From: Bacteroidales bacterium
GTDB taxonomy: Bacteria > Bacteroidota > Bacteroidia > Bacteroidales > Bacteroidaceae
Length of the DNA stretch: 54,674 nucleotides
Assembly (NCBI GenBank): GCA_029227175.1
Contig: JAQXZK010000072.1
Location: 1 to 54,674, forward strand
Direction: 5' to 3'
Of the stretch, positions 1 through 54,674 are shown one piece after another. The number at the start of each line of letters is the position of its first letter. Within the stretch, counting starts at the first letter, position 1. The position numbers were made by a program, and so were the translations under genes. Below the pieces are notes generated by a model. It made no database searches, was not told where the DNA came from, and was given only the letters and a program-made list of their open reading frames with translations.

Positions 1-172
<172 letters not shown>

Positions 173-190
173 ATTTCGAAAAATACGATT

Positions 191-2308
191 ATGGCAAAGC
201 AAGATTTACATTTGACGCGTAACTTCGGTATCATGGCTCATATTGATGCCGGTAAGACTACAACGTCAGAACGTATCCTTTTCTATACAGGTAAAACTCA
301 TCGTATTGGTGAGGTGCATGATGGTGCTGCTACAATGGACTGGATGGCTCAGGAGCAGGAACGTGGTATTACTATTACTTCTGCTGCTACAACCGCATAT
401 TGGACTTATGCAGGCCAGAAATATAAATTTAACTTGATTGATACTCCGGGACACGTCGATTTTACAGCTGAGGTTGAGCGTTCTTTGCGTGTGCTTGATG
501 GTGCTGTGGCTACATACTGTGCAGTTGGTGGCGTTGAACCGCAGTCAGAAACTGTATGGAGACAGGCTGACAAGTACAACGTACCTCGTATTGGTTATGT
601 CAACAAGATGGACCGTTCCGGTGCGGATTTCTTTGAAGTTGTTCGTCAGATGAAAGACGTTCTTGGCGCTCATCCTTGCGTGCTTTCAGTTCCAATTGGC
701 GCGGAAGAAAACTTCAAGGGTATTGTTGACCTTATCAAGATGAAGGCTATCCTTTGGCATGATGAAACAATGGGTGCTGAGTATTCCGTTGAGGAAATCC
801 CGGCTTCAATGAAGGATGAATGTGAAGAATGGCGCCAGAAGTTGGTTGAAATCGCAGCTGAACAGGATGAAAATCTGATGGAGAAGTTCTTTGAGGATCC
901 AGATTCTATCACAGAAGAAGAAATGATTGCTGCTATCCGTAAGGGTTGTCTAGCATTGGATATTGTGCCGATGACATGTGGTTCTTCATTTAAGAATAAG
1001 GGTGTACAGACATTGCTTGATTATGTTTGTATGTTCTTGCCTTCTCCTTTGGATACACCGAATATTATCGGTACAAATCCTGAAACCGGTGCTGAGGAAG
1101 ACCGCAAACCTGATGAAGACGAACACACCTCTGCGCTTGCGTTCAAGATTGCTACAGACCCGTATGTGGGTCGTCTCACCTTCTTCCGTGTTTATTCAGG
1201 TAAGATTGAGGCTGGCTCATATATATTCAACTCTCGCTCAGGCAAGAAGGAACGTGTGTCTCGTTTGTTCCAGATGCACTCTAACCATCAGAACCCTGTA
1301 GAAGTTGTTTCAGCCGGTGATATTGGCGCAGGTGTAGGTTTTAAGGATATCCATACAGGCGATACCTTGTGTGATGAAGAAGCACCACTTGTACTTGAAT
1401 CCATGGATTTCCCAGATCCGGTTATAGGTATCGCTGTCGAGCCTAAGACACAGAAGGATATGGACAAATTGTCAAATGGTTTGGCTAAGTTAGCCGAAGA
1501 AGACCCGACATTTACAGTACGTACGGACGAACAGTCTGGTCAGACTGTAATATCTGGTATGGGTGAGCTTCATTTGGACATCATTATCGACCGTTTGAAG
1601 CGTGAGTTCAAGGTTGAGTGTAATCAGGGTAAGCCTCAGGTTAATTATAAGGAAGCAATTACCAAGACGATCAATCTCCGCGAAGTCTATAAGAAACAGT
1701 CGGGTGGTCGTGGTAAGTTTGCAGATATCATCGTCAACGTAGGTCCTGTTGATGAAGACTTCAAGGAAGGTGGCCTTCAGTTTGTAAACGAAGTGACAGG
1801 CGGTAATATTCCTAAGGAATTTATTCCTTCAGTTCAGAAGGGATTCCAGACGGCGATGAAGAATGGTGTGCTTGCTAACTTCCCATTGGATTCCTTGAAG
1901 GTTACGCTGCTGGATGGTTCCTTCCACCCGGTGGACTCAGACCAGTTATCGTTCGAAATTTGTGCTATTCAGGCATATAAAAATGCATGTTCAAAGGCTG
2001 GTCCTGTTTTGATGGAGCCAATTATGAAGCTTGAGGTTGTTACTCCGGAAGAAAACATGGGTGACGTGATCGGTGACTTGAACAAACGTCGTGGCCAAGT
2101 TGAGGGTATGGAAACAAGTCGCTCTGGTGCTCGTATCGTTAAAGCTATGGTTCCATTGGCTGAAATGTTCGGTTACGTAACAGCACTTCGTACAATTACT
2201 TCTGGTCGTGCAACATCTTCAATGACTTACGATCACCACGCTCAGGTTTCAAGTTCAATAGCAAAGGCTGTTCTTGAAGAAGTAAAGGGACGTGTAGACC
2301 TTATTTAA
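191..2308 (+). CDS. fusA: Translation elongation factor G
   Basis: EF-G is the GTPase that drives tRNA-mRNA translocation on the ribosome and helps recycle it. The 705-residue protein shows the G1 loop AHIDAGKTT near residue 17, the switch II motif DTPGHVDF, and the NKMD guanine-specificity motif. The later domains II-V are present, ending in the [15 protein letters not shown] stretch. Length matches bacterial EF-G (about 700). It follows rpsG by 18 bp and is separated from rpsJ by a hairpin. No tuf gene follows, unlike in E. coli, which fits Bacteroidetes. Nothing is odd in the reading frame. Confidence 0.98.
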
Positions 2309-2321
2309 TTTTAAAAAAAAC

Positions 2322-2361
2322 TTCAGTGGGTTAGCGAATGACTCTTAACCCACTGAATTTT
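2322..2361 (+). terminator. Hairpin between fusA and rpsJ (possible terminator or attenuator)
   Basis: A perfect 12-bp inverted repeat (2322-2333 with 2346-2357, arm TTCAGTGGGTTA) encloses a 12-nt loop and is followed by only four T. It starts 13 bp after the fusA stop and ends 27 bp before rpsJ. It may mark the end of the str transcript or act as a partial, regulated stop ahead of the S10 operon. The short T tract argues against a full-strength terminator. Confidence 0.6.
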
Positions 2362-2384
2362 GTATAACAAGTAAATCAAATATT

Positions 2385-2690
2385 ATGAGTCAAAAAATTA
2401 GAATCAAACTTAAGTCTTATGATCACAACTTGGTAGATAAGTCTGCTGAGAAAATTGTAAGAACAGTTAAATCAACAGGTGCAATTGTTAGTGGCCCAAT
2501 TCCTCTCCCAACTCACAAGCGCATCTTTACTGTTAATCGTTCGACTTTCGTAAACAAGAAGTCACGTGAACAATTTGAACTCTCTTCATATAAGAGACTT
2601 ATCGACATCTACAGTTCTACTGCTAAAACTGTGGACGCTCTGATGAAGCTTGAGTTGCCAAGTGGTGTTGAAGTGGAAATTAAAGTTTAA
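2385..2690 (+). CDS. rpsJ: 30S ribosomal protein S10 / NusE
   Basis: S10 sits in the 30S head and, as NusE, also works in transcription antitermination complexes. The 101-residue protein has the family pattern [14 protein letters not shown] at the N-terminus, the [14 protein letters not shown] loop region and the end [11 protein letters not shown]. Length is normal. It is the first gene of the S10 block, 76 bp after fusA with a hairpin between, and rplC follows after 21 bp. Operon control by L4, known in E. coli, cannot be shown from this sequence. Confidence 0.97.
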
Positions 2691-2711
2691 TGTTATCAAA
2701 AATTAGTTGAA

Positions 2712-3329
2712 ATGCCAGGATTATTAGGAAAAAAAATCGGAATGACATCCGTTTTCAGTGCCGAGGGTAAGAATGTACCATGCACTGTTATCGAAGCAGG
2801 TCCTTGTGTTGTAACTCAGGTTAAAACTATCGAAAAGGATGGTTATGAAGCTGTTCAGCTTGGTTTTCAGGAGTGCAAGGAAAAGCACACCACAAAGCCG
2901 ATGTTGGGCCATTTTAAGAAGGCAGGAGTTACTCCCAAGAAACACTTGGCTGAGTTCAAGGAATTTGAAACAGAACTAAACCTTGGTGATACCGTAACCG
3001 TAGAGCTTTTTGGTGATGCTTCTTTCGTAGACGTGATTGGAACATCTAAAGGTAAGGGTTTCCAGGGTGTTGTAAAAAGACATGGTTTTGGCGGTGTTGG
3101 TCAGTCAACTCATGGTCAGCATAACCGTCTTCGTAAGCCAGGTTCAATCGGAGCTTGTTCATATCCTGCAAAAGTATTCAAGGGTATGCGAATGGGTGGA
3201 CAGTTGGGCGGAAACCGTGTTACTGCTCAAAATCTTCAGGTTTTAAAGGTAATTGCAGAACATAACCTTCTCTTGGTTAAGGGATCGGTTCCGGGATGCA
3301 AAGGTTCAATCGTTTTAATTGAGAAATAA
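2712..3329 (+). CDS. rplC: 50S ribosomal protein L3
   Basis: L3 is an early 23S rRNA binder whose long loop reaches toward the peptidyl transferase centre. The 205-residue protein begins [15 protein letters not shown] and carries the signature [19 protein letters not shown], then HRKPGSIG-like ([14 protein letters not shown]) and [10 protein letters not shown] segments in the extended loop. Length is typical. Its stop overlaps the start of rplD by one base (TAATG), so the two are probably translationally coupled. Confidence 0.97.
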
Positions 3330-3955
3330 TGGAAGTTAACGTATTAAATATTAAAGGTGAAGACACCGGAAGAAAGGTTACGTTAAATGAATCTATCTTC
3401 GGAATTGAACCAAACGATCATGCGATTTATCTTGATGTTAAGCAGTTCATGGCTAACCAGCGTCAGGGTACACATAAGTCAAAGGAAAGAAGCGAGGTAA
3501 GCGGTTCTACCAAAAAGATCGGCCGTCAAAAAGGAGGAGGTGGTGCTCGTCGTGGTGACTTGAACTCACCGGTGCTCGTTGGTGGTGGTCGTGTATTTGG
3601 TCCAAAACCACGTGATTACAGTTTCAAGCTCAACAAGAAGGTTAAGGATTTGGCACGTAAGTCTGCTCTTTCTTATAAGGCAAAGGAAGGTGCAATTGTT
3701 GTTTGTGAAGACTTTAATTTTGATGCTCCAAAAACGAAAGATTTTGTTGCATTCATAAATAATCTTAAAGTTTCAGGCAAGAAGCAGCTTATCGTTTTGC
3801 CAGAAGTTAATAAAAATGTATATTTGTCGGCTCGTAATGTGAAGGGTTCTTCCATACAGACAGTTTCTGGCGTTAATACATACCGTGTATTGGATGCCAA
3901 TGTTCTTGTATTGACTGAAGGCGCGCTTGCAGCACTTGACAGTATCTTAAAATAA
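3329..3955 (+). CDS. rplD: 50S ribosomal protein L4
   Basis: L4 lines the constriction of the peptide exit tunnel and in several bacteria represses its own operon. The 208-residue protein shows the conserved tunnel-loop pattern [19 protein letters not shown] near residues 60-80 and FGPKPRDY shortly after. The start overlaps the rplC stop by one base and rplW follows after 14 bp. Whether this L4 regulates the operon in Bacteroidetes is not visible here. Confidence 0.97.
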
Positions 3956-3969
3956 GGGAGGCTTAAATA

Positions 3970-4263
3970 ATGGCAATAATTATTAAACCATTAGTAACAG
4001 AAAAGATGACTAAAATCACCGAAAAGCAGAATACGCGTTTCGGATTTGTTGTTCGCCCTGATGCTAATAAACTTGAAATTAAGAAGGAAGTTGAAGCTCT
4101 TTATAATGTTACGGTACTTGACGTTAACACTATGAGGTATGCAGGAAAAAGTAAGTCTCGTTACACTAAGGCTGGTTTGCTGAAGGGACGTACCAATGCA
4201 TACAAGAAAGCAATTGTTACGTTAAAGGAAGGTGATACTATCGACTTTTATAGTAATATCTAA
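3970..4263 (+). CDS. rplW: 50S ribosomal protein L23
   Basis: L23 surrounds the tunnel exit and is the docking site for trigger factor and SRP. The 97-residue protein starts MAIIIKPLVTEKMT, contains FVVRPDANKLEIKKEVE and VLDVNTMRYAGK, and ends in DTIDFYSNI, all typical. A purine-rich AGGGAGG lies at about 3955-3961, one of the few clear Shine-Dalgarno-like sequences in this AT-rich cluster. rplB follows after 8 bp. Confidence 0.96.
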   Translation: MAIIIKPLVTEKMTKITEKQNTRFGFVVRPDANKLEIKKEVEALYNVTVLDVNTMRYAGKSKSRYTKAGLLKGRTNAYKKAIVTLKEGDTIDFYSNI

Positions 4264-4271
4264 CATAACAA

Positions 4272-5096
4272 ATGGCAGTACGTAAATTTAAGCCCACGAC
4301 ACCAGGGCAAAGACACAAAATTATTGGTACCTTCGAAGAAATTACTGCACGGGTACCAGAAAAATCTCTTGTATTCGGTGTAAAGAAGAGTGGTGGTCGT
4401 AACAATGTAGGTAAGATGACTATGCGCTACATTGGTGGTGGCCACAGAAAAGTTCTTCGTGTTATTGATTTTAAGAGAAACAAAGATGGTGTTCCAGCAA
4501 CAGTAAAAACTATCGAGTATGATCCAAACAGATCTGCTCGTATCGCTTTATTGTTTTATGCTGATGGTGAAAAACGTTATATTATCGCTCCTAATGGTTT
4601 GCAAGTAGGTGCAACAGTGATGTCAGGTGAGGATGCTGCTCCTGAAATCGGTAATGCTCTTCCACTTGCTGTTATTCCTGTAGGTACTGTAATTCATAAT
4701 ATTGAATTGCGTCCGGGGCAGGGTGCTGCACTCGTCCGTTCTGCAGGTAATTTTGCTCAATTAACTTCACGTGAAGGTGATTACTGTGTTATTAAGTTGC
4801 CTTCAGGTGAGCTTAGAAAGATTCTTTCTTCTTGTAAAGCTACAATCGGTAGTGTTGGTAACTCAGATCACGCACTTGAGTCTTCGGGTAAGGCAGGCCG
4901 TTCTCGTTGGCTCGGACGTCGTCCTCATAACCGTGGTGTTGTTATGAATCCACATGACCATCCGATGGGTGGTGGTGAGGGCCGTCAGTCTGGTGGTCAT
5001 CCAAGATCTCGTAAGGGCTTATATGCTAAGGGTCTTAAGACACGTGCACCTAAGAAGCAGTCTAATAAGTATATTATCGAGAGAGCAAAGAAGTAA
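4272..5096 (+). CDS. rplB: 50S ribosomal protein L2
   Basis: L2 is needed for subunit association and peptidyl transferase activity. The 274-residue protein begins with [12 protein letters not shown], has [18 protein letters not shown], and near residue 235 the highly conserved [14 protein letters not shown] whose histidine lies close to the active centre in other bacteria. Length is normal (about 273). The gene sits 8 bp after rplW and 20 bp before rpsS. Confidence 0.98.
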
Positions 5097-5116
5097 TCAT
5101 ATTAATTGAGTAAATT

Positions 5117-5386
5117 ATGAGTCGTTCTTTAAAAAAAGGTCCATACATTAATGTAAAGCTCGAAAACAAAATTCTAGCAATGAATGAATCGGGCAAAAAG
5201 GTTGTAGTGAAAACGTGGGCCAGAGCATCAATGATATCTCCTGATTTCGTTGGACATACCGTTGCTGTTCATAATGGAAATAAATTCATTCCTGTTTACG
5301 TTACTGAGAATATGGTTGGCCATAAACTTGGTGAATTTGCTCCAACACGAACCTTTAGAGGTCATGCAGGAAATAAGAAAAAATAA
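5117..5386 (+). CDS. rpsS: 30S ribosomal protein S19
   Basis: S19 forms a complex with S13 in the 30S head and contacts the A-site tRNA region and bridge B1a. The 89-residue protein shows [11 protein letters not shown] at the start, [23 protein letters not shown] in the middle and [14 protein letters not shown] near the end. It is of normal length and keeps the universal order L2-S19-L22. Confidence 0.97.
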
Positions 5387-5417
5387 GCAGGATTAATTGA
5401 AAAAAATAAAGTAAATA

Positions 5418-5822
5418 ATGGGAGCAAGAAAAAAAATATCGGCTGATAAGAGAAAAGAAGCCCTTAAATCCTTGTATTTTGCAAAGTTGCAGAATGTCCC
5501 TACCTCACCTCGCAAAATGCGTCTTGTCGCTGACATGATTCGTGGCATGGAAGTAAACAAGGCTCTTGGCGTTTTGAAGTTTTCTACTAAAGAGGCTGCT
5601 GGTCGTGTGGAAAAATTACTTCGTTCTGCAATTGCCAACTGGGAACAGAAAAACGAACGTAAGGCCGAAAGTGGTGAATTATACGTAACCAAGATTTTTG
5701 TTGACGGTGGCTCAACTCTTAAGAGAATGCGTCCAGCGCCTCAGGGTAGAGGTTATAGAATTCGTAAACGTTCTAATCATGTTACGCTGTTCGTTGGCTC
5801 TAAAACTAATAATGAAGATTAA
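5418..5822 (+). CDS. rplV: 50S ribosomal protein L22
   Basis: L22 has a hairpin that lines the exit tunnel and is where some macrolide-resistance mutations fall. The 134-residue protein contains [17 protein letters not shown] and [16 protein letters not shown], then the tunnel-loop region [23 protein letters not shown] around residues 93-115. The ATG at 5418 is the only start giving the family N-terminus and is preceded by an A-rich leader. rpsC follows after 11 bp. Confidence 0.97.
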
Positions 5823-5833
5823 AAAATAGGAAC

Positions 5834-6562
5834 ATGGGACAGAAAGTTAATCCAATAAGCAACCGTTTAGGTATCGTTAGAGGTTGGGATTCTAATTGGT
5901 ATGGCGGCAAGAATTATGGTGATTCTATCTTGGAAGATAGCAAAATCCGTAAATATTTGAATGCTCGTCTTGCTAAAGCCAGTGTTTCTCGTATTGTAAT
6001 TGAACGTACCTTGAAGCTTGTCACTATTACTGTTTGCACATCTCGCCCTGGTATTATCATTGGCAAGAATGGACAAGAGGTAGATAAGTTGAAGGAAGAA
6101 CTCAAGAAAGTTACAGATAAAGATATTCAGATTAATATCTTTGAGGTTAAACGTCCTGAACTTGATGCAGTGATTGTTGGTAATAATATTGCTCGTCAGA
6201 TTGAGGGTAAGATTGCTTATCGTCGTGCAATCAAGATGGCTGTTGCCAACACGATGCGCATGGGTGCTGAAGGTATCAAGATACAGATTTCTGGTCGTCT
6301 CAATGGTGCAGAAATGGCCCGTTCAGAGATGTACAAGGAGGGTCGTACTCCGCTTCACACATTCCGTGCTGATATTGATTATTGTAATACAGAGGCTCTT
6401 ACAAAGGTTGGCCTTCTCGGCATAAAGGATTGGATCTGTCGTGGTGAGGTTTATGGCAAGCGTGATCTCGCGCCTAACTTTACACAGAGCAAGGAAACAG
6501 GTCGTGGCAACAATGGCGGAAACGGTGGCCGTAACTTTAAGAGAAGGAAAAGTAATCGTTAA
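5834..6562 (+). CDS. rpsC: 30S ribosomal protein S3
   Basis: S3 lies at the mRNA entry site and contributes to ribosomal helicase activity. The 242-residue protein starts [14 protein letters not shown], carries the KH-domain GxxG stretch [16 protein letters not shown] near residues 70-90, and the C-terminal domain motif [17 protein letters not shown]. The C-terminal tail is Gly/Asn/Arg-rich ([12 protein letters not shown]), a lineage-type extension. Confidence 0.97.
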
Positions 6563-6583
6563 CGAATCTCACTTTACACAATT

Positions 6584-7018
6584 ATGTTACAACCAAAGAA
6601 AACAAAGTTCAGAAGACAGCAAAAAGGCCGCCAAAAAGGTAACGCTCAGCGTGGCAACCAATTGGCTTTTGGCTCTTTTGGTATTAAAGCTTTGGATACA
6701 AAGTGGATTACCGGTCGTCAAATTGAAGCTGCTCGTATTGCAGTAACAAGATATATGCAACGTCAGGGTCAGATTTGGATTCGCATATTCCCTGATAAAC
6801 CAATCACTCGTAAGCCTGCCGATGTACGTATGGGTAAAGGTAAGGGTAGCCCAGAAGGTTTCGTGGCTCCTGTAACACCAGGACGTATTCTGATTGAGGC
6901 TGATGGTGTCTCTTACGAAATTGCCAAGGAGGCTTTGCGCTTGGCTGCTCAAAAACTTCCTATTACGACAAAGTTTGTGGTAAGAAGAGATTATGATGCA
7001 CAAAATGCTAATTTGTAA
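6584..7018 (+). CDS. rplP: 50S ribosomal protein L16
   Basis: L16 helps position A-site tRNA at the peptidyl transferase centre. The 144-residue protein starts [16 protein letters not shown], shows [14 protein letters not shown] and [21 protein letters not shown] pattern ([16 protein letters not shown]) around residues 80-95. Length is slightly above the E. coli protein (136) but normal for Bacteroidetes. It is 21 bp after rpsC and 5 bp before rpmC. Confidence 0.97.
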
Positions 7019-7023
7019 ATCGT

Positions 7024-7221
7024 ATGAAAATAGCAGAAATTAGAGAAATTCCAACCGCAGACTTGGTTGAAAGAATTGCTACAGAAGTAGCTAATTATAA
7101 TCAAATGGTTTTAAATCATTCTATTTCTCCACTTGACAAGCCTTCTCAGATTAAAGATCTTAGAAGAACTATTGCTCGTCTTAAGACAGAGTTGCGTCAG
7201 AGAGAAATCAATACTAAATGA
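7024..7221 (+). CDS. rpmC: 50S ribosomal protein L29
   Basis: L29 is a small two-helix protein near the peptide exit site, close to L23. The 65-residue product has the expected helical pattern [18 protein letters not shown] and the C-terminal [18 protein letters not shown]. It keeps the order L16-L29-S17, and its TGA overlaps an upstream in-frame ATG of rpsQ (ATGA at 7218-7221), which may couple their translation. Confidence 0.94.
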
Positions 7222-7229
7222 TTACCTTG

Positions 7230-7487
7230 ATGGAAGCAAGAAATTTAAGAAAAGTAAGAACGGGTGTCGTGATTAGTACAAAGATGGATAAAACCATCAC
7301 TGTTGCTGCAAAATTTAAGGAAAAGCACCCAATTTATGGTAAGTTCGTTAGCAAAACAAAGAAATACCATGCTCATGATGAAAAGAATGAGTGCAATGTT
7401 GGCGATACTGTTCTAATTATGGAAACTCGTCCTTTGAGCAAATCAAAGAGATGGAGATTAGTTGAAATTATCGAAAGAGCTAAGTAA
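7230..7487 (+). CDS. rpsQ: 30S ribosomal protein S17
   Basis: S17 is a primary 16S rRNA binder of OB fold. I prefer the ATG at 7230 (MEARNLRK, 85 residues) because the family begins close to this point. An in-frame ATG at 7218 would add MITL and overlap the rpmC stop by 4 bp, so it may be the start if the genes are coupled. Motifs seen are [14 protein letters not shown] and [20 protein letters not shown]. rplN follows after 2 bp. Confidence 0.93.
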
Positions 7488-7489
7488 TT

Positions 7490-7855
7490 ATGATACAAGC
7501 AGAATCAAGACTCACGGTTTGTGATAATAGTGGAGCTAAGGAGGCACTTTGTATTCGTGTTTTGGGCGGAACAGGTCGTCGTTATGCTTCTGTAGGCGAT
7601 GTGATTGTCGTTTCTGTAAAGAGCGTCATCCCATCGAGTGATATTAAAAAAGGTGCTGTGTCTAAGGCTTTGATTGTACGAACAAAGAAAGAAATTAGAC
7701 GTGCAGACGGTTCTTATATTCGCTTCGACGACAATGCTTGTGTTCTTTTGAACAATGCTGGTGAAATTCGTGGTAGCCGTATATTTGGTCCAGTAGCTCG
7801 TGAATTACGTGCTACAAATATGAAAGTTGTTTCACTTGCACCTGAAGTACTTTAA
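7490..7855 (+). CDS. rplN: 50S ribosomal protein L14
   Basis: L14 forms intersubunit bridge B8 and is the docking site of the silencing factor RsfS. The 121-residue protein begins [17 protein letters not shown], has [20 protein letters not shown] and the C-terminal [11 protein letters not shown]. Length matches the family. It starts only 2 bp after rpsQ and leads the L14-L24-L5 trio. Confidence 0.97.
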
Positions 7856-7876
7856 TCCAGTAAAACGATTTAGGTA

Positions 7877-8197
7877 ATGGCAAAATTACATATTAAGAAA
7901 GGTGACACAGTCTACGTTAATTCTGGTGAGGATAAAGGTAAGACTGGACGCGTATTGAAGGTTCTTGTGAAAGAGAATCGTGCCATAGTTGAGGGTGTCA
8001 ATATGGTATCAAAAAGTACCAAGCCTAGTGCAAAGAATCCTCAAGGAGGAATTGTTAAGCAAGAAGCTTCTCTTCATGTCTCAAAATTAAACTTGATTGA
8101 TCCAAAGAGTGGTAAGCCTACTCGTATTTCAATCAAGATTAAGGAAGATGGTTCAAAAGTACGTGTATCTAAAAAATCAGGAGAGGAGATTAAATAA
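7877..8197 (+). CDS. rplX: 50S ribosomal protein L24
   Basis: L24 is one of two assembly initiators of the 50S subunit. The 106-residue protein begins with the KOW-type segment [22 protein letters not shown] and continues [14 protein letters not shown] and [17 protein letters not shown]. The stop TAA shares its last A with the rplE start (TAATG), so the two genes are probably translationally coupled. Confidence 0.96.
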
Positions 8198-8754
8198 TGA
8201 GCAATACTGCAAGTTTTAAAAAAGATTATGCTGAGCGTATTGCTCCAGCATTGAAGGAAAAATTCCAGTACTCTTCTTCTATGCAGATTCCAGTACTCAA
8301 GAAGATTGTTATTAATCAGGGTTTGGGTATTGCTGTAGCAGACAAGAAGATTATCGATGTCGCAATCAATGAAATGACAGCTATTACAGGTCAGAAGGCA
8401 GTAGCTACCGTTTCTCGTAAGGATATTGCAAACTTCAAGTTGCGCAAAAAAATGCCCATTGGCGTAATGGTAACATTGCGTCGTGAGCGTATGTATGAGT
8501 TTCTTGAGAAACTTGTTCGTGTTGCTTTACCACGTATCCGTGACTTTAAGGGCATTGAGAGTAAATTTGATGGTCGTGGAAACTATTCACTTGGTATTCA
8601 GGAACAGATTATTTTCCCTGAAATCAATATTGATAGCATCACAAGAATCCTTGGTATGAACATCACTTTCGTTACAACGGCGAAGACCGATGAAGAAGGT
8701 TATGAGTTACTTAAGGCATTCGGTTTACCATTTAAGAACGCAAAAAAGGATTGA
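8197..8754 (+). CDS. rplE: 50S ribosomal protein L5
   Basis: L5 binds 5S rRNA with L18 and touches P-site tRNA through bridge B1b. The 185-residue protein shows [34 protein letters not shown] and [20 protein letters not shown], all conserved. Length is normal for bacteria. It overlaps rplX by one base and is followed 6 bp later by rpsN. Confidence 0.97.
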
Positions 8755-8760
8755 TAAGCT

Positions 8761-9060
8761 ATGGCTAAAGAATCAATGAAGGCACGCGAGGTTAATCGCG
8801 CGAAGTTAGTTGCAAGATATGCTGCTAAGCGTGCAGCACTGAAGGAAATTGTTAGAACAGGAGATCCTGCAGATGCTTACGAAGCAGCTCAAAAGCTTCA
8901 GGCTATTCCTAAGAATGCAAATCCAATCCGTTTGCATAATAGATGCAAACTCACAGGTCGTCCTCGCGGTTTTATACGTCAGTTCGGAATCTCACGTATT
9001 CAATTCCGTGAAATGGCTTCTAATGGTTTGATTCCTGGAGTAAAAAAGGCAAGCTGGTAA
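8761..9060 (+). CDS. rpsN: 30S ribosomal protein S14, zinc-independent form
   Basis: S14 is a late-assembling head protein. The 99-residue product has the signature [23 protein letters not shown] and ends in [11 protein letters not shown]. It has a single cysteine and no CxxC pairs, so it is the long zinc-ligand-free form rather than the short zinc ribbon form. It lies between L5 and S8 as usual. Confidence 0.96.
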
Positions 9061-9112
9061 TTTTATTTAAATATTGTCAGGGCAGTCCTGATTAATTTAA
9101 TTTTATATATTT

Positions 9113-9508
9113 ATGACAGATCCAATAGCTGATTATTTGACAAGGTTGCGTAATGCAATTCAGGCAAAGCACAGAGTTGTAGAAGTCCCTGCGTCAAATT
9201 TGAAGAAGGAGATTACAAAGATCCTCTTCGAAAAGGGTTATATCTTGAACTATAAGTTTATAGAGGATGGCCCGCAAGGCACTATTAAGGTGGCCTTGAA
9301 ATACGATCCTATCAACAAGGTAAACGCAATTAAGAAGCTGGAGAGAGTTTCTACTCCAGGTATGCGTAAGTATACTGGATATAAGGATATGCCACGTGTG
9401 ATTAATGGTTTAGGTATTGCTATAATATCTACTTCCAAGGGTGTTATGACAAACAAGGAAGCTGCTGATCTTAAGATTGGTGGTGAGGTATTGTGCTACG
9501 TTTATTAA
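9113..9508 (+). CDS. rpsH: 30S ribosomal protein S8
   Basis: S8 binds helix 21 of 16S rRNA and represses the spc operon in E. coli. The 131-residue protein begins MTDPIADYLTRLRNAIQA and ends GVMTNKEAADLKIGGEVLCYVY, with the conserved RVSTPGMRKYTGY in between. A 52-bp gap with a short stem (TCAGG/CCTGA at 9077-9091) precedes it, one of the larger gaps in this block. Confidence 0.97.
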   Translation: MTDPIADYLTRLRNAIQAKHRVVEVPASNLKKEITKILFEKGYILNYKFIEDGPQGTIKVALKYDPINKVNAIKKLERVSTPGMRKYTGYKDMPRVINGLGIAIISTSKGVMTNKEAADLKIGGEVLCYVY

Positions 9509-9523
9509 TAGGAGGAATTAGCA

Positions 9524-10093
9524 ATGTCTAGAATAGGTAAATTGCCCATTAGCATACCAAGTGGTGTTACTGTATCTTTGAAAGATAATGTTGTTACAGT
9601 TAAGGGTCCTAAGGGCGAAATGACACAATTTGTCGACCCTTCTATTTCTGTAACTATTGAAGATGGTCATGTATCTTTCTCAGAGGTTGAGGATGCATTA
9701 CTTGATAATCCCAAGCAGAAGCACGCATTCCATGGCTTGTATCGTGCGCTGGTAAACAATATGATTGTTGGCGTATCTGAGGGTTATAAGAAAGAACTTG
9801 AACTTGTGGGTGTTGGTTATCGAGCATCTAATCAGGGAAATATTATTGAACTCTCCTTAGGTTATACTCATAATATTTTTATCCAGCTTCCAAGTGAAAT
9901 TAAGGTTGAAACCAAGTCAGAGCGTAATAAAAATCCATTGATTATACTTGAATCATGCGACAAGCAGTTGCTTGGTCAGGTATGTTCTAAGATTCGTTCT
10001 TTCCGTAAGCCTGAACCGTACAAGGGTAAGGGTGTTAAGTTTGTTGGCGAAGAAATTCGTAGAAAGTCTGGTAAGTCTGCCGGTGCTAAGTAA
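9524..10093 (+). CDS. rplF: 50S ribosomal protein L6
   Basis: L6 lies near the factor-binding site at the base of the L7/L12 stalk. The 189-residue protein starts MSRIGKLPISIPSGV, has VKGPKGEM in the first domain and the C-terminal signature KPEPYKGKGVKFVGEEIRRK. A GGAGGA lies at 9512-9517, a rare clear Shine-Dalgarno-like site here. Length is slightly above the usual 177-180. Confidence 0.97.
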   Translation: MSRIGKLPISIPSGVTVSLKDNVVTVKGPKGEMTQFVDPSISVTIEDGHVSFSEVEDALLDNPKQKHAFHGLYRALVNNMIVGVSEGYKKELELVGVGYRASNQGNIIELSLGYTHNIFIQLPSEIKVETKSERNKNPLIILESCDKQLLGQVCSKIRSFRKPEPYKGKGVKFVGEEIRRKSGKSAGAK

Positions 10094-10116
10094 TAATCAT
10101 TTAAATTGATAATATT

Positions 10117-10461
10117 ATGACAACAAAAATAGAAAGACGTATTAAAATTAAATATAGAATTCGTAATAGAATCTCTGGAACTGCTTCTTGTCCTCGTATG
10201 ACAGTTTTTAGAAGCAATAAGCAGATTTATGTCCAGGTTATTGACGATATTTCTGGTAAGACTTTAGCTGCAGCTTCATCACTTGGCATGACTGAAAAAG
10301 TTACTAAGAAGGAACAGGCAGCAAAGGTTGGCGAACTCATTGCAAAGAAGGCGCAGGAAGCTGGTATTACCACTGTTGTTTTCGATCGTAATGGTTATCT
10401 TTATCATGGTAGAGTAAAAGAGGTTGCTGATGCAGCTCGTAACAACGGACTTAAATTTTAA
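10117..10461 (+). CDS. rplR: 50S ribosomal protein L18
   Basis: L18 attaches 5S rRNA to the central protuberance. The 114-residue protein contains [29 protein letters not shown] and the C-terminal [25 protein letters not shown], both family hallmarks. It is of normal length and stands 23 bp after rplF and 5 bp before rpsE. Confidence 0.96.
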
Positions 10462-10466
10462 TCATT

Positions 10467-10985
10467 ATGGCAGGACTTAAAAATAACGTAAAAATATCTA
10501 GCGATATAGAATTAAAAGATCGTCTCGTTGCTATTAATCGTGTTACTAAGGTTACAAAGGGTGGACGTACATTTACTTTTGCTGCTATTGTAGTTGTAGG
10601 TAATGAGGATGGTGTCATCGGCTACGGTCTTGGTAAAGCTGGCGAAGTAACAGCTGCTATTGCTAAGGGTGTAGAATCTGCAAAGAAAAATTTGGTAAAG
10701 GTTCCTGTTATTAAAGGAACTGTACCACACGAACAGTCTGCAAAGTTTGGCGGTGCTGAGGTATTCATAAAGCCAGCCTCTCACGGTACTGGTGTTGTTG
10801 CTGGTGGTGCTATGCGTGCTGTACTTGAGAGTGTCGGTATAACAGATGTTCTTGCGAAGTCTAAGGGCTCATCTAACCCGCATAATTTGGTAAAGGCCAC
10901 AATTCTTGCGCTGAGTGAAATGCGTGATGCAAGAACTATTGCTCAGAATCGTGGAATAAGTGTAGAAAAAGTATTTAGAGGCTAA
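10467..10985 (+). CDS. rpsE: 30S ribosomal protein S5
   Basis: S5 is at the mRNA entry pore and affects decoding fidelity. The 172-residue protein has the double-stranded RNA binding-like N-domain with [21 protein letters not shown] and [10 protein letters not shown], then the C-domain segment [22 protein letters not shown]. Length is normal. rpmD follows with a clear ribosome binding site. Confidence 0.97.
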
Positions 10986-10998
10986 GGAGGATACAATT

Positions 10999-11175
10999 AT
11001 GGCAATTATAAAGATTAAGCAAACGAAAAGTCGAATCGGTGCTCCTAAAAATCTTAAGCGTACTCTTGATGCACTTGGTCTTCACAAGTTGGGTCATATT
11101 GTAGAACATGAAGATAATGCTTCAATTCTTGGTATGGTCGACAAGGTTAAGCACTTAGTTACTATTGTAGAATAA
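10999..11175 (+). CDS. rpmD: 50S ribosomal protein L30
   Basis: This 58-residue frame starts at the ATG at 10999 and ends at TAA 11173-11175. It reads [16 protein letters not shown], then [21 protein letters not shown] and ends VKHLVTIVE, which is the L30 pattern. An AAGGAGG at 10984-10990 is a textbook Shine-Dalgarno at correct spacing. The position between rpsE and rplO is the normal one in bacteria. Confidence 0.96.
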
Positions 11176-11204
11176 ACATTGTTGAATTAAATTTGAGTTA
11201 CAAT

Positions 11205-11651
11205 ATGGACTTAAGTAATTTGAAACCCAATGAGGGCTCTGTAAAGACTCGTAAAAGAATTGGACGTGGTCCAGGTTCTGGTTTAGGTGGCACTTCTACA
11301 AGAGGTCATAAGGGTGCAAAGTCAAGATCAGGTTATAAGAATAAAATTGGTTTCGAAGGTGGTCAGATGCCTTTGCAACGTCGTGTTCCTAAATTCGGCT
11401 TTAAGAATATCAATCGCGTAGAATATAAGGCAATTAATATCGAGTTGATTCAGAAATTAGCTGAAGCAAAGAATCTTCAGACAGTTACTGTAGACGAGTT
11501 GATAAATGCCGGATATGTTTCTGCAAAGCAATTGGTAAAAGTATTGGGAAACGGAACTTTGACTGCTAAGCTTGATGTGCAGGCACATGCATTCTCTAAG
11601 ACTGCGGTAGCTGCTATTGAGGCTGCTGGTGGACAGGTTGTAAAACTTTGA
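11205..11651 (+). CDS. rplO: 50S ribosomal protein L15
   Basis: L15 is a late 50S assembly protein. I chose the ATG at 11205 ([12 protein letters not shown], 148 residues) over a TTG at 11193, since L15 in this group begins at MxLSNLKP. The protein has [21 protein letters not shown] and [18 protein letters not shown] near the N-terminus. secY follows after 4 bp, the conserved L15-SecY pair. Confidence 0.96.
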
Positions 11652-11655
11652 TTCC

Positions 11656-12999
11656 ATGAGAAAAGCTATAGAAACATTAAAGAATATATGGCGGATAGAG
11701 GATTTGCGTCAGCGAATCCTCATCACCATATTGTTTGTTGCAATTTATCGATTTGGATCGTATGTGGTTCTGCCTGGAATTAATCCAAGTATGTTATCGC
11801 AGTTGCATCAACAGACAAGTGGTGGCCTTCTTGCATTGCTGAATATGTTTTCTGGTGGTGCATTTTCAAATGCATCAATATTTGCTTTGGGTATTATGCC
11901 ATACATTACAGCTTCCATTGTGGTACAGTTGTTTGGTTTTACTATTCCATACTTCCAGAAACTTCAAAAAGAGGGTGAAAGTGGACGTAGAAAGATGAAT
12001 CAGTATACTCGCTACTTGACTATACTTATTCTTTTTATCCAGGGTCCTTCATATCTTTTCAATTTGAAGATGCAAGCTGGTCCTGCAATCAATGCTTCTT
12101 TAGATTGGACTCCGTTCATGTTTACTTCAAGCATCATCCTTGCTGCTGGTAGTATGTTTATTTTGTGGTTGGGTGAGAGAATTACAGATAAGGGTATTGG
12201 TAATGGTATTTCTTTTATCATCCTTATTGGTATTATTGCTCGTCTTCCACAAGCACTTTTCCAGGAATTAGTTTCTCGTATGACAGATAAGACGGGTGGT
12301 TTGATTATGTTTTTGATCGAAATTTTTGTCTTATTGATTGTCTTTGCTGCTGCAACACTTCTTGTACAAGGTGTTCGCAAGGTTCCTGTACAGTATGCCA
12401 AGAAGATGGTAGGAAATAAGACTTACGGTGGTGCACGTCAGTATATTCCATTGAAGGTAAATGCTGCCAATGTAATGCCTATTATTTTTGCTCAGGCAAT
12501 TCTCCTTATTCCTATTACGATTGTAGGTTACTCTACGGCTAACGTTGCAAATCCTATTGTACGAGCACTTACAGATCATACGAGTTTCGGATATAACTTT
12601 GTTTATGCTGTCTTGATTATATTGTTCACGTATTTTTATACTGCGATAACAATCAATTCACATCAGATGGCAGAAGATATGAAGCGTAATAATGGCTTTA
12701 TTCCGGGTATTAAACCAGGTAAGCCTACTTCTGATTTCATTGACGGAATTATGGATCGTATTACTCTTCCGGGTTCTATTTTCTTAGCTCTTGTGGCAAT
12801 CATGCCTGCATTTGCAGGAGTGTTTGGAGTTAAAACGGAATTTGCACAATTCTTTGGTGGAACCTCTTTGTTGATTCTTGTAGGTGTAGTACTTGATACT
12901 CTTCAACAAGTAGAAAGTCATTTGCTTATGAGACATTATGATGGTTTGTTGAAGAGTGGCCGTATCAGAGGCCGTAGTGGTAGTATAGCTGCCTATTAA
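11656..12999 (+). CDS. secY: Protein translocase subunit SecY
   Basis: SecY forms the channel of the Sec translocon in the inner membrane. The 447-residue protein has the N-terminal RQRILITILFVAIYRFGSY, the plug region GGALxx-like NMFSGGAFSNASIFALGIMPYI, and about ten hydrophobic helices. The cytoplasmic loops include RMIEQRITDKGIGNG-like GERITDKGIGNG and NNGFIPGIKPGKPT. Length is normal. It follows rplO by 4 bp, giving the standard spc-operon end, and is followed by map. Confidence 0.98.
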   Translation: MRKAIETLKNIWRIEDLRQRILITILFVAIYRFGSYVVLPGINPSMLSQLHQQTSGGLLALLNMFSGGAFSNASIFALGIMPYITASIVVQLFGFTIPYFQKLQKEGESGRRKMNQYTRYLTILILFIQGPSYLFNLKMQAGPAINASLDWTPFMFTSSIILAAGSMFILWLGERITDKGIGNGISFIILIGIIARLPQALFQELVSRMTDKTGGLIMFLIEIFVLLIVFAAATLLVQGVRKVPVQYAKKMVGNKTYGGARQYIPLKVNAANVMPIIFAQAILLIPITIVGYSTANVANPIVRALTDHTSFGYNFVYAVLIILFTYFYTAITINSHQMAEDMKRNNGFIPGIKPGKPTSDFIDGIMDRITLPGSIFLALVAIMPAFAGVFGVKTEFAQFFGGTSLLILVGVVLDTLQQVESHLLMRHYDGLLKSGRIRGRSGSIAAY

Positions 13000-13010
13000 A
13001 CATTGTATAA

Positions 13011-13808
13011 ATGGTGTATCTGAAGACAGACGAGGAAATTGAGTTACTTCGTGCAAGTAATGATTTGGTTGGACAAACACTTGGAGAGTTAGCCAAGGTT
13101 ATAAAACCAGGTATAACAACGAAGAAACTTGATTGTATTGCAGAAGAGTTTATTCGTGATCATGGTGCATTCCCAACTTTTAAGGGTTATCCTAATCCGA
13201 ATGGAACTCCTTTCCCCGCATCTATCTGTACTTCTGTTAATGAGCAGGTTGTTCATGGTATTCCTGGAGATGTTGTCTTAAAAGACGGTGATATTGTTTC
13301 CGTTGATTGTGGTACCATGTTGAATGGCTTCTGCGGTGATTCTGCTTACACGTTCTGTGTAGGTGAGGTATCTGAGGAGGTTAGAAAATTGCTCAGAGTT
13401 ACAAAGGAATCCCTTTATTTGGGCATTGAGAATGCTGTTCCTGGAAAACGTTTGGGTGACATTGGTTATGCTGTTCAGACGCATTGTGAAAAGAATTCTT
13501 ATGGCGTTGTACGTGAGTTCGTCGGCCATGGAATTGGTCGTGAGATGCATGAAGAGCCTATGGTACCTAATTACGGAAGACGAGGCACAGGAGTTCTCTT
13601 GAAGAATGGTATGTGTATTGCTATTGAACCAATGATAACCTTACGTAGCCGTCAGCTTGTTATGGAAGACGATGGGTGGACTGTAAGAACGAAGGATCAT
13701 ATGTGCGCAGCTCATTTTGAGCATACGATTGCTATTAGAAAGAGTTCTGCTGATATTCTCTCTACCTTCAGATACGTTGAAGATGTTTTAGGTGATAATG
13801 CAATATAA
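13011..13808 (+). CDS. map: Type I methionine aminopeptidase
   Basis: This metallo-enzyme removes the initiator methionine from new proteins. The 265-residue protein has the metal ligands in order: Asp in [17 protein letters not shown] (two Asp), His in [14 protein letters not shown], Glu in AIEPM and Glu in a late E residue before HTI (HFEHTIAI). Length fits the short type I class. The gene lies 11 bp after secY and 7 bp before the infA start, the common secY-map-infA order. Confidence 0.96.
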
Positions 13809-13815
13809 ACAAGGT

Positions 13816-14034
13816 ATGGCAAAGCAATCTGCAATAGAGCAAGATGGTGTTATTGTCGAAGCGTTGTCAAATGCAATGTTTCGTGTAGAATTAGAAAATG
13901 GACATGAGATTACTGCCCATATATCTGGAAAAATGCGTATGCATTATATAAAAATCCTGCCTGGTGACAAAGTAAGAGTTGAAATGTCTCCGTATGACTT
14001 ATCAAAGGGCAGAATAAGTTTTAGATATAAATAA
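13816..14034 (+). CDS. infA: Translation initiation factor IF-1
   Basis: IF-1 is a small OB-fold protein that blocks the A site during initiation. I chose ATG 13816 ([17 protein letters not shown], 72 residues) because the family begins here; an in-frame ATG at 13792 would overlap map and add nine residues unlike the family. Motifs include [23 protein letters not shown] and the terminal GRISFRYK. Confidence 0.96.
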
Positions 14035-14044
14035 TTATCAAGAT

Positions 14045-14161
14045 ATGAAAGTAAGAGCATCCTTAAAAAAACGTACGCCAGAATGTAAGATTGTTCGACG
14101 TAACGGACGTTTGTATGTTATTAACAAGAAAAATCCTAAATATAAGCAACGTCAAGGATAA
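14045..14161 (+). CDS. rpmJ: 50S ribosomal protein L36, zinc-ligand-free form
   Basis: A 38-residue frame begins at ATG 14045 and ends at TAA 14159-14161: [19 protein letters not shown] followed by [19 protein letters not shown]. It is the smallest ribosomal protein and binds 23S rRNA. Only one cysteine remains of the four zinc ligands of the C+ form, so this is a C- version. Its place between infA and rpsM is standard. Confidence 0.95.
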
Positions 14162-14167
14162 ATTTAT

Positions 14168-14175
14168 TATTTTTG
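14168..14175 (+). promoter_or_regulatory. Possible internal -7 element before rpsM
   Basis: TATTTTTG fits the Bacteroidetes -7 consensus TAnnTTTG and lies 22 bp before the rpsM start, inside an AT-rich partial palindrome. No good -33 TTG is found at the expected distance, so an internal promoter for rpsM-K-D-rpoA-rplQ is only a possibility. Confidence 0.25.
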
Positions 14176-14197
14176 CAAAAAAAATAATTTAGTATAT

Positions 14198-14578
14198 ATG
14201 GCTATAAGAATAGTTGGTGTAGATTTACCTCAGAATAAGAGAGGTGAAATAGCTTTGACCTACATTTTTGGTATTGGTCGCAGTAGTTCTGCAACAATCC
14301 TCGAAAAGGCTGGTGTCGATAAAGATATCAAGGTAAAGGATTGGACAGATGATCAGGCAGCTAAAATTCGTGAAATCATTGCTGCTGAGTATAAAGTTGA
14401 AGGTGATCTTCGTTCTGAAATCCAGTTGAACATTAAGCGTTTGATGGATATCGGTTGCTATCGTGGTGTTCGTCATCGTATTGGTCTTCCTGTACGTGGT
14501 CAGAGTACAAAAAATAATGCACGTACGCGTAAGGGACGTAAGAAAACAGTTGCTAATAAGAAGAAAGCTACTAAATAA
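14198..14578 (+). CDS. rpsM: 30S ribosomal protein S13
   Basis: S13 forms bridges B1a/b at the head of the 30S. The 126-residue protein begins [20 protein letters not shown] and carries the highly conserved [26 protein letters not shown] ahead of a Lys-rich tail. Length matches the family. It heads the alpha-operon genes, 36 bp after rpmJ. Confidence 0.97.
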
Positions 14579-14589
14579 TAATTGTTAAT

Positions 14590-14979
14590 ATGGCAAAGAA
14601 AACAGTTGCAGCAAAAAAGAGAAATGTTAAGGTCGATGCAAATGGACAGCTTCATGTTCATTCATCTTTTAATAACGTGATTGTCTCTTTATCTAATAGT
14701 AATGGTGACACTATTTCTTGGTCATCTGCAGGTAAGATGGGTTTCCGCGGCTCAAAGAAAAATACACCTTATGCTGCTCAGATGGCTGCTCAGGATTGTG
14801 CTAAGGTCGCTTACGATTTAGGTATCCGTAATGTTAATGCCTATGTTCAGGGTCATGGTAAAGGACGTGAGTCTGCTATCCGAACAATTCATGGTGCTGG
14901 AATTGAGGTTACAGAAATCATTGATGTAACTCCACTCCCACATAATGGTTGTCGTCCTCCAAAGAGACGTAGAGTTTAA
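14590..14979 (+). CDS. rpsK: 30S ribosomal protein S11
   Basis: S11 lies in the 30S platform near the mRNA exit. The 129-residue protein contains [36 protein letters not shown] and the terminal [15 protein letters not shown], all typical. It follows rpsM by 11 bp. The gap that follows (108 bp) is unusually long for this cluster and contains a structured leader. Confidence 0.97.
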
Positions 14980-14995
14980 TTACTAATTTTTCGGT

Positions 14996-15060
14996 TGAAC
15001 TGATTTTGTTATTTGATTGTAATTCTTCTCTGCAATCGCGGCTGCAACAAATAGAGTTCA
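14996..15060 (+). promoter_or_regulatory. Structured RNA leader before rpsD
   Basis: The 108-bp gap between rpsK and rpsD folds on paper into a long hairpin. TGAACT (14996-15001) pairs with AGTTCA (15055-15060); after a symmetric 3x3 internal loop, TTTGTT (15005-15010) pairs with AACAAA (15046-15051); GATTG (15015-15019) pairs with CAATC (15033-15037) inside. S4 is a known autogenous regulator in other bacteria, so this is a candidate S4 binding site. This is inference; no folding run was made. Confidence 0.4.
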
Positions 15061-15087
15061 TCATTTAAACAATTAATTCGAAAAAAA

Positions 15088-15693
15088 ATGGCAAGATATA
15101 CTGGCCCAAAATCAAGAATTGCCCGTAAGTTTGGTGAAGGAATTTTCGGTGCAGATAAAGTTCTCTCGAAGAAGCCATATGCTCCTGGTCAGCATGGTAA
15201 TTCACGTAAAAGGAAAACTTCAGAGTATGGCATCCAACTCCGTGAGAAACAAAAAGCAAAATATACATACGGAGTTTTAGAAAAACAGTTCCGTAATCTT
15301 TTTGAAAAGGCAGAAAAGACAAAAGGTATTACTGGTGAGGTTCTTCTCCAGTTGCTCGAGGCTCGCCTTGATAATATTGTTTATCGTTTAGGTATTGCTC
15401 CTACTCGTGCCGCTGCTCGTCAGTTGGTAAGTCATAGGCACATTACTGTTGATGGCAAGGTCTTAAATATTCCATCATATAGTGTTAAGGCTGGTCAAGT
15501 TGTTGGTGTTCGCGAACGTTCTAAGTCGCTTGAAGTTGTAGTGAATGCTCTTACCGGTTTCAATCACAGCAAGTATCCGTGGCTGGAATGGGATGAGAGC
15601 TCAAAGTCTGGTAAGTTGCTTCATACTCCGGAGCGTGCTGATATTCCAGAGAATATCAAAGAACATTTAATCGTTGAATTGTACTCTAAATAA
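15088..15693 (+). CDS. rpsD: 30S ribosomal protein S4
   Basis: S4 starts 16S rRNA assembly, contributes to fidelity, and in E. coli and B. subtilis represses its own synthesis. The 201-residue protein begins [17 protein letters not shown], has [10 protein letters not shown], and the S4 domain segment [28 protein letters not shown]. Length is normal for bacteria. It lacks a zinc-knuckle CxxC at the N-terminus. It is preceded by the structured leader and followed 11 bp later by rpoA. Confidence 0.97.
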
Positions 15694-15704
15694 TAATTAA
15701 TTTC

Positions 15705-16697
15705 ATGGCGATATTGGCATTTCAAAAACCAGATAAGGTAGTGATGCTTGAATCTGACGAAAAGTTCGGAAAGTTTGAATTCCGTCCTTTGGAGCCTGGT
15801 TTTGGTATTACTATTGGTAATGCATTGCGTCGCATTCTTCTTTCTTCATTGGAGGGCTTTGCCATCAATACCATTAAGATTGATGGTGTTGAACATGAGT
15901 TTGGGGCTGTTCCTGGTGTTAAAGAAGATGTAACCAACATAATCTTAAATCTTAAGCAAGTAAGGTTTAAGCAATTGGTTGAAGAATTCGAAGGTGAAAA
16001 AGTAAGCATTACAGTTGAAAATTCTACAGAATTCAAGGCAGGTGATATAGCTAAATATTTGACCGGATTTGAAGTGTTGAATCCTGAATTAGTTATTTGT
16101 CATTTAGATCCTAAAGCTACAATGCAGATAGAATTATCTATCAATAAGGGTAGGGGTTATGTCCCATCTGATGAAAATCGTGAGTATTGCACAGATGTTA
16201 ATGTCTTGCCTATTGATTCTATCTACACTCCTATTCGTAATGTCAAGTACTTTGTTGAACCGTATCGTGTAGAACAGAAGACCGACTATGACAAACTTGT
16301 ACTTGAAATCACTACGGATGGTTCCATTCACCCAAAGGATGCATTGAAGGATGCTGCGAAGATTTTGATTTATCATTTCATGTTGTTCTCAGATGAGAAA
16401 ATTACTCTTGAGGCTTCTAACGATGATGGTAATGAGGAATTTGATGAAGAAGTACTTCATATGCGTCAAATGCTGAAGACAAAATTAGTAGATCTTGATC
16501 TTTCTGTTCGTGCACTCAATTGTTTGAAGGCTGCTGATGTAGAAACTCTTGGTGATCTCGTTCAGTATCAGAAGACTGATCTTTTGAAATTCCGCAACTT
16601 TGGTAAGAAATCGCTCACCGAGCTTGATGATTTGCTGGAGAGTCTGAATCTTACGTTTGGAACAGATATTTCTAAATATAAATTAGATAAAGAATAA
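15705..16697 (+). CDS. rpoA: RNA polymerase alpha subunit
   Basis: Alpha dimerises to nucleate RNA polymerase assembly, and its C-terminal domain contacts UP elements and activators. The 330-residue protein has the N-domain motif [20 protein letters not shown] near residues 30-50 and the C-domain helix-hairpin-helix segments [21 protein letters not shown] and [15 protein letters not shown] near residues 260-310. Length is normal. It precedes rplQ by 2 bp. Confidence 0.98.
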
Positions 16698-16699
16698 AA

Positions 16700-17173
16700 A
16701 TGAGACATAATAAGAAATTTAATCACTTGGGTCGTACTGCATCCCACAGAAACGCTATGTTGGCCAATATGGCGGTATCACTGATCATGCACAAAAGAAT
16801 CACTACGACCGTAGCCAAGGCCAAGGCTCTCAAGAAGTATGTTGAACCATTGATTACCAAGTCAAAGGAAGATACAACAAATTCACGTCGTGTTGTTTTC
16901 TCTTATCTTAAAGATAAGTATGCCGTAACAGAACTGTTTAAGGAAATTGCTGTGAAGATTGCTGATCGTCCGGGAGGTTACACACGTATAATTAAGACTG
17001 GTCATCGTCTAGGTGATGCAGCAGAGATGTGTTTCATTGAGTTAGTTGATTACGATGAGAATATGGCGAAGGAAGTAGCTAAGAAGGTTACTCGTACTCG
17101 TCGTTCTAAGAAAGCTGCTGCTCAAGATGTTGTTGCAGAACCTGTTGCTACCGAAGAAGCAAAAGCAGAGTAA
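16700..17173 (+). CDS. rplQ: 50S ribosomal protein L17
   Basis: L17 sits at the bottom of the 50S near the exit. The 157-residue protein has [24 protein letters not shown] at the N-terminus and [25 protein letters not shown]. The C-terminus after about residue 130 is an Ala/Glu/Val-rich extension ([21 protein letters not shown]) absent in shorter L17 proteins. It is the last gene of the supercluster and ends at a strong terminator. Confidence 0.97.
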
Positions 17174-17194
17174 ATTTTTATAGCATATATGTAT

Positions 17195-17230
17195 AAAAAT
17201 AGAGGGAGAAATAAACTCCCTCTATTTTTT
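17195..17230 (+). terminator. Rho-independent terminator after rplQ
   Basis: A 14-bp stem (17195-17208 with 17216-17229, core ATAGAGGGAG / CTCCCTCTAT) with a 7-nt loop leads into a run of six T. It begins 22 bp after the rplQ stop and closes the ribosomal supercluster. Confidence 0.9.
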
Positions 17231-17234
17231 GTTT

Positions 17235-17263
17235 GTAAGCATTCTAATAAATGGTAAGCATTC
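17235..17263. repeat. Short direct repeat GTAAGCATTC, two copies
   Basis: GTAAGCATTC occurs at 17235-17244 and again at 17254-17263. It lies just outside the IS66-type remnant. IS66-family termini commonly begin with GTAA, so this could be a scar of the element's end, but the match is too short to prove it. Confidence 0.3.
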
Positions 17264-17294
17264 GACAAGCTACAGGTATTGAACCTTTATGTAT

Positions 17295-17343
17295 AACAAT
17301 AGCGACTGTCACTATGAACCTACTAGTTTCAGTCGCTATTGTT
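17295..17343. repeat. 14-bp inverted repeat (hairpin) beside IS66 remnant
   Basis: AACAATAGCGACTG (17295-17308) pairs perfectly with 17330-17343, with a 21-nt loop. GAACCT occurs at 17281, 17316 and 17349, on both sides and inside the loop. It might be a terminator for the - strand regulator transcript, a mobile-element end, or neither. The T tract after it is poor on both strands. Confidence 0.45.
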
Positions 17344-17365
17344 TTGTTGAACCTAGATGTTACAG

Positions 17366-17750
17366 TCAGCAGTGGTTCTCGGATTCCTCCCCTTGTTTTG
17401 TCAGTACACTTTCCGAATGTTGCAGCTTCCATTTGTGTGGAAGCAGTTCCAGTAGTCCCTCATGAATTGCCTTTTTATAATAAGGTATTCGGGTGATGAC
17501 ATCATGGTATTCTCTTGGATTTACGTCATGTGCCTTACAGGTGGCTAGCAGAGAGCAGATGACCGACATGTTGACTGCCGCCTCATGGTTGCCGCAGAAG
17601 AGATAATTTTTCCGTCCCAAAGTTATCGGCCGGATGACATTTTCAGCCAGATTGTTATCCTAAAGCAGGCGTCCGTCCTCCAGGCATCTCATCATGTTGC
17701 CCCATCGGGTAGGCATACGTGATGGCTTCCGCGTTATTAAGCCTAGATAA
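17366..17750 (-). pseudogene. IS66-family transposase (TnpC) C-terminal remnant
   Basis: Read on the - strand, this stretch gives the IS66 C-terminal pattern MMRCLEDGRLL*DNNLAENVIRP, then GRKNYLFCGNHEAAVNMSV, SLLATCKAHDVNPREY and LLPHKWK. The family normally reads LEDGRLxxDNNxAExxIRPxxxGRKNxLF. An in-frame TAG replaces the codon after DGRLL. Further upstream AITYAY continues in a different frame from TRWGNMM, which implies a deletion of about 2 bp. No N-terminal two thirds and no accessory tnpA/tnpB are present, so the element is dead. Confidence 0.85.
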
Positions 17751-17754
17751 GCTC

Positions 17755-18324
17755 CTATATGGCATCGGCTTCTATATGGCCTTGCATGATAGAGTAGATG
17801 GTTAGACCAGAGACTGACTTAATACCGGTTTTTTCAATGATATTCTTTCGGTGTGTGATTACTGTTGTAAGACTTATATTCAGTTTTTCAGCTATTTCTT
17901 TGTTGATATAACCTTTCGCAATAAGAGTCAGTACTTCGATTTCTCTTGATGATAGTCCGTTGCTCTCCTTATTTATTGTTTCCTTCTTGATAGGATGCCC
18001 ATATTGATGAAGTTTGTAAAGACTGGTAATGATGTGTTGTTCGTCTTGATTTGTATTTAGGGTGTGGAGTCCTGTAAGTTGGGGAATATCATCACCTTGT
18101 ACTAGTATAATACATCTTTGTTTCCTTTCCAGAAAGAAGGGTGTATGCTCAAAATATATCTGCGAGGAGACAAAGAAATGATAGTAGCTATCGGGTGTAT
18201 CGCATATTAAGTCACTAAACGTATGAAATATACGAACGGAAGCTTCTGGCATTACTTCAGTTATCAGACTTGACAGTCCAATGCTGCAGAGTGTATTTGA
18301 GTCGACGATAGCTAATTCTGGCAT
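17755..18324 (-). CDS. LuxR-type helix-turn-helix regulator with degenerate N-terminal domain
   Basis: The 189-residue protein ends in a LuxR/GerE DNA-binding domain (about residues 125-180) with LSSREIEVLTLIAKG, NKEIAEKLNISLTTVITHRKNI and a short tail. The first 110 residues look like a shortened receiver fold (AIVDSNTLCSIGLSSLI) but lack the full acidic pocket and a convincing phospho-acceptor with its Lys, so phosphorylation cannot be assumed. Its start lies inside the end of the FAD oxidoreductase gene by 13 bp, so the two are probably cotranscribed. Target genes are unknown. Confidence 0.82.
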   Translation of the reverse strand: MPELAIVDSNTLCSIGLSSLITEVMPEASVRIFHTFSDLICDTPDSYYHFFVSSQIYFEHTPFFLERKQRCIILVQGDDIPQLTGLHTLNTNQDEQHIITSLYKLHQYGHPIKKETINKESNGLSSREIEVLTLIAKGYINKEIAEKLNISLTTVITHRKNIIEKTGIKSVSGLTIYSIMQGHIEADAI

Positions 18325-19871
18325 GTTCTGTAGTAGTTAGTTGCAGCTTCTGCACATCGTTCTCCATCAACTCCTGCTGATACGATACCACCTGCATATC
18401 CGGCTCCTTCTCCACAGGGGAAGAGCCCTTGTAGGCGTATATGTTGCAGAGATGTTTTGTCTCTAATAATTCGGATAGGCGAGGATGTTCTTGTTTCGAC
18501 GCCAATGATCGTTGCCTCATTGGTTAGGAATCCTCGGCATTGTCTGCCAAATTGTTGAAAGCCTTTACAAAGTCTGTCTCCGATGAAGCTTGGAAGCCAA
18601 AAGTGAAGTGGTGAGGCAATCAGTCCTGGAGCGTAGGATGAGGTGGGGAGGTCGCTACTCAGTTTTCGCCTGGTAAAATCCTCCATACGTTGTGCTGGTG
18701 CCGTTTGTTTTTGATTGGCTTGCAACCAACAGATACGCTCCAGTTCTTCCTGATAGCGCATCATTTTAAGGACATCCTCTCCGTCCACATCCTCTGGACG
18801 AAGCTCTACTACCATTCCAGAATTGCTCCATTTTGAGTTGCGATGGCTTGGACTCATACCATTTACTACAACTTGTTCCGGACCACTTGCAGCTGGAACA
18901 ACGAAACCTCCGGGACACATGCAGAAACTATATACACCTCGTCCCTCTACTTGGGTAGTAAAGTTGTATTCAGCAGTTGGTAGCCATTTTCCTTTTCCTT
19001 CTTTGTTGTGATATTGTAATTGGTCAATCAGTTGTGACGGATGTTCCAGTCGCACTCCGACAGCTATTCCCTTGGCTTCAATTTCAATATTCTGTGCTGC
19101 AAGATATTGGTAGACATCGCGTGCCGAGTGGCCTGTTGCCAATATGACTGGACCATGAAACTCTTCTCCTGTATGTGTCGTAATGCCTATGACCTTGTTC
19201 CCCTTGATGATAAGTCCGTCCATTCGTGTCTTGAAATGTACTTCACCGCCGCTTTTGATGATTTGGTTTCGTATATTCTCAATGACTTTCGGTAGTTTGT
19301 CGGTTCCAATGTGTGGGTGTGCGTCAGTTAATATACTTGTAGAAGCCCCATGTTGGCAAAATACTTGCAGGATTTTCTCTGTATTACCTCTTTTTTTGCT
19401 TCTTGTATAGAGTTTTCCGTCGCTATATGCACCTGCCCCTCCTTCACCAAAACTATAGTTCGATTCAGGATCTACGACCTGCTGCCGACTGATTCGGGCC
19501 AAATCTTTCTTCCTCTCATGTACATCTTTTCCTCGTTCAATAACAATTGGACGCATATGCTGTTCTATGAGTCGCAATGCCGCGAACAAGCCACCGGGGC
19601 CTGCACCTACTACTATAATATTTGGACAGTTCTCCACGTCAGGATATTCGATGTGCTGATATTCATCGTCAGTAGGCAGTTCGTTTATATAGAGCCTAAC
19701 AGTGAGATTGATATATATGGTTCTTTGTCGTGCGTCAATGCTCTTTTTTATTATTCTGATGGCTTTGAGCTGGCGATTGTCTATTCCCTTTTCTCGCACG
19801 AGGAAGGTACGCAGGTGTTGCTCATCAGCAGCAATCTGTGGTAGAACTCTGATTGGATATTCTTGAATCAT
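18312..19871 (-). CDS. FAD-dependent oxidoreductase (COG2509-like)
   Basis: The 519-residue protein carries a Rossmann FAD-binding motif VVGAGPGGLFAALRL at about residues 88-101 followed by an acidic strand end IVIERGKDVHERK. Later it has FGEGGAGAYSDGKL, GIAVGVRLEHP, CPGGFVVPAASG and the C-terminal GEGAGYAGGIVSAGVDG, typical of a conserved bacterial family of unknown substrate, often called NAD(P)/FAD-dependent oxidoreductase. No membrane segment or signal peptide is seen. It lies 9 bp downstream of radA on the same strand and overlaps the LuxR gene. The reaction is not known from sequence. Confidence 0.85.
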   Translation of the reverse strand: MIQEYPIRVLPQIAADEQHLRTFLVREKGIDNRQLKAIRIIKKSIDARQRTIYINLTVRLYINELPTDDEYQHIEYPDVENCPNIIVVGAGPGGLFAALRLIEQHMRPIVIERGKDVHERKKDLARISRQQVVDPESNYSFGEGGAGAYSDGKLYTRSKKRGNTEKILQVFCQHGASTSILTDAHPHIGTDKLPKVIENIRNQIIKSGGEVHFKTRMDGLIIKGNKVIGITTHTGEEFHGPVILATGHSARDVYQYLAAQNIEIEAKGIAVGVRLEHPSQLIDQLQYHNKEGKGKWLPTAEYNFTTQVEGRGVYSFCMCPGGFVVPAASGPEQVVVNGMSPSHRNSKWSNSGMVVELRPEDVDGEDVLKMMRYQEELERICWLQANQKQTAPAQRMEDFTRRKLSSDLPTSSYAPGLIASPLHFWLPSFIGDRLCKGFQQFGRQCRGFLTNEATIIGVETRTSSPIRIIRDKTSLQHIRLQGLFPCGEGAGYAGGIVSAGVDGERCAEAATNYYRTCQN

Positions 19872-19880
19872 GTTGTTTTT

Positions 19881-21248
19881 TTATCCGAATAATGCTTTAA
19901 ATGCTTCTTCAACCTTGCGCACAGGTATCAATTCTATGTGGATTTTGTCTCTGCACAATCCTTGCAAGTTATGTGTGGGTAGAATGATTTGTCTGAAACC
20001 TAGTTTTTCGGCTTCACTGATACGTTGTTCGATTCTATTTATTGGTCTGATTTCTCCTGATAGTCCGACCTCTCCCGCCAGGCATATCTGCGGTTCTATG
20101 CTTATGTCCATATTGCTTGATAATATAGCGCAAATGACAGCTAAGTCAATCGCGGGGTCGTTTACTTTCAATCCTCCGGCTATATTTAGGAAAACGTCTT
20201 TTTGCGCCAATTTAAATCCCACGCGTTTCTCTAATACAGCCAGTAACATGTTCATCCTTCGTTGGTCAAATCCTATGGCGGAACGTTGTGGATTACCATA
20301 AACCGCACTACTTACAAGGGCCTGCGTTTCTATCAAAAAAGGACGAACTCCTTCTATTGCCGACGCAATAGCGATGCCACTCATGCCGGCATGATCTTGG
20401 CTGAGTAGCAGTTCTGAAGGATTGCTTACTTGACGCAAGCCATCCTGTCTCATTTCGTAGATACCCATTTCTGCTGTGCTGCCAAACCGGTTTTTTATAC
20501 TTCGTAGGATGCGGTACATATAGTGTTGGTCACCTTCAAACTGGAGCACCGTATCGACAATATGCTCTAATATTTTAGGACCCGCAATGCTGCCTTCTTT
20601 GTTGATGTGCCCAATTATGATGACAGGTATGTGACTTTCTTTGGCGAAGCGGAGTAGACTTGCTGCACATTCCCGGATTTGAGAGACACTACCAGGAGAA
20701 GAATCTATGGATTCTGTTGAAATGGTCTGTATAGAATCTATAATAACAATGTCTGGGGTTGTGTTCTTTATATGTGTCAGAATCTGCTCCAAAGAGTTTT
20801 CACAGGCAATGTAGCAATCGTTATGTTCGTGGGGAATGCGGTCTGCTCTCAATTTGAGTTGGCTTGTACTTTCTTCTCCGCTAATATAAAGTATTTTTTT
20901 GTTTGGTAATCGGAGTGCAGTTTGTAAGATAAGTGTAGACTTGCCAATTCCCGGCTCTCCTCCAAGTAGCACCATAGAACCTTGTACCAACCCGCCTCCA
21001 AGCACCCGATTGAGTTCTTCATCAAGCATGTTGATGCGAGCTTCCTTCTCCGATGAAATATCATTTATATTAACTGGTTTTACTTTCTTATTTTCATGAA
21101 AGCATAGATGCTGAGACAGTGTGGCCGTTTTATGTACAGTTTCTTCTACGAAGGTATTCCATTGGCCGCAGGATGGGCATTTGCCAATCCATTTAGGGGA
21201 TTCTTGTCCACAATTGTTGCAAACATATATGTTTTTTTCTTTTGCCAT
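19881..21248 (-). CDS. radA: DNA repair protein RadA
   Basis: RadA is a RecA-like ATPase that processes branched recombination intermediates. I start at ATG 21248 (MAKEKNIYVCNNCG, 455 residues); an ORF extension upstream adds ten unrelated residues. Seen are a four-Cys zinc finger (C10, C13, C24, C27), Walker A GGEPGIGKST, the RadA-specific IKNRFGST motif, and a C-terminal Lon-protease-like domain (LNIAGGLKVNDPAIDLAV and GLSGEIRP). Length fits the family. It is divergent from the carbonic anhydrase gene. Confidence 0.96.
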   Translation of the reverse strand: MAKEKNIYVCNNCGQESPKWIGKCPSCGQWNTFVEETVHKTATLSQHLCFHENKKVKPVNINDISSEKEARINMLDEELNRVLGGGLVQGSMVLLGGEPGIGKSTLILQTALRLPNKKILYISGEESTSQLKLRADRIPHEHNDCYIACENSLEQILTHIKNTTPDIVIIDSIQTISTESIDSSPGSVSQIRECAASLLRFAKESHIPVIIIGHINKEGSIAGPKILEHIVDTVLQFEGDQHYMYRILRSIKNRFGSTAEMGIYEMRQDGLRQVSNPSELLLSQDHAGMSGIAIASAIEGVRPFLIETQALVSSAVYGNPQRSAIGFDQRRMNMLLAVLEKRVGFKLAQKDVFLNIAGGLKVNDPAIDLAVICAILSSNMDISIEPQICLAGEVGLSGEIRPINRIEQRISEAEKLGFRQIILPTHNLQGLCRDKIHIELIPVRKVEEAFKALFG

Positions 21249-21275
21249 GAAAGACACTTTTATTTCAATTGGCCT

Positions 21276-21283
21276 CAAAGTTA
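21276..21283 (-). promoter_or_regulatory. -7 element of radA promoter
   Basis: On the - strand TAACTTTG (21283 to 21276) matches TAnnTTTG and lies 28 bp before the radA start. A -33 TTG at the best spacing is not obvious. It pairs with an identical box on the + strand at 21338-21345. Confidence 0.5.
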
Positions 21284-21337
21284 CAACTAAATCAGCAAAA
21301 AATATACCTATATTACTGCATTATGTCGCTTTTTGGG

Positions 21338-21345
21338 TAACTTTG
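21338..21345 (+). promoter_or_regulatory. -7 element of carbonic anhydrase promoter
   Basis: TAACTTTG matches TAnnTTTG, with CTG at 21316-21318 (19 bp upstream) as a weak -33 element. It lies 24 bp before the carbonic anhydrase start and faces the radA promoter. Confidence 0.55.
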
Positions 21346-21368
21346 TGCCGTTAAGAATATTTTTCGTA

Positions 21369-21911
21369 ATGATTGACGAAATACTAAGATTTAATAAGCG
21401 CTTTGTAATAGAAAAGGGTTACGAACAGTACATTACATCCAAGTATCCTGACAAGAAAATAGCTATAGTGACTTGTATGGATACCCGGTTGGTCGAATTG
21501 TTACCTGCTGCTTTGGGTATCAGGAATGGTGATGTGAAGATTATTAAAAATGCCGGTGCTACAATAACTCATCCTTTTGACAGTACGGTTCGAAGTTTGC
21601 TGATTGCTATCTATGAACTGGATGTAAATGAGGTGATGATTATCGGCCATACGGGGTGCGGAGTGCAGGGAATGGATGCAGGAGAAATGATTCATTTGAT
21701 GAAGGAACGAGGTATTTCTGAAGAACATATAAATTTGATGAGACATTGTGGAATAAATTTGAGCGAGTGGCTTCATGGTTTTGAAGATACCGAGTCGGCT
21801 GTGCTTGAAACGGTAGATTTGGTTAGGAATCATCCACTGGTTCCTTCTGATATTGTTGTTGCTGGCTATATTATGGATTCTCTGACGGGAGAATTAAAAC
21901 CTTTAAGATAA
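21369..21911 (+). CDS. Beta-class carbonic anhydrase
   Basis: This zinc enzyme interconverts CO2 and bicarbonate in the cytosol. From ATG 21369 the protein has 180 residues with the beta-class ligands Cys36 (in TCMDTRL), His94 and Cys97 (in HTGCG), plus the Asp38-Arg40 dyad. An upstream TTG would add 12 residues carrying no family similarity. It is a compact type, close to the short clade found in Gram-positive and Bacteroidetes species. The GH89 gene starts 4 bp downstream, so the two are probably one transcript, an odd pairing. Confidence 0.93.
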   Translation: MIDEILRFNKRFVIEKGYEQYITSKYPDKKIAIVTCMDTRLVELLPAALGIRNGDVKIIKNAGATITHPFDSTVRSLLIAIYELDVNEVMIIGHTGCGVQGMDAGEMIHLMKERGISEEHINLMRHCGINLSEWLHGFEDTESAVLETVDLVRNHPLVPSDIVVAGYIMDSLTGELKPLR

Positions 21912-21915
21912 AAAA

Positions 21916-24069
21916 ATGAAACGTATTTTTTCTACTATCATCTTTTTAGTGATGGTTTCTACTTTGTTTGGAAAATCTCCGGTTTATGAACTGCTCGAGC
22001 GTATCGAAAAAGGAGCCTCCAAACGTTTTTTGATTGAAGAGGTTAAGTCTGACAAGGATTTCTTTGAGCTTGACCAAAAGGGAACTCGCCCTGTTATCCG
22101 TGGCAATTCCCCTGTTTCCATAGCAACGGGTTTAAATTGGTATTTAAAGTATTATGCGGGCATACATCTTTCTTGGAGTGGTATGCAGGCTCATTTGCCG
22201 GCCACACTCCCGGTTGTAGAAAAACTGGAACGCCATGAGACAGATATGCCGCTTCGCTATTACCTGAATTACTGTACTTACTCCTATTCTATGGCGTTTT
22301 GGGATTGGAATCGTTGGGAGAAAGAGTTGGATTGGATGGCTCTGCACGGTTTGAACTTACCTCTGTCTATTGTAGGAATGGATGTGGTCTGGCGTAATAT
22401 GCTTCGTCGCCTGGGATATTCTGATGAGAAAATCCGTCAGTTCATCGCTGGTCCGGCATTTCAGGCTTGGTGGCTGATGAATAACCTTGAGGGATGGGGT
22501 GGTCCGAACTCCGATGAATGGTACACCCAACGTGAAGTGTTGCAGAAGAAGATAATCAAGCGTATGCGTGAACTTGGCATTAAACCGGTGTTTCCCGGAT
22601 ATTCCGGCATGGTGCCCCATGATGCTCATGAAGTACTTGGCTTGAATGTATCTAATCCTGGACTATGGTGTGGCTACAACCGTCCGGCATTTTTACTTCC
22701 TACAGATGCTCGTTTTTCAGAGATTGCTTCTGTCTATTACGAGGAGATGGAGAAACTCTACGGTGTGGCAGATTACTATAGCATGGATCCTTTCCATGAG
22801 GGCGGCAAGACTGAAGGTGTAGATCTAAAGGCGGCAGGAAGTGCTATTTATGAAGCGATGAAAAAAGCCAACCCAAAGTCAAAATGGGTCATTCAGGCTT
22901 GGCAAGCAAATCCTCGTCAGGCTATGATAGGTCATCTCCCTGCTGGTGATGTGATTGTGCTTGATTTATGCTCGGAGGCTCGTCCTCAGTGGGGAAATCC
23001 TAATTCCGAGTGGGCGCGCAAGGAGGGTTTCAACCCTCATGATTGGATTTATTGCATGTTGTTGAACTTTGGTGGTAATGTCGGTCTACACGGTAAACTG
23101 ACCAAAGTAATAGATGAATTCTATAGAGCAAGTTCGTCTCCTTTTAGAGCCACGATGAAAGGAGTCGGTTTGACGATGGAAGGTATTGAAAACAACATCG
23201 TCATGTATGAGTTATTGTGCGAACTGCCTTGGCGTGCTGAACGTTTCAGCAAGGAATCCTGGTTAGAAACGTATGTGAGAGCGAGATATGGAAAAGAAAA
23301 CGTTTCTGCACAGGAGGCTTGGAAATTGCTTGGAGCCACTATTTATGACTGCCCAGATGCAAACCGTCAACAAGGGACTCACGAGTCTATCTTCTGCTCA
23401 CGTCCTGGTGTGAATGTCTATGGAGCATCTTCTTGGTCAGATATGGAGCACTATTATAATCCACAGGACGTTATTCGTGCGGCCGGCATGTTGCTCGATG
23501 CTTCAGCATCGTTGAAGGAAAACGAAAACTATGTTTATGATTTGGTGGATGTCATGCGTCAGGCTGTCGCTGAAAAGGGACGTTTGGTATATGATGTCAT
23601 GAATAGTGCTCTTTTGGCAGGTGAGAAGGAACTTTTCCGAGTTTCGTCCGAGCGATTCCTTCGGTTGATTCTTTTGCAGGATAAACTATTGTCTTCTAGG
23701 CCGGAATTTATGGTAGGAAGTTGGATTCAGAGTGCCCGTAATCTGGGTGCTACCGATGTCGAACGTTCCTTGTATGAGTGGAATGCCCGTGTGCAGATTA
23801 CAACTTGGGGCAATCGTATTGCTGCTGAAGATGGTGAATTGAGAGATTATGCCCATAAGGAGTGGAACGGCCTCTTACGAGATTTCTATTATCCGCGTTG
23901 GGAAAAGTGGATAACTCGTCAGCTGAATGACTTTGAGAACCGAGGTAGGATTCCTTACGATTATTACGCTGACGAGGAAAAGTGGACGTATGAGACAATA
24001 CATTATGAGTCAACGCCACAGGTAGACGCTATTGAGATAGCCAGGTCTGTCTACGAAAATATCAGATAA
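21916..24069 (+). CDS. Secreted alpha-N-acetylglucosaminidase, family GH89
   Basis: The 717-residue protein is a homologue of human NAGLU, which removes terminal alpha-linked GlcNAc, for example from heparan sulfate or mucin glycans. A signal peptide (MKRIFSTIIFLVMVSTLFG) sends it to the periplasm or surface. The N-terminal small domain is followed by a catalytic barrel with HGLNLPLSIVGMDVVWRNML, candidate general acid Glu295 in DPFHEGG and candidate nucleophile Glu422 in TMEGIENN; the spacing of 127 is close to that in NAGLU. A helical C-terminal domain follows. It shares a transcript start with carbonic anhydrase, not with a SusCD pair. The substrate is inferred from the family. Confidence 0.93.
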   Translation: MKRIFSTIIFLVMVSTLFGKSPVYELLERIEKGASKRFLIEEVKSDKDFFELDQKGTRPVIRGNSPVSIATGLNWYLKYYAGIHLSWSGMQAHLPATLPVVEKLERHETDMPLRYYLNYCTYSYSMAFWDWNRWEKELDWMALHGLNLPLSIVGMDVVWRNMLRRLGYSDEKIRQFIAGPAFQAWWLMNNLEGWGGPNSDEWYTQREVLQKKIIKRMRELGIKPVFPGYSGMVPHDAHEVLGLNVSNPGLWCGYNRPAFLLPTDARFSEIASVYYEEMEKLYGVADYYSMDPFHEGGKTEGVDLKAAGSAIYEAMKKANPKSKWVIQAWQANPRQAMIGHLPAGDVIVLDLCSEARPQWGNPNSEWARKEGFNPHDWIYCMLLNFGGNVGLHGKLTKVIDEFYRASSSPFRATMKGVGLTMEGIENNIVMYELLCELPWRAERFSKESWLETYVRARYGKENVSAQEAWKLLGATIYDCPDANRQQGTHESIFCSRPGVNVYGASSWSDMEHYYNPQDVIRAAGMLLDASASLKENENYVYDLVDVMRQAVAEKGRLVYDVMNSALLAGEKELFRVSSERFLRLILLQDKLLSSRPEFMVGSWIQSARNLGATDVERSLYEWNARVQITTWGNRIAAEDGELRDYAHKEWNGLLRDFYYPRWEKWITRQLNDFENRGRIPYDYYADEEKWTYETIHYESTPQVDAIEIARSVYENIR

Positions 24070-24111
24070 AGTAATAAAAGTTGACATCTTTTGGCTGTAA
24101 AATAGCTCTGA

Positions 24112-24144
24112 TTGGACGCCTTTTCAAAACAATCAGTACATTTG
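24112..24144 (+). promoter_or_regulatory. Promoter of the threonine operon
   Basis: TTG at 24112-24114 and TACATTTG at 24137-24144 fit the Bacteroidetes -33/-7 consensus with a 22-bp spacer, slightly long. The 5' leader to thrA would be about 75 nt. It contains a 20-codon frame (24160-24222) with only one Thr and one Ile and no hairpin plus T tract, so I see no threonine attenuator here. Confidence 0.6.
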
Positions 24145-24226
24145 CAACTTCTTTATTTAATGTTTTTTATGTGTGCGCTCGCTGAGTGGAAAAAAACAAT
24201 GAAATTATATCTAATAGGGTAAAAAT

Positions 24227-26659
24227 ATGAAGGTATTAAAGTTTGGAGGATCATCTGTTGGTTCTGTCAAAAGTATTTTGAGTGTAAAGCAGATTGTGGA
24301 GTCGGTTGACGAACCTTGCATTGTCGTTGTGTCGGCTCTTGGTGGAGTTACTGACCAGTTGATAAAAACATCTCAGATGGCGGCTGACGGTAATATTGAG
24401 TACGAAAACGAATTTCGTCAGATAGTAAGCCGACACACCGAAATGATTCGTACTGTTATTTCTGGGGAGGAAATTCAATCGATGTTACTCAGACAAGTCA
24501 ACGAACTGCTTAATGAACTTAAGGGCATTTTGCAGGGCTTATATCTAATCAAAGACCTCTCTCCCAAGACTGCAAATGCCATCGTAAGTTATGGCGAAAG
24601 GCTTTCAAGCCTCATCGCGGCTTATCTGACAGGTGCAGAATGGTACGACTCTCGCAAGTTCATCAAGACCGAAAGGAAGTTGGGAAAACATCTTCTTGAT
24701 ACTGAATTGACTAATCAGCTTGTACGCGAAACATTCAAGCAGTTGCCTCATCGTGCTTTGGTGCCAGGTTTTATTTCTACTGACAAAAATACCGGTGAGG
24801 TTACCAATCTAGGTCGAGGTGGCTCTGACTATACAGCGGCCATTATTGCAGCGGCTTTGGATGCAGATGTTTTGGAGATTTGGACAGATGTGGATGGCTT
24901 TATGACTGCTGACCCTCGTGTCATTACCTCTGCTTATGTCATCAATGAATTGAGTTATGTTGAGGCTACTGAGCTTTGTAATTTTGGTGCAAAGGTTGTG
25001 TATCCGCCAACAATCTATCCAGTATGCCACAAGAATATACCCATCTTAATCAAGAATACATTCAACCCGAGTGCTCCGGGTACCATTATTAAGAGTGAGG
25101 TCAAGTCCGAGAGCGGTAAGGCGATTCGAGGTATTTCTTCTATCAACGATACATCGCTTATCACAGTTCAGGGTCTTGGTATGGTAGGTGTGATAGGTGT
25201 AAACCGCCGTATCTTTACTGCTTTGGCTGATAATGGCATCAGCGTATTTCTTGTTTCTCAGGCTTCTTCCGAAAATTCAACCTCTATAGGTGTTCGCAAT
25301 TCCGATGCTGCTCTTGCCTGCAAGGTACTTAATGAGACGTTCGCCAAAGAGATTGAGATGGGCGAGATATCTCCGATAACGGCTGAGACTGATCTGGCAA
25401 CAGTTGCCATTGTGGGCGAGAACATGAAGCACACTCCAGGTATTGCCGGTAAGTTGTTTGGGACGCTTGGGCGTAATGGTATCAGCGTGATTGCCTGTGC
25501 TCAGGGAGCTTCTGAGACAAACATCTCATTTGTGGTTGAGAGCAAGTACCTTCGCAAGTCTTTGAACGTTATCCATGACTCGTTCTTTCTTTCAGAATAT
25601 CAAGTACTAAATCTTTTTATCTGTGGTGTAGGAACTGTGGGTGGAAGTCTGGTAGAGCAGATTCACAGCCAGCGTCAGAAATTGATGCAGGAAAATGGTT
25701 TACAGCTTAATGTTGTAGGTATTGCCGATGTGGATAAGGCTATCTTTACGCGTGCCGGCATCGATTTAGGTAATTATCGTCAAATCCTTAAAGAGCAAGG
25801 TATGCCCAGTACACTTGATACGCTCAAGAAAGAGATTATTGGCATGAACATATTCAACTCTGTCTTTGTTGATTGTACGGCAAGTGCCGGTGTGGCATCG
25901 CTATATAAAGACCTTCTTTCTCACAACGTATCTGTGGTTGCTGCTAACAAGATTGCAGCATCTGGCAGGTATGAGGATTATCGAGAGTTGAAGCAGATTG
26001 CTCGCCGCCGTGGTGTCAAATATCTTTTTGAAACGAATGTTGGTGCGGGTCTTCCCATCATCAACACAATTAATGACTTGATTCATAGTGGTGATAAGAT
26101 TCTGAAGATAGAGGCTGTCTTGAGTGGAACGCTGAACTTTATTTTCAATACTATCAGCGCAGATATTCCTTTAAGTAAGACTATTCGCATGGCAAAGGAA
26201 CAGCGTTACAGCGAGCCGGATCCACGTATAGACCTCAGTGGCAAGGATGTTTTGCGTAAGTTGGTCATCTTGGCGCGTGAAGCCGGTTACCGACTTGAAC
26301 AGGAAGACGTTGAAAAGCATCTGTTTGTTCCGGACGAGTTCTTTGAAGGCACGTTGGATGATTTCTGGGCAAAGATTCCTTCGCTGGATGCTGAATTTGA
26401 GTGCCGTCGCAAGGAACTTGAGAAGGAGAACAAACATTGGCGTTTCGTGGCACGCTTTGAAAATGGCAAGGCAAGTATCGGACTTGAGGCTGTTGATGCC
26501 CGTCATCCTTCTTATGGTTTGGAAGGCAGTAACAATATTATTTTGCTTACCACAGAGCGTTATCACGAATATCCTATGGTAATTCAAGGCTATGGGGCAG
26601 GTGCAAGTGTGACGGCAGCCGGTGTGTTCGCCGATATCATGAGCATTGCTAACGTCTGA
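24227..26659 (+). CDS. thrA: Bifunctional aspartokinase / homoserine dehydrogenase
   Basis: The protein catalyses the first step (aspartate phosphorylation) and the third step (aspartate semialdehyde to homoserine) of threonine synthesis. The 810 residues begin with the aspartokinase motif KFGGSSVGS and include GRGGSDYTAA; two ACT regulatory domains lie around residues 310-460 (VQGLGMVGVIGV, VAIVGENMKHTPGIAGKLF). The homoserine dehydrogenase half starts near 465 with the NAD(P) motif FICGVGTVGGSL and has FETNVGAGLPIINT. The fusion and length match E. coli ThrA. It is followed 12 bp later by apgM and then thrC. ACT domains suggest feedback control by threonine. Confidence 0.97.
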   Translation: MKVLKFGGSSVGSVKSILSVKQIVESVDEPCIVVVSALGGVTDQLIKTSQMAADGNIEYENEFRQIVSRHTEMIRTVISGEEIQSMLLRQVNELLNELKGILQGLYLIKDLSPKTANAIVSYGERLSSLIAAYLTGAEWYDSRKFIKTERKLGKHLLDTELTNQLVRETFKQLPHRALVPGFISTDKNTGEVTNLGRGGSDYTAAIIAAALDADVLEIWTDVDGFMTADPRVITSAYVINELSYVEATELCNFGAKVVYPPTIYPVCHKNIPILIKNTFNPSAPGTIIKSEVKSESGKAIRGISSINDTSLITVQGLGMVGVIGVNRRIFTALADNGISVFLVSQASSENSTSIGVRNSDAALACKVLNETFAKEIEMGEISPITAETDLATVAIVGENMKHTPGIAGKLFGTLGRNGISVIACAQGASETNISFVVESKYLRKSLNVIHDSFFLSEYQVLNLFICGVGTVGGSLVEQIHSQRQKLMQENGLQLNVVGIADVDKAIFTRAGIDLGNYRQILKEQGMPSTLDTLKKEIIGMNIFNSVFVDCTASAGVASLYKDLLSHNVSVVAANKIAASGRYEDYRELKQIARRRGVKYLFETNVGAGLPIINTINDLIHSGDKILKIEAVLSGTLNFIFNTISADIPLSKTIRMAKEQRYSEPDPRIDLSGKDVLRKLVILAREAGYRLEQEDVEKHLFVPDEFFEGTLDDFWAKIPSLDAEFECRRKELEKENKHWRFVARFENGKASIGLEAVDARHPSYGLEGSNNIILLTTERYHEYPMVIQGYGAGASVTAAGVFADIMSIANV

Positions 26660-26671
26660 TTCCCAATTTTT

Positions 26672-27916
26672 ATGAAACATATTATTATCCTCGGTGACGG
26701 CATGGCTGACTGGGCCGTTCCTTCGCTTGGAGGCAGGACTTTGCTTCAGGCAGCCCATACCCCATACATGGACTTATTGGCCAAAATGGGTCGCAACGGT
26801 CGTTTGGTCACTGTTGCTCCCGGTTTCCATCCTGGTAGCGAGGTGGCTAACATGAGTGTGATGGGCTACAACCTGCCATTGGTTTACGAGGGACGTGGCC
26901 CATTGGAAGCAGCCAGTATCGGTTATGACCTGCGCTCCGACGAACTGGCGTTGCGATGCAATATTGTTTGTGTACAGGGTGAGATTATAAAGAATCACTC
27001 CTCCGGTCACATTACGACAGAGGATGCCGATAAACTGATTCGTACGTTGCAGCAGAAACTTGGAAACGAACGTGTGAGTTTCTATACCGGTGTCCAGTAT
27101 CGCCATCTGCTTGTCATTCGGGGCGGAAACAAGCACTTGCTTTGTACCCCACCACACGATGTGCCGGGTCAGCCGTTTGCTCCGTTGATGGTGAAGCCTG
27201 ATTTGGAAGGTGAGGCAAAGGATGAACACCGAACAGAATTGACAGCTACGCAGACTGCCGATTTAATCAATGACTTAATCCTTCGTTCTCAGGAGATCCT
27301 TGACAAGCATCCGCTTAACCTTCAACGTGTAGCCGAAGGAAGAGACCCTGCAAATAGTATTTGGCCTTGGGGTGGAGGGTACAGGCCTCAGATGAAGAAG
27401 CTTTCTGAATATTTTCCGCAAATCCGCCGAGGCGCTGTGATTTCTGCTGTTGACCTGATCAATGGCATCGGCTATTATGCAGGTTTGCGTCGCATTTCGG
27501 TAGAGGGAGCGACAGGATTGTATGATACCAATTACGAGAATAAAGCTACGGCAGCTATCAATGCTTTGCGTACCGATGACTTCGTCTATCTGCATGTCGA
27601 AGCCAGCGATGAGGCTGGTCATGAGGGTGATATTTCCCTGAAGATTCGAACGATTGAGAATCTGGATAAGCGTGCCATAGGGCCCATTTATGAGGAAGTT
27701 AAGCAATGGGATGATCCAGTGGCTATTGCGGTCTTGCCTGACCATCCTACGCCTTGTGAGCTTCGCACACATACTGCCGAACCGGTTCCGTTCTTGATGT
27801 GGTGTCCGGGAATGCAGCCTGACGAGGTACAGGTTTTCGACGAAGTGTCTGCCTGCTCCGGTTCTTTGGGCTTGATGAAGGAAGACCAGTTTATCAAAGA
27901 ATTCATGAAATACTAA
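26672..27916 (+). CDS. Archaeal-type phosphoglycerate mutase family protein, probable homoserine kinase
   Basis: The 414-residue protein belongs to the ApgM branch of the alkaline phosphatase superfamily. It shows the metal-binding start IILGDGMADW, the catalytic-Ser segment GSEVANMSVMGY (Ser62), and the late ligands DEAGHEGD and LPDHPTPCELRTH. The operon thrA-X-thrC lacks a GHMP-type thrB, and X sits exactly where homoserine kinase is needed. ApgM homologues in such operons have been proposed to be the missing homoserine kinase. I therefore consider homoserine phosphorylation more likely than glycolytic mutase activity here; the sequence alone does not decide. Confidence 0.85.
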   Translation: MKHIIILGDGMADWAVPSLGGRTLLQAAHTPYMDLLAKMGRNGRLVTVAPGFHPGSEVANMSVMGYNLPLVYEGRGPLEAASIGYDLRSDELALRCNIVCVQGEIIKNHSSGHITTEDADKLIRTLQQKLGNERVSFYTGVQYRHLLVIRGGNKHLLCTPPHDVPGQPFAPLMVKPDLEGEAKDEHRTELTATQTADLINDLILRSQEILDKHPLNLQRVAEGRDPANSIWPWGGGYRPQMKKLSEYFPQIRRGAVISAVDLINGIGYYAGLRRISVEGATGLYDTNYENKATAAINALRTDDFVYLHVEASDEAGHEGDISLKIRTIENLDKRAIGPIYEEVKQWDDPVAIAVLPDHPTPCELRTHTAEPVPFLMWCPGMQPDEVQVFDEVSACSGSLGLMKEDQFIKEFMKY

Positions 27917-27928
27917 AAATGCAACATA

Positions 27929-29230
27929 ATGAAATATTATAGTACAAATGGAAGGACCGCAGAGGTCACGCTGGAAGAGGCTGTAGTGAAGGGCTTGGCT
28001 GCCGATAAAGGCTTATTTATGCCAAAGATCATCAAACCGCTTCCGGCATCTTTTTTTGAACAGATTGAGCGAATGTCTTTTCAGGAGATAGCCTATCAGG
28101 TGGCTGATGCTTTCTTTGGGGAGGATGTACCGGCCGAACAGCTTCGTCATATTGTCTACGATACGCTTTCCTTTGATGTTCCGTTGGTTCCTGTTACAGA
28201 GCAAATCTATTCATTGGAGTTGTTCCATGGACCTACCTTGGCGTTCAAGGATGTGGGCGGACGCTTCATGGCGCGTCTCTTGGGCTATTTCCTCGGGAAG
28301 GAGAAGAAGCGTCGTGTGAATGTGCTTGTCGCTACTTCGGGCGATACAGGTAGTGCTGTCGCCAACGGCTTTCTCGGTGTGGATAATATTCATGTTTATG
28401 TGCTTTACCCGAAAGGCAAGGTCAGCGAGATACAGGAGAAGCAATTCACTACATTGGGCCAGAATATTACGGCTATAGAGGTGGATGGAACTTTTGACGA
28501 TTGTCAGGCCCTGGTGAAGTCTGCCTTTATGGACGAGAAACTGAATGAACACCTGCTGCTCACTAGCGCAAACTCAATCAATGTGGCTCGTTTCCTTCCT
28601 CAGTCATTTTATTACTTTTATGCGTATGCGCAGTTGAAGAAGTTGGGAAAGGCTGATCACTGTGTGGTTTGTGTCCCCAGTGGCAATTTTGGTAATATTA
28701 CTGCTGGACTGTTTGGCCGTCGCATGGGACTGCCTGTGTCACGGTTTATTGCGGCTAATAACAGCAATGACATTTTCTATCAGTATCTGTTGACGGGCGA
28801 ATACAATCCGAGACCTTCTGTGGCAACGATTGCTAATGCCATGGACGTGGGTGCTCCGAGTAACTTTGCCCGCGTCTTGGATTTATATGGTCATTCTTGG
28901 GAAGCTGTCAAGCGTGAAGTGAGTGGTGCAGCCTATACGGACGAGCAGATTGCTGACACGATGTTGGCTTGCTGGAAGTCTAACCATTATCTGCTGGACC
29001 CTCATGGTGCATGCGGTTTCCGCGCCCTTCAGGAGAACCTGCTCCCCGGCGAGGTGGGCATATTCCTTGAAACGGCCCATCCTGCCAAATTCAAGGACGT
29101 GGTGGAATCGATTATCCATGAACCTGTGCTCATTCCCGAGAAGTTGCAGGTGTTTATGCGTGGCACCAAGCAGAGTGTGCCTATGACGTCTTCTTTCTCT
29201 GATTTTAAAGACTATCTGCTTCGTCAGTAA
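27929..29230 (+). CDS. thrC: Threonine synthase
   Basis: This PLP enzyme turns O-phosphohomoserine into threonine. The 433-residue protein starts MKYYSTNGRTAEVTLEEAV, has the PLP lysine in GPTLAFKDVGGRF (Lys107), and the phosphate-cup region ATSGDTGSAVANGFLG. Later segments include TSANSINVARFLPQSFYY and CVPSGNFGNITAGLFG. Length is that of the class with an N-terminal extension. It follows the ApgM gene by 12 bp and completes the threonine operon. Confidence 0.96.
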   Translation: MKYYSTNGRTAEVTLEEAVVKGLAADKGLFMPKIIKPLPASFFEQIERMSFQEIAYQVADAFFGEDVPAEQLRHIVYDTLSFDVPLVPVTEQIYSLELFHGPTLAFKDVGGRFMARLLGYFLGKEKKRRVNVLVATSGDTGSAVANGFLGVDNIHVYVLYPKGKVSEIQEKQFTTLGQNITAIEVDGTFDDCQALVKSAFMDEKLNEHLLLTSANSINVARFLPQSFYYFYAYAQLKKLGKADHCVVCVPSGNFGNITAGLFGRRMGLPVSRFIAANNSNDIFYQYLLTGEYNPRPSVATIANAMDVGAPSNFARVLDLYGHSWEAVKREVSGAAYTDEQIADTMLACWKSNHYLLDPHGACGFRALQENLLPGEVGIFLETAHPAKFKDVVESIIHEPVLIPEKLQVFMRGTKQSVPMTSSFSDFKDYLLRQ

Positions 29231-29265
29231 TTCATTCTCGTTTCACTTCATTCAATCTTGTGCCT

Positions 29266-30111
29266 ATGTTTCAGTTGCTCGAAATAGTTCCTGTTGTCGA
29301 TGTGGACAAGCTTCAGATGTTTTTACAAAAACTGCTTCAGTGGGGTGTTGATACCGGTACACGAATAGCCGCTGCACTTCTCATCTATGTTATCGGTCGC
29401 TTTCTGACTCGCTTCATCAATAGATTTGTTGCCCGTCTGTTAGAGAGAAGAAAGGTAGATGCCAGCATCCAGAGTTTTGTCAAGAGTCTGGTTAATATAT
29501 TGTTGACCGTGCTCGTTATAATTGCTGTTATAAGCAAGCTGGGTGTTGAGACTACATCTTTTGCGGCATTGTTGGCATCAGCCGGTGTTGCTGTCGGTAT
29601 GGCGTTGAGCGGTAACTTACAGAACTTTGCCGGTGGCCTTGTTGTGCTACTGTTCCGACCTTACAAGGTGGGTGATTATATCGAGTCACAGGGCGTTGCA
29701 GGCACAGTTCGCGAGATTCAGATATTCCACACGATTATAGTCACGGTCGACAACAAACTGGTGTATATCCCGAATGGATCGTTAAGCAACAGCTCGATTA
29801 TTAACTATAGTAGGGAGGGAACCCGTCGAGTGGATTGGACGTTTAATGTGGAATATGGCGAGGACTTCAAGAAGGTGGAGCAGACCTTGATGGATATCAT
29901 CAAGTCTGATAAACGTATCCTTCAGGAACCTGAGCCATTCATCGCTCTGTCTGCTTTGGGCGATAGTTCGGTAGATATACTTGTTCGCGTCTGGGTCTCC
30001 TCGGCCGACTATTGGGGTGTTTATTTTGACATGAACAAGGTCGTCTATGAGGAGTTCACGAAGCGCGGTATCAGTTTCCCATTCCCTCAGTTGACGGTTC
30101 ATCAGGGTTAA
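29266..30111 (+). CDS. Small-conductance mechanosensitive channel (MscS family)
   Basis: The protein would release solutes from the cytoplasm during osmotic downshock. From ATG 29266 it has 281 residues; a GTG six bases upstream is also possible. There are three hydrophobic segments in the first 125 residues; the third contains the Gly/Ala-rich pore helix ASAGVAVGMALSGNLQNFAGG and is followed by the beta domain start FRPYKVGDYIE and IPNGSLSNSSIINYS. Length equals that of E. coli MscS (286). It lies 35 bp after thrC and may be read through from that operon. No function in threonine metabolism is implied. Confidence 0.93.
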   Translation: MFQLLEIVPVVDVDKLQMFLQKLLQWGVDTGTRIAAALLIYVIGRFLTRFINRFVARLLERRKVDASIQSFVKSLVNILLTVLVIIAVISKLGVETTSFAALLASAGVAVGMALSGNLQNFAGGLVVLLFRPYKVGDYIESQGVAGTVREIQIFHTIIVTVDNKLVYIPNGSLSNSSIINYSREGTRRVDWTFNVEYGEDFKKVEQTLMDIIKSDKRILQEPEPFIALSALGDSSVDILVRVWVSSADYWGVYFDMNKVVYEEFTKRGISFPFPQLTVHQG

Positions 30112-30125
30112 TACATTACATCAGT

Positions 30126-30158
30126 TCACTAGTGTCCACTTTTAGTGGACACTAGTGA
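30126..30158. repeat. Perfect 15-bp inverted repeat with 3-nt loop
   Basis: TCACTAGTGTCCACT (30126-30140) pairs fully with 30144-30158 across a TTT loop. It lies 14 bp after the mscS stop and lacks a T tract on either strand. It is probably the transcription end hairpin of mscS, or an operator-like palindrome. Confidence 0.6.
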
Positions 30159-30354
30159 CTTACTAATGCATCTGACGAATCATTCAATGTAAGATTATAG
30201 TTTTCAGGACTCAGTTCAGAGGAGTTGGAGACATCAGGTTCTTCATGTATAGGCTGGCTACACTTTATTCTTGATGGATGCTCTCACTAACCGGAAAAAT
30301 CCGCTGACCTACCATTTGAGAATCAAAATTCGTTCGAACGACCGCAACAAATAG
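30159..30354. other. Non-coding gap with one 12-bp palindrome
   Basis: No frame here resembles a gene. The perfect palindrome TCGTTCGAACGA (30330-30341) is the only notable signal. The gap separates two convergent transcripts (mscS on +, heparinase operon on -). Confidence 0.6.
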
Positions 30355-30400
30355 AGTGAGGCTGTGTCATGACGAGGGAAATCTTGACACAGCCTCACTT
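30354..30400 (-). terminator. Probable terminator of the sulfation/heparinase operon
   Basis: A 15-bp perfect stem (30355-30369 with 30385-30399, arm AGTGAGGCTGTGTCA) with a 15-nt loop lies 65 bp beyond the heparinase stop on the - strand. On that strand the stem is followed by CTCTATTTGTT, a moderate T-rich tail. It may also stop transcripts from the + strand. Confidence 0.6.
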
Positions 30401-30464
30401 AATTTGCTGCATCCAGCCTTATGTGCTGGATGATGGTTCAGGTGTAAAAATGACCGATTCGGGT

Positions 30465-32333
30465 TTACCAGTTGTCAACCGATTCGATTTTCTGGTTGCG
30501 TTTGTAGCCGCCTTGTGGAAGGAGTTTAACCTGAACCGTGTAGTCTTTGTTTGCTTCTAATGAGAGGTCGAAGGTGATGAATGAGACTCCTTCGTTTGAT
30601 CTCTCGTAGGTGCTATTCGTCTGGGCAGCCGTGACTTTAGCTTTAGCCTTGGCCTTGGTTTCGAGTTCGATGCGGAGTGTCTTGCCGTCTTGCTTGAGCA
30701 GGACTACTTTGTCGTTGACTACTCTTGCTTGAGCCTTTGTAGTTAGATTCCAGGTCAAGTTTGTGGCCTTCTGTCCGGCCCTAATCTCGTCACGGACGAG
30801 CAGATAACTATCGTTTACCAGAGCGAAACCGCGCTTAACGCTTGCTACCTTGTCGGCATACAGGCTACTCATGTCGAGTACGGCGTAGCTGAACTTAGGT
30901 TTTTCGCCGGCAGTAACCATGGTAGCAAATCCGTTGACGAGTTGTTCGGAGTCGTCAAACCGCAGGGTGTTGTGCGATTTGTTACCGTAGCGCAGGAGTT
31001 GCCAGCGTGCAGCATGCTGCTTACGGCCCCAAAGGTCGATACCTTGCTGCTCGATGCTGTTATAGTCTTCGGGACCGAGGTCAATGGCCCAGCGTGTGTT
31101 GCCTTCAGAGAAGACGAAGGTGCCAGCATCCATATGGGCGTGTGGACCGCTTGGCGTGCCACCTTTGATGGCTGCAGAGATACCTTTCCCGATAGTCCAT
31201 GTAGAGCGCATGGCTGCAACCGGATTCTTAGCCTTGGGGCTTGCCCATACTTTGGCAGCAGGTGCCGTGACATTATCGAGGTTGAGTGCTGTTCCCCAGA
31301 GCAGTCCAAAGACCATCGTGCGGTTCTTCACAAGTTCTTCGGCTGGAGTCTTTTCGAGGAAGTATTTTTGGGTGTAGAGTTTGGTCGGGTCGTTATTGCG
31401 TACGGCAAGCCATGCCATGGCCGGTTCAAATCGACCTACCAATCCGCAGTCGCCGTAGTTCATGCAAAGACCGTCAGACATTATCATGTTTTGAACGAAG
31501 TCGCAGGTCTGCAAGAATCCCGGAATCTTTTCCAGGTCGTACATGTTGCCTTTGAAGGTGCGGAGAGCGTCCAACAGGAATACGTTAAACGTGGTTCCGT
31601 AACCCCAGTAGGTGTAGCCTTCAGGATAAGCACCATCCGGAGCGTATGCTTCCATCGGGAGTTTGACAGACTCTACAGCGCGTTTGATGAGCAGTTCTGC
31701 GTCCTTCGGCATAGTGTCATAAAGAGCCATGGCACCCAGTGTCATACCTGCGTTGCATACCTGATTCCAGTTATTCTCGTTGTGTAGCCAACTGCTGTTC
31801 TTGACAAAGAAGGACTGGAGAATGCCTAAGTTGACCATCGCGTTCGCAATGGTATTACGGCTTTCGATAGGAAGTTGGTCGTATAGCCAGTCATAGCCAA
31901 ATGCCAGGGCAAGAGTCATCTCGCCGACATCCAGGAAGTGGCTTGAATTCCAGTTGAAGAAGCCAGAGACGTTGAGCATCTCCTTCTCGGCACGTTGTGC
32001 AAAGCGCTTCTCGCCAGTCATACGGTAAGCGTAGGCCAGGAAGGTTACGCGACGCAGACATTCGCGAGATACACTCAACAGGCGTCGGCCTGTTACTTTT
32101 CGTACAAGCAGTGGTTCGTCAATGATTTTACCAGCCTCTGCAATAATGGCGTCGTGGTGTGACTTCCACGTGGCATTTTGCTTGATGGCCTCACGAACAT
32201 TGTTTTCCACCTCGGTGGTGAAAATCAGATAGGGGTGATTCTGCTTTTTCTCTTGAGCACGTTCAGTCTCAGCCTTTGCTTGCATAGTGCAGAGCATGAT
32301 AAGGGCTGTGCATAATATTAGAATGTTTTTCAT
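30465..32333 (-). CDS. Secreted heparinase II/III-family polysaccharide lyase
   Basis: The 622-residue protein starts at ATG 32333 (MKNILILCTALIMLCTMQAKA, signal peptide); upstream extension of the frame is not protein-like. The first 350 residues form an (alpha/alpha)-toroid pattern with Asn188 in NNWNQVCNAG and Tyr242 in GYTYWGYG. A beta-sandwich heparinase II/III domain follows, with HAHMDAGTF (His398, His400, Asp402). Asn, Tyr and His in these places match the catalytic set of heparinase III-type lyases, which cut uronate-containing chains by elimination. The exact PL family and substrate are not certain. It is the last gene of a six-gene - strand operon, 62 bp after cysQ. Confidence 0.88.
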   Translation of the reverse strand: MKNILILCTALIMLCTMQAKAETERAQEKKQNHPYLIFTTEVENNVREAIKQNATWKSHHDAIIAEAGKIIDEPLLVRKVTGRRLLSVSRECLRRVTFLAYAYRMTGEKRFAQRAEKEMLNVSGFFNWNSSHFLDVGEMTLALAFGYDWLYDQLPIESRNTIANAMVNLGILQSFFVKNSSWLHNENNWNQVCNAGMTLGAMALYDTMPKDAELLIKRAVESVKLPMEAYAPDGAYPEGYTYWGYGTTFNVFLLDALRTFKGNMYDLEKIPGFLQTCDFVQNMIMSDGLCMNYGDCGLVGRFEPAMAWLAVRNNDPTKLYTQKYFLEKTPAEELVKNRTMVFGLLWGTALNLDNVTAPAAKVWASPKAKNPVAAMRSTWTIGKGISAAIKGGTPSGPHAHMDAGTFVFSEGNTRWAIDLGPEDYNSIEQQGIDLWGRKQHAARWQLLRYGNKSHNTLRFDDSEQLVNGFATMVTAGEKPKFSYAVLDMSSLYADKVASVKRGFALVNDSYLLVRDEIRAGQKATNLTWNLTTKAQARVVNDKVVLLKQDGKTLRIELETKAKAKAKVTAAQTNSTYERSNEGVSFITFDLSLEANKDYTVQVKLLPQGGYKRNQKIESVDNW

Positions 32334-32395
32334 TGTATAAGTATAAAAGTTAGTATTACGATACGTTTTCCTCTTCCCCCGAGAAGAAACAATTC

Positions 32396-33205
32396 TTATC
32401 GACGGACAAGAAACCAAGGGTTGAGCAGGTCTTCCTTGTTGTATACCACAGGAGTATCTGTGTCTGCCTGATATATCTCGGCTCCTGCTGCCTTGGCAAT
32501 GGCGTGTCCTGCTGCTGTGTCCCATTCCATGGTCGGGGCGTAGCGCGGATATTCGTCGGCAACGCCTTCTGCAACCCAGCAAATCTTGATGGAACTGCCA
32601 ACTGATACGAGTTCCACCTGCTGATGAATTTCACGCTGTGCTTGGATACGCTTTTCAGTCTCTGGTGAGAGGTGAGAGCGTGACGCCACGATGACATAGG
32701 CCTCGGTGTTCTTCTCGACAGGAAGTCGGGTGGCCTGTGCCTCCAGTTCGTTCAGTGTGAGGGAACCACGCTGACTGATGCCTGCTAACTTGAATGCTTT
32801 TCCGGACTCGACGTCTCCCCAGTAAAGGGTTTGCTTGACCGGTACGTAGATGGCGCCGAAGAGTGGAGTATGTCCTTTCACCCAGGCAATGTTGACGGTA
32901 AACTCACCGTTTCGCTTGATGAACTCCTTGGTCCCGTCCAGCGGGTCAACGATCCAAAGCGCATCCCATTGGCACCGTTCCTTATAGGGTAGGTGCTTCC
33001 CCTCCTCGCTGAGGATTGGGTATGGTGTTTCCTGCAAGTAGCGGGTGATGACCTCGTTTGACTTGCGGTCGGCAATGGTCAGTGGCGAATTGTCGGCTTT
33101 GCGTTCGATTTCAAAGTCGGCTTGCGGGTCGTTATAGACATCAAGGATACAGCGCCCTGCTTCAAGCGCTGCATCAATGATATGAAGTATGATTTCTTTT
33201 TGCAT
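32396..33205 (-). CDS. cysQ: 3'(2'),5'-bisphosphate nucleotidase (PAP phosphatase)
   Basis: CysQ removes the 3'-phosphate of PAP, the by-product of PAPS-dependent sulfate transfer or PAPS reduction, and so relieves product inhibition. The 269-residue protein has the inositol-monophosphatase fold signatures: Glu67-Glu68 in LSEEGKH, metal ligands in DPLDGTKEF (Asp87, Asp90) and EWDTAAGHAIAKAAG near residue 225. Length fits. It lies 10 bp after the glycosidase-like gene and in the same operon as a PAPS-type sulfotransferase, which supports a dedicated role in clearing PAP. No cysD/N/C/H genes are in the window. Confidence 0.94.
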   Translation of the reverse strand: MQKEIILHIIDAALEAGRCILDVYNDPQADFEIERKADNSPLTIADRKSNEVITRYLQETPYPILSEEGKHLPYKERCQWDALWIVDPLDGTKEFIKRNGEFTVNIAWVKGHTPLFGAIYVPVKQTLYWGDVESGKAFKLAGISQRGSLTLNELEAQATRLPVEKNTEAYVIVASRSHLSPETEKRIQAQREIHQQVELVSVGSSIKICWVAEGVADEYPRYAPTMEWDTAAGHAIAKAAGAEIYQADTDTPVVYNKEDLLNPWFLVRR

Positions 33206-33215
33206 CTGTTTGGTG

Positions 33216-36212
33216 TTATTCTACGACAATGAGGAGGCCCTTGCCTTCCGGAACCATGATTTCGTCACCCGGATTCCATGTCTGCTCATCCTGGAAGAGG
33301 TCTACCTTCGGAGCATGGAGTTTAACCTTGCTTGCATCTAAACCGAGTGCGGCGAAGTCGATGTCAAGTTTGATTTTCTCGCCACCCTTGTTCCAGGTAG
33401 CTATAGAAATCAAGGTCTTCTCACCGTAGTGGCGGTAGATGGTAGCCAAGGTCTTCTCGCTGTTTGTCTTCACCGGGTTGTAGCTTACCCAGTAGCCAAT
33501 CATTTCGCTGTCCTTCATGCCGAAGCTGTCCCAGAGTTTCCAGATAGGTCGGTTGTCGATACCTTCACTCCAAGGCATACGTGCTGTCATGCCGTAGAGC
33601 AGGCCACGCCACTTGTTACCGCCATCCTGAAGCATTTCGCCCATCAGGCCGAAAGGAATACCACTGACTTCTGTGAGGTAGAAGTCTGGTGAGTTGTTGT
33701 AGTCGAAGTATTCGCCGAACCACAGACGGTCGAGGTATGGGAAGTGCTCCATATAAAGGGTTGCACTGTTCACGAAACCGTCTTTCGGGTTGTACTGATT
33801 GGCTGAGTGCAGGTCAATCAGAGCACCCGGATTGGTACGTGTCAGGATTTTGCGAATACGCTTCATGGACATGCGGTCGAAGGCAAGGTCATCGATGTAA
33901 AGACCGTCGATACCGATGTTCTTAACCAGGTAGTCAAGTCCTTCCATGTAGAAATTATGCCAGCGTGATACGCCGGTGTTGACGATAGCCGCACAGGATG
34001 TGTTCTTGGAGAACCATGCTGCGATATAGTTCTGGTCAAGGTGTTCCTGCAACCAGGAATAACCGCCACCCTTTCCTTCTGAGAAGATTTCGTTGCCGAG
34101 GCTGAAGAGGGCGTGAACCTCAGGAGCGTGGTTGGTCAACTCGCGTACGGTATTGTATATTTTGAGTTTCATACCCTCGGCGTGAACAGCGTCGGCATAA
34201 GCCTTCATCTGCTGCGGTCGGAGGAACGGATAGTTGATGTACGGGTTGATAGCATTGGCGTGGTGTACATTCACAACGGTTGCGCCATACTTTGTGATAT
34301 TGTCAACAAAGTCGTAACGGTGGTAGTAACGGTCGTGCCATTGCTTGTTGGTGTTGATGGTGCGGAACGGAGTGATGAGAATGGTGAAGTAGTAGTGCAG
34401 GCGGTCTCCTTTCTTTACGGTTCGCTTGCCTGAATAGGTCTTGATGAGTGAGCCGTCTGCTTCGTTGGTTACAGTGAGGCCACCGTTTCCGTTGTTGCCC
34501 CATGATGCAGGGAGGATAAGCGGCTTCTGCAGGTAGAAATTGGTATTCAGCGGACGGTCATACTTGTCGTCATAGAAACGAAGTTGGAGTCCGGCATTGA
34601 CGTCGCCTGCCCAGATAGCGTCCTGATTCTTCTTAGCTACGTCCCATTTCCAGCTGAAGTCTTTAGGACTGTAGCCGCCTTTCAGACCCAATCCCATCAT
34701 GTACTTGGCAAGGCCCGGAGTCAATGTGGTTTGGAGAGCGATGTCGTTGATCTCGGCATCTTCCTTGGCAATCAACACAACCTTGTAGGTCATGGCACCG
34801 TCCGATTCCATCTCACCGTCAAGTTGCATGATGAAGTTGCTGTTCTGGTTGGTAGTCTTCCAAGCAACGGCACCCGGTTTGCGCTTGGTGATGGCAAAGT
34901 CGAGGTTCTGCCACTCGCCACCGTCAGCTTGGAGCGTCATCGGTTTGGCGAGAATGTTTCGTGGAGTAGTGCCAATCTTGGTCAGTGTCTCTTCGAAGTA
35001 GCTTTCAATGCTGGCAGGAAGACCGCTCTCGGCAAGTTTAATTTCGCGTCCGAGGATGGAGAGGTTCTTTCCGTGGAGTTTCACTGGAGTATAAGGAGCG
35101 ACTACTTCGTCGTCAAAGCCTATCTGTGAGTTCAGCCAGCGCAGACGTGAGTGGCGCCAAGGTTCGTCATCACCGTGGTTGGCAATGACATTGTCTGTTA
35201 CGTTCAGGGTCACCTCTACGGTTCTGCTCTCGGCATTGTCGGCTGTCAGGGTCACTTTACCCTTGTATGTTCCTGCAGAGAGCAGTTCGGGAACCATGGT
35301 GCCAATCCACAAGGGCTGAATCTTACCCTGCTTGACAGAACATTCCTTCTCAAACACGGTACCTGTCACGTCGATGCCGTCCGTGTTGATACAATTAAAG
35401 GATGAGGCCGGAATCTCCTCACCGGTTTTCTCGTTAACCAGTGCGGTGTAGGTGAGGCGGATATTGTTCACATCTCCGCGAACAGCCCATACACCAAATT
35501 GGAAGCAATAGTATTCGCCCTTGTCGGCTGTGCCATCGAAAGTCGTGTGCTTCCCTTCCTTTGCCCAACGGTAAGGAATGTCGCTGGTCATGCGAATAGG
35601 GAACTTACGGTCTTCGGTGAAGAGGATGTACTTGCCGTCGGCGTTTGCCTTACGCACAGCCTCTGTCTCAGCTTCTGTCGCGATGATTTCCATCGGGTAG
35701 AAACTGTTGAACTCGTCGATTGACTGATACTGGACGAGGGTAGCAACCGGAAGTTTGGGCGCAGTCTTGCCGGTCAGTTTGTTCTTCTTCAGCCATGCGG
35801 GGTCTGCCGTATCTTTGAATGGCAGGTATGTCATGTTGGGGTACCACCACGACTTTGCTGTGTTGCGGCAGTTAAGGTAGTAGATGTAGTACTTGCCCGG
35901 AACTGTCTGAGGCTGGAATACGATTTCACCTTTTTCTCTGTTGTAGGTAAAGCGTGCCACATTCGTAACCTGCTTACCGGTCGTTGCATCGATGATGAAG
36001 ACACCCTTTTGGTCTACATTGGTGTCGCGTCGACGCCAGTTGAGTGATGCCATGACAGCATCAGCTTGTTTTTCAACGGAAACAACTGCACGGTGATTGC
36101 CCAGTGAGTCGCAATCCCATGTACCGGTTCCATACAAATCTTCTGTTGGCACGTTCTGGGCTGTTGCTATGCCAGCGAACATGCACATCATGGTAAATAA
36201 TAACTTTTTCAT
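33216..36212 (-). CDS. Large secreted glycoside-hydrolase-like protein
   Basis: The 998-residue protein starts with a signal peptide (MKKLLFTMMCMFAGIATAQN). The first half holds beta-rich domains, including a segment like immunoglobulin-fold repeats (KGKVTLTADNAESRTVEVTLNV split over residues 315-335). The second half looks like a TIM barrel: INYPFLRPQQMKAYADA, GIDGLYIDDLAFDR with paired Asp, then LIDLHSAN and WFGEYFDYNN. This architecture resembles uncharacterised 'glycoside hydrolase domain' proteins of Bacteroidetes (DUF6067/GH123-related). The substrate is unknown. It lies 17 bp after the sulfotransferase gene. It could act on the same polymer as the lyase downstream. Confidence 0.75.
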   Translation of the reverse strand: MKKLLFTMMCMFAGIATAQNVPTEDLYGTGTWDCDSLGNHRAVVSVEKQADAVMASLNWRRRDTNVDQKGVFIIDATTGKQVTNVARFTYNREKGEIVFQPQTVPGKYYIYYLNCRNTAKSWWYPNMTYLPFKDTADPAWLKKNKLTGKTAPKLPVATLVQYQSIDEFNSFYPMEIIATEAETEAVRKANADGKYILFTEDRKFPIRMTSDIPYRWAKEGKHTTFDGTADKGEYYCFQFGVWAVRGDVNNIRLTYTALVNEKTGEEIPASSFNCINTDGIDVTGTVFEKECSVKQGKIQPLWIGTMVPELLSAGTYKGKVTLTADNAESRTVEVTLNVTDNVIANHGDDEPWRHSRLRWLNSQIGFDDEVVAPYTPVKLHGKNLSILGREIKLAESGLPASIESYFEETLTKIGTTPRNILAKPMTLQADGGEWQNLDFAITKRKPGAVAWKTTNQNSNFIMQLDGEMESDGAMTYKVVLIAKEDAEINDIALQTTLTPGLAKYMMGLGLKGGYSPKDFSWKWDVAKKNQDAIWAGDVNAGLQLRFYDDKYDRPLNTNFYLQKPLILPASWGNNGNGGLTVTNEADGSLIKTYSGKRTVKKGDRLHYYFTILITPFRTINTNKQWHDRYYHRYDFVDNITKYGATVVNVHHANAINPYINYPFLRPQQMKAYADAVHAEGMKLKIYNTVRELTNHAPEVHALFSLGNEIFSEGKGGGYSWLQEHLDQNYIAAWFSKNTSCAAIVNTGVSRWHNFYMEGLDYLVKNIGIDGLYIDDLAFDRMSMKRIRKILTRTNPGALIDLHSANQYNPKDGFVNSATLYMEHFPYLDRLWFGEYFDYNNSPDFYLTEVSGIPFGLMGEMLQDGGNKWRGLLYGMTARMPWSEGIDNRPIWKLWDSFGMKDSEMIGYWVSYNPVKTNSEKTLATIYRHYGEKTLISIATWNKGGEKIKLDIDFAALGLDASKVKLHAPKVDLFQDEQTWNPGDEIMVPEGKGLLIVVE

Positions 36213-36229
36213 AAATATTAATTAGATGG

Positions 36230-37249
36230 TTAGTTTACTGTGTAGTTCTTGATGCGGGCAATCAGTTCGTCCTGTGGACGACGCTTCTCCAGGTCTTCCG
36301 GGTCTGCCTGCTGGTTGCGGAAGATCTTTTTCAGTTGTTCGTTCTCGTCCTCGAACCGAGCAATCTCTTCTTCGGTGAACGAGTCGCGGAGTTTCTCTGC
36401 GGGTGTGACAAGTTCGTAGCCGAGTTTTTGTAGCGTATCTCCGGCCACTGACTCAAAGATTGCAATCTGTTCGGGTGTCATTTCCCTCAGAAATTTCTTC
36501 GTATTGTCTTTCATGATGGGTCGACTCACATTCTGCCACATCTTGCCGGCTGTGGCGGTGTGGGCCGACTCACTGCTCTTGTAGTAGTTCAGGCATTGGT
36601 CAGAGTACGGAACGCCCAACTTGTCGCAGATAGTCCGGAGGGTTGCTTCCGGATTGGCAATGAGTGTTTCGTAGGCGACGCTTATGAAGCGGTCGGCCGG
36701 AATGTGCGCTTTGAGTCGGAGTGCCTCTTCTTGGTCTTTCTTCCAGTTTTTGGCAATGTTGTAGACATGTTTCTCGCCTACAATCGCCTTGCTGAATGAC
36801 AGCGCCACGTCGCGGCCATCTCGGTGCAGGTACAGGTAGAACGGATGAACGCCTGTATTTTCTATCCCGTCGATAAAAAAGGCGTTCTTCATGCTCTTGT
36901 TCAGCCAGAAGTCTGCATGCCGTTGGCGGGCGCCTTCCTCGTAGATGACTCGGAAGAGTTCGAAGAGTGTGTGTGTCCGGCATTGGCTGATGATTTGTGC
37001 CGTGTCCAGATTCACACCTTCCCAGGGTACGGGATTGATGCGCACCAATTCACATACATCTGCTGCCAGCCGTTGGAAGTTCTGTTCGTTGGTCAGATCT
37101 CCGTATTTGGGCAGCAGCGGAATGAAGCGTTGCAGGATGTGGGGCGGGTGAGGTGCGAAAATGCAGCCGACACCGTCCAGCATGACACGCAGGAGGTTCG
37201 ATCCTGAACGCTGTGTGCCAATCATCTGTATGCCTTTGATATTGCTCAT
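36230..37249 (-). CDS. PAPS-type sulfotransferase
   Basis: The 339-residue cytosolic protein (no signal peptide) has the 5'-phosphosulfate-binding loop IGTQRSGSNLLRVML at residues 10-24 and the 3'-phosphate-binding stretch HRDGRDVALSFSKAIVG at 142-158 with Arg143 and Ser151/Ser153. These are the two marks of sulfotransferases that use PAPS as donor. The acceptor cannot be read from sequence. The C-terminal 60 residues are charged and helical. It stands 15 bp after chrA and in the same operon as cysQ, which would recycle its by-product. Known gut Bacteroidetes sulfotransferases act on sterols or lipids, and others on glycans; both are possible. Confidence 0.85.
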   Translation of the reverse strand: MSNIKGIQMIGTQRSGSNLLRVMLDGVGCIFAPHPPHILQRFIPLLPKYGDLTNEQNFQRLAADVCELVRINPVPWEGVNLDTAQIISQCRTHTLFELFRVIYEEGARQRHADFWLNKSMKNAFFIDGIENTGVHPFYLYLHRDGRDVALSFSKAIVGEKHVYNIAKNWKKDQEEALRLKAHIPADRFISVAYETLIANPEATLRTICDKLGVPYSDQCLNYYKSSESAHTATAGKMWQNVSRPIMKDNTKKFLREMTPEQIAIFESVAGDTLQKLGYELVTPAEKLRDSFTEEEIARFEDENEQLKKIFRNQQADPEDLEKRRPQDELIARIKNYTVN

Positions 37250-37264
37250 GGGGGTGTTGTTGTT

Positions 37265-38470
37265 TTAGAATAGAAGTAGTCCTGCTATGCCGGATGCCAG
37301 AATAAGTAGTGCAGGACTGATGTTATATTTGAACATAAGTGAGAGTGAGAGCGCCAGGATGCCGGCCGAAATCCATGATGGTTCCATGGTCTTTCCTATC
37401 ATGAGGACGGATGCTACAATCATTCCGATGACTGCTGCATGGATGCCTTTGAGTATGGCCTTGATGGCTGTTGACTTCTTAAGGGCCGGCACAAATTGTG
37501 ACAGGGAGACAGTCAGAACGGCCGGTGGGGTGAACATGGCTATCGTGGCACAGATGGCACCCGTGATTCCCGTAAGTTTGTATCCGATGAAGGTGGCTGA
37601 GATGAAAATCGGTCCCGGGGTAATCTGTCCGATGGCAATGCCGTCGGCAAAGGTGTTGCTGTTCATCCATTGCAGGTTCTCGACAAACAGTTCGTGAAGT
37701 GCCGGGATGACAACGTACCCGCCTCCTAACAGCGTCAGGCTGGCTCCTGTAAAGACGGAGCATACATTCAGGTTGTTCACTTCCGGATGCCCCTTCATGA
37801 TAGCGTGGAGAATGGCTGCTATCATAATAAGGAATACCAGTATGATAGCGGTTATGACCAGTTTCAACTTGAAGTTTGCCGATTCGGTGTCGGACGAATC
37901 GACCGTCGTTTGGGTTTTGCCCTTGAACAGGAAGAATCCTGCACAGCCGCTTGCCAAGATTAGGGCAGCGGTGGTTGCATACCCGCCGACGAGTATGAGC
38001 ATGAGTGCTGAAATACCGCAGATAATCCAGGAGGGGATGTTGTCTAAGTTCTTCTTGCCCATCTTCCAGGCTGTGTGGGCAATCAGTGCAGTAACCAGTG
38101 GAATGATGCCATAGAAAAGGTTTTTCACAGCCGGGATGTTGCCGTAGGTGCAGTATGTCCATGAAAGCAGGACGACAAGCAGGAAGGAGGGGAGGATAAT
38201 CCCCGTGAAGGCTGCCATGGCTCCGGCGATGCCTCTCATTCTGTAGCCGAGGTAGGCAATCACGTTCACAGCCTGTGCGCCGGGCAGTACAGATGTCAGG
38301 GAGACACCGTCGAGTACGTCTTCTTCTTTCAGTTTCTTGTCTATCTCGACCACTTGCTTCTGGACCATGGCAATCAGTGCCATGTATCCGCCAAAGGAAA
38401 CCGTCCCTAACTTGAGGAAGGTTAGGAAGATGTAAAGAAGCGATGCTGGTTGGGTCTGTTCCTTCGACAT
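37265..38470 (-). CDS. ChrA-family (chromate-type) anion transporter, two CHR domains
   Basis: The 401-residue membrane protein starts at ATG 38470 (MSKEQTQPASL); its A overlaps the TGA of the upstream gene (TGATG), so translation is coupled. It has about ten hydrophobic helices and two homologous CHR domains, each with an FGG/GGGY pattern: FLKLGTVSFGGYMALIAM and TLLGGGYVVIPALHELF, with GQITPGPIFISATFIGY. Long ChrA proteins export chromate, a sulfate analogue. In this operon, between two sulfotransferase genes, moving sulfate or a sulfated or other oxyanion is a reasonable alternative. That is inference from context. Confidence 0.88.
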   Translation of the reverse strand: MSKEQTQPASLLYIFLTFLKLGTVSFGGYMALIAMVQKQVVEIDKKLKEEDVLDGVSLTSVLPGAQAVNVIAYLGYRMRGIAGAMAAFTGIILPSFLLVVLLSWTYCTYGNIPAVKNLFYGIIPLVTALIAHTAWKMGKKNLDNIPSWIICGISALMLILVGGYATTAALILASGCAGFFLFKGKTQTTVDSSDTESANFKLKLVITAIILVFLIMIAAILHAIMKGHPEVNNLNVCSVFTGASLTLLGGGYVVIPALHELFVENLQWMNSNTFADGIAIGQITPGPIFISATFIGYKLTGITGAICATIAMFTPPAVLTVSLSQFVPALKKSTAIKAILKGIHAAVIGMIVASVLMIGKTMEPSWISAGILALSLSLMFKYNISPALLILASGIAGLLLF

Positions 38471-39972
38471 CAGTTTTGTGCTTTGAAGTATTTGCTGAAA
38501 CTGTCTATCGGCACATAAGTGGCGCGATAGGGTGCCCAGTACATGACGGCTTGCCAGAGGATGTTTCCTTGCAGGTCGGTTATCAGCACAGAGCCGGTCT
38601 TCGAACTGCATTGCAGGAGGTTCCCGTTGGGGAGCAGATAGGCGCTACCCATTCTGGCTGTGTAGTTGGCTGCCGGGAGCATGGCCTTGATGGTGGTTTG
38701 GGCGGTTTTGTTCTCTTCGTCCAGGCGGAAGGCCTTGGCGCCTGAAATCTCGTTCCACAGACCGTTGTCAAACAGCATCAGGTCGCCGTTCTCCATGATG
38801 TATGGGGTGTGCTGGAAGGAGAAGTAATCTTCTTCGTTCATCTGGAAGTCGCCGTTGCGTCCCATGCGCCATTCTATCTCGCCCGTCTGCCGGTTTACCT
38901 TCCATATCTGGTCTTCGATAGGTGCTGAGAGCAGGAAGTTCCCTTTCTGGTCCATGCACATACCGTTGATGTGGAAGCGGTCGTATTTGTATTCGCTGAG
39001 CATGGTGTCCTTCTCGATGTCCCAGTGCTCCCATGCCGACCATTTGCTGAGGACGTTCCCCAATGAGTCTATTTCAAGGATGCCGTCTCCGCTGATGGTG
39101 TCGGTCACTGTCTTTCCGTCTTCTTTGAAGGTCGCTACGGTCTTGGGACGGTAGAGGGTGAAGATGTGACCATCCTTATCCATGTGTGCGTCGTGGTGGA
39201 TAACCTGTAGTTCCTTATCTTCCATGACCTTGTTGAGGTCCAGTCTCCAGAGCAGGTTGCCTTGCAGGTCTATCTCGGCCAGTCCCGTTCCTCCTGCAAA
39301 TCCTATTGCTCCCCGTCTCAGGGGTTTCTTGTGCTCCTCGGCATGTGCCTCTTCAGCGGTGAGCGGTCTGTCGTCTACCTCGTCCTTGATTTGGGGGCGG
39401 AGCAGTGCCAGGATTGTGCCTCTGGGCGTCAGCGTGGCATGGCGGATGCCGATGTCGTTCAGCTGGAAGCGCCAGCGTATGTTTCCTTCCGCGTCAATCA
39501 TGGTGATGTTGCCCGGTAATCGTCCGTTGCAGGTCATGATTAGTCCGTCTCCCAATGCTGTTGTGTCGTGCGGGTGACTCTCGTTGAACCAATGGTTCTG
39601 CATGTAGTTCGGGTATTTTTCGGTTCTGAAGGAGAGCGCCGGGGTCTTGTGGGCGAAGGTCTCGTCCAACACGACCTGATAGGTGTACTCGCAGTCTGCC
39701 TTGAGCAGCATCAGGCTTATCTGGTGCAGGGTGTCTGCCGGTGAGGTTGTCGTTCGGAATTTCTTGCCGGTGGCTACTTCCGTATAGTCCACATATACCG
39801 GTGCGGGCTTTGCCAAGTGTACCTCTACCATTCCGTAGACAGGAATTTCTTTCGGGAAGTAAAGTTTCAGTTCTTTGATGGTGTTACTGCTGCGCTGAAA
39901 GCCGATGTAGGCAACCATGCCGCCTAATGCTATGATGATAGAACCTAAAATAATCAGTGTCTTCTTGCTCAT
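38470..39972 (-). CDS. PAPS-independent aryl-sulfate sulfotransferase (ASST family)
   Basis: The 500-residue protein starts at ATG 39972 (MSKKTLIILGSIIIALGG), giving one N-terminal membrane anchor or uncleaved signal. The rest is a beta-propeller repeat pattern (DAEGNIRWRF, DLQGNLLWRL, DSLGNVLSKW, DLQGNILWQA). Residues known to be catalytic in E. coli ASST have counterparts: HHDAH (His259/260), FHINGM (His334 and Asn336), EWRMG (Arg369) and SFQHTP (His388). ASST enzymes move a sulfo group from an aryl sulfate to an acceptor phenol in the periplasm without PAPS. It is the first gene of the six-gene operon and has a good promoter just upstream. Confidence 0.88.
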   Translation of the reverse strand: MSKKTLIILGSIIIALGGMVAYIGFQRSSNTIKELKLYFPKEIPVYGMVEVHLAKPAPVYVDYTEVATGKKFRTTTSPADTLHQISLMLLKADCEYTYQVVLDETFAHKTPALSFRTEKYPNYMQNHWFNESHPHDTTALGDGLIMTCNGRLPGNITMIDAEGNIRWRFQLNDIGIRHATLTPRGTILALLRPQIKDEVDDRPLTAEEAHAEEHKKPLRRGAIGFAGGTGLAEIDLQGNLLWRLDLNKVMEDKELQVIHHDAHMDKDGHIFTLYRPKTVATFKEDGKTVTDTISGDGILEIDSLGNVLSKWSAWEHWDIEKDTMLSEYKYDRFHINGMCMDQKGNFLLSAPIEDQIWKVNRQTGEIEWRMGRNGDFQMNEEDYFSFQHTPYIMENGDLMLFDNGLWNEISGAKAFRLDEENKTAQTTIKAMLPAANYTARMGSAYLLPNGNLLQCSSKTGSVLITDLQGNILWQAVMYWAPYRATYVPIDSFSKYFKAQN

Positions 39973-39997
39973 TTTACGTAAAATATATAAGATCATG

Positions 39998-40027
39998 CAA
40001 AGGTACATATTTCTTGGTGGTGAACCA
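39998..40027 (-). promoter_or_regulatory. Promoter of the sulfation/heparinase operon
   Basis: On the - strand TACCTTTG (40005 to 39998) matches TAnnTTTG and is preceded by TGG (40027 to 40025) at a 19-bp spacing, a near -33 match. The box ends 25 bp before the ASST start, leaving a short leader. Confidence 0.7.
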
Positions 40028-40091
40028 TGCGGAAGAGGCTTAAACTGTTTTTTGATTTTTGTTAAATAATTCCAAATGCACCGAATAGAGA

Positions 40092-40125
40092 TAAAAGAAC
40101 AGGCCACCCGGTGAGGGGTGGCCTG
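40092..40125 (-). terminator. Rho-independent terminator after susD
   Basis: A 10-bp GC-rich stem (40100-40109 with 40116-40125, arm CAGGCCACCC) with a 6-nt loop is followed on the - strand by TTCTTTTAT. It lies 32 bp beyond the susD stop and separates the SusCD transcript from the ASST operon. Confidence 0.85.
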
Positions 40126-40157
40126 CTTCAATGTATAATGATTTGAGGTTTAAATCA

Positions 40158-41705
40158 TTATTTCGGCATACGTGACTTGTTTGCTTCTTCCATGAACTTG
40201 TTCTTCTGAGCTTCCCTCAAAGGATATGGGAACAAGTGGAGGTCAGACAAGTTAGCAGGAACTGTCCAGTTGTTGGCAGCGAAGAGTTCGCGTACCTGCT
40301 TGTCATAACCACCGAGACGGAGAGCGTCAGGTCTGTTCATGTTCTCTTCTACAAACTCCCAACCACGTTCTTTCAGGATAGCTTCGTTCATAGCTTCTAC
40401 AGAAGCAGGAACCGGGTATCCTGCTGAGCCATAGGTGATGTCAGCACCGTTGTAGCCTGAACGGCCACGGATTTTGTTGATGTATGGGAGAGCTGCGGCT
40501 ACACCTGCGGTGTTGTTCTTGATTTCTGCCATGCAGAGGTAAGCATCTGAGAGACGGAAAACAGAAACGGTACGACCATCGTAGTAAGCGTCAGAAACCA
40601 TCTTGTAGGTGTACTTCATCGGAGTTACGTTGTCCATGAACTTCACGTTACCTGAAACGATTTCAGGGTCATTGTCTGGACGTAAACCGCGAACAGAGTA
40701 AATCATGTTCTTGTCACCGTTAGCCTGTATTGATTCATAGTCGTAGTGGAAGAAGTACTTACGTGCGTCATTGTCGTCATAACTCTTCCAGAAACCGATT
40801 GATGTGCCATAGTATGCCCAACGTCCGGTTACTTCCGGGTGGTTCTGAGGACCATAGTGATTAGTAATTTCGGCACCGTTTGAACCTATCTCGTGGAGGA
40901 GAGCGAAGATCAACTCCTTGCTCTGCTTGTTGAACTCAGACCATACCTCGCGGAAGTCATCTTCCAAAGCGTATGGACCGCTGAGGACAGCCTGGATGTA
41001 AGGCTCAGCTGTTGAGTATTCGTGACGGCGCATGTAAATCTTACCGAGGAGCATGTTGGCTGCACCCTTGGAAGCACGTGCTACGTCAATACCTTCCCAC
41101 TGTGCAGGGAGAGTAGCGATACATTCCTTCAGGTCAGGGATGAGCAGCTCGTCTTCGATTGTCTTTACTTCTGTCAATGGGTAGTCGTATGACTCGTCGA
41201 TGCTAAGTGGTTCTGTTACCATAGGAACAGCACCCCAGCCGTTTGTCAAGTCATGGTATGCCAATGCGCGACAGAACTTTGCCTGTGCAACACAGAGCTT
41301 CTTGTCTGCATCTGACATGTCGACTGCTTCATCAATCTTGGTAATGATCATGTTGGCATTGTTGATGACCTGATACATGTCCTGCCAGTTACTGTTGAAG
41401 TAGAGATTGCTTGCATCGTATGTCAACTGAGCCATTTGAGCAGGAGCGGGTGGTGTGGAGTAGCACATACCTGTACTGTAGTCAGTGATAGTAACGAGGT
41501 AGCCTGCATAGTAGCGCCAAGAGTCACCCGGATATGGGTTCAGGTCTGAATACAAACTTACTACTGCTGCCTGCATACCTGCAGCGGTGCTGTAGGCATT
41601 ACCCGTAGTCAAACTGCTGTAGATTTTCGGGGTTAGGTCGCAACAAGAAGTCATTCCGAGACCACCGGCAACAGCGATGCCTAAAATATAATTCTTAAGT
41701 TTCAT
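40158..41705 (-). CDS. SusD/RagB-type glycan-binding lipoprotein
   Basis: SusD-like proteins are surface lipoproteins that form the lid of a SusC transporter and bind the glycan. The 515-residue protein has a lipoprotein signal with the Cys pair at 21-22 (GMTSCCDLTP). TPR-rich helices follow (CRALAYHDLTNGWGAVPMVTEPL, MLLGKIYMRRHEYS), and the C-terminal half has the family segments LSDAYLCMAEIKN, INKIRGRSGY, ILKERGWEFVEE, NRPDALRLG and HLFPYPLREAQKN. It follows susC by 19 bp. The bound glycan is unknown. Confidence 0.95.
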   Translation of the reverse strand: MKLKNYILGIAVAGGLGMTSCCDLTPKIYSSLTTGNAYSTAAGMQAAVVSLYSDLNPYPGDSWRYYAGYLVTITDYSTGMCYSTPPAPAQMAQLTYDASNLYFNSNWQDMYQVINNANMIITKIDEAVDMSDADKKLCVAQAKFCRALAYHDLTNGWGAVPMVTEPLSIDESYDYPLTEVKTIEDELLIPDLKECIATLPAQWEGIDVARASKGAANMLLGKIYMRRHEYSTAEPYIQAVLSGPYALEDDFREVWSEFNKQSKELIFALLHEIGSNGAEITNHYGPQNHPEVTGRWAYYGTSIGFWKSYDDNDARKYFFHYDYESIQANGDKNMIYSVRGLRPDNDPEIVSGNVKFMDNVTPMKYTYKMVSDAYYDGRTVSVFRLSDAYLCMAEIKNNTAGVAAALPYINKIRGRSGYNGADITYGSAGYPVPASVEAMNEAILKERGWEFVEENMNRPDALRLGGYDKQVRELFAANNWTVPANLSDLHLFPYPLREAQKNKFMEEANKSRMPK

Positions 41706-41724
41706 TGTCTGTGCTATCTTTAAA

Positions 41725-44700
41725 TTAGAATGTGATGTTCAAACCGAATGTGTAGGTACGCATAGCCGGGTATGAGTTGAAGTCCAAACCTGCACCGGCG
41801 TTAGCGGTCTGCTTAGAGCTTGAGTTGTTGTATTCGTAACCCTTGGTGTCGACTTCAGGATCCCAGCCGGAGTAACCGGTGATGGTGAAGAGGTTCTCCA
41901 GAGAAACGTATAGGCGGCATGAACTTACAACTTTCTTGAATGGAATGGTGTAACCCAGTGTCAAGTTCTTCAGGCGTACGAATGAAGCGTCTTCTACGAA
42001 GTGGTCGTTCAGGTAGCTACCCTTCTTTGCGTAGTAGAAACCGTTACGTGGAAGGTCTGTGTTGGTGTTGCTTGGAGTCCAACGGTTGAGCGCATCGGTT
42101 GTGCGGTTCCACTCGAGGTTCATGCGTGTCATGTTCAACAAGTCGTTGCCGACAGAACCCTGGAAGAATACGTTCAAGTCGAAGTTCTTCCATGTGAAGG
42201 TATTTGTCAAACCGAAGATGAAGTCAGGAGAAGCGTGACCGATGATAGTGCGGTCGTCTGATGTGATTTCTTTGTCACCGCTTACGTCGTAGAACAAAGG
42301 ATCACCCGGCTTCGCATTGGTCAGCTGACCTGTCTGTGAAGCATACTGGTAAGAAGGATCGCTGGTGTCTGTTGTGCTCTGGAGAACGCCCCAATATTTG
42401 AAACCAAAGAGAGAGCCGAGGGCTTCACCTTCGCGTACGATAGCGTACTGCTGTTCAGATACGGTACCCATTGGCTTGGAAGAGGTGATGAAGATGTCAC
42501 CGTTGCGGCCGAGGTTCAATACCTTGTTCTTGTTGAATGAGATATTGAATTTGGTATCCCATGTGAAGTTCTTTCTCTGGAAGTTGTGAGAAGTGATGTC
42601 GAGTTCAACACCGGCGTTGCTGATAGAACCGATGTTCTGTTGTGCACTTGTGTAACCGGTGTAGAGAGGTGTAGAAACGTTCAACAGCAAGTCGCTGGTC
42701 TTCTTGTAGTAAGCATCTACAGTCACAGCCAGGCGGTTGTTGAGGAAGCCCATGTCGATACCGAAGTTGTACTGGGTTGTGCTTTCCCACTTCAGCTTAG
42801 AGTTCTCGGCAGCACCTGTGTGGATGTGTGTACCGCTCTGTGTGGTAGAACCGTCGAGGGTGAAGTGTGTAGCGCTGATCAATGCGTAAGAAGCATAGTC
42901 GGCGATACGCTCGTTACCGGTCACACCGACACCGGCGCGTACCTTCAAGTTAGAGAATACGTTGAGGTTCTTGATGAAATCTTCTTCGCTTGCACGCCAT
43001 GCGATAGAACCTGATGGGAAGGTACCCCAGTGGTTGTTGACACCGAAGCGTGAAGAACCGTCGCGACGTACGGTAGCTGTAACGAGATATTTGTCGTTGA
43101 ATGTGTAGTTAACACGGCCGAAGAAAGAAACGAGGATGTTCTCGGTCTTGTTAGAAGCGATTGATTCCTTCTGTGCAGCACCTGCGAGGTTGTTCCACTC
43201 GTAGAGGTCGGTTGCGAAGTTCTTGGCTGTAATCTTGCGGTATTCGCCGGTGAATTTTTCGTAGGTGTAACCCAACATCACGTTCAAGTCATGCTTTTCC
43301 TTGATGGTGGTGGTGTAGTTCAGGATACCTTCGAACAACTGGCGGGTAGAAGAGTAGTCGTATGTACTTGCAACACCCTTGTCGATACCACCCTGATAGG
43401 TAGAAGCCGGGAGGTAAGAACCCTGGAATTCGTGCAGTGTCTCGATACCTGCAGTAGCCTTAGCGGTGAAGCCCTTGAACGGAGTGATTTCTACGTAAGC
43501 AGTACCGTCCAACTTGTCGATGGTCTTCTCGTTCTTACGTTCCAAGAGGTTACAGAGTGGGTTGTCACCACGTCCGTTGTCCGGTCTGCCGTATGTGCCG
43601 TCCGGATTGTAAGGAGCGATAGCCGGGTCGAATGAGAGGATAGAGAGCAATACGTTTGAGTTGAGGATGTTACCGCTATAGCTCTGTGTGTTTGACATTT
43701 CACGGTGAGCATAGAGGTTAGCACCTGCCTTGATGTAGTCGTTAACGGTCTGGTCAACGTTTACACGGCCTGAGATACGGTTGAAGCTGGTGTTTTTCAG
43801 GATACCTTCCTGGTTGAAGTAACCGAGGCTGGTCATTACCTTTGTCTTGTCAGAACCGCCGCGGAAGGCGAGGTTGTGGTCGTGTACGAGGCCGAGGCGT
43901 GTACATTCCTTGATCCAGTCGGTGTCCTGTTTACGAGCCAACTGAGTCTGTGTGTATGCACCGTACTCATCGTTTTCGTGTCCGTCAAGTTCCTTGTAGA
44001 GTTCGTTGCCCAATTTCATGTACTCTTGTGCGTTCAACATCTCGAACGGCTGTGTCATCTGCTGTACGCCTACATAGCCGTTGTAAGAAATCTTGTTTTC
44101 GCCAGACTTACCGCGCTTGGTAGTGATGAGGACAACACCGTTGGCACCACGTGCACCGTAGATAGCTGTTGCAGAAGCGTCCTTGAGGATCTGCATGCTC
44201 TCGATGTCGTTCGGGTTGATGTTAAGACCTTCGGTTGAAGGGAAACCGTCCACTACGTAGAGAGGTTCGTTAGATGAAGAGATAGAGTTGCTACCACGGA
44301 CACGTACGGAGATAGAACCGCCCGGAGCCTTAGAGGTCTGCTGAACCTGTACACCGGCAGTCTTACCCTGCAATGCCTGTGCTGCGTTTGATACGGTACC
44401 ACCAAGTACCATTTCGTTAGCAGATACAGTAGAGATAGCACCTGTCAAGTCTTTTTTCTTCACATAACCGTAACCGATGGCTACGACTTCGTTCAATGCA
44501 ACGGCATCTTCAGCGAGAGTCACGTCGATGGTGCTCTTTGAAGCTGCAATTTCCTGAGTCTTGTAGCCGATGAATGAGAATACGAGGGTCTGACCTTTGC
44601 GTACTCCCTTGATAGAATAGTTACCGTCAACATCGGTTGTAGCACCGTTGCTGGTTCCCTTAACAACGACAGTTGCACCTGCCACCGGGCCGTAGGCGTC

Positions 44701-44856
44701 TTTTACCTGACCGGTAACAGTGATGGTGTTCTGCTGGGTCACTTCCAATGCGTCAGCATCGGCAGCCATGGCAGGAACACACAACGCACCCATCGCAAAA
44801 GCCATATTCATGGTGAACATAACTTTAAGCAATCTTGCTTTCTGTTCTTTTTTCAT
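41725..44856 (-). CDS. SusC/RagA-type TonB-dependent outer membrane transporter
   Basis: The 1043-residue protein is the transport partner of the SusD protein. It begins with a signal sequence (to about residue 31), then a carboxypeptidase-D-like regulatory domain (about 45-105: VTGQVKDAYGPVAGATVVVKG, GNYSIKGVRKG). A TonB plug follows with LTGAISTVS, QALQGKTAGVQV, VRVRGSNSISSSNEPLYVVDG and GARGANGVVLITTKRG, then a barrel of about 22 strands ending in TFGLNITF. No N-terminal extension for ECF anti-sigma signalling is present, so it is the ordinary type. No HTCS, ECF or SusR regulator gene is within the window. Confidence 0.97.
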   Translation of the reverse strand: MKKEQKARLLKVMFTMNMAFAMGALCVPAMAADADALEVTQQNTITVTGQVKDAYGPVAGATVVVKGTSNGATTDVDGNYSIKGVRKGQTLVFSFIGYKTQEIAASKSTIDVTLAEDAVALNEVVAIGYGYVKKKDLTGAISTVSANEMVLGGTVSNAAQALQGKTAGVQVQQTSKAPGGSISVRVRGSNSISSSNEPLYVVDGFPSTEGLNINPNDIESMQILKDASATAIYGARGANGVVLITTKRGKSGENKISYNGYVGVQQMTQPFEMLNAQEYMKLGNELYKELDGHENDEYGAYTQTQLARKQDTDWIKECTRLGLVHDHNLAFRGGSDKTKVMTSLGYFNQEGILKNTSFNRISGRVNVDQTVNDYIKAGANLYAHREMSNTQSYSGNILNSNVLLSILSFDPAIAPYNPDGTYGRPDNGRGDNPLCNLLERKNEKTIDKLDGTAYVEITPFKGFTAKATAGIETLHEFQGSYLPASTYQGGIDKGVASTYDYSSTRQLFEGILNYTTTIKEKHDLNVMLGYTYEKFTGEYRKITAKNFATDLYEWNNLAGAAQKESIASNKTENILVSFFGRVNYTFNDKYLVTATVRRDGSSRFGVNNHWGTFPSGSIAWRASEEDFIKNLNVFSNLKVRAGVGVTGNERIADYASYALISATHFTLDGSTTQSGTHIHTGAAENSKLKWESTTQYNFGIDMGFLNNRLAVTVDAYYKKTSDLLLNVSTPLYTGYTSAQQNIGSISNAGVELDITSHNFQRKNFTWDTKFNISFNKNKVLNLGRNGDIFITSSKPMGTVSEQQYAIVREGEALGSLFGFKYWGVLQSTTDTSDPSYQYASQTGQLTNAKPGDPLFYDVSGDKEITSDDRTIIGHASPDFIFGLTNTFTWKNFDLNVFFQGSVGNDLLNMTRMNLEWNRTTDALNRWTPSNTNTDLPRNGFYYAKKGSYLNDHFVEDASFVRLKNLTLGYTIPFKKVVSSCRLYVSLENLFTITGYSGWDPEVDTKGYEYNNSSSKQTANAGAGLDFNSYPAMRTYTFGLNITF

Positions 44857-45357
44857 GTTGGTTGAGTTTTACTAAAAAATATTTGAGTTTGGTTTTTTAT
44901 TCTTCGCCATATTAAATGCAGAGTATGTGCCAGTCATACCCTTGTTACAGTGACAGTTTTTGTTCGTTCCTTTTTTCGCGCTTTTAAAGAATTAGATTTT
45001 TCCACTCGGCAAAGATGAAAATTTTTAATGAAAAAATGGCATTTTGTGCCGATTTTAACATATTCAACCCACAAGAAAAAGAAAAAAAGGTGAAAGATAG
45101 GAGTTGTACTATTGTTTTTTTTGATGTATTTACTGTGGTTGTGCGCTGTTTAGTCTTGTAATCTCTGTTTGTTTTGCCGTTGTGCTGATATCGTCATGTG
45201 GATGTATCTTTCACCTTAAAAATATTTCTCTAATACCCCCAGTTTAGGAATAGTGGGTGCTTGATTTAGATTAAGCATAATCAATTCCCCAGCACCTTCA
45301 CTATTTTCCTAAACATTAAACCAATTATCTAATACCAATTTTCCATTAATATCGCAA
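44857..45357 (-). other. Long (about 490-nt) leader of the susC transcript, with structured element
   Basis: If transcription starts just after the -7 box at 45358-45365, about 490 nt lie before the susC ATG, and no credible frame fills them. Bases 45243-45313 can form one long imperfect hairpin: TTTAGGAA (45243-45250) with TTCCTAAA (45306-45313), TAGTG with CACTA, and GGTGCT (45256-45261) with AGCACC (45291-45296). A small ATCA-type stem sits at the tip. Long leaders with cis or antisense RNA control are known for Bacteroides polysaccharide loci. The assignment is inference. Confidence 0.5.
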
Positions 45358-45388
45358 CAAATGTAGATACTTATCTCATGATATGCAA
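45358..45388 (-). promoter_or_regulatory. Promoter of susCD
   Basis: On the - strand TTG (45388 to 45386) and TACATTTG (45365 to 45358) are separated by 20 bp, a close fit to the Bacteroidetes -33/-7 consensus. It is about 500 bp from the susC start. No better match was seen closer to the gene. Confidence 0.6.
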
Positions 45389-45762
45389 GTTTTTTTATTG
45401 ACTTTTTGTCTAAAAAAAATATAAAAATGCTTCCAAAAGGATTTTCAACCAGTTAGAATAGGCATGTTTTGTCAATAGTTTTCGTTTTTGGCGGAGAGTA
45501 ATGTCATACTTTTTTCTCTGTAGCAGGCTTTCCTGATGCTGCTGAAAGGCGTTTCTGAAGTGCTTTGTGTCGTTGTTTGTCCGAGAAAGGTGCGCACGGC
45601 GTCAGTCTGCTTTGCCAAGATTTCGAAAATCTTCCCGTCCTTGTTTTTCGTTGCTATGCTCATCTCGTGCGAAAGCCTCTGATTTGTTGCTCGGCAGTAG
45701 ACGTTTGATAACAGTGCTCCAAAAAGTGCATCTGGCATGTCTGTTCTTTGGATATTCTTTTT
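45389..45762. other. Non-coding region between divergent susC and GH16 promoters
   Basis: A - strand frame of 88 codons (45472-45738) is open but has no recognisable family, no start context and no neighbour that would explain it. I treat it as chance. No tRNA, repeat or regulator gene was seen here. Confidence 0.5.
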
Positions 45763-45770
45763 TATCTTTG
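45763..45770 (+). promoter_or_regulatory. -7 element of GH16 gene promoter
   Basis: TATCTTTG matches TAnnTTTG and lies 27 bp before the GH16 start. CTG at 45741-45743, 19 bp upstream, is a weak -33 element. Confidence 0.6.
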
Positions 45771-45797
45771 TATACCTATTATATATACATTAGCAAT

Positions 45798-46562
45798 ATG
45801 AGAAGAATACTTGGATTAGCCTTTGCGGCATTGATGGTTTGTTCATGTGCGCATACGCCTACATGGACATTGGTTTGGGAGGAAAACTTCGACGGTAATG
45901 AACTGGACACAACGGTGTGGTCACGCACGAAGAAAGGACGGGCCGACTGGGCGAACACGCAGTCGGACGACCCGCGTCTGGTCGAGTTTCGAGACGGTCT
46001 GCTGGTGCTGAAGGGAATGGTAGGCGACACGATAGGCGATTCTATCACCTACATCACAGGTGGTGTCCTCTCGCGCGGAAAGAAAAACTTCAATCCGATT
46101 GCCCGCGTGGAGGTTCGCGCCCGCCTGCATGGAGCCAAGGGTGCATGGCCTGCTCTGTGGATGATGGGCGAGGGCTATCAGTGGCCGTACGGTGGCGAGA
46201 TAGACATCATGGAGCGTTTGAGCTATGATTCCATCTTCTACCAGACAGTTCACTCTCCTTACACACTTACACACGAGGGCGAGAAACACGGAACGACAGC
46301 TCCGTTCAATCCGGACGATTTCAATGTGTTTGGCGTGCAGGTCATGGAAGACAGTATCACCTATTTCATTAACGGACAACAAAGCTATTCCTACTATCGT
46401 AATGCCGAGTTGCCGGACTCACTTCATCAGTATCCTTTCCTCGTCCCCAATTATATCCTGATGGATATGCAGTTGGGTGGCAATTGGGTCGGTGAGGTAG
46501 ATCCAAACGACCTCCCGGTCGAGATGGAGATTGACTGGGTCAGAGAATATAATCTGAAGTAA
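45798..46562 (+). CDS. GH16-family endo-beta-glycanase lipoprotein
   Basis: GH16 enzymes cut beta-1,3/1,4-glucans, agarose, carrageenan or similar chains with retention. From ATG 45798 the protein has 254 residues: a lipoprotein signal (LMVCSCAH, lipid Cys17 most likely), then a single jelly-roll domain. The catalytic signature EIDIME (Glu134, Asp136, Glu139) sits in a GGEIDIMER loop, with WPALWMMG just before and MDMQLGGNW later. The ExDxxE form is that of laminarinase-type GH16. It is divergent from susC and alone on its transcript; surface endo-acting enzymes of this kind often serve the adjacent SusCD. The substrate is uncertain. Confidence 0.93.
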   Translation: MRRILGLAFAALMVCSCAHTPTWTLVWEENFDGNELDTTVWSRTKKGRADWANTQSDDPRLVEFRDGLLVLKGMVGDTIGDSITYITGGVLSRGKKNFNPIARVEVRARLHGAKGAWPALWMMGEGYQWPYGGEIDIMERLSYDSIFYQTVHSPYTLTHEGEKHGTTAPFNPDDFNVFGVQVMEDSITYFINGQQSYSYYRNAELPDSLHQYPFLVPNYILMDMQLGGNWVGEVDPNDLPVEMEIDWVREYNLK

Positions 46563-46592
46563 ATGAGTTGATTTTCCAATATCGTTTTGCTG

Positions 46593-46628
46593 AGCCCTCT
46601 CTGTCTTGGACGGAGGGGGCTTTTGTTT
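46593..46628 (+). terminator. Rho-independent terminator after the GH16 gene
   Basis: A 13-bp stem (46593-46605 with 46609-46621; two G-U pairs) with a 3-nt loop and a T-rich tail (TTTTGTTT) begins 30 bp after the GH16 stop. Confidence 0.88.
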
Positions 46629-46803
46629 AAGCCCCAAACGGTCATCGGATTGCAGATAGGTTCTTGCGACGTTAACGACAACGGAGACAACAAGGACAAG
46701 GCTATTTGCGGAGTTCAGATAGAACCACACGACAGAAGTCTGTGAAGACGTGCTGCCGGATTTTTCGTCAGGATGCCGGAGTGGGAACTTGGGTCGTGCA
46801 GAC

Positions 46804-46993
46804 TTTTCCGCCGTGCGAAAGTTCCGTTAACCGGTGCATGGAGGTTTTTCCGCCGTGCGACAGGGCCGTTAACCGGTGCATCGCAGTTTTTCCGCCGTGC
46901 GAAAGTGTCGTTAACCGGTGCATGGAGGTTTTTCCACCGTGCGACAGAGCCGTTAACCGGTGCATGGTGGTTTTTCCATCGTGCGACGCGAAC
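46804..46993. repeat. 42-bp tandem minisatellite, about 4.5 copies
   Basis: A 42-bp unit repeats head to tail with its CCGCCGTGCG-type core starting at 46808, 46850, 46892, 46934 and 46976. Each unit has TTTTTCC(G/A)CCGTGCGA, then CCGTTAACCGGTGCAT. As 42 is divisible by three, frames stay open on both strands through the array, giving repetitive chance peptides. The junction GCATGGAGG-TTTTT-CCGCCGTGC can form a hairpin in each copy. It lies between the GH16 terminator and recJ. Confidence 0.9.
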
Positions 46994-47142
46994 GTTTTTT
47001 TTGCTTCCGATAAGTTTAACCCAAATCGGTTTAAAGATTCAACCCATTTGCTTTTATTTTTACGGAATAAAACTATGATTCTTTTGGAAAATTCGTATCT
47101 TTACCGTCTCATGGCGTAGAAGGAAAGAAAAAACAAAATATA
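46994..47142 (+). promoter_or_regulatory. Upstream region of recJ with weak promoter-like box
   Basis: TATCTTTA at 47096-47103 differs from TAnnTTTG only at the last base and lies 39 bp before recJ. No -33 TTG stands at good spacing. Nothing else was seen in this AT-rich stretch. Confidence 0.3.
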
Positions 47143-48870
47143 ATGACTCAAAAATGGAACTATTTACCCATAACATCCGAACAACTCGAGGCAAGCCAAT
47201 TACTCGCTAAAGAATTGGGAATCAGTCCTATTCTTGGCCGACTGCTGGTGGAGCGTGGGATAACTACGGTCTCACAGGCCAGGAAATTCTTTAGGCCTCA
47301 ACTGCCGGAACTGCATGACCCGTTCCTGATGAAGGATATGGACAAGGCAGTAGACAGATTAAACATTGCTATGGGCCGTAAGGAGCGGATACTGATATAT
47401 GGCGACTACGATGTGGATGGCACCACGGCCGTTGCGCTGGTATACCGATTCTTGCAACAATTTTATTCGAATATCGATTATTACATCCCTGACCGTTACA
47501 ACGAGGGATATGGAGTGACACGTCGGGGCGTGGACTATGCTGCTGAGACGGGTGCTACGCTGGTTATTGTGCTTGACTGTGGTATCAAGGCCATAGACGA
47601 GATTGCTTATGCCAAGGAGAAAGGTATCGACTTTATCATCTGTGACCATCATGTGCAGGACGCGGAGTTGCCGGACGCTGTTGCCACGCTCAATCCGAAA
47701 CGTCTGGACAATACCTATCCGTACGAACATCTTTCGGGATGTGGTGTAGGCTTTAAGTTCATGCAGGCCTTTGCTTTGAGCAATGGGATAGAGTTTCATC
47801 ACCTAATTCCGCTGCTCGACCTGTGTGTGGTCAGCATTGCTTCGGACATAGTGCCCATCATGGGCGAGAACAGAATCCTGGCTTATCACGGACTGAAGCA
47901 ACTGAACAGTAATCCGAGTGTCGGACTGAAGGCCATCATCGATGTGTGCGGACTGACAGACCGGGAACTGACCATGGGCGACATCATCTTTAAAATCGGA
48001 CCGCGCATCAATGCTTCCGGACGTATCCAGAACGGCAAGGAAGCTGTAGACCTGCTCACTGAAAAAGACTTTGCCGTGGCACATGCCAAGGCAAGCCAGA
48101 TAAACCAGTATAACGAGACGCGAAAAGATCTTGACAAAAGCATGACCGAAGAGGCAAACACCATTGTCGAGGCATTGGAGGACTTGTCGGACAGACGTTC
48201 CATCGTCATCTATAACGAGGACTGGCACAAGGGAGTGATAGGCATCGTGGCGTCCCGACTTACGGAAGTTTACTACCGCCCGGCCGTGGTGCTGACGCGT
48301 ACCGATACGCTGGCCACCGGTTCTGCCCGATCGGTGCAGGGCTTCGATGTCTACAAAGCCATTGAGTATTGCCGCGACCTGCTGGAGAACTTTGGTGGGC
48401 ATACGTATGCCGTCGGACTGTCTATGAAGGTTGAGAACGTACCTGCCTTCATCGCTCGTTTTGAAGACTATGTCTCACAGCACATCCTGCCAGAGCAGTG
48501 CAATGCCGTGATTGACGTGAATGCCGAGATAGACTTCCGCGACATCTCGCCCAAGTTCTGCAACGACCTGAAAAAGTTCAACCCCTTCGGTCCAGAGAAC
48601 GAGAAACCGGTCTTCTGCACCCACAAGGTCTACGACTACGGCACCTCAAAGGTGGTGGGTCGCGAGCAGGAACATATCAAACTGGAACTGGTCGACAACA
48701 AGTCGAACAACGTGATGAACGGTATTGCCTTCGGACAGAGTTCGCAGGTGCGCTTCATCAAGACAAAACAGTCGTTCGACATCTGCTACACCATCGAGGA
48801 GAATACCCACAAGCGTGGCGAGGTACAACTGCAGATTGTAGACATCAAGCCTGACAAGAGCCAGGCCTGA
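47143..48870 (+). CDS. recJ: Single-stranded-DNA-specific exonuclease RecJ
   Basis: RecJ degrades single-stranded DNA 5' to 3' in recombination and mismatch or base repair. The 575-residue protein has the DHH-family motifs: GDYDVDGTTA (Asp88, Asp90, Asp92), VLDCGIKA, CDHHVQDAELPDA and KIGPRINASGR. The DHHA1 segment with GVIGIVASRL and GGHTYAVGLSMK follows, then an OB-fold C-terminus. Length is normal. recQ starts 20 bp downstream on the same strand, so the two recombination genes are probably cotranscribed. Confidence 0.96.
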   Translation: MTQKWNYLPITSEQLEASQLLAKELGISPILGRLLVERGITTVSQARKFFRPQLPELHDPFLMKDMDKAVDRLNIAMGRKERILIYGDYDVDGTTAVALVYRFLQQFYSNIDYYIPDRYNEGYGVTRRGVDYAAETGATLVIVLDCGIKAIDEIAYAKEKGIDFIICDHHVQDAELPDAVATLNPKRLDNTYPYEHLSGCGVGFKFMQAFALSNGIEFHHLIPLLDLCVVSIASDIVPIMGENRILAYHGLKQLNSNPSVGLKAIIDVCGLTDRELTMGDIIFKIGPRINASGRIQNGKEAVDLLTEKDFAVAHAKASQINQYNETRKDLDKSMTEEANTIVEALEDLSDRRSIVIYNEDWHKGVIGIVASRLTEVYYRPAVVLTRTDTLATGSARSVQGFDVYKAIEYCRDLLENFGGHTYAVGLSMKVENVPAFIARFEDYVSQHILPEQCNAVIDVNAEIDFRDISPKFCNDLKKFNPFGPENEKPVFCTHKVYDYGTSKVVGREQEHIKLELVDNKSNNVMNGIAFGQSSQVRFIKTKQSFDICYTIEENTHKRGEVQLQIVDIKPDKSQA

Positions 48871-48890
48871 ACAACGAATCCTTACAGCCT

Positions 48891-50825
48891 ATGCCTGACG
48901 AGCAAAAGGATTATCGGGCCATCCTGAAGAAATATTGGGGCTACGATGACTTCCGGGCTATCCAGCTTCCCATCATCGAGAGCATCTGCCGGGGGCAGGA
49001 CACCTTGGGGCTGATGCCTACGGGTGGCGGGAAGAGCATCACCTTTCAAGTGCCGACGATGGCAATGGATGGATTGTGTCTGGTCATCACCCCCTTGATT
49101 GCACTGATGAAAGATCAGGTGAGCAACCTCAAACGGCGTGGCATCAAGGCATTGGCTCTCTACAGTGGCATGAGGCCCTCACAGATGTACACGGTGCTCG
49201 ACAACGCCATGTACGGGCACTACAAGTTCCTCTATGTCTCGCCAGAACGATTGATGACCGAACTCTTCCTTTCCAGATTAGGCCGGATGAAAATCTGCCT
49301 CATTGCAGTGGACGAGAGTCATTGCATCTCGCAATGGGGCTATGACTTCCGCCCCGCCTATTTGCAACTGGCAGCCATTCGCAAACGTCTCCCCGGCGTT
49401 CCGGTACTGGCGCTGACCGCCACCGCCACTCCTGAAGTGGTGGATGACATTCAGGAGAAACTGCTTTTTGCCAAGAAGAATGTCTACAAGATGAGCTTCG
49501 AGCGGCCGAACCTCGCCTATATCGTGCGCAAGACGGAAGACAAGTACGGAGAACTGCTGAAGATGCTGCGCAGCGTGCAAGGCTCGACCATTCTGTATGT
49601 GAGGAATCGCCGGCGTACGCGCGAGTTGTGCGAATACCTGCAGAAGCAGGGTTTCACGGCCGAGTTCTATCATGCAGGGTTAGATGACATCACGCGCGAT
49701 GCGCGTCAGCGACGGTGGCAAGCGGGCGAGAGCCGCATTATGGTAGCCACCAACGCCTTCGGCATGGGTATCGATAAGCCGGACGTCCGGTTGGTCGTTC
49801 ATCTGGACCTGCCCGATTCTCTTGAAGCCTACTTTCAGGAAGCGGGGCGCGCCGGGCGCGATGGAGCGCAGGCCTATGCCTTCATCTTCTACTCGCGTTC
49901 CGATGTCACCATGCTGAAGAAGCGTGTCAGCGACAACTTCCCCGACTTGGATGCCATTCGTCTGGTGTACGAGCACCTGCAGTATTACTATCAGATGGCG
50001 ATGGGTGACGGACAGGGCTGCATCAGACAATTTGACTTGGAGGACTTCTGTCGCAAGTTTCATCACGCCATCCTGCCCTGTGACGGAGCCTTGAAAATAC
50101 TCTCGCTGGCCAGATATATCGAGTATACTGAAGAACAAGACAGTGGTTCGAGAGTTGTCTTCAGGGTGACGCGCGAAGATTTGTACCACCTGCGTGATAT
50201 GGATGCAAAGGCAGACAAGTTGCTCATGTGTATGCTTCGGAACTACACGGGCATTTTCCTTGAGCAGACCCACATCAGCGAGGAGGCAATGGCCGAACTG
50301 ACGGGGATGACGCGGCAGGAGGTCTGCGAAATCCTGATTCGCCTGAGAATGGCCGGTGTCATCAGTTACGTCCCGCGCAAGCGTACACCTTATATAATAT
50401 ATACGCGCGCGCGCGTACCGATGGACGAATTGAGATTCCCACCATCGGCCTATGAAGATCGAAAGGCCCGTTACCTTAGGCGCGTTGAGGCCATGATAGG
50501 CTATGTAACCAACAGTTCGGAGTGCCGGAGCCGCCTGTTGCTAAACTATTTCGGCGAGAAAAACGATCACAGTTGTCAGCAGTGCGATGTATGCACTGCG
50601 AAGGCAGACCTGCCCTTGCTACCGGGTGAGTCCAGAGACGATGAACGGCTTCGTCGGCAGGTCTGTGACCTGTTGAGAGAACGGAAATGTACGCCCAATG
50701 TCCTCTATGACGCTCTCAACACAGACCGAGAGAGACTGGCATCGCTCCTCAGACAACTCTTGGACGAAGAAAAAATACAGTGGAAAGACGGATACTTCTC
50801 ACTGAATCGATACGGGCGAGGCTGA
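48891..50825 (+). CDS. recQ: ATP-dependent DNA helicase RecQ
   Basis: RecQ unwinds DNA 3' to 5' in recombination repair, often with RecJ. The 644-residue protein has Walker A MPTGGGKSITFQ (about residues 42-53), the DESHCISQWGYDFRP box II region, LALTATATP, and motif VI QEAGRAGRDG. The RecQ zinc site (CRSRLLLNYFGE, then CQQCDVC) lies near residues 545-570. After that there is only a short tail and no clear HRDC domain. Many Bacteroidetes carry a second, longer RecQ. Within the gene a (CG)n-rich run occurs at 50403-50416. Confidence 0.95.
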   Translation: MPDEQKDYRAILKKYWGYDDFRAIQLPIIESICRGQDTLGLMPTGGGKSITFQVPTMAMDGLCLVITPLIALMKDQVSNLKRRGIKALALYSGMRPSQMYTVLDNAMYGHYKFLYVSPERLMTELFLSRLGRMKICLIAVDESHCISQWGYDFRPAYLQLAAIRKRLPGVPVLALTATATPEVVDDIQEKLLFAKKNVYKMSFERPNLAYIVRKTEDKYGELLKMLRSVQGSTILYVRNRRRTRELCEYLQKQGFTAEFYHAGLDDITRDARQRRWQAGESRIMVATNAFGMGIDKPDVRLVVHLDLPDSLEAYFQEAGRAGRDGAQAYAFIFYSRSDVTMLKKRVSDNFPDLDAIRLVYEHLQYYYQMAMGDGQGCIRQFDLEDFCRKFHHAILPCDGALKILSLARYIEYTEEQDSGSRVVFRVTREDLYHLRDMDAKADKLLMCMLRNYTGIFLEQTHISEEAMAELTGMTRQEVCEILIRLRMAGVISYVPRKRTPYIIYTRARVPMDELRFPPSAYEDRKARYLRRVEAMIGYVTNSSECRSRLLLNYFGEKNDHSCQQCDVCTAKADLPLLPGESRDDERLRRQVCDLLRERKCTPNVLYDALNTDRERLASLLRQLLDEEKIQWKDGYFSLNRYGRG

Positions 50826-50891
50826 CAGGGACGCGCATGGGCCGGGATGAATAAAACCCGCGTGATGTCAGACTTTGTGGGGGAATTGTGT

Positions 50892-50899
50892 TACCTTTG
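50892..50899 (+). promoter_or_regulatory. -7 element of TPR-protein gene promoter
   Basis: TACCTTTG matches TAnnTTTG and lies 57 bp before the TPR gene start. The -33 side is not clear (TTTG at 50874-50877 is too close). Confidence 0.5.
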
Positions 50900-50955
50900 C
50901 ATACTTTCGAGTGTTTGAATCCGTAAGAAAAACAAATAAAAACAGAAGCAAGACA

Positions 50956-51912
50956 ATGAGTTTTCTATCATCTCTTTTCTCCGGCAAGTCCGCGACTCCG
51001 GAGGAGGAAAAACAAAAGCAAGACAACAAGAACTTCGAGATACTGAAATTTGACGGACTTCGGGCTGCTCGCATGGGCAGGCTTGATTATGCCATCCTGT
51101 GTTATCAGAAGGCTTTGGCACTGAAACCCGATTTTGAGGTAAAGCAATACCTGTCACAGGCGTACGTACAAGGTGGAATGTTGGATGAGGCCCGGGCGCA
51201 GTTGGAGGAAATGGTAGCCGAAGAGCCTACTCACATCCCTTCGCTGCTGATGTTGTCCAATGTTTGTTTCATGCTGGAAGACTATGAGGCCATGGCATCT
51301 GCAGCCGAGCGTGCCACCCGGATAGACGCTTCCAACAGCGTTGCGTTCTGTCTGTGGGCGAAGGCCGACAAGGGGATGCAGAACGAGTTGATGTGTGTCG
51401 CGCACCTGACCCAAGCCATTGCAGTTGACGCTTCGAATGTGGAGGCACTGCTGATGCGCGGAGAAATCTTGTTACAGATGGGGCAGCTCGACGAGGCGAG
51501 GAAAGACGTGGAGGCAGTGCTGGCATTGAGCCAGGAAGAGGAAGCCATGCAGTTGAACGCCAGGATTTTAGCAGCAGAAGGCCGGATGGAAGAGTCAGAA
51601 ACGCTTTTGCGACAGCTTGTCACGACCTATCCGATGACTGAGGAAACCTATATCCTCCTGAGCCAGCTGCTTGCTGCACAGCAACGTTATGCCGACGCTA
51701 TCGCGGTGTGCGACGAGTACGTGGAGATAACGGATGAGTCGGCTGCGATATTCAAGGAGCGTGGCAGAGTGAAGTATCTCAGCGGCGACAAGCAGGGAGC
51801 GGAAAAGGATGCCCGCAAGGCCGGGGAGTTGGGTGACCGGCAGTTCGAACAATGCACAGGCGAGTATCGGAACTATGTACCCAAGACGGACGCGTTGGGC
51901 CTCAGTCTGTAA
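50956..51912 (+). CDS. Tetratricopeptide-repeat protein of unknown function
   Basis: From ATG 50956 (MSFLSSLFSGKSA) the protein has 318 residues; the frame runs further upstream but that part crosses the promoter. It contains about seven TPR-like helix pairs (GRLDYAILCYQKALALKPD, GMLDEARAQLEEMVAEEP, GQLDEARKDVEAVLAL, QRYADAIAVCDEYVEIT, GDKQGAEKDARKAGELG). There is no signal peptide or membrane segment, so it is cytosolic. TPR proteins act as interaction scaffolds; no partner can be named. It has its own promoter between recQ and the aromatic operon. Confidence 0.85.
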   Translation: MSFLSSLFSGKSATPEEEKQKQDNKNFEILKFDGLRAARMGRLDYAILCYQKALALKPDFEVKQYLSQAYVQGGMLDEARAQLEEMVAEEPTHIPSLLMLSNVCFMLEDYEAMASAAERATRIDASNSVAFCLWAKADKGMQNELMCVAHLTQAIAVDASNVEALLMRGEILLQMGQLDEARKDVEAVLALSQEEEAMQLNARILAAEGRMEESETLLRQLVTTYPMTEETYILLSQLLAAQQRYADAIAVCDEYVEITDESAAIFKERGRVKYLSGDKQGAEKDARKAGELGDRQFEQCTGEYRNYVPKTDALGLSL

Positions 51913-51942
51913 AAAATAATGCAGAAAAAATTGATAAATGCT

Positions 51943-51971
51943 TTGATATTGCATATTTTTCTTTACTTTTG
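51943..51971 (+). promoter_or_regulatory. Promoter of the aromatic amino acid operon
   Basis: TTG at 51943-51945 and TACTTTTG at 51964-51971 fit the Bacteroidetes -33/-7 consensus with an 18-bp spacer. Transcription would begin near 51978, about 20 nt before the leader peptide. Confidence 0.7.
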
Positions 51972-51999
51972 CAGCGAATAAAGAAAGAACAATGTCCCT

Positions 52000-52083
52000 A
52001 TGACACGATTTTACGCATACTATTTCTTCTTTTACTTTTACTTTAGCCAACAAGTAGAGCGGGAAATCGTATGTGTCAAGTGA
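52000..52083 (+). CDS. Phe/Tyr-rich leader peptide of the pheA operon
   Basis: A 27-residue frame reads MTRFYAYYFFFYFYFSQQ and then VEREIVCVK. Residues 4-15 are Phe or Tyr in 11 of 12 places (6 Phe, 5 Tyr). Such density next to a terminator and pheA is not expected by chance. The frame ends 87 nt before the pheA start, and its end covers segment A of the attenuator. The mix of Phe and Tyr suggests sensing of both charged tRNAs. The start at 52000 follows an overlapping minimal frame ATG-TCC-CTA-TGA at 51992-52003. Confidence 0.88.
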   Translation: MTRFYAYYFFFYFYFSQQVEREIVCVK

Positions 52084-52125
52084 CAGTAGACATGAGATTG
52101 AAAAGAACCTGAAAATAATGATATG

Positions 52126-52159
52126 AAATCCCGCTCCATTGGTAAGCGGGATTTTTTTT
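52126..52159 (+). terminator. Attenuator terminator hairpin
   Basis: A perfect 10-bp stem (AAATCCCGCT at 52126-52135 with 52145-52154) with a 9-nt loop ends in eight T (52152-52159). It lies 11 bp before the pheA start codon, so it can only be a regulated stop. Confidence 0.93.
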
Positions 52160-52170
52160 GATGATAATAT

Positions 52171-53016
52171 ATGAAGAGAAAAGTTGCAATTCAAGGTGCT
52201 GTAGGCTCGTTTCACGACATCGCTGCTCATCAGTTCTTCCCCAATGATGAGATTGAACTTGTTTGTTGTGCTACGTTTGAAGAGGTGTTCTCTGCGCTGA
52301 AGAACGACAGTAAGACCATAGCCTTGTGCGCCATTGAAAATACGATAGCAGGAAGTTTGCTGCACAACTATGAATTGCTCCGCGAGAGCGCTATGCAGGT
52401 GATCGGGGAGTTCAAACTTCGTATCTCGCACTGTATCTGTTGTCTGCCCGACGAAGATTGGGAGGATCTCACGGAAGTCAATTCGCACCCCATTGCTCTG
52501 ATGCAGTGTCGCGAGTTCCTGAACCGACATCCTCAGTTAAAAGTGGTTGAGGCCGAAGACACGGCGTTGAGTGCCGAACTGATTCACAAGAACAACCTGA
52601 AAGGCCATGCTGCCATCTGCTCCCAACATGCAGCGCAACTGAATGGCATGAAAGTACTCGAGTCGGGTATCGAGACCAACAAGCACAATTTCACCCGCTT
52701 CTTGGTTATCGCTGACCCCTGGCAGGCCGATGACCTCCAGAGGCAGTTGCAGGCAGTCCCCAACAAGGCCAGTCTGGTATTTTCGCTCCCGCACGCCGAA
52801 GGAAGCCTCTCACAGGTGTTGTCCATTCTCTCGTTCTATCACATCAATCTGACAAAGATTCAGTCTTTGCCAATTATCGGGCGCGAATGGGAATACCAGT
52901 TCTACGTGGATGTTGTCTTTGACAACCTGCTACGCTACAAGCAGTCAATCACTGCCATTACCCCACTAACCAAGGAATTGAAAATATTAGGCGAATATGC
53001 AGAATCAGGAAAATAA
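52171..53016 (+). CDS. pheA: Prephenate dehydratase (monofunctional, with ACT domain)
   Basis: The enzyme converts prephenate to phenylpyruvate, the committed step to phenylalanine. The 281-residue protein starts KVAIQGAVGSFHDIAAHQFF, has IENTIAGSLLHNYELL and the catalytic-region motif NFTRFLVIADPW around residue 180. An ACT domain (about 200-281) with KASLVFSLPHAEGSLSQVLSIL and INLTKIQSLPI follows, likely binding Phe for feedback inhibition. No chorismate mutase domain is attached; in this phylum that activity is usually fused to DAHP synthase, which follows two genes later. The gene lies directly behind the attenuator and overlaps the aminotransferase gene by 20 bp. Confidence 0.96.
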   Translation: MKRKVAIQGAVGSFHDIAAHQFFPNDEIELVCCATFEEVFSALKNDSKTIALCAIENTIAGSLLHNYELLRESAMQVIGEFKLRISHCICCLPDEDWEDLTEVNSHPIALMQCREFLNRHPQLKVVEAEDTALSAELIHKNNLKGHAAICSQHAAQLNGMKVLESGIETNKHNFTRFLVIADPWQADDLQRQLQAVPNKASLVFSLPHAEGSLSQVLSILSFYHINLTKIQSLPIIGREWEYQFYVDVVFDNLLRYKQSITAITPLTKELKILGEYAESGK

Positions 53017-54184
53017 ACGTATACGGCCGGCTGACAGGCTGGAAAGTGTCAGCGAATACTACTTCTCTCGAAAATTGAAAGAAGTGGCTCGAATGAATGC
53101 CGAAGGACTTGACGTGATAAGCCTTGGCATTGGTAGTCCGGATATGCCTCCATCGGCAGAGACGGTCGACACCCTCTGTCGGGAGGCCCGTAATCCCGGT
53201 GGTCACGGATACATGCCGTATGTCGGCATCCCGGAACTGCGTCAGGCCTTCGCAGCATGGTACAAGCGCTGGTATGACGTCGACCTCGACCCCGCTTCCG
53301 AGATTCAGCCGCTCATAGGTAGCAAAGAGGGTATTCTGCACGTCACGTTAGCCTTCGTGAATCCGGGCGATAAGGTGCTGGTGCCTAATCCCGGTTATCC
53401 TACCTACACGTCGTTGAGCCGCATCCTCGGCGCTGAGGTCGTCTACTACAACCTGCGTGCAGAGAATGGGTGGATGCCTGACTTTGACGAGTTGGAAAGC
53501 ATGGACTTGGACGGTGTCAAGCTGATGTGGACAAACTATCCGAATATGCCGACGGGTGCCAATGCTACGCCAGAATTGTATGAGAAGCTTGTCGCTTTCG
53601 CCAAGCGCAAGGGCATTGTCATCGTCAACGACAACCCTTACAGTTTCATCCTGAACGACCATCCTATCAGCATCCTGAAGGTACCGGGAGCCAAAGACTG
53701 CTGCATCGAGTTCAACTCTATGAGCAAGAGCCACAACATGCCGGGATGGCGTATCGGTATGCTGGCCTCCAATGCGGACTTCGTACAGTGGGTGTTGAAG
53801 GTCAAGAGTAACATTGACAGCGGTATGTTCCGGGCGATGCAGCTTGCTGCGGCCACCGCTCTTTCGTGCGGTGAGGACTGGTACGAGTCGAACAACGCAA
53901 ACTACAGAAGCCGCCGGGTATTGGCCGGGCAGATTATGGATGCCTTAGGCTGCACCTATGATGACAAGCAGGTGGGCATGTTCCTTTGGGGACGCATCCC
54001 CGAGTCGTGTGCTGACGTGGAGGAACTGACCGAGCGTGTACTTCACGAGGCGCGGGTGTTCATCACACCGGGTTTCATCTTCGGTAGTAACGGCAAGCGA
54101 TACATACGCATATCGCTCTGTTGCAAGGATGAGAAACTGGCCCAGGCGTTGCAAAGAATCAAATCATTGAATATTAAACAATAA
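52997..54184 (+). CDS. Class I/II aminotransferase, probably aromatic
   Basis: This PLP-dependent enzyme of 395 residues lies between prephenate dehydratase and DAHP synthase, so transamination of phenylpyruvate or 4-hydroxyphenylpyruvate is the likely task. Motifs are SLGIGSPDMPPS, VPNPGYPTY, TNYPNMPTGA, VNDNPYSF and the PLP lysine in NSMSKSHNMPGWRIG (Lys244), with FITPGFIFGSNGKRYIRIS near the end. The overall pattern is like LL-diaminopimelate or aspartate-type aminotransferases, so substrate range is not fixed by sequence. The start at 52997 overlaps pheA by 20 bp, suggesting coupling. Confidence 0.9.
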   Translation: MQNQENKRIRPADRLESVSEYYFSRKLKEVARMNAEGLDVISLGIGSPDMPPSAETVDTLCREARNPGGHGYMPYVGIPELRQAFAAWYKRWYDVDLDPASEIQPLIGSKEGILHVTLAFVNPGDKVLVPNPGYPTYTSLSRILGAEVVYYNLRAENGWMPDFDELESMDLDGVKLMWTNYPNMPTGANATPELYEKLVAFAKRKGIVIVNDNPYSFILNDHPISILKVPGAKDCCIEFNSMSKSHNMPGWRIGMLASNADFVQWVLKVKSNIDSGMFRAMQLAAATALSCGEDWYESNNANYRSRRVLAGQIMDALGCTYDDKQVGMFLWGRIPESCADVEELTERVLHEARVFITPGFIFGSNGKRYIRISLCCKDEKLAQALQRIKSLNIKQ

Positions 54185-54199
54185 AAATAGCATCATAAT

Positions 54200-54674
54200 A
54201 TGGACATTGAATTAAAACCATTGAACCTCCCGGGTGAAGGCGAAAGACCTTTGGTCATCGCCGGCCCTTGCAGTGCAGAAACAGAAGACCAAGTGATGAG
54301 TGCAGCACGTGCTCTTTCAAAGAATGGCATTAAGATTTTCCGTGCCGGAATCTGGAAGCCCCGTACGAAACCGGGTGGCTTTGAGGGAATCGGTGTTGAA
54401 GGTCTTGCCTGGATGAAAGCTGTCAAGCAGGAAACCGGTATGCTTGTAGCTACCGAGGTGGCTACGGCCAAACATGTATACGAGGCATTGAAGGCCGGCA
54501 TAGACGTGCTGTGGATTGGAGCACGTACCACTGCCAACCCGTTTGCCGTACAGGAAATTGCCGACGCGTTGAAGGGTGTTGACGTGCCCGTGCTCATCAA
54601 GAACCCGGTGAACCCCGACCTGGAGTTGTGGATTGGTGCCTTGCTGCGCATCAACGGTGCCGGCCTGCAACGTA
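54200..54674 (+). CDS. 3-deoxy-7-phosphoheptulonate synthase, N-terminal part (3' end outside window)
   Basis: DAHP synthase makes the first intermediate of the shikimate pathway from PEP and erythrose 4-phosphate. About 158 residues are visible from ATG 54200: PLVIAGPCSAETEDQV, then FRAGIWKPRTKPGGFEG and WIGARTTANPFAVQEIA and VLIKNPVNPDLELW. These are the type I-beta/KDO8P-like DAHP synthase motifs. In Bacteroidetes this gene usually carries a C-terminal chorismate mutase domain, which would lie beyond the window. It follows the aminotransferase by 15 bp and should be under the same attenuator. Confidence 0.94.
   Translation, partial: MDIELKPLNLPGEGERPLVIAGPCSAETEDQVMSAARALSKNGIKIFRAGIWKPRTKPGGFEGIGVEGLAWMKAVKQETGMLVATEVATAKHVYEALKAGIDVLWIGARTTANPFAVQEIADALKGVDVPVLIKNPVNPDLELWIGALLRINGAGLQR

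Follow-up and report, generated by a model that had tools for sequence, protein, structure and literature searches.

A predicted Phe/Tyr leader-peptide attenuator upstream of the pheA operon in Bacteroides and its relatives

The pheL-pheA attenuator of Escherichia coli combines a Phe-rich leader peptide, with Phe codons only, and overlapping antiterminator and terminator structures. Attenuation in bacteria is said to be treated by Lopatovskaya et al. in 2010, in a work that may cover the phylum considered here. According to the passages of a 2010 paper that deal with their distribution, leader-peptide systems had been shown only in Proteobacteria and Actinobacteria, ermC apart, and Firmicutes were added there (PMC2965389). 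In the same year, Bacteroid-trp appeared in a list of motifs as a Bacteroidetes motif (PMC2864571); it is the Rfam family RF01692, "Bacteroidete tryptophan peptide leader RNA". Furthermore, some 5' UTRs of Bacteroides thetaiotaomicron are described as carrying ORFs reminiscent of leader peptides (PMC7366714, 2020), and strong clues to attenuation 5' of amino-acid operons are described for Flavobacterium psychrophilum, where the pheA and hisG elements are conserved across genera of the Flavobacteriaceae (PMC9723704, 2021).

Here we describe a leader located upstream of pheA in a stretch of 54,674 nucleotides (the whole of which we call the window), which very probably attenuates transcription by way of the ribosome, sensing charged tRNA-Phe and charged tRNA-Tyr jointly. 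Its features are the following:

51942..51971, + strand: promoter of the Bacteroides -33/-7 type, with TTTG at 51942-51945, 18 nt, and TACTTTTG at 51964-51971
52000..52083, + strand: leader peptide ORF from the ATG at 52000 to the TGA at 52083, 27 codons, MTRFYAYYFFFYFYFSQQVEREIVCVK, the frame being kept in relatives
52009..52044, + strand: sensing codons 4-15, with 6 Phe and 5 Tyr among the 12
52013..52037, + strand: segment 1, the codon region, which pairs with 52052-52076 in a protector hairpin (fold, -19.8 kcal/mol)
52057..52072, + strand: segment A, made of 52057-52064 GAGCGGGA and 52067-52072 TCGTAT
52121..52136, + strand: segment B, made of 52129-52136 TCCCGCTC and 52121-52126 ATATGA, the latter an antiterminator extension
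52126..52159, + strand: intrinsic terminator of 10 bp, 52126-52135 AAATCCCGCT with 52145-52154 AGCGGGATTT (segment C), and T8 at 52152-52159
52171..53016, + strand: pheA, prephenate dehydratase (PF00800, E 7e-55; best NCBIfam match 189.5 bits, short of the cut-off of 219)
52997..54184, + strand: putative class I/II aminotransferase (PF00155), with a 20-nt overlap with pheA; NCBIfam below cut-off among the 25 matches listed
54200..54673, + strand: DAHP synthase (PF00793), cut by the contig end

The coordinates that a sequence-only reading of this DNA had given for the ORF, A, B, the terminator, the T8 and the start of pheA were all reproduced by direct reading, and so was its 27-codon frame with 11 Phe/Tyr among residues 4-15. 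Among the 67,742 stop-free 12-codon windows of the six frames, at least 8 Phe/Tyr per 12 codons were found only in overlapping windows inside the leader ORF. Segments A and B pair over 8 bp (52057-52064 with 52129-52136), and this part of B is common to the antiterminator and the terminator, its last base (52136) being in the antiterminator alone. Both pairings had been proposed before and stand, although that reading had overlooked two further elements: an extra antiterminator helix of 6 bp, 52067-52072 with 52121-52126, across a 2x2 AA/AA loop, the extension of A being based on the fold of the window's own leader, and the protector hairpin, formed by the Phe/Tyr codons with the A region. In isolation, the energies were -20.9 kcal/mol for A to B, -13.9 for B:C and -19.8 for the protector. 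The leader (51978-52170) folded with a z of -3.04 and none of 200 shuffles was equally stable. The T tract is separated from the pheA ATG (52171) by 11 nt (52160-52170). A terminator scan with a promoter/terminator prediction tool found none at the leader, the likely reason being that it is limited to loops of 3-8 and the loop here is of 9. The locus thus shows the marks of an attenuator: mutually exclusive antiterminator and terminator with a common strand (B, with coupled changes), an intrinsic terminator 5' of the first structural gene, and a short ORF whose codon run (11/12 Phe/Tyr) matches the product of the pheA operon.

This locus shares with E. coli pheL-pheA the Phe-rich leader, the overlapping antiterminator and terminator and the first enzyme, but it reads Tyr as well as Phe (and also Trp in 10 of the 45 wider leaders described below, in or next to the aromatic run) and precedes an operon of several genes. 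RF01692 belongs to the same phylum, is cis-regulatory and has a peptide in which the regulated amino acid is abundant, whereas its codons are for Trp, its genes are trp genes and its model has no match at the pheA leader. The pheA and hisG 5' elements of F. psychrophilum are similar in their clues to leader-peptide attenuation and in having no Rfam hits; the pheA element is likened here by description, codons and pairing not being given in the passages that describe it (PMC9723704). Leader-peptide attenuation in Bacteroidetes had been put forward as a largely unstudied subject, and this has to be narrowed, since predicted leader attenuators were already known in the phylum, as RF01692 and the F. 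psychrophilum elements illustrate; what stands is that we found no description of a Phe/Tyr leader of Bacteroides in the literature searched, mostly open-access main texts. The pheA Phe/Tyr leader is an addition to a known class of attenuators, preceded by these two. As no family of Rfam release 15 reaches its gathering score at the leader, a curated family could be made.

Upstream of the ORF, the promoter was called on the basis of TTTG and TAnnTTTG, which we take to be the Bacteroides -33/-7 consensus. Of 89 distinct upstreams, 87 had TAnnTTTG within 75 nt 5' of the leader ATG, as against 3.7% of mononucleotide shuffles, and 73 also had TTTG 16-22 nt upstream of it. Transcription would begin near 51978, and the conservation of the frame in relatives suggests that the leader is translated. 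To our knowledge, the phylum is mostly without Shine-Dalgarno initiation. In the window, an ORF of three codons at 51992-52003 (ATGTCCCTATGA) has a stop that overlaps the start codon of the leader.

When Phe and Tyr are plentiful, the ribosome would clear the aromatic codons and reach and cover A, leaving B free to pair with C, so that RNA polymerase would halt at the T tract 5' of pheA. When either Phe or Tyr is short, which we infer to be sufficient, the ribosome would stall on the aromatic run and open the codon:A protector hairpin; the freed A would pair with B once B is transcribed and the terminator would be blocked. The read-through would then allow transcription of pheA, the aminotransferase, the DAHP synthase/chorismate mutase and, with the order taken from a relative, prephenate dehydrogenase. 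In this relative (locus L126, genome G030) the order is pheA, aminotransferase, a full-length DAHP synthase fused to chorismate mutase, a PDH_N protein that is prephenate dehydrogenase-like (E 1.8e-9) and a 708-aa ORF. The names of the operon proteins rest on Pfam because the NCBIfam matches listed stay below cut-off. Both the Phe and the Tyr branches therefore lie downstream of the leader, which accounts for the mixed codons, and the joint sensing of both amino acids suggested beforehand fits this content.

The spacing between the codons and A is consistent with this mechanism. In 81 of 84 leaders A starts 12 nt past the last Phe/Tyr codon. A ribosome stalled anywhere short of the last codons would thus keep clear of A, which becomes covered when the ribosome moves on. 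We explored the switch by folding these 84 leaders (two others, L038 and L081, were not scorable) with the ribosome modelled as 31 blocked nt. In the full leader of the window, placing the A-site at codons 7-12 gave an A:B pairing of 0.52-0.93; with the A-site at any other codon, or with no ribosome at all, the terminator stood at 0.95 or more. With the full terminator at equilibrium, A:B reached at least 0.5 at any aromatic stall in 14 of the 84 leaders only, the other 70 failing to do so. In transcripts ending before C, the mean A:B was 0.94 on aromatic stalls versus 0.48 without a ribosome, and on these stalls it was at least 0.8 in 80 of the 84; the ribosome-free value depends on the transcript ends, being 0.84 or 0.02 in the window, and, since the modelled ribosome blocks A, the model itself produces part of the drop in A:B at later codons. 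Moreover, before B is made, pairing of A with the codon region upstream has a probability of at least 0.5 in 82 of the 84. Because equilibrium folding switches in only 14 leaders, the attenuator model needs co-transcriptional folding, and kinetic folding is likely to explain why the switch appears only before the terminator is completed.

The conservation of the leader was analysed in 30 genus-level pheA loci (that of the window included) and 80 loci titled Bacteroides, Mediterranea or close kin, two sets that overlap, and 3 of these 110 loci (L049, L064 and L089), with less than 150 nt upstream, were set aside. All of the 107 loci with at least 200 nt upstream, corresponding to 90 distinct upstreams with that of the window, have the leader. 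Its Phe/Tyr content is 8-11 of 12 except in L028, the weakest, with 6 of 12; the identical leaders of L003 and L046 start with GTG and L087 has no in-frame ATG. When 86 distinct leaders were aligned, the gaps within the aromatic part were of 3 or 6 columns. The A:B pairs were paired in 99.6% of 673 cells, with double changes at three pairs, and B:C in 95.2% of 840 cells, with double changes at four pairs; all eight A:B pairs, counting G-U, are retained in 81 of the 86 leaders, and in L011 A, B and C are altered together. These genus counts are kept modest by the low variation, and the shuffles ignore relatedness. In L038 and L081, B has been deleted between the leader stop and pheA while A and C are still there, which could mean either that attenuation was lost naturally or that the hairpin was misassembled. 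RNAalifold on the 86 leaders picked A:B and a small hairpin with a covariation term of almost nil (-0.06). The genus being too uniform for covariation, the comparison was widened to the family and the class.

At the family level, a covariance model built from the 86 leaders, with the terminator as its sole structure, gave one match per genome in 95 of 121 genomes (the window's genome and a few sources of the model included), and the best 30 of the 95 were all upstream of pheA and had an aromatic leader. These 30, together with nine family- or order-level loci, gave an alignment of 42 matches, three of them stray and without A, in which 98.1% of 312 A:B cells were paired and 22 were double-change cells. 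The shuffles gave 5.4 (none of 500 as high) and slid alignments 0-2. The first A:B pair alternates between G-C, in 17 sequences, and A-U, in 18; the further pair types of this alignment showed no excess over shuffles (135 of 500 reach the number). A and B thus diverge in a coupled way. The comparison preset by the sequence-only reading, for a loss of the aromatic codons or stems in relatives, was run and revealed codons and stems that are conserved instead.

The same data bear on other explanations. The terminator could have a product that acts in trans, either a stable short RNA from the 5' UTR or a small peptide, with a constitutive premature termination independent of amino acids; a leader peptide with such an action in trans, peTrpL, is on record in another system (PMC7298713). 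We hold this to be highly improbable, as the tail of the peptide tracks the RNA pairing and not the protein, the swap of the first A:B pair changing the residue between Glu and Lys, and as the aromatic content matches the operon. In fact, each of the seven A-region codons is one and the same synonym in 91-99% of the 86 leaders. By comparison, at pheA residues conserved in at least 95% of sequences the mean codon share was 0.54 for V, 0.57 for R, 0.71 for E and 0.73 for both F and C, with single codons reaching 0.99. Such constancy would be expected if the RNA pairing, rather than the peptide, is under selection.

A terminator and an antiterminator alone would also suit a switch governed by an RNA-binding protein, a metabolite or a T-box-like tRNA contact instead of leader translation. 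Such a switch would give no reason for the conservation of the frame or for the matching codons, and it finds no echo in Rfam, which has no family at gathering score on the window's leader and no leader match in six pheA loci (L126, L118, L124, L139, L188 and L150), with a tRNA in L139 as the only hit; we regard it as very unlikely. The least probable of these explanations is that the leader ORF acts in the reinitiation of translation at pheA and not in transcription termination. Leader genes near structural genes have been proposed to aid reinitiation, the distances in Bacteroidetes peaking at 11-14 bp (PMC4833913), but here the leader stop is 87 nt 5' of pheA, with the 10-bp hairpin and T8 in between.

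The class, which we understand in the GTDB sense and presume to be wider than NCBI's Bacteroidia, was sampled with 197 genomes, 56 of them with a pheA match. From these and other loci, 61 upstreams of at least 200 nt were taken (L001, L066, 11 order-level and 48 from the class sample and its follow-up, six further class matches being left out), L119 being excluded as its pheA is cut by the contig end. At least 6 Phe/Tyr/Trp of 10 residues were found in 45 of the 61, as against 7 of 610 shuffled copies, and the same threshold was reached in 3/29 upstreams of hisG, 3/21 of ilvD and 0/19 of trpB. The 16 below it are L134, L136-L138, L142-L144, L147-L149, L152, L191, L193, L197, L205 and L206. When the requirement was instead 5 of 10 together with a hairpin-T site further on, 45 of the 61 passed, and in these leader-plus-terminator loci the A:B score had a mean of 20.0 versus 11.4 in mononucleotide shuffles and 14.3 with the B of other loci. 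None of 30 shuffles matched the score in 34 of the 45; at least one did in L121, L132, L135, L139, L140, L141, L152, L187, L195, L201 and L204. In L151, L196 and L199 the leader is present and the scan caught no terminator. L152 was rejected as leader-bearing, because it passes the leader-plus-terminator criterion by a chance ORF (A at +265), and is treated as having no leader. At least two Phe and at least two Tyr are present in 44 of the 45 wider leaders, and L113 has no Tyr.

Four of the 61 loci (L118, L124, L139 and L195) were found by the scan to have tandem aromatic ORFs upstream of pheA, each with its own terminator, and these are possibly two gates in series. They resemble the tandem attenuators of Salmonella mgtCBR in having two short ORFs per leader, although those respond, in the passages describing them, to two different signals, ATP and proline (PMC3641672), whereas the tandem pheA leaders are two aromatic leaders in series. 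L151 seems to be a fifth case, its second terminator having been spotted by eye only.

Outside the class there were 95 pheA matches, and 23 were examined, 20 chosen across families and the three best-scoring. The 20 (L329-L348) had no aromatic leader, with at most 5 of 10. The other three (L307, L311 and L324), from other classes of the phylum and with PheA 40-43% identical to that of the window, do have one, and on the simplest reading pheA would have been transferred together with its leader. The attenuator had been ascribed to a Bacteroidales operon, which is too narrow as a limit, given that it is found more widely in the class.

The codons of the leader match its own operon and not the three others compared. 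Six Phe/Tyr of 8 residues were found in 40/41 upstreams of pheA, 1/29 of hisG, 1/21 of ilvD and 0/19 of trpB. In relatives, at least 4 His in 8 residues were found 5' of hisG in 25/29 and at least 2 Trp in 8 residues 5' of trpB in 14/19, and the off-diagonal counts in this table were 0-2 except in the Ile/Leu/Val column. This column is noisy (13/41 for pheA and 8/21 for ilvD), so the ilvD leaders, such as ..NLAVLHIIRVVVV.., found in 19/22 loci, rest on inspection. As a genome-wide search pattern, a seven-codon Phe/Tyr run was rejected as unspecific, the control counts being about equally high.

On balance, we favour the view that this is an old, class-wide attenuator in which one peptide reads Phe and Tyr, with Trp in some lineages, and governs the aromatic-synthesis operon, and which has reached other classes along with pheA and been doubled in series in at least four of the genomes sampled; if the His, Trp and Ile/Leu/Val leaders are counted in, ribosome-coupled attenuation would be a general means of control for amino-acid synthesis in the phylum. 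Leader-peptide attenuation requires a ribosome that keeps pace with RNA polymerase. If the leaders work as proposed, important gut bacteria would couple transcription and translation tightly enough for regulation.

Finally, in the window's own genome hisG (L164) is preceded by a leader with a run of His (..NSHHRHHHPND) and trpB (L236) by a Trp leader that matches RF01692 with 55.1 bits, and no leader was seen there before ilvD (L227). At 24227-27916 the window encodes a bifunctional aspartate kinase/homoserine dehydrogenase and a proposed homoserine kinase, with no Thr/Ile-rich leader ORF among the ORFs of at least 20 aa listed before them. The sole Rfam match in the window is an S4-Bacteroidia ribosomal protein leader (RF03139, 39 bits) at 15015-15044.
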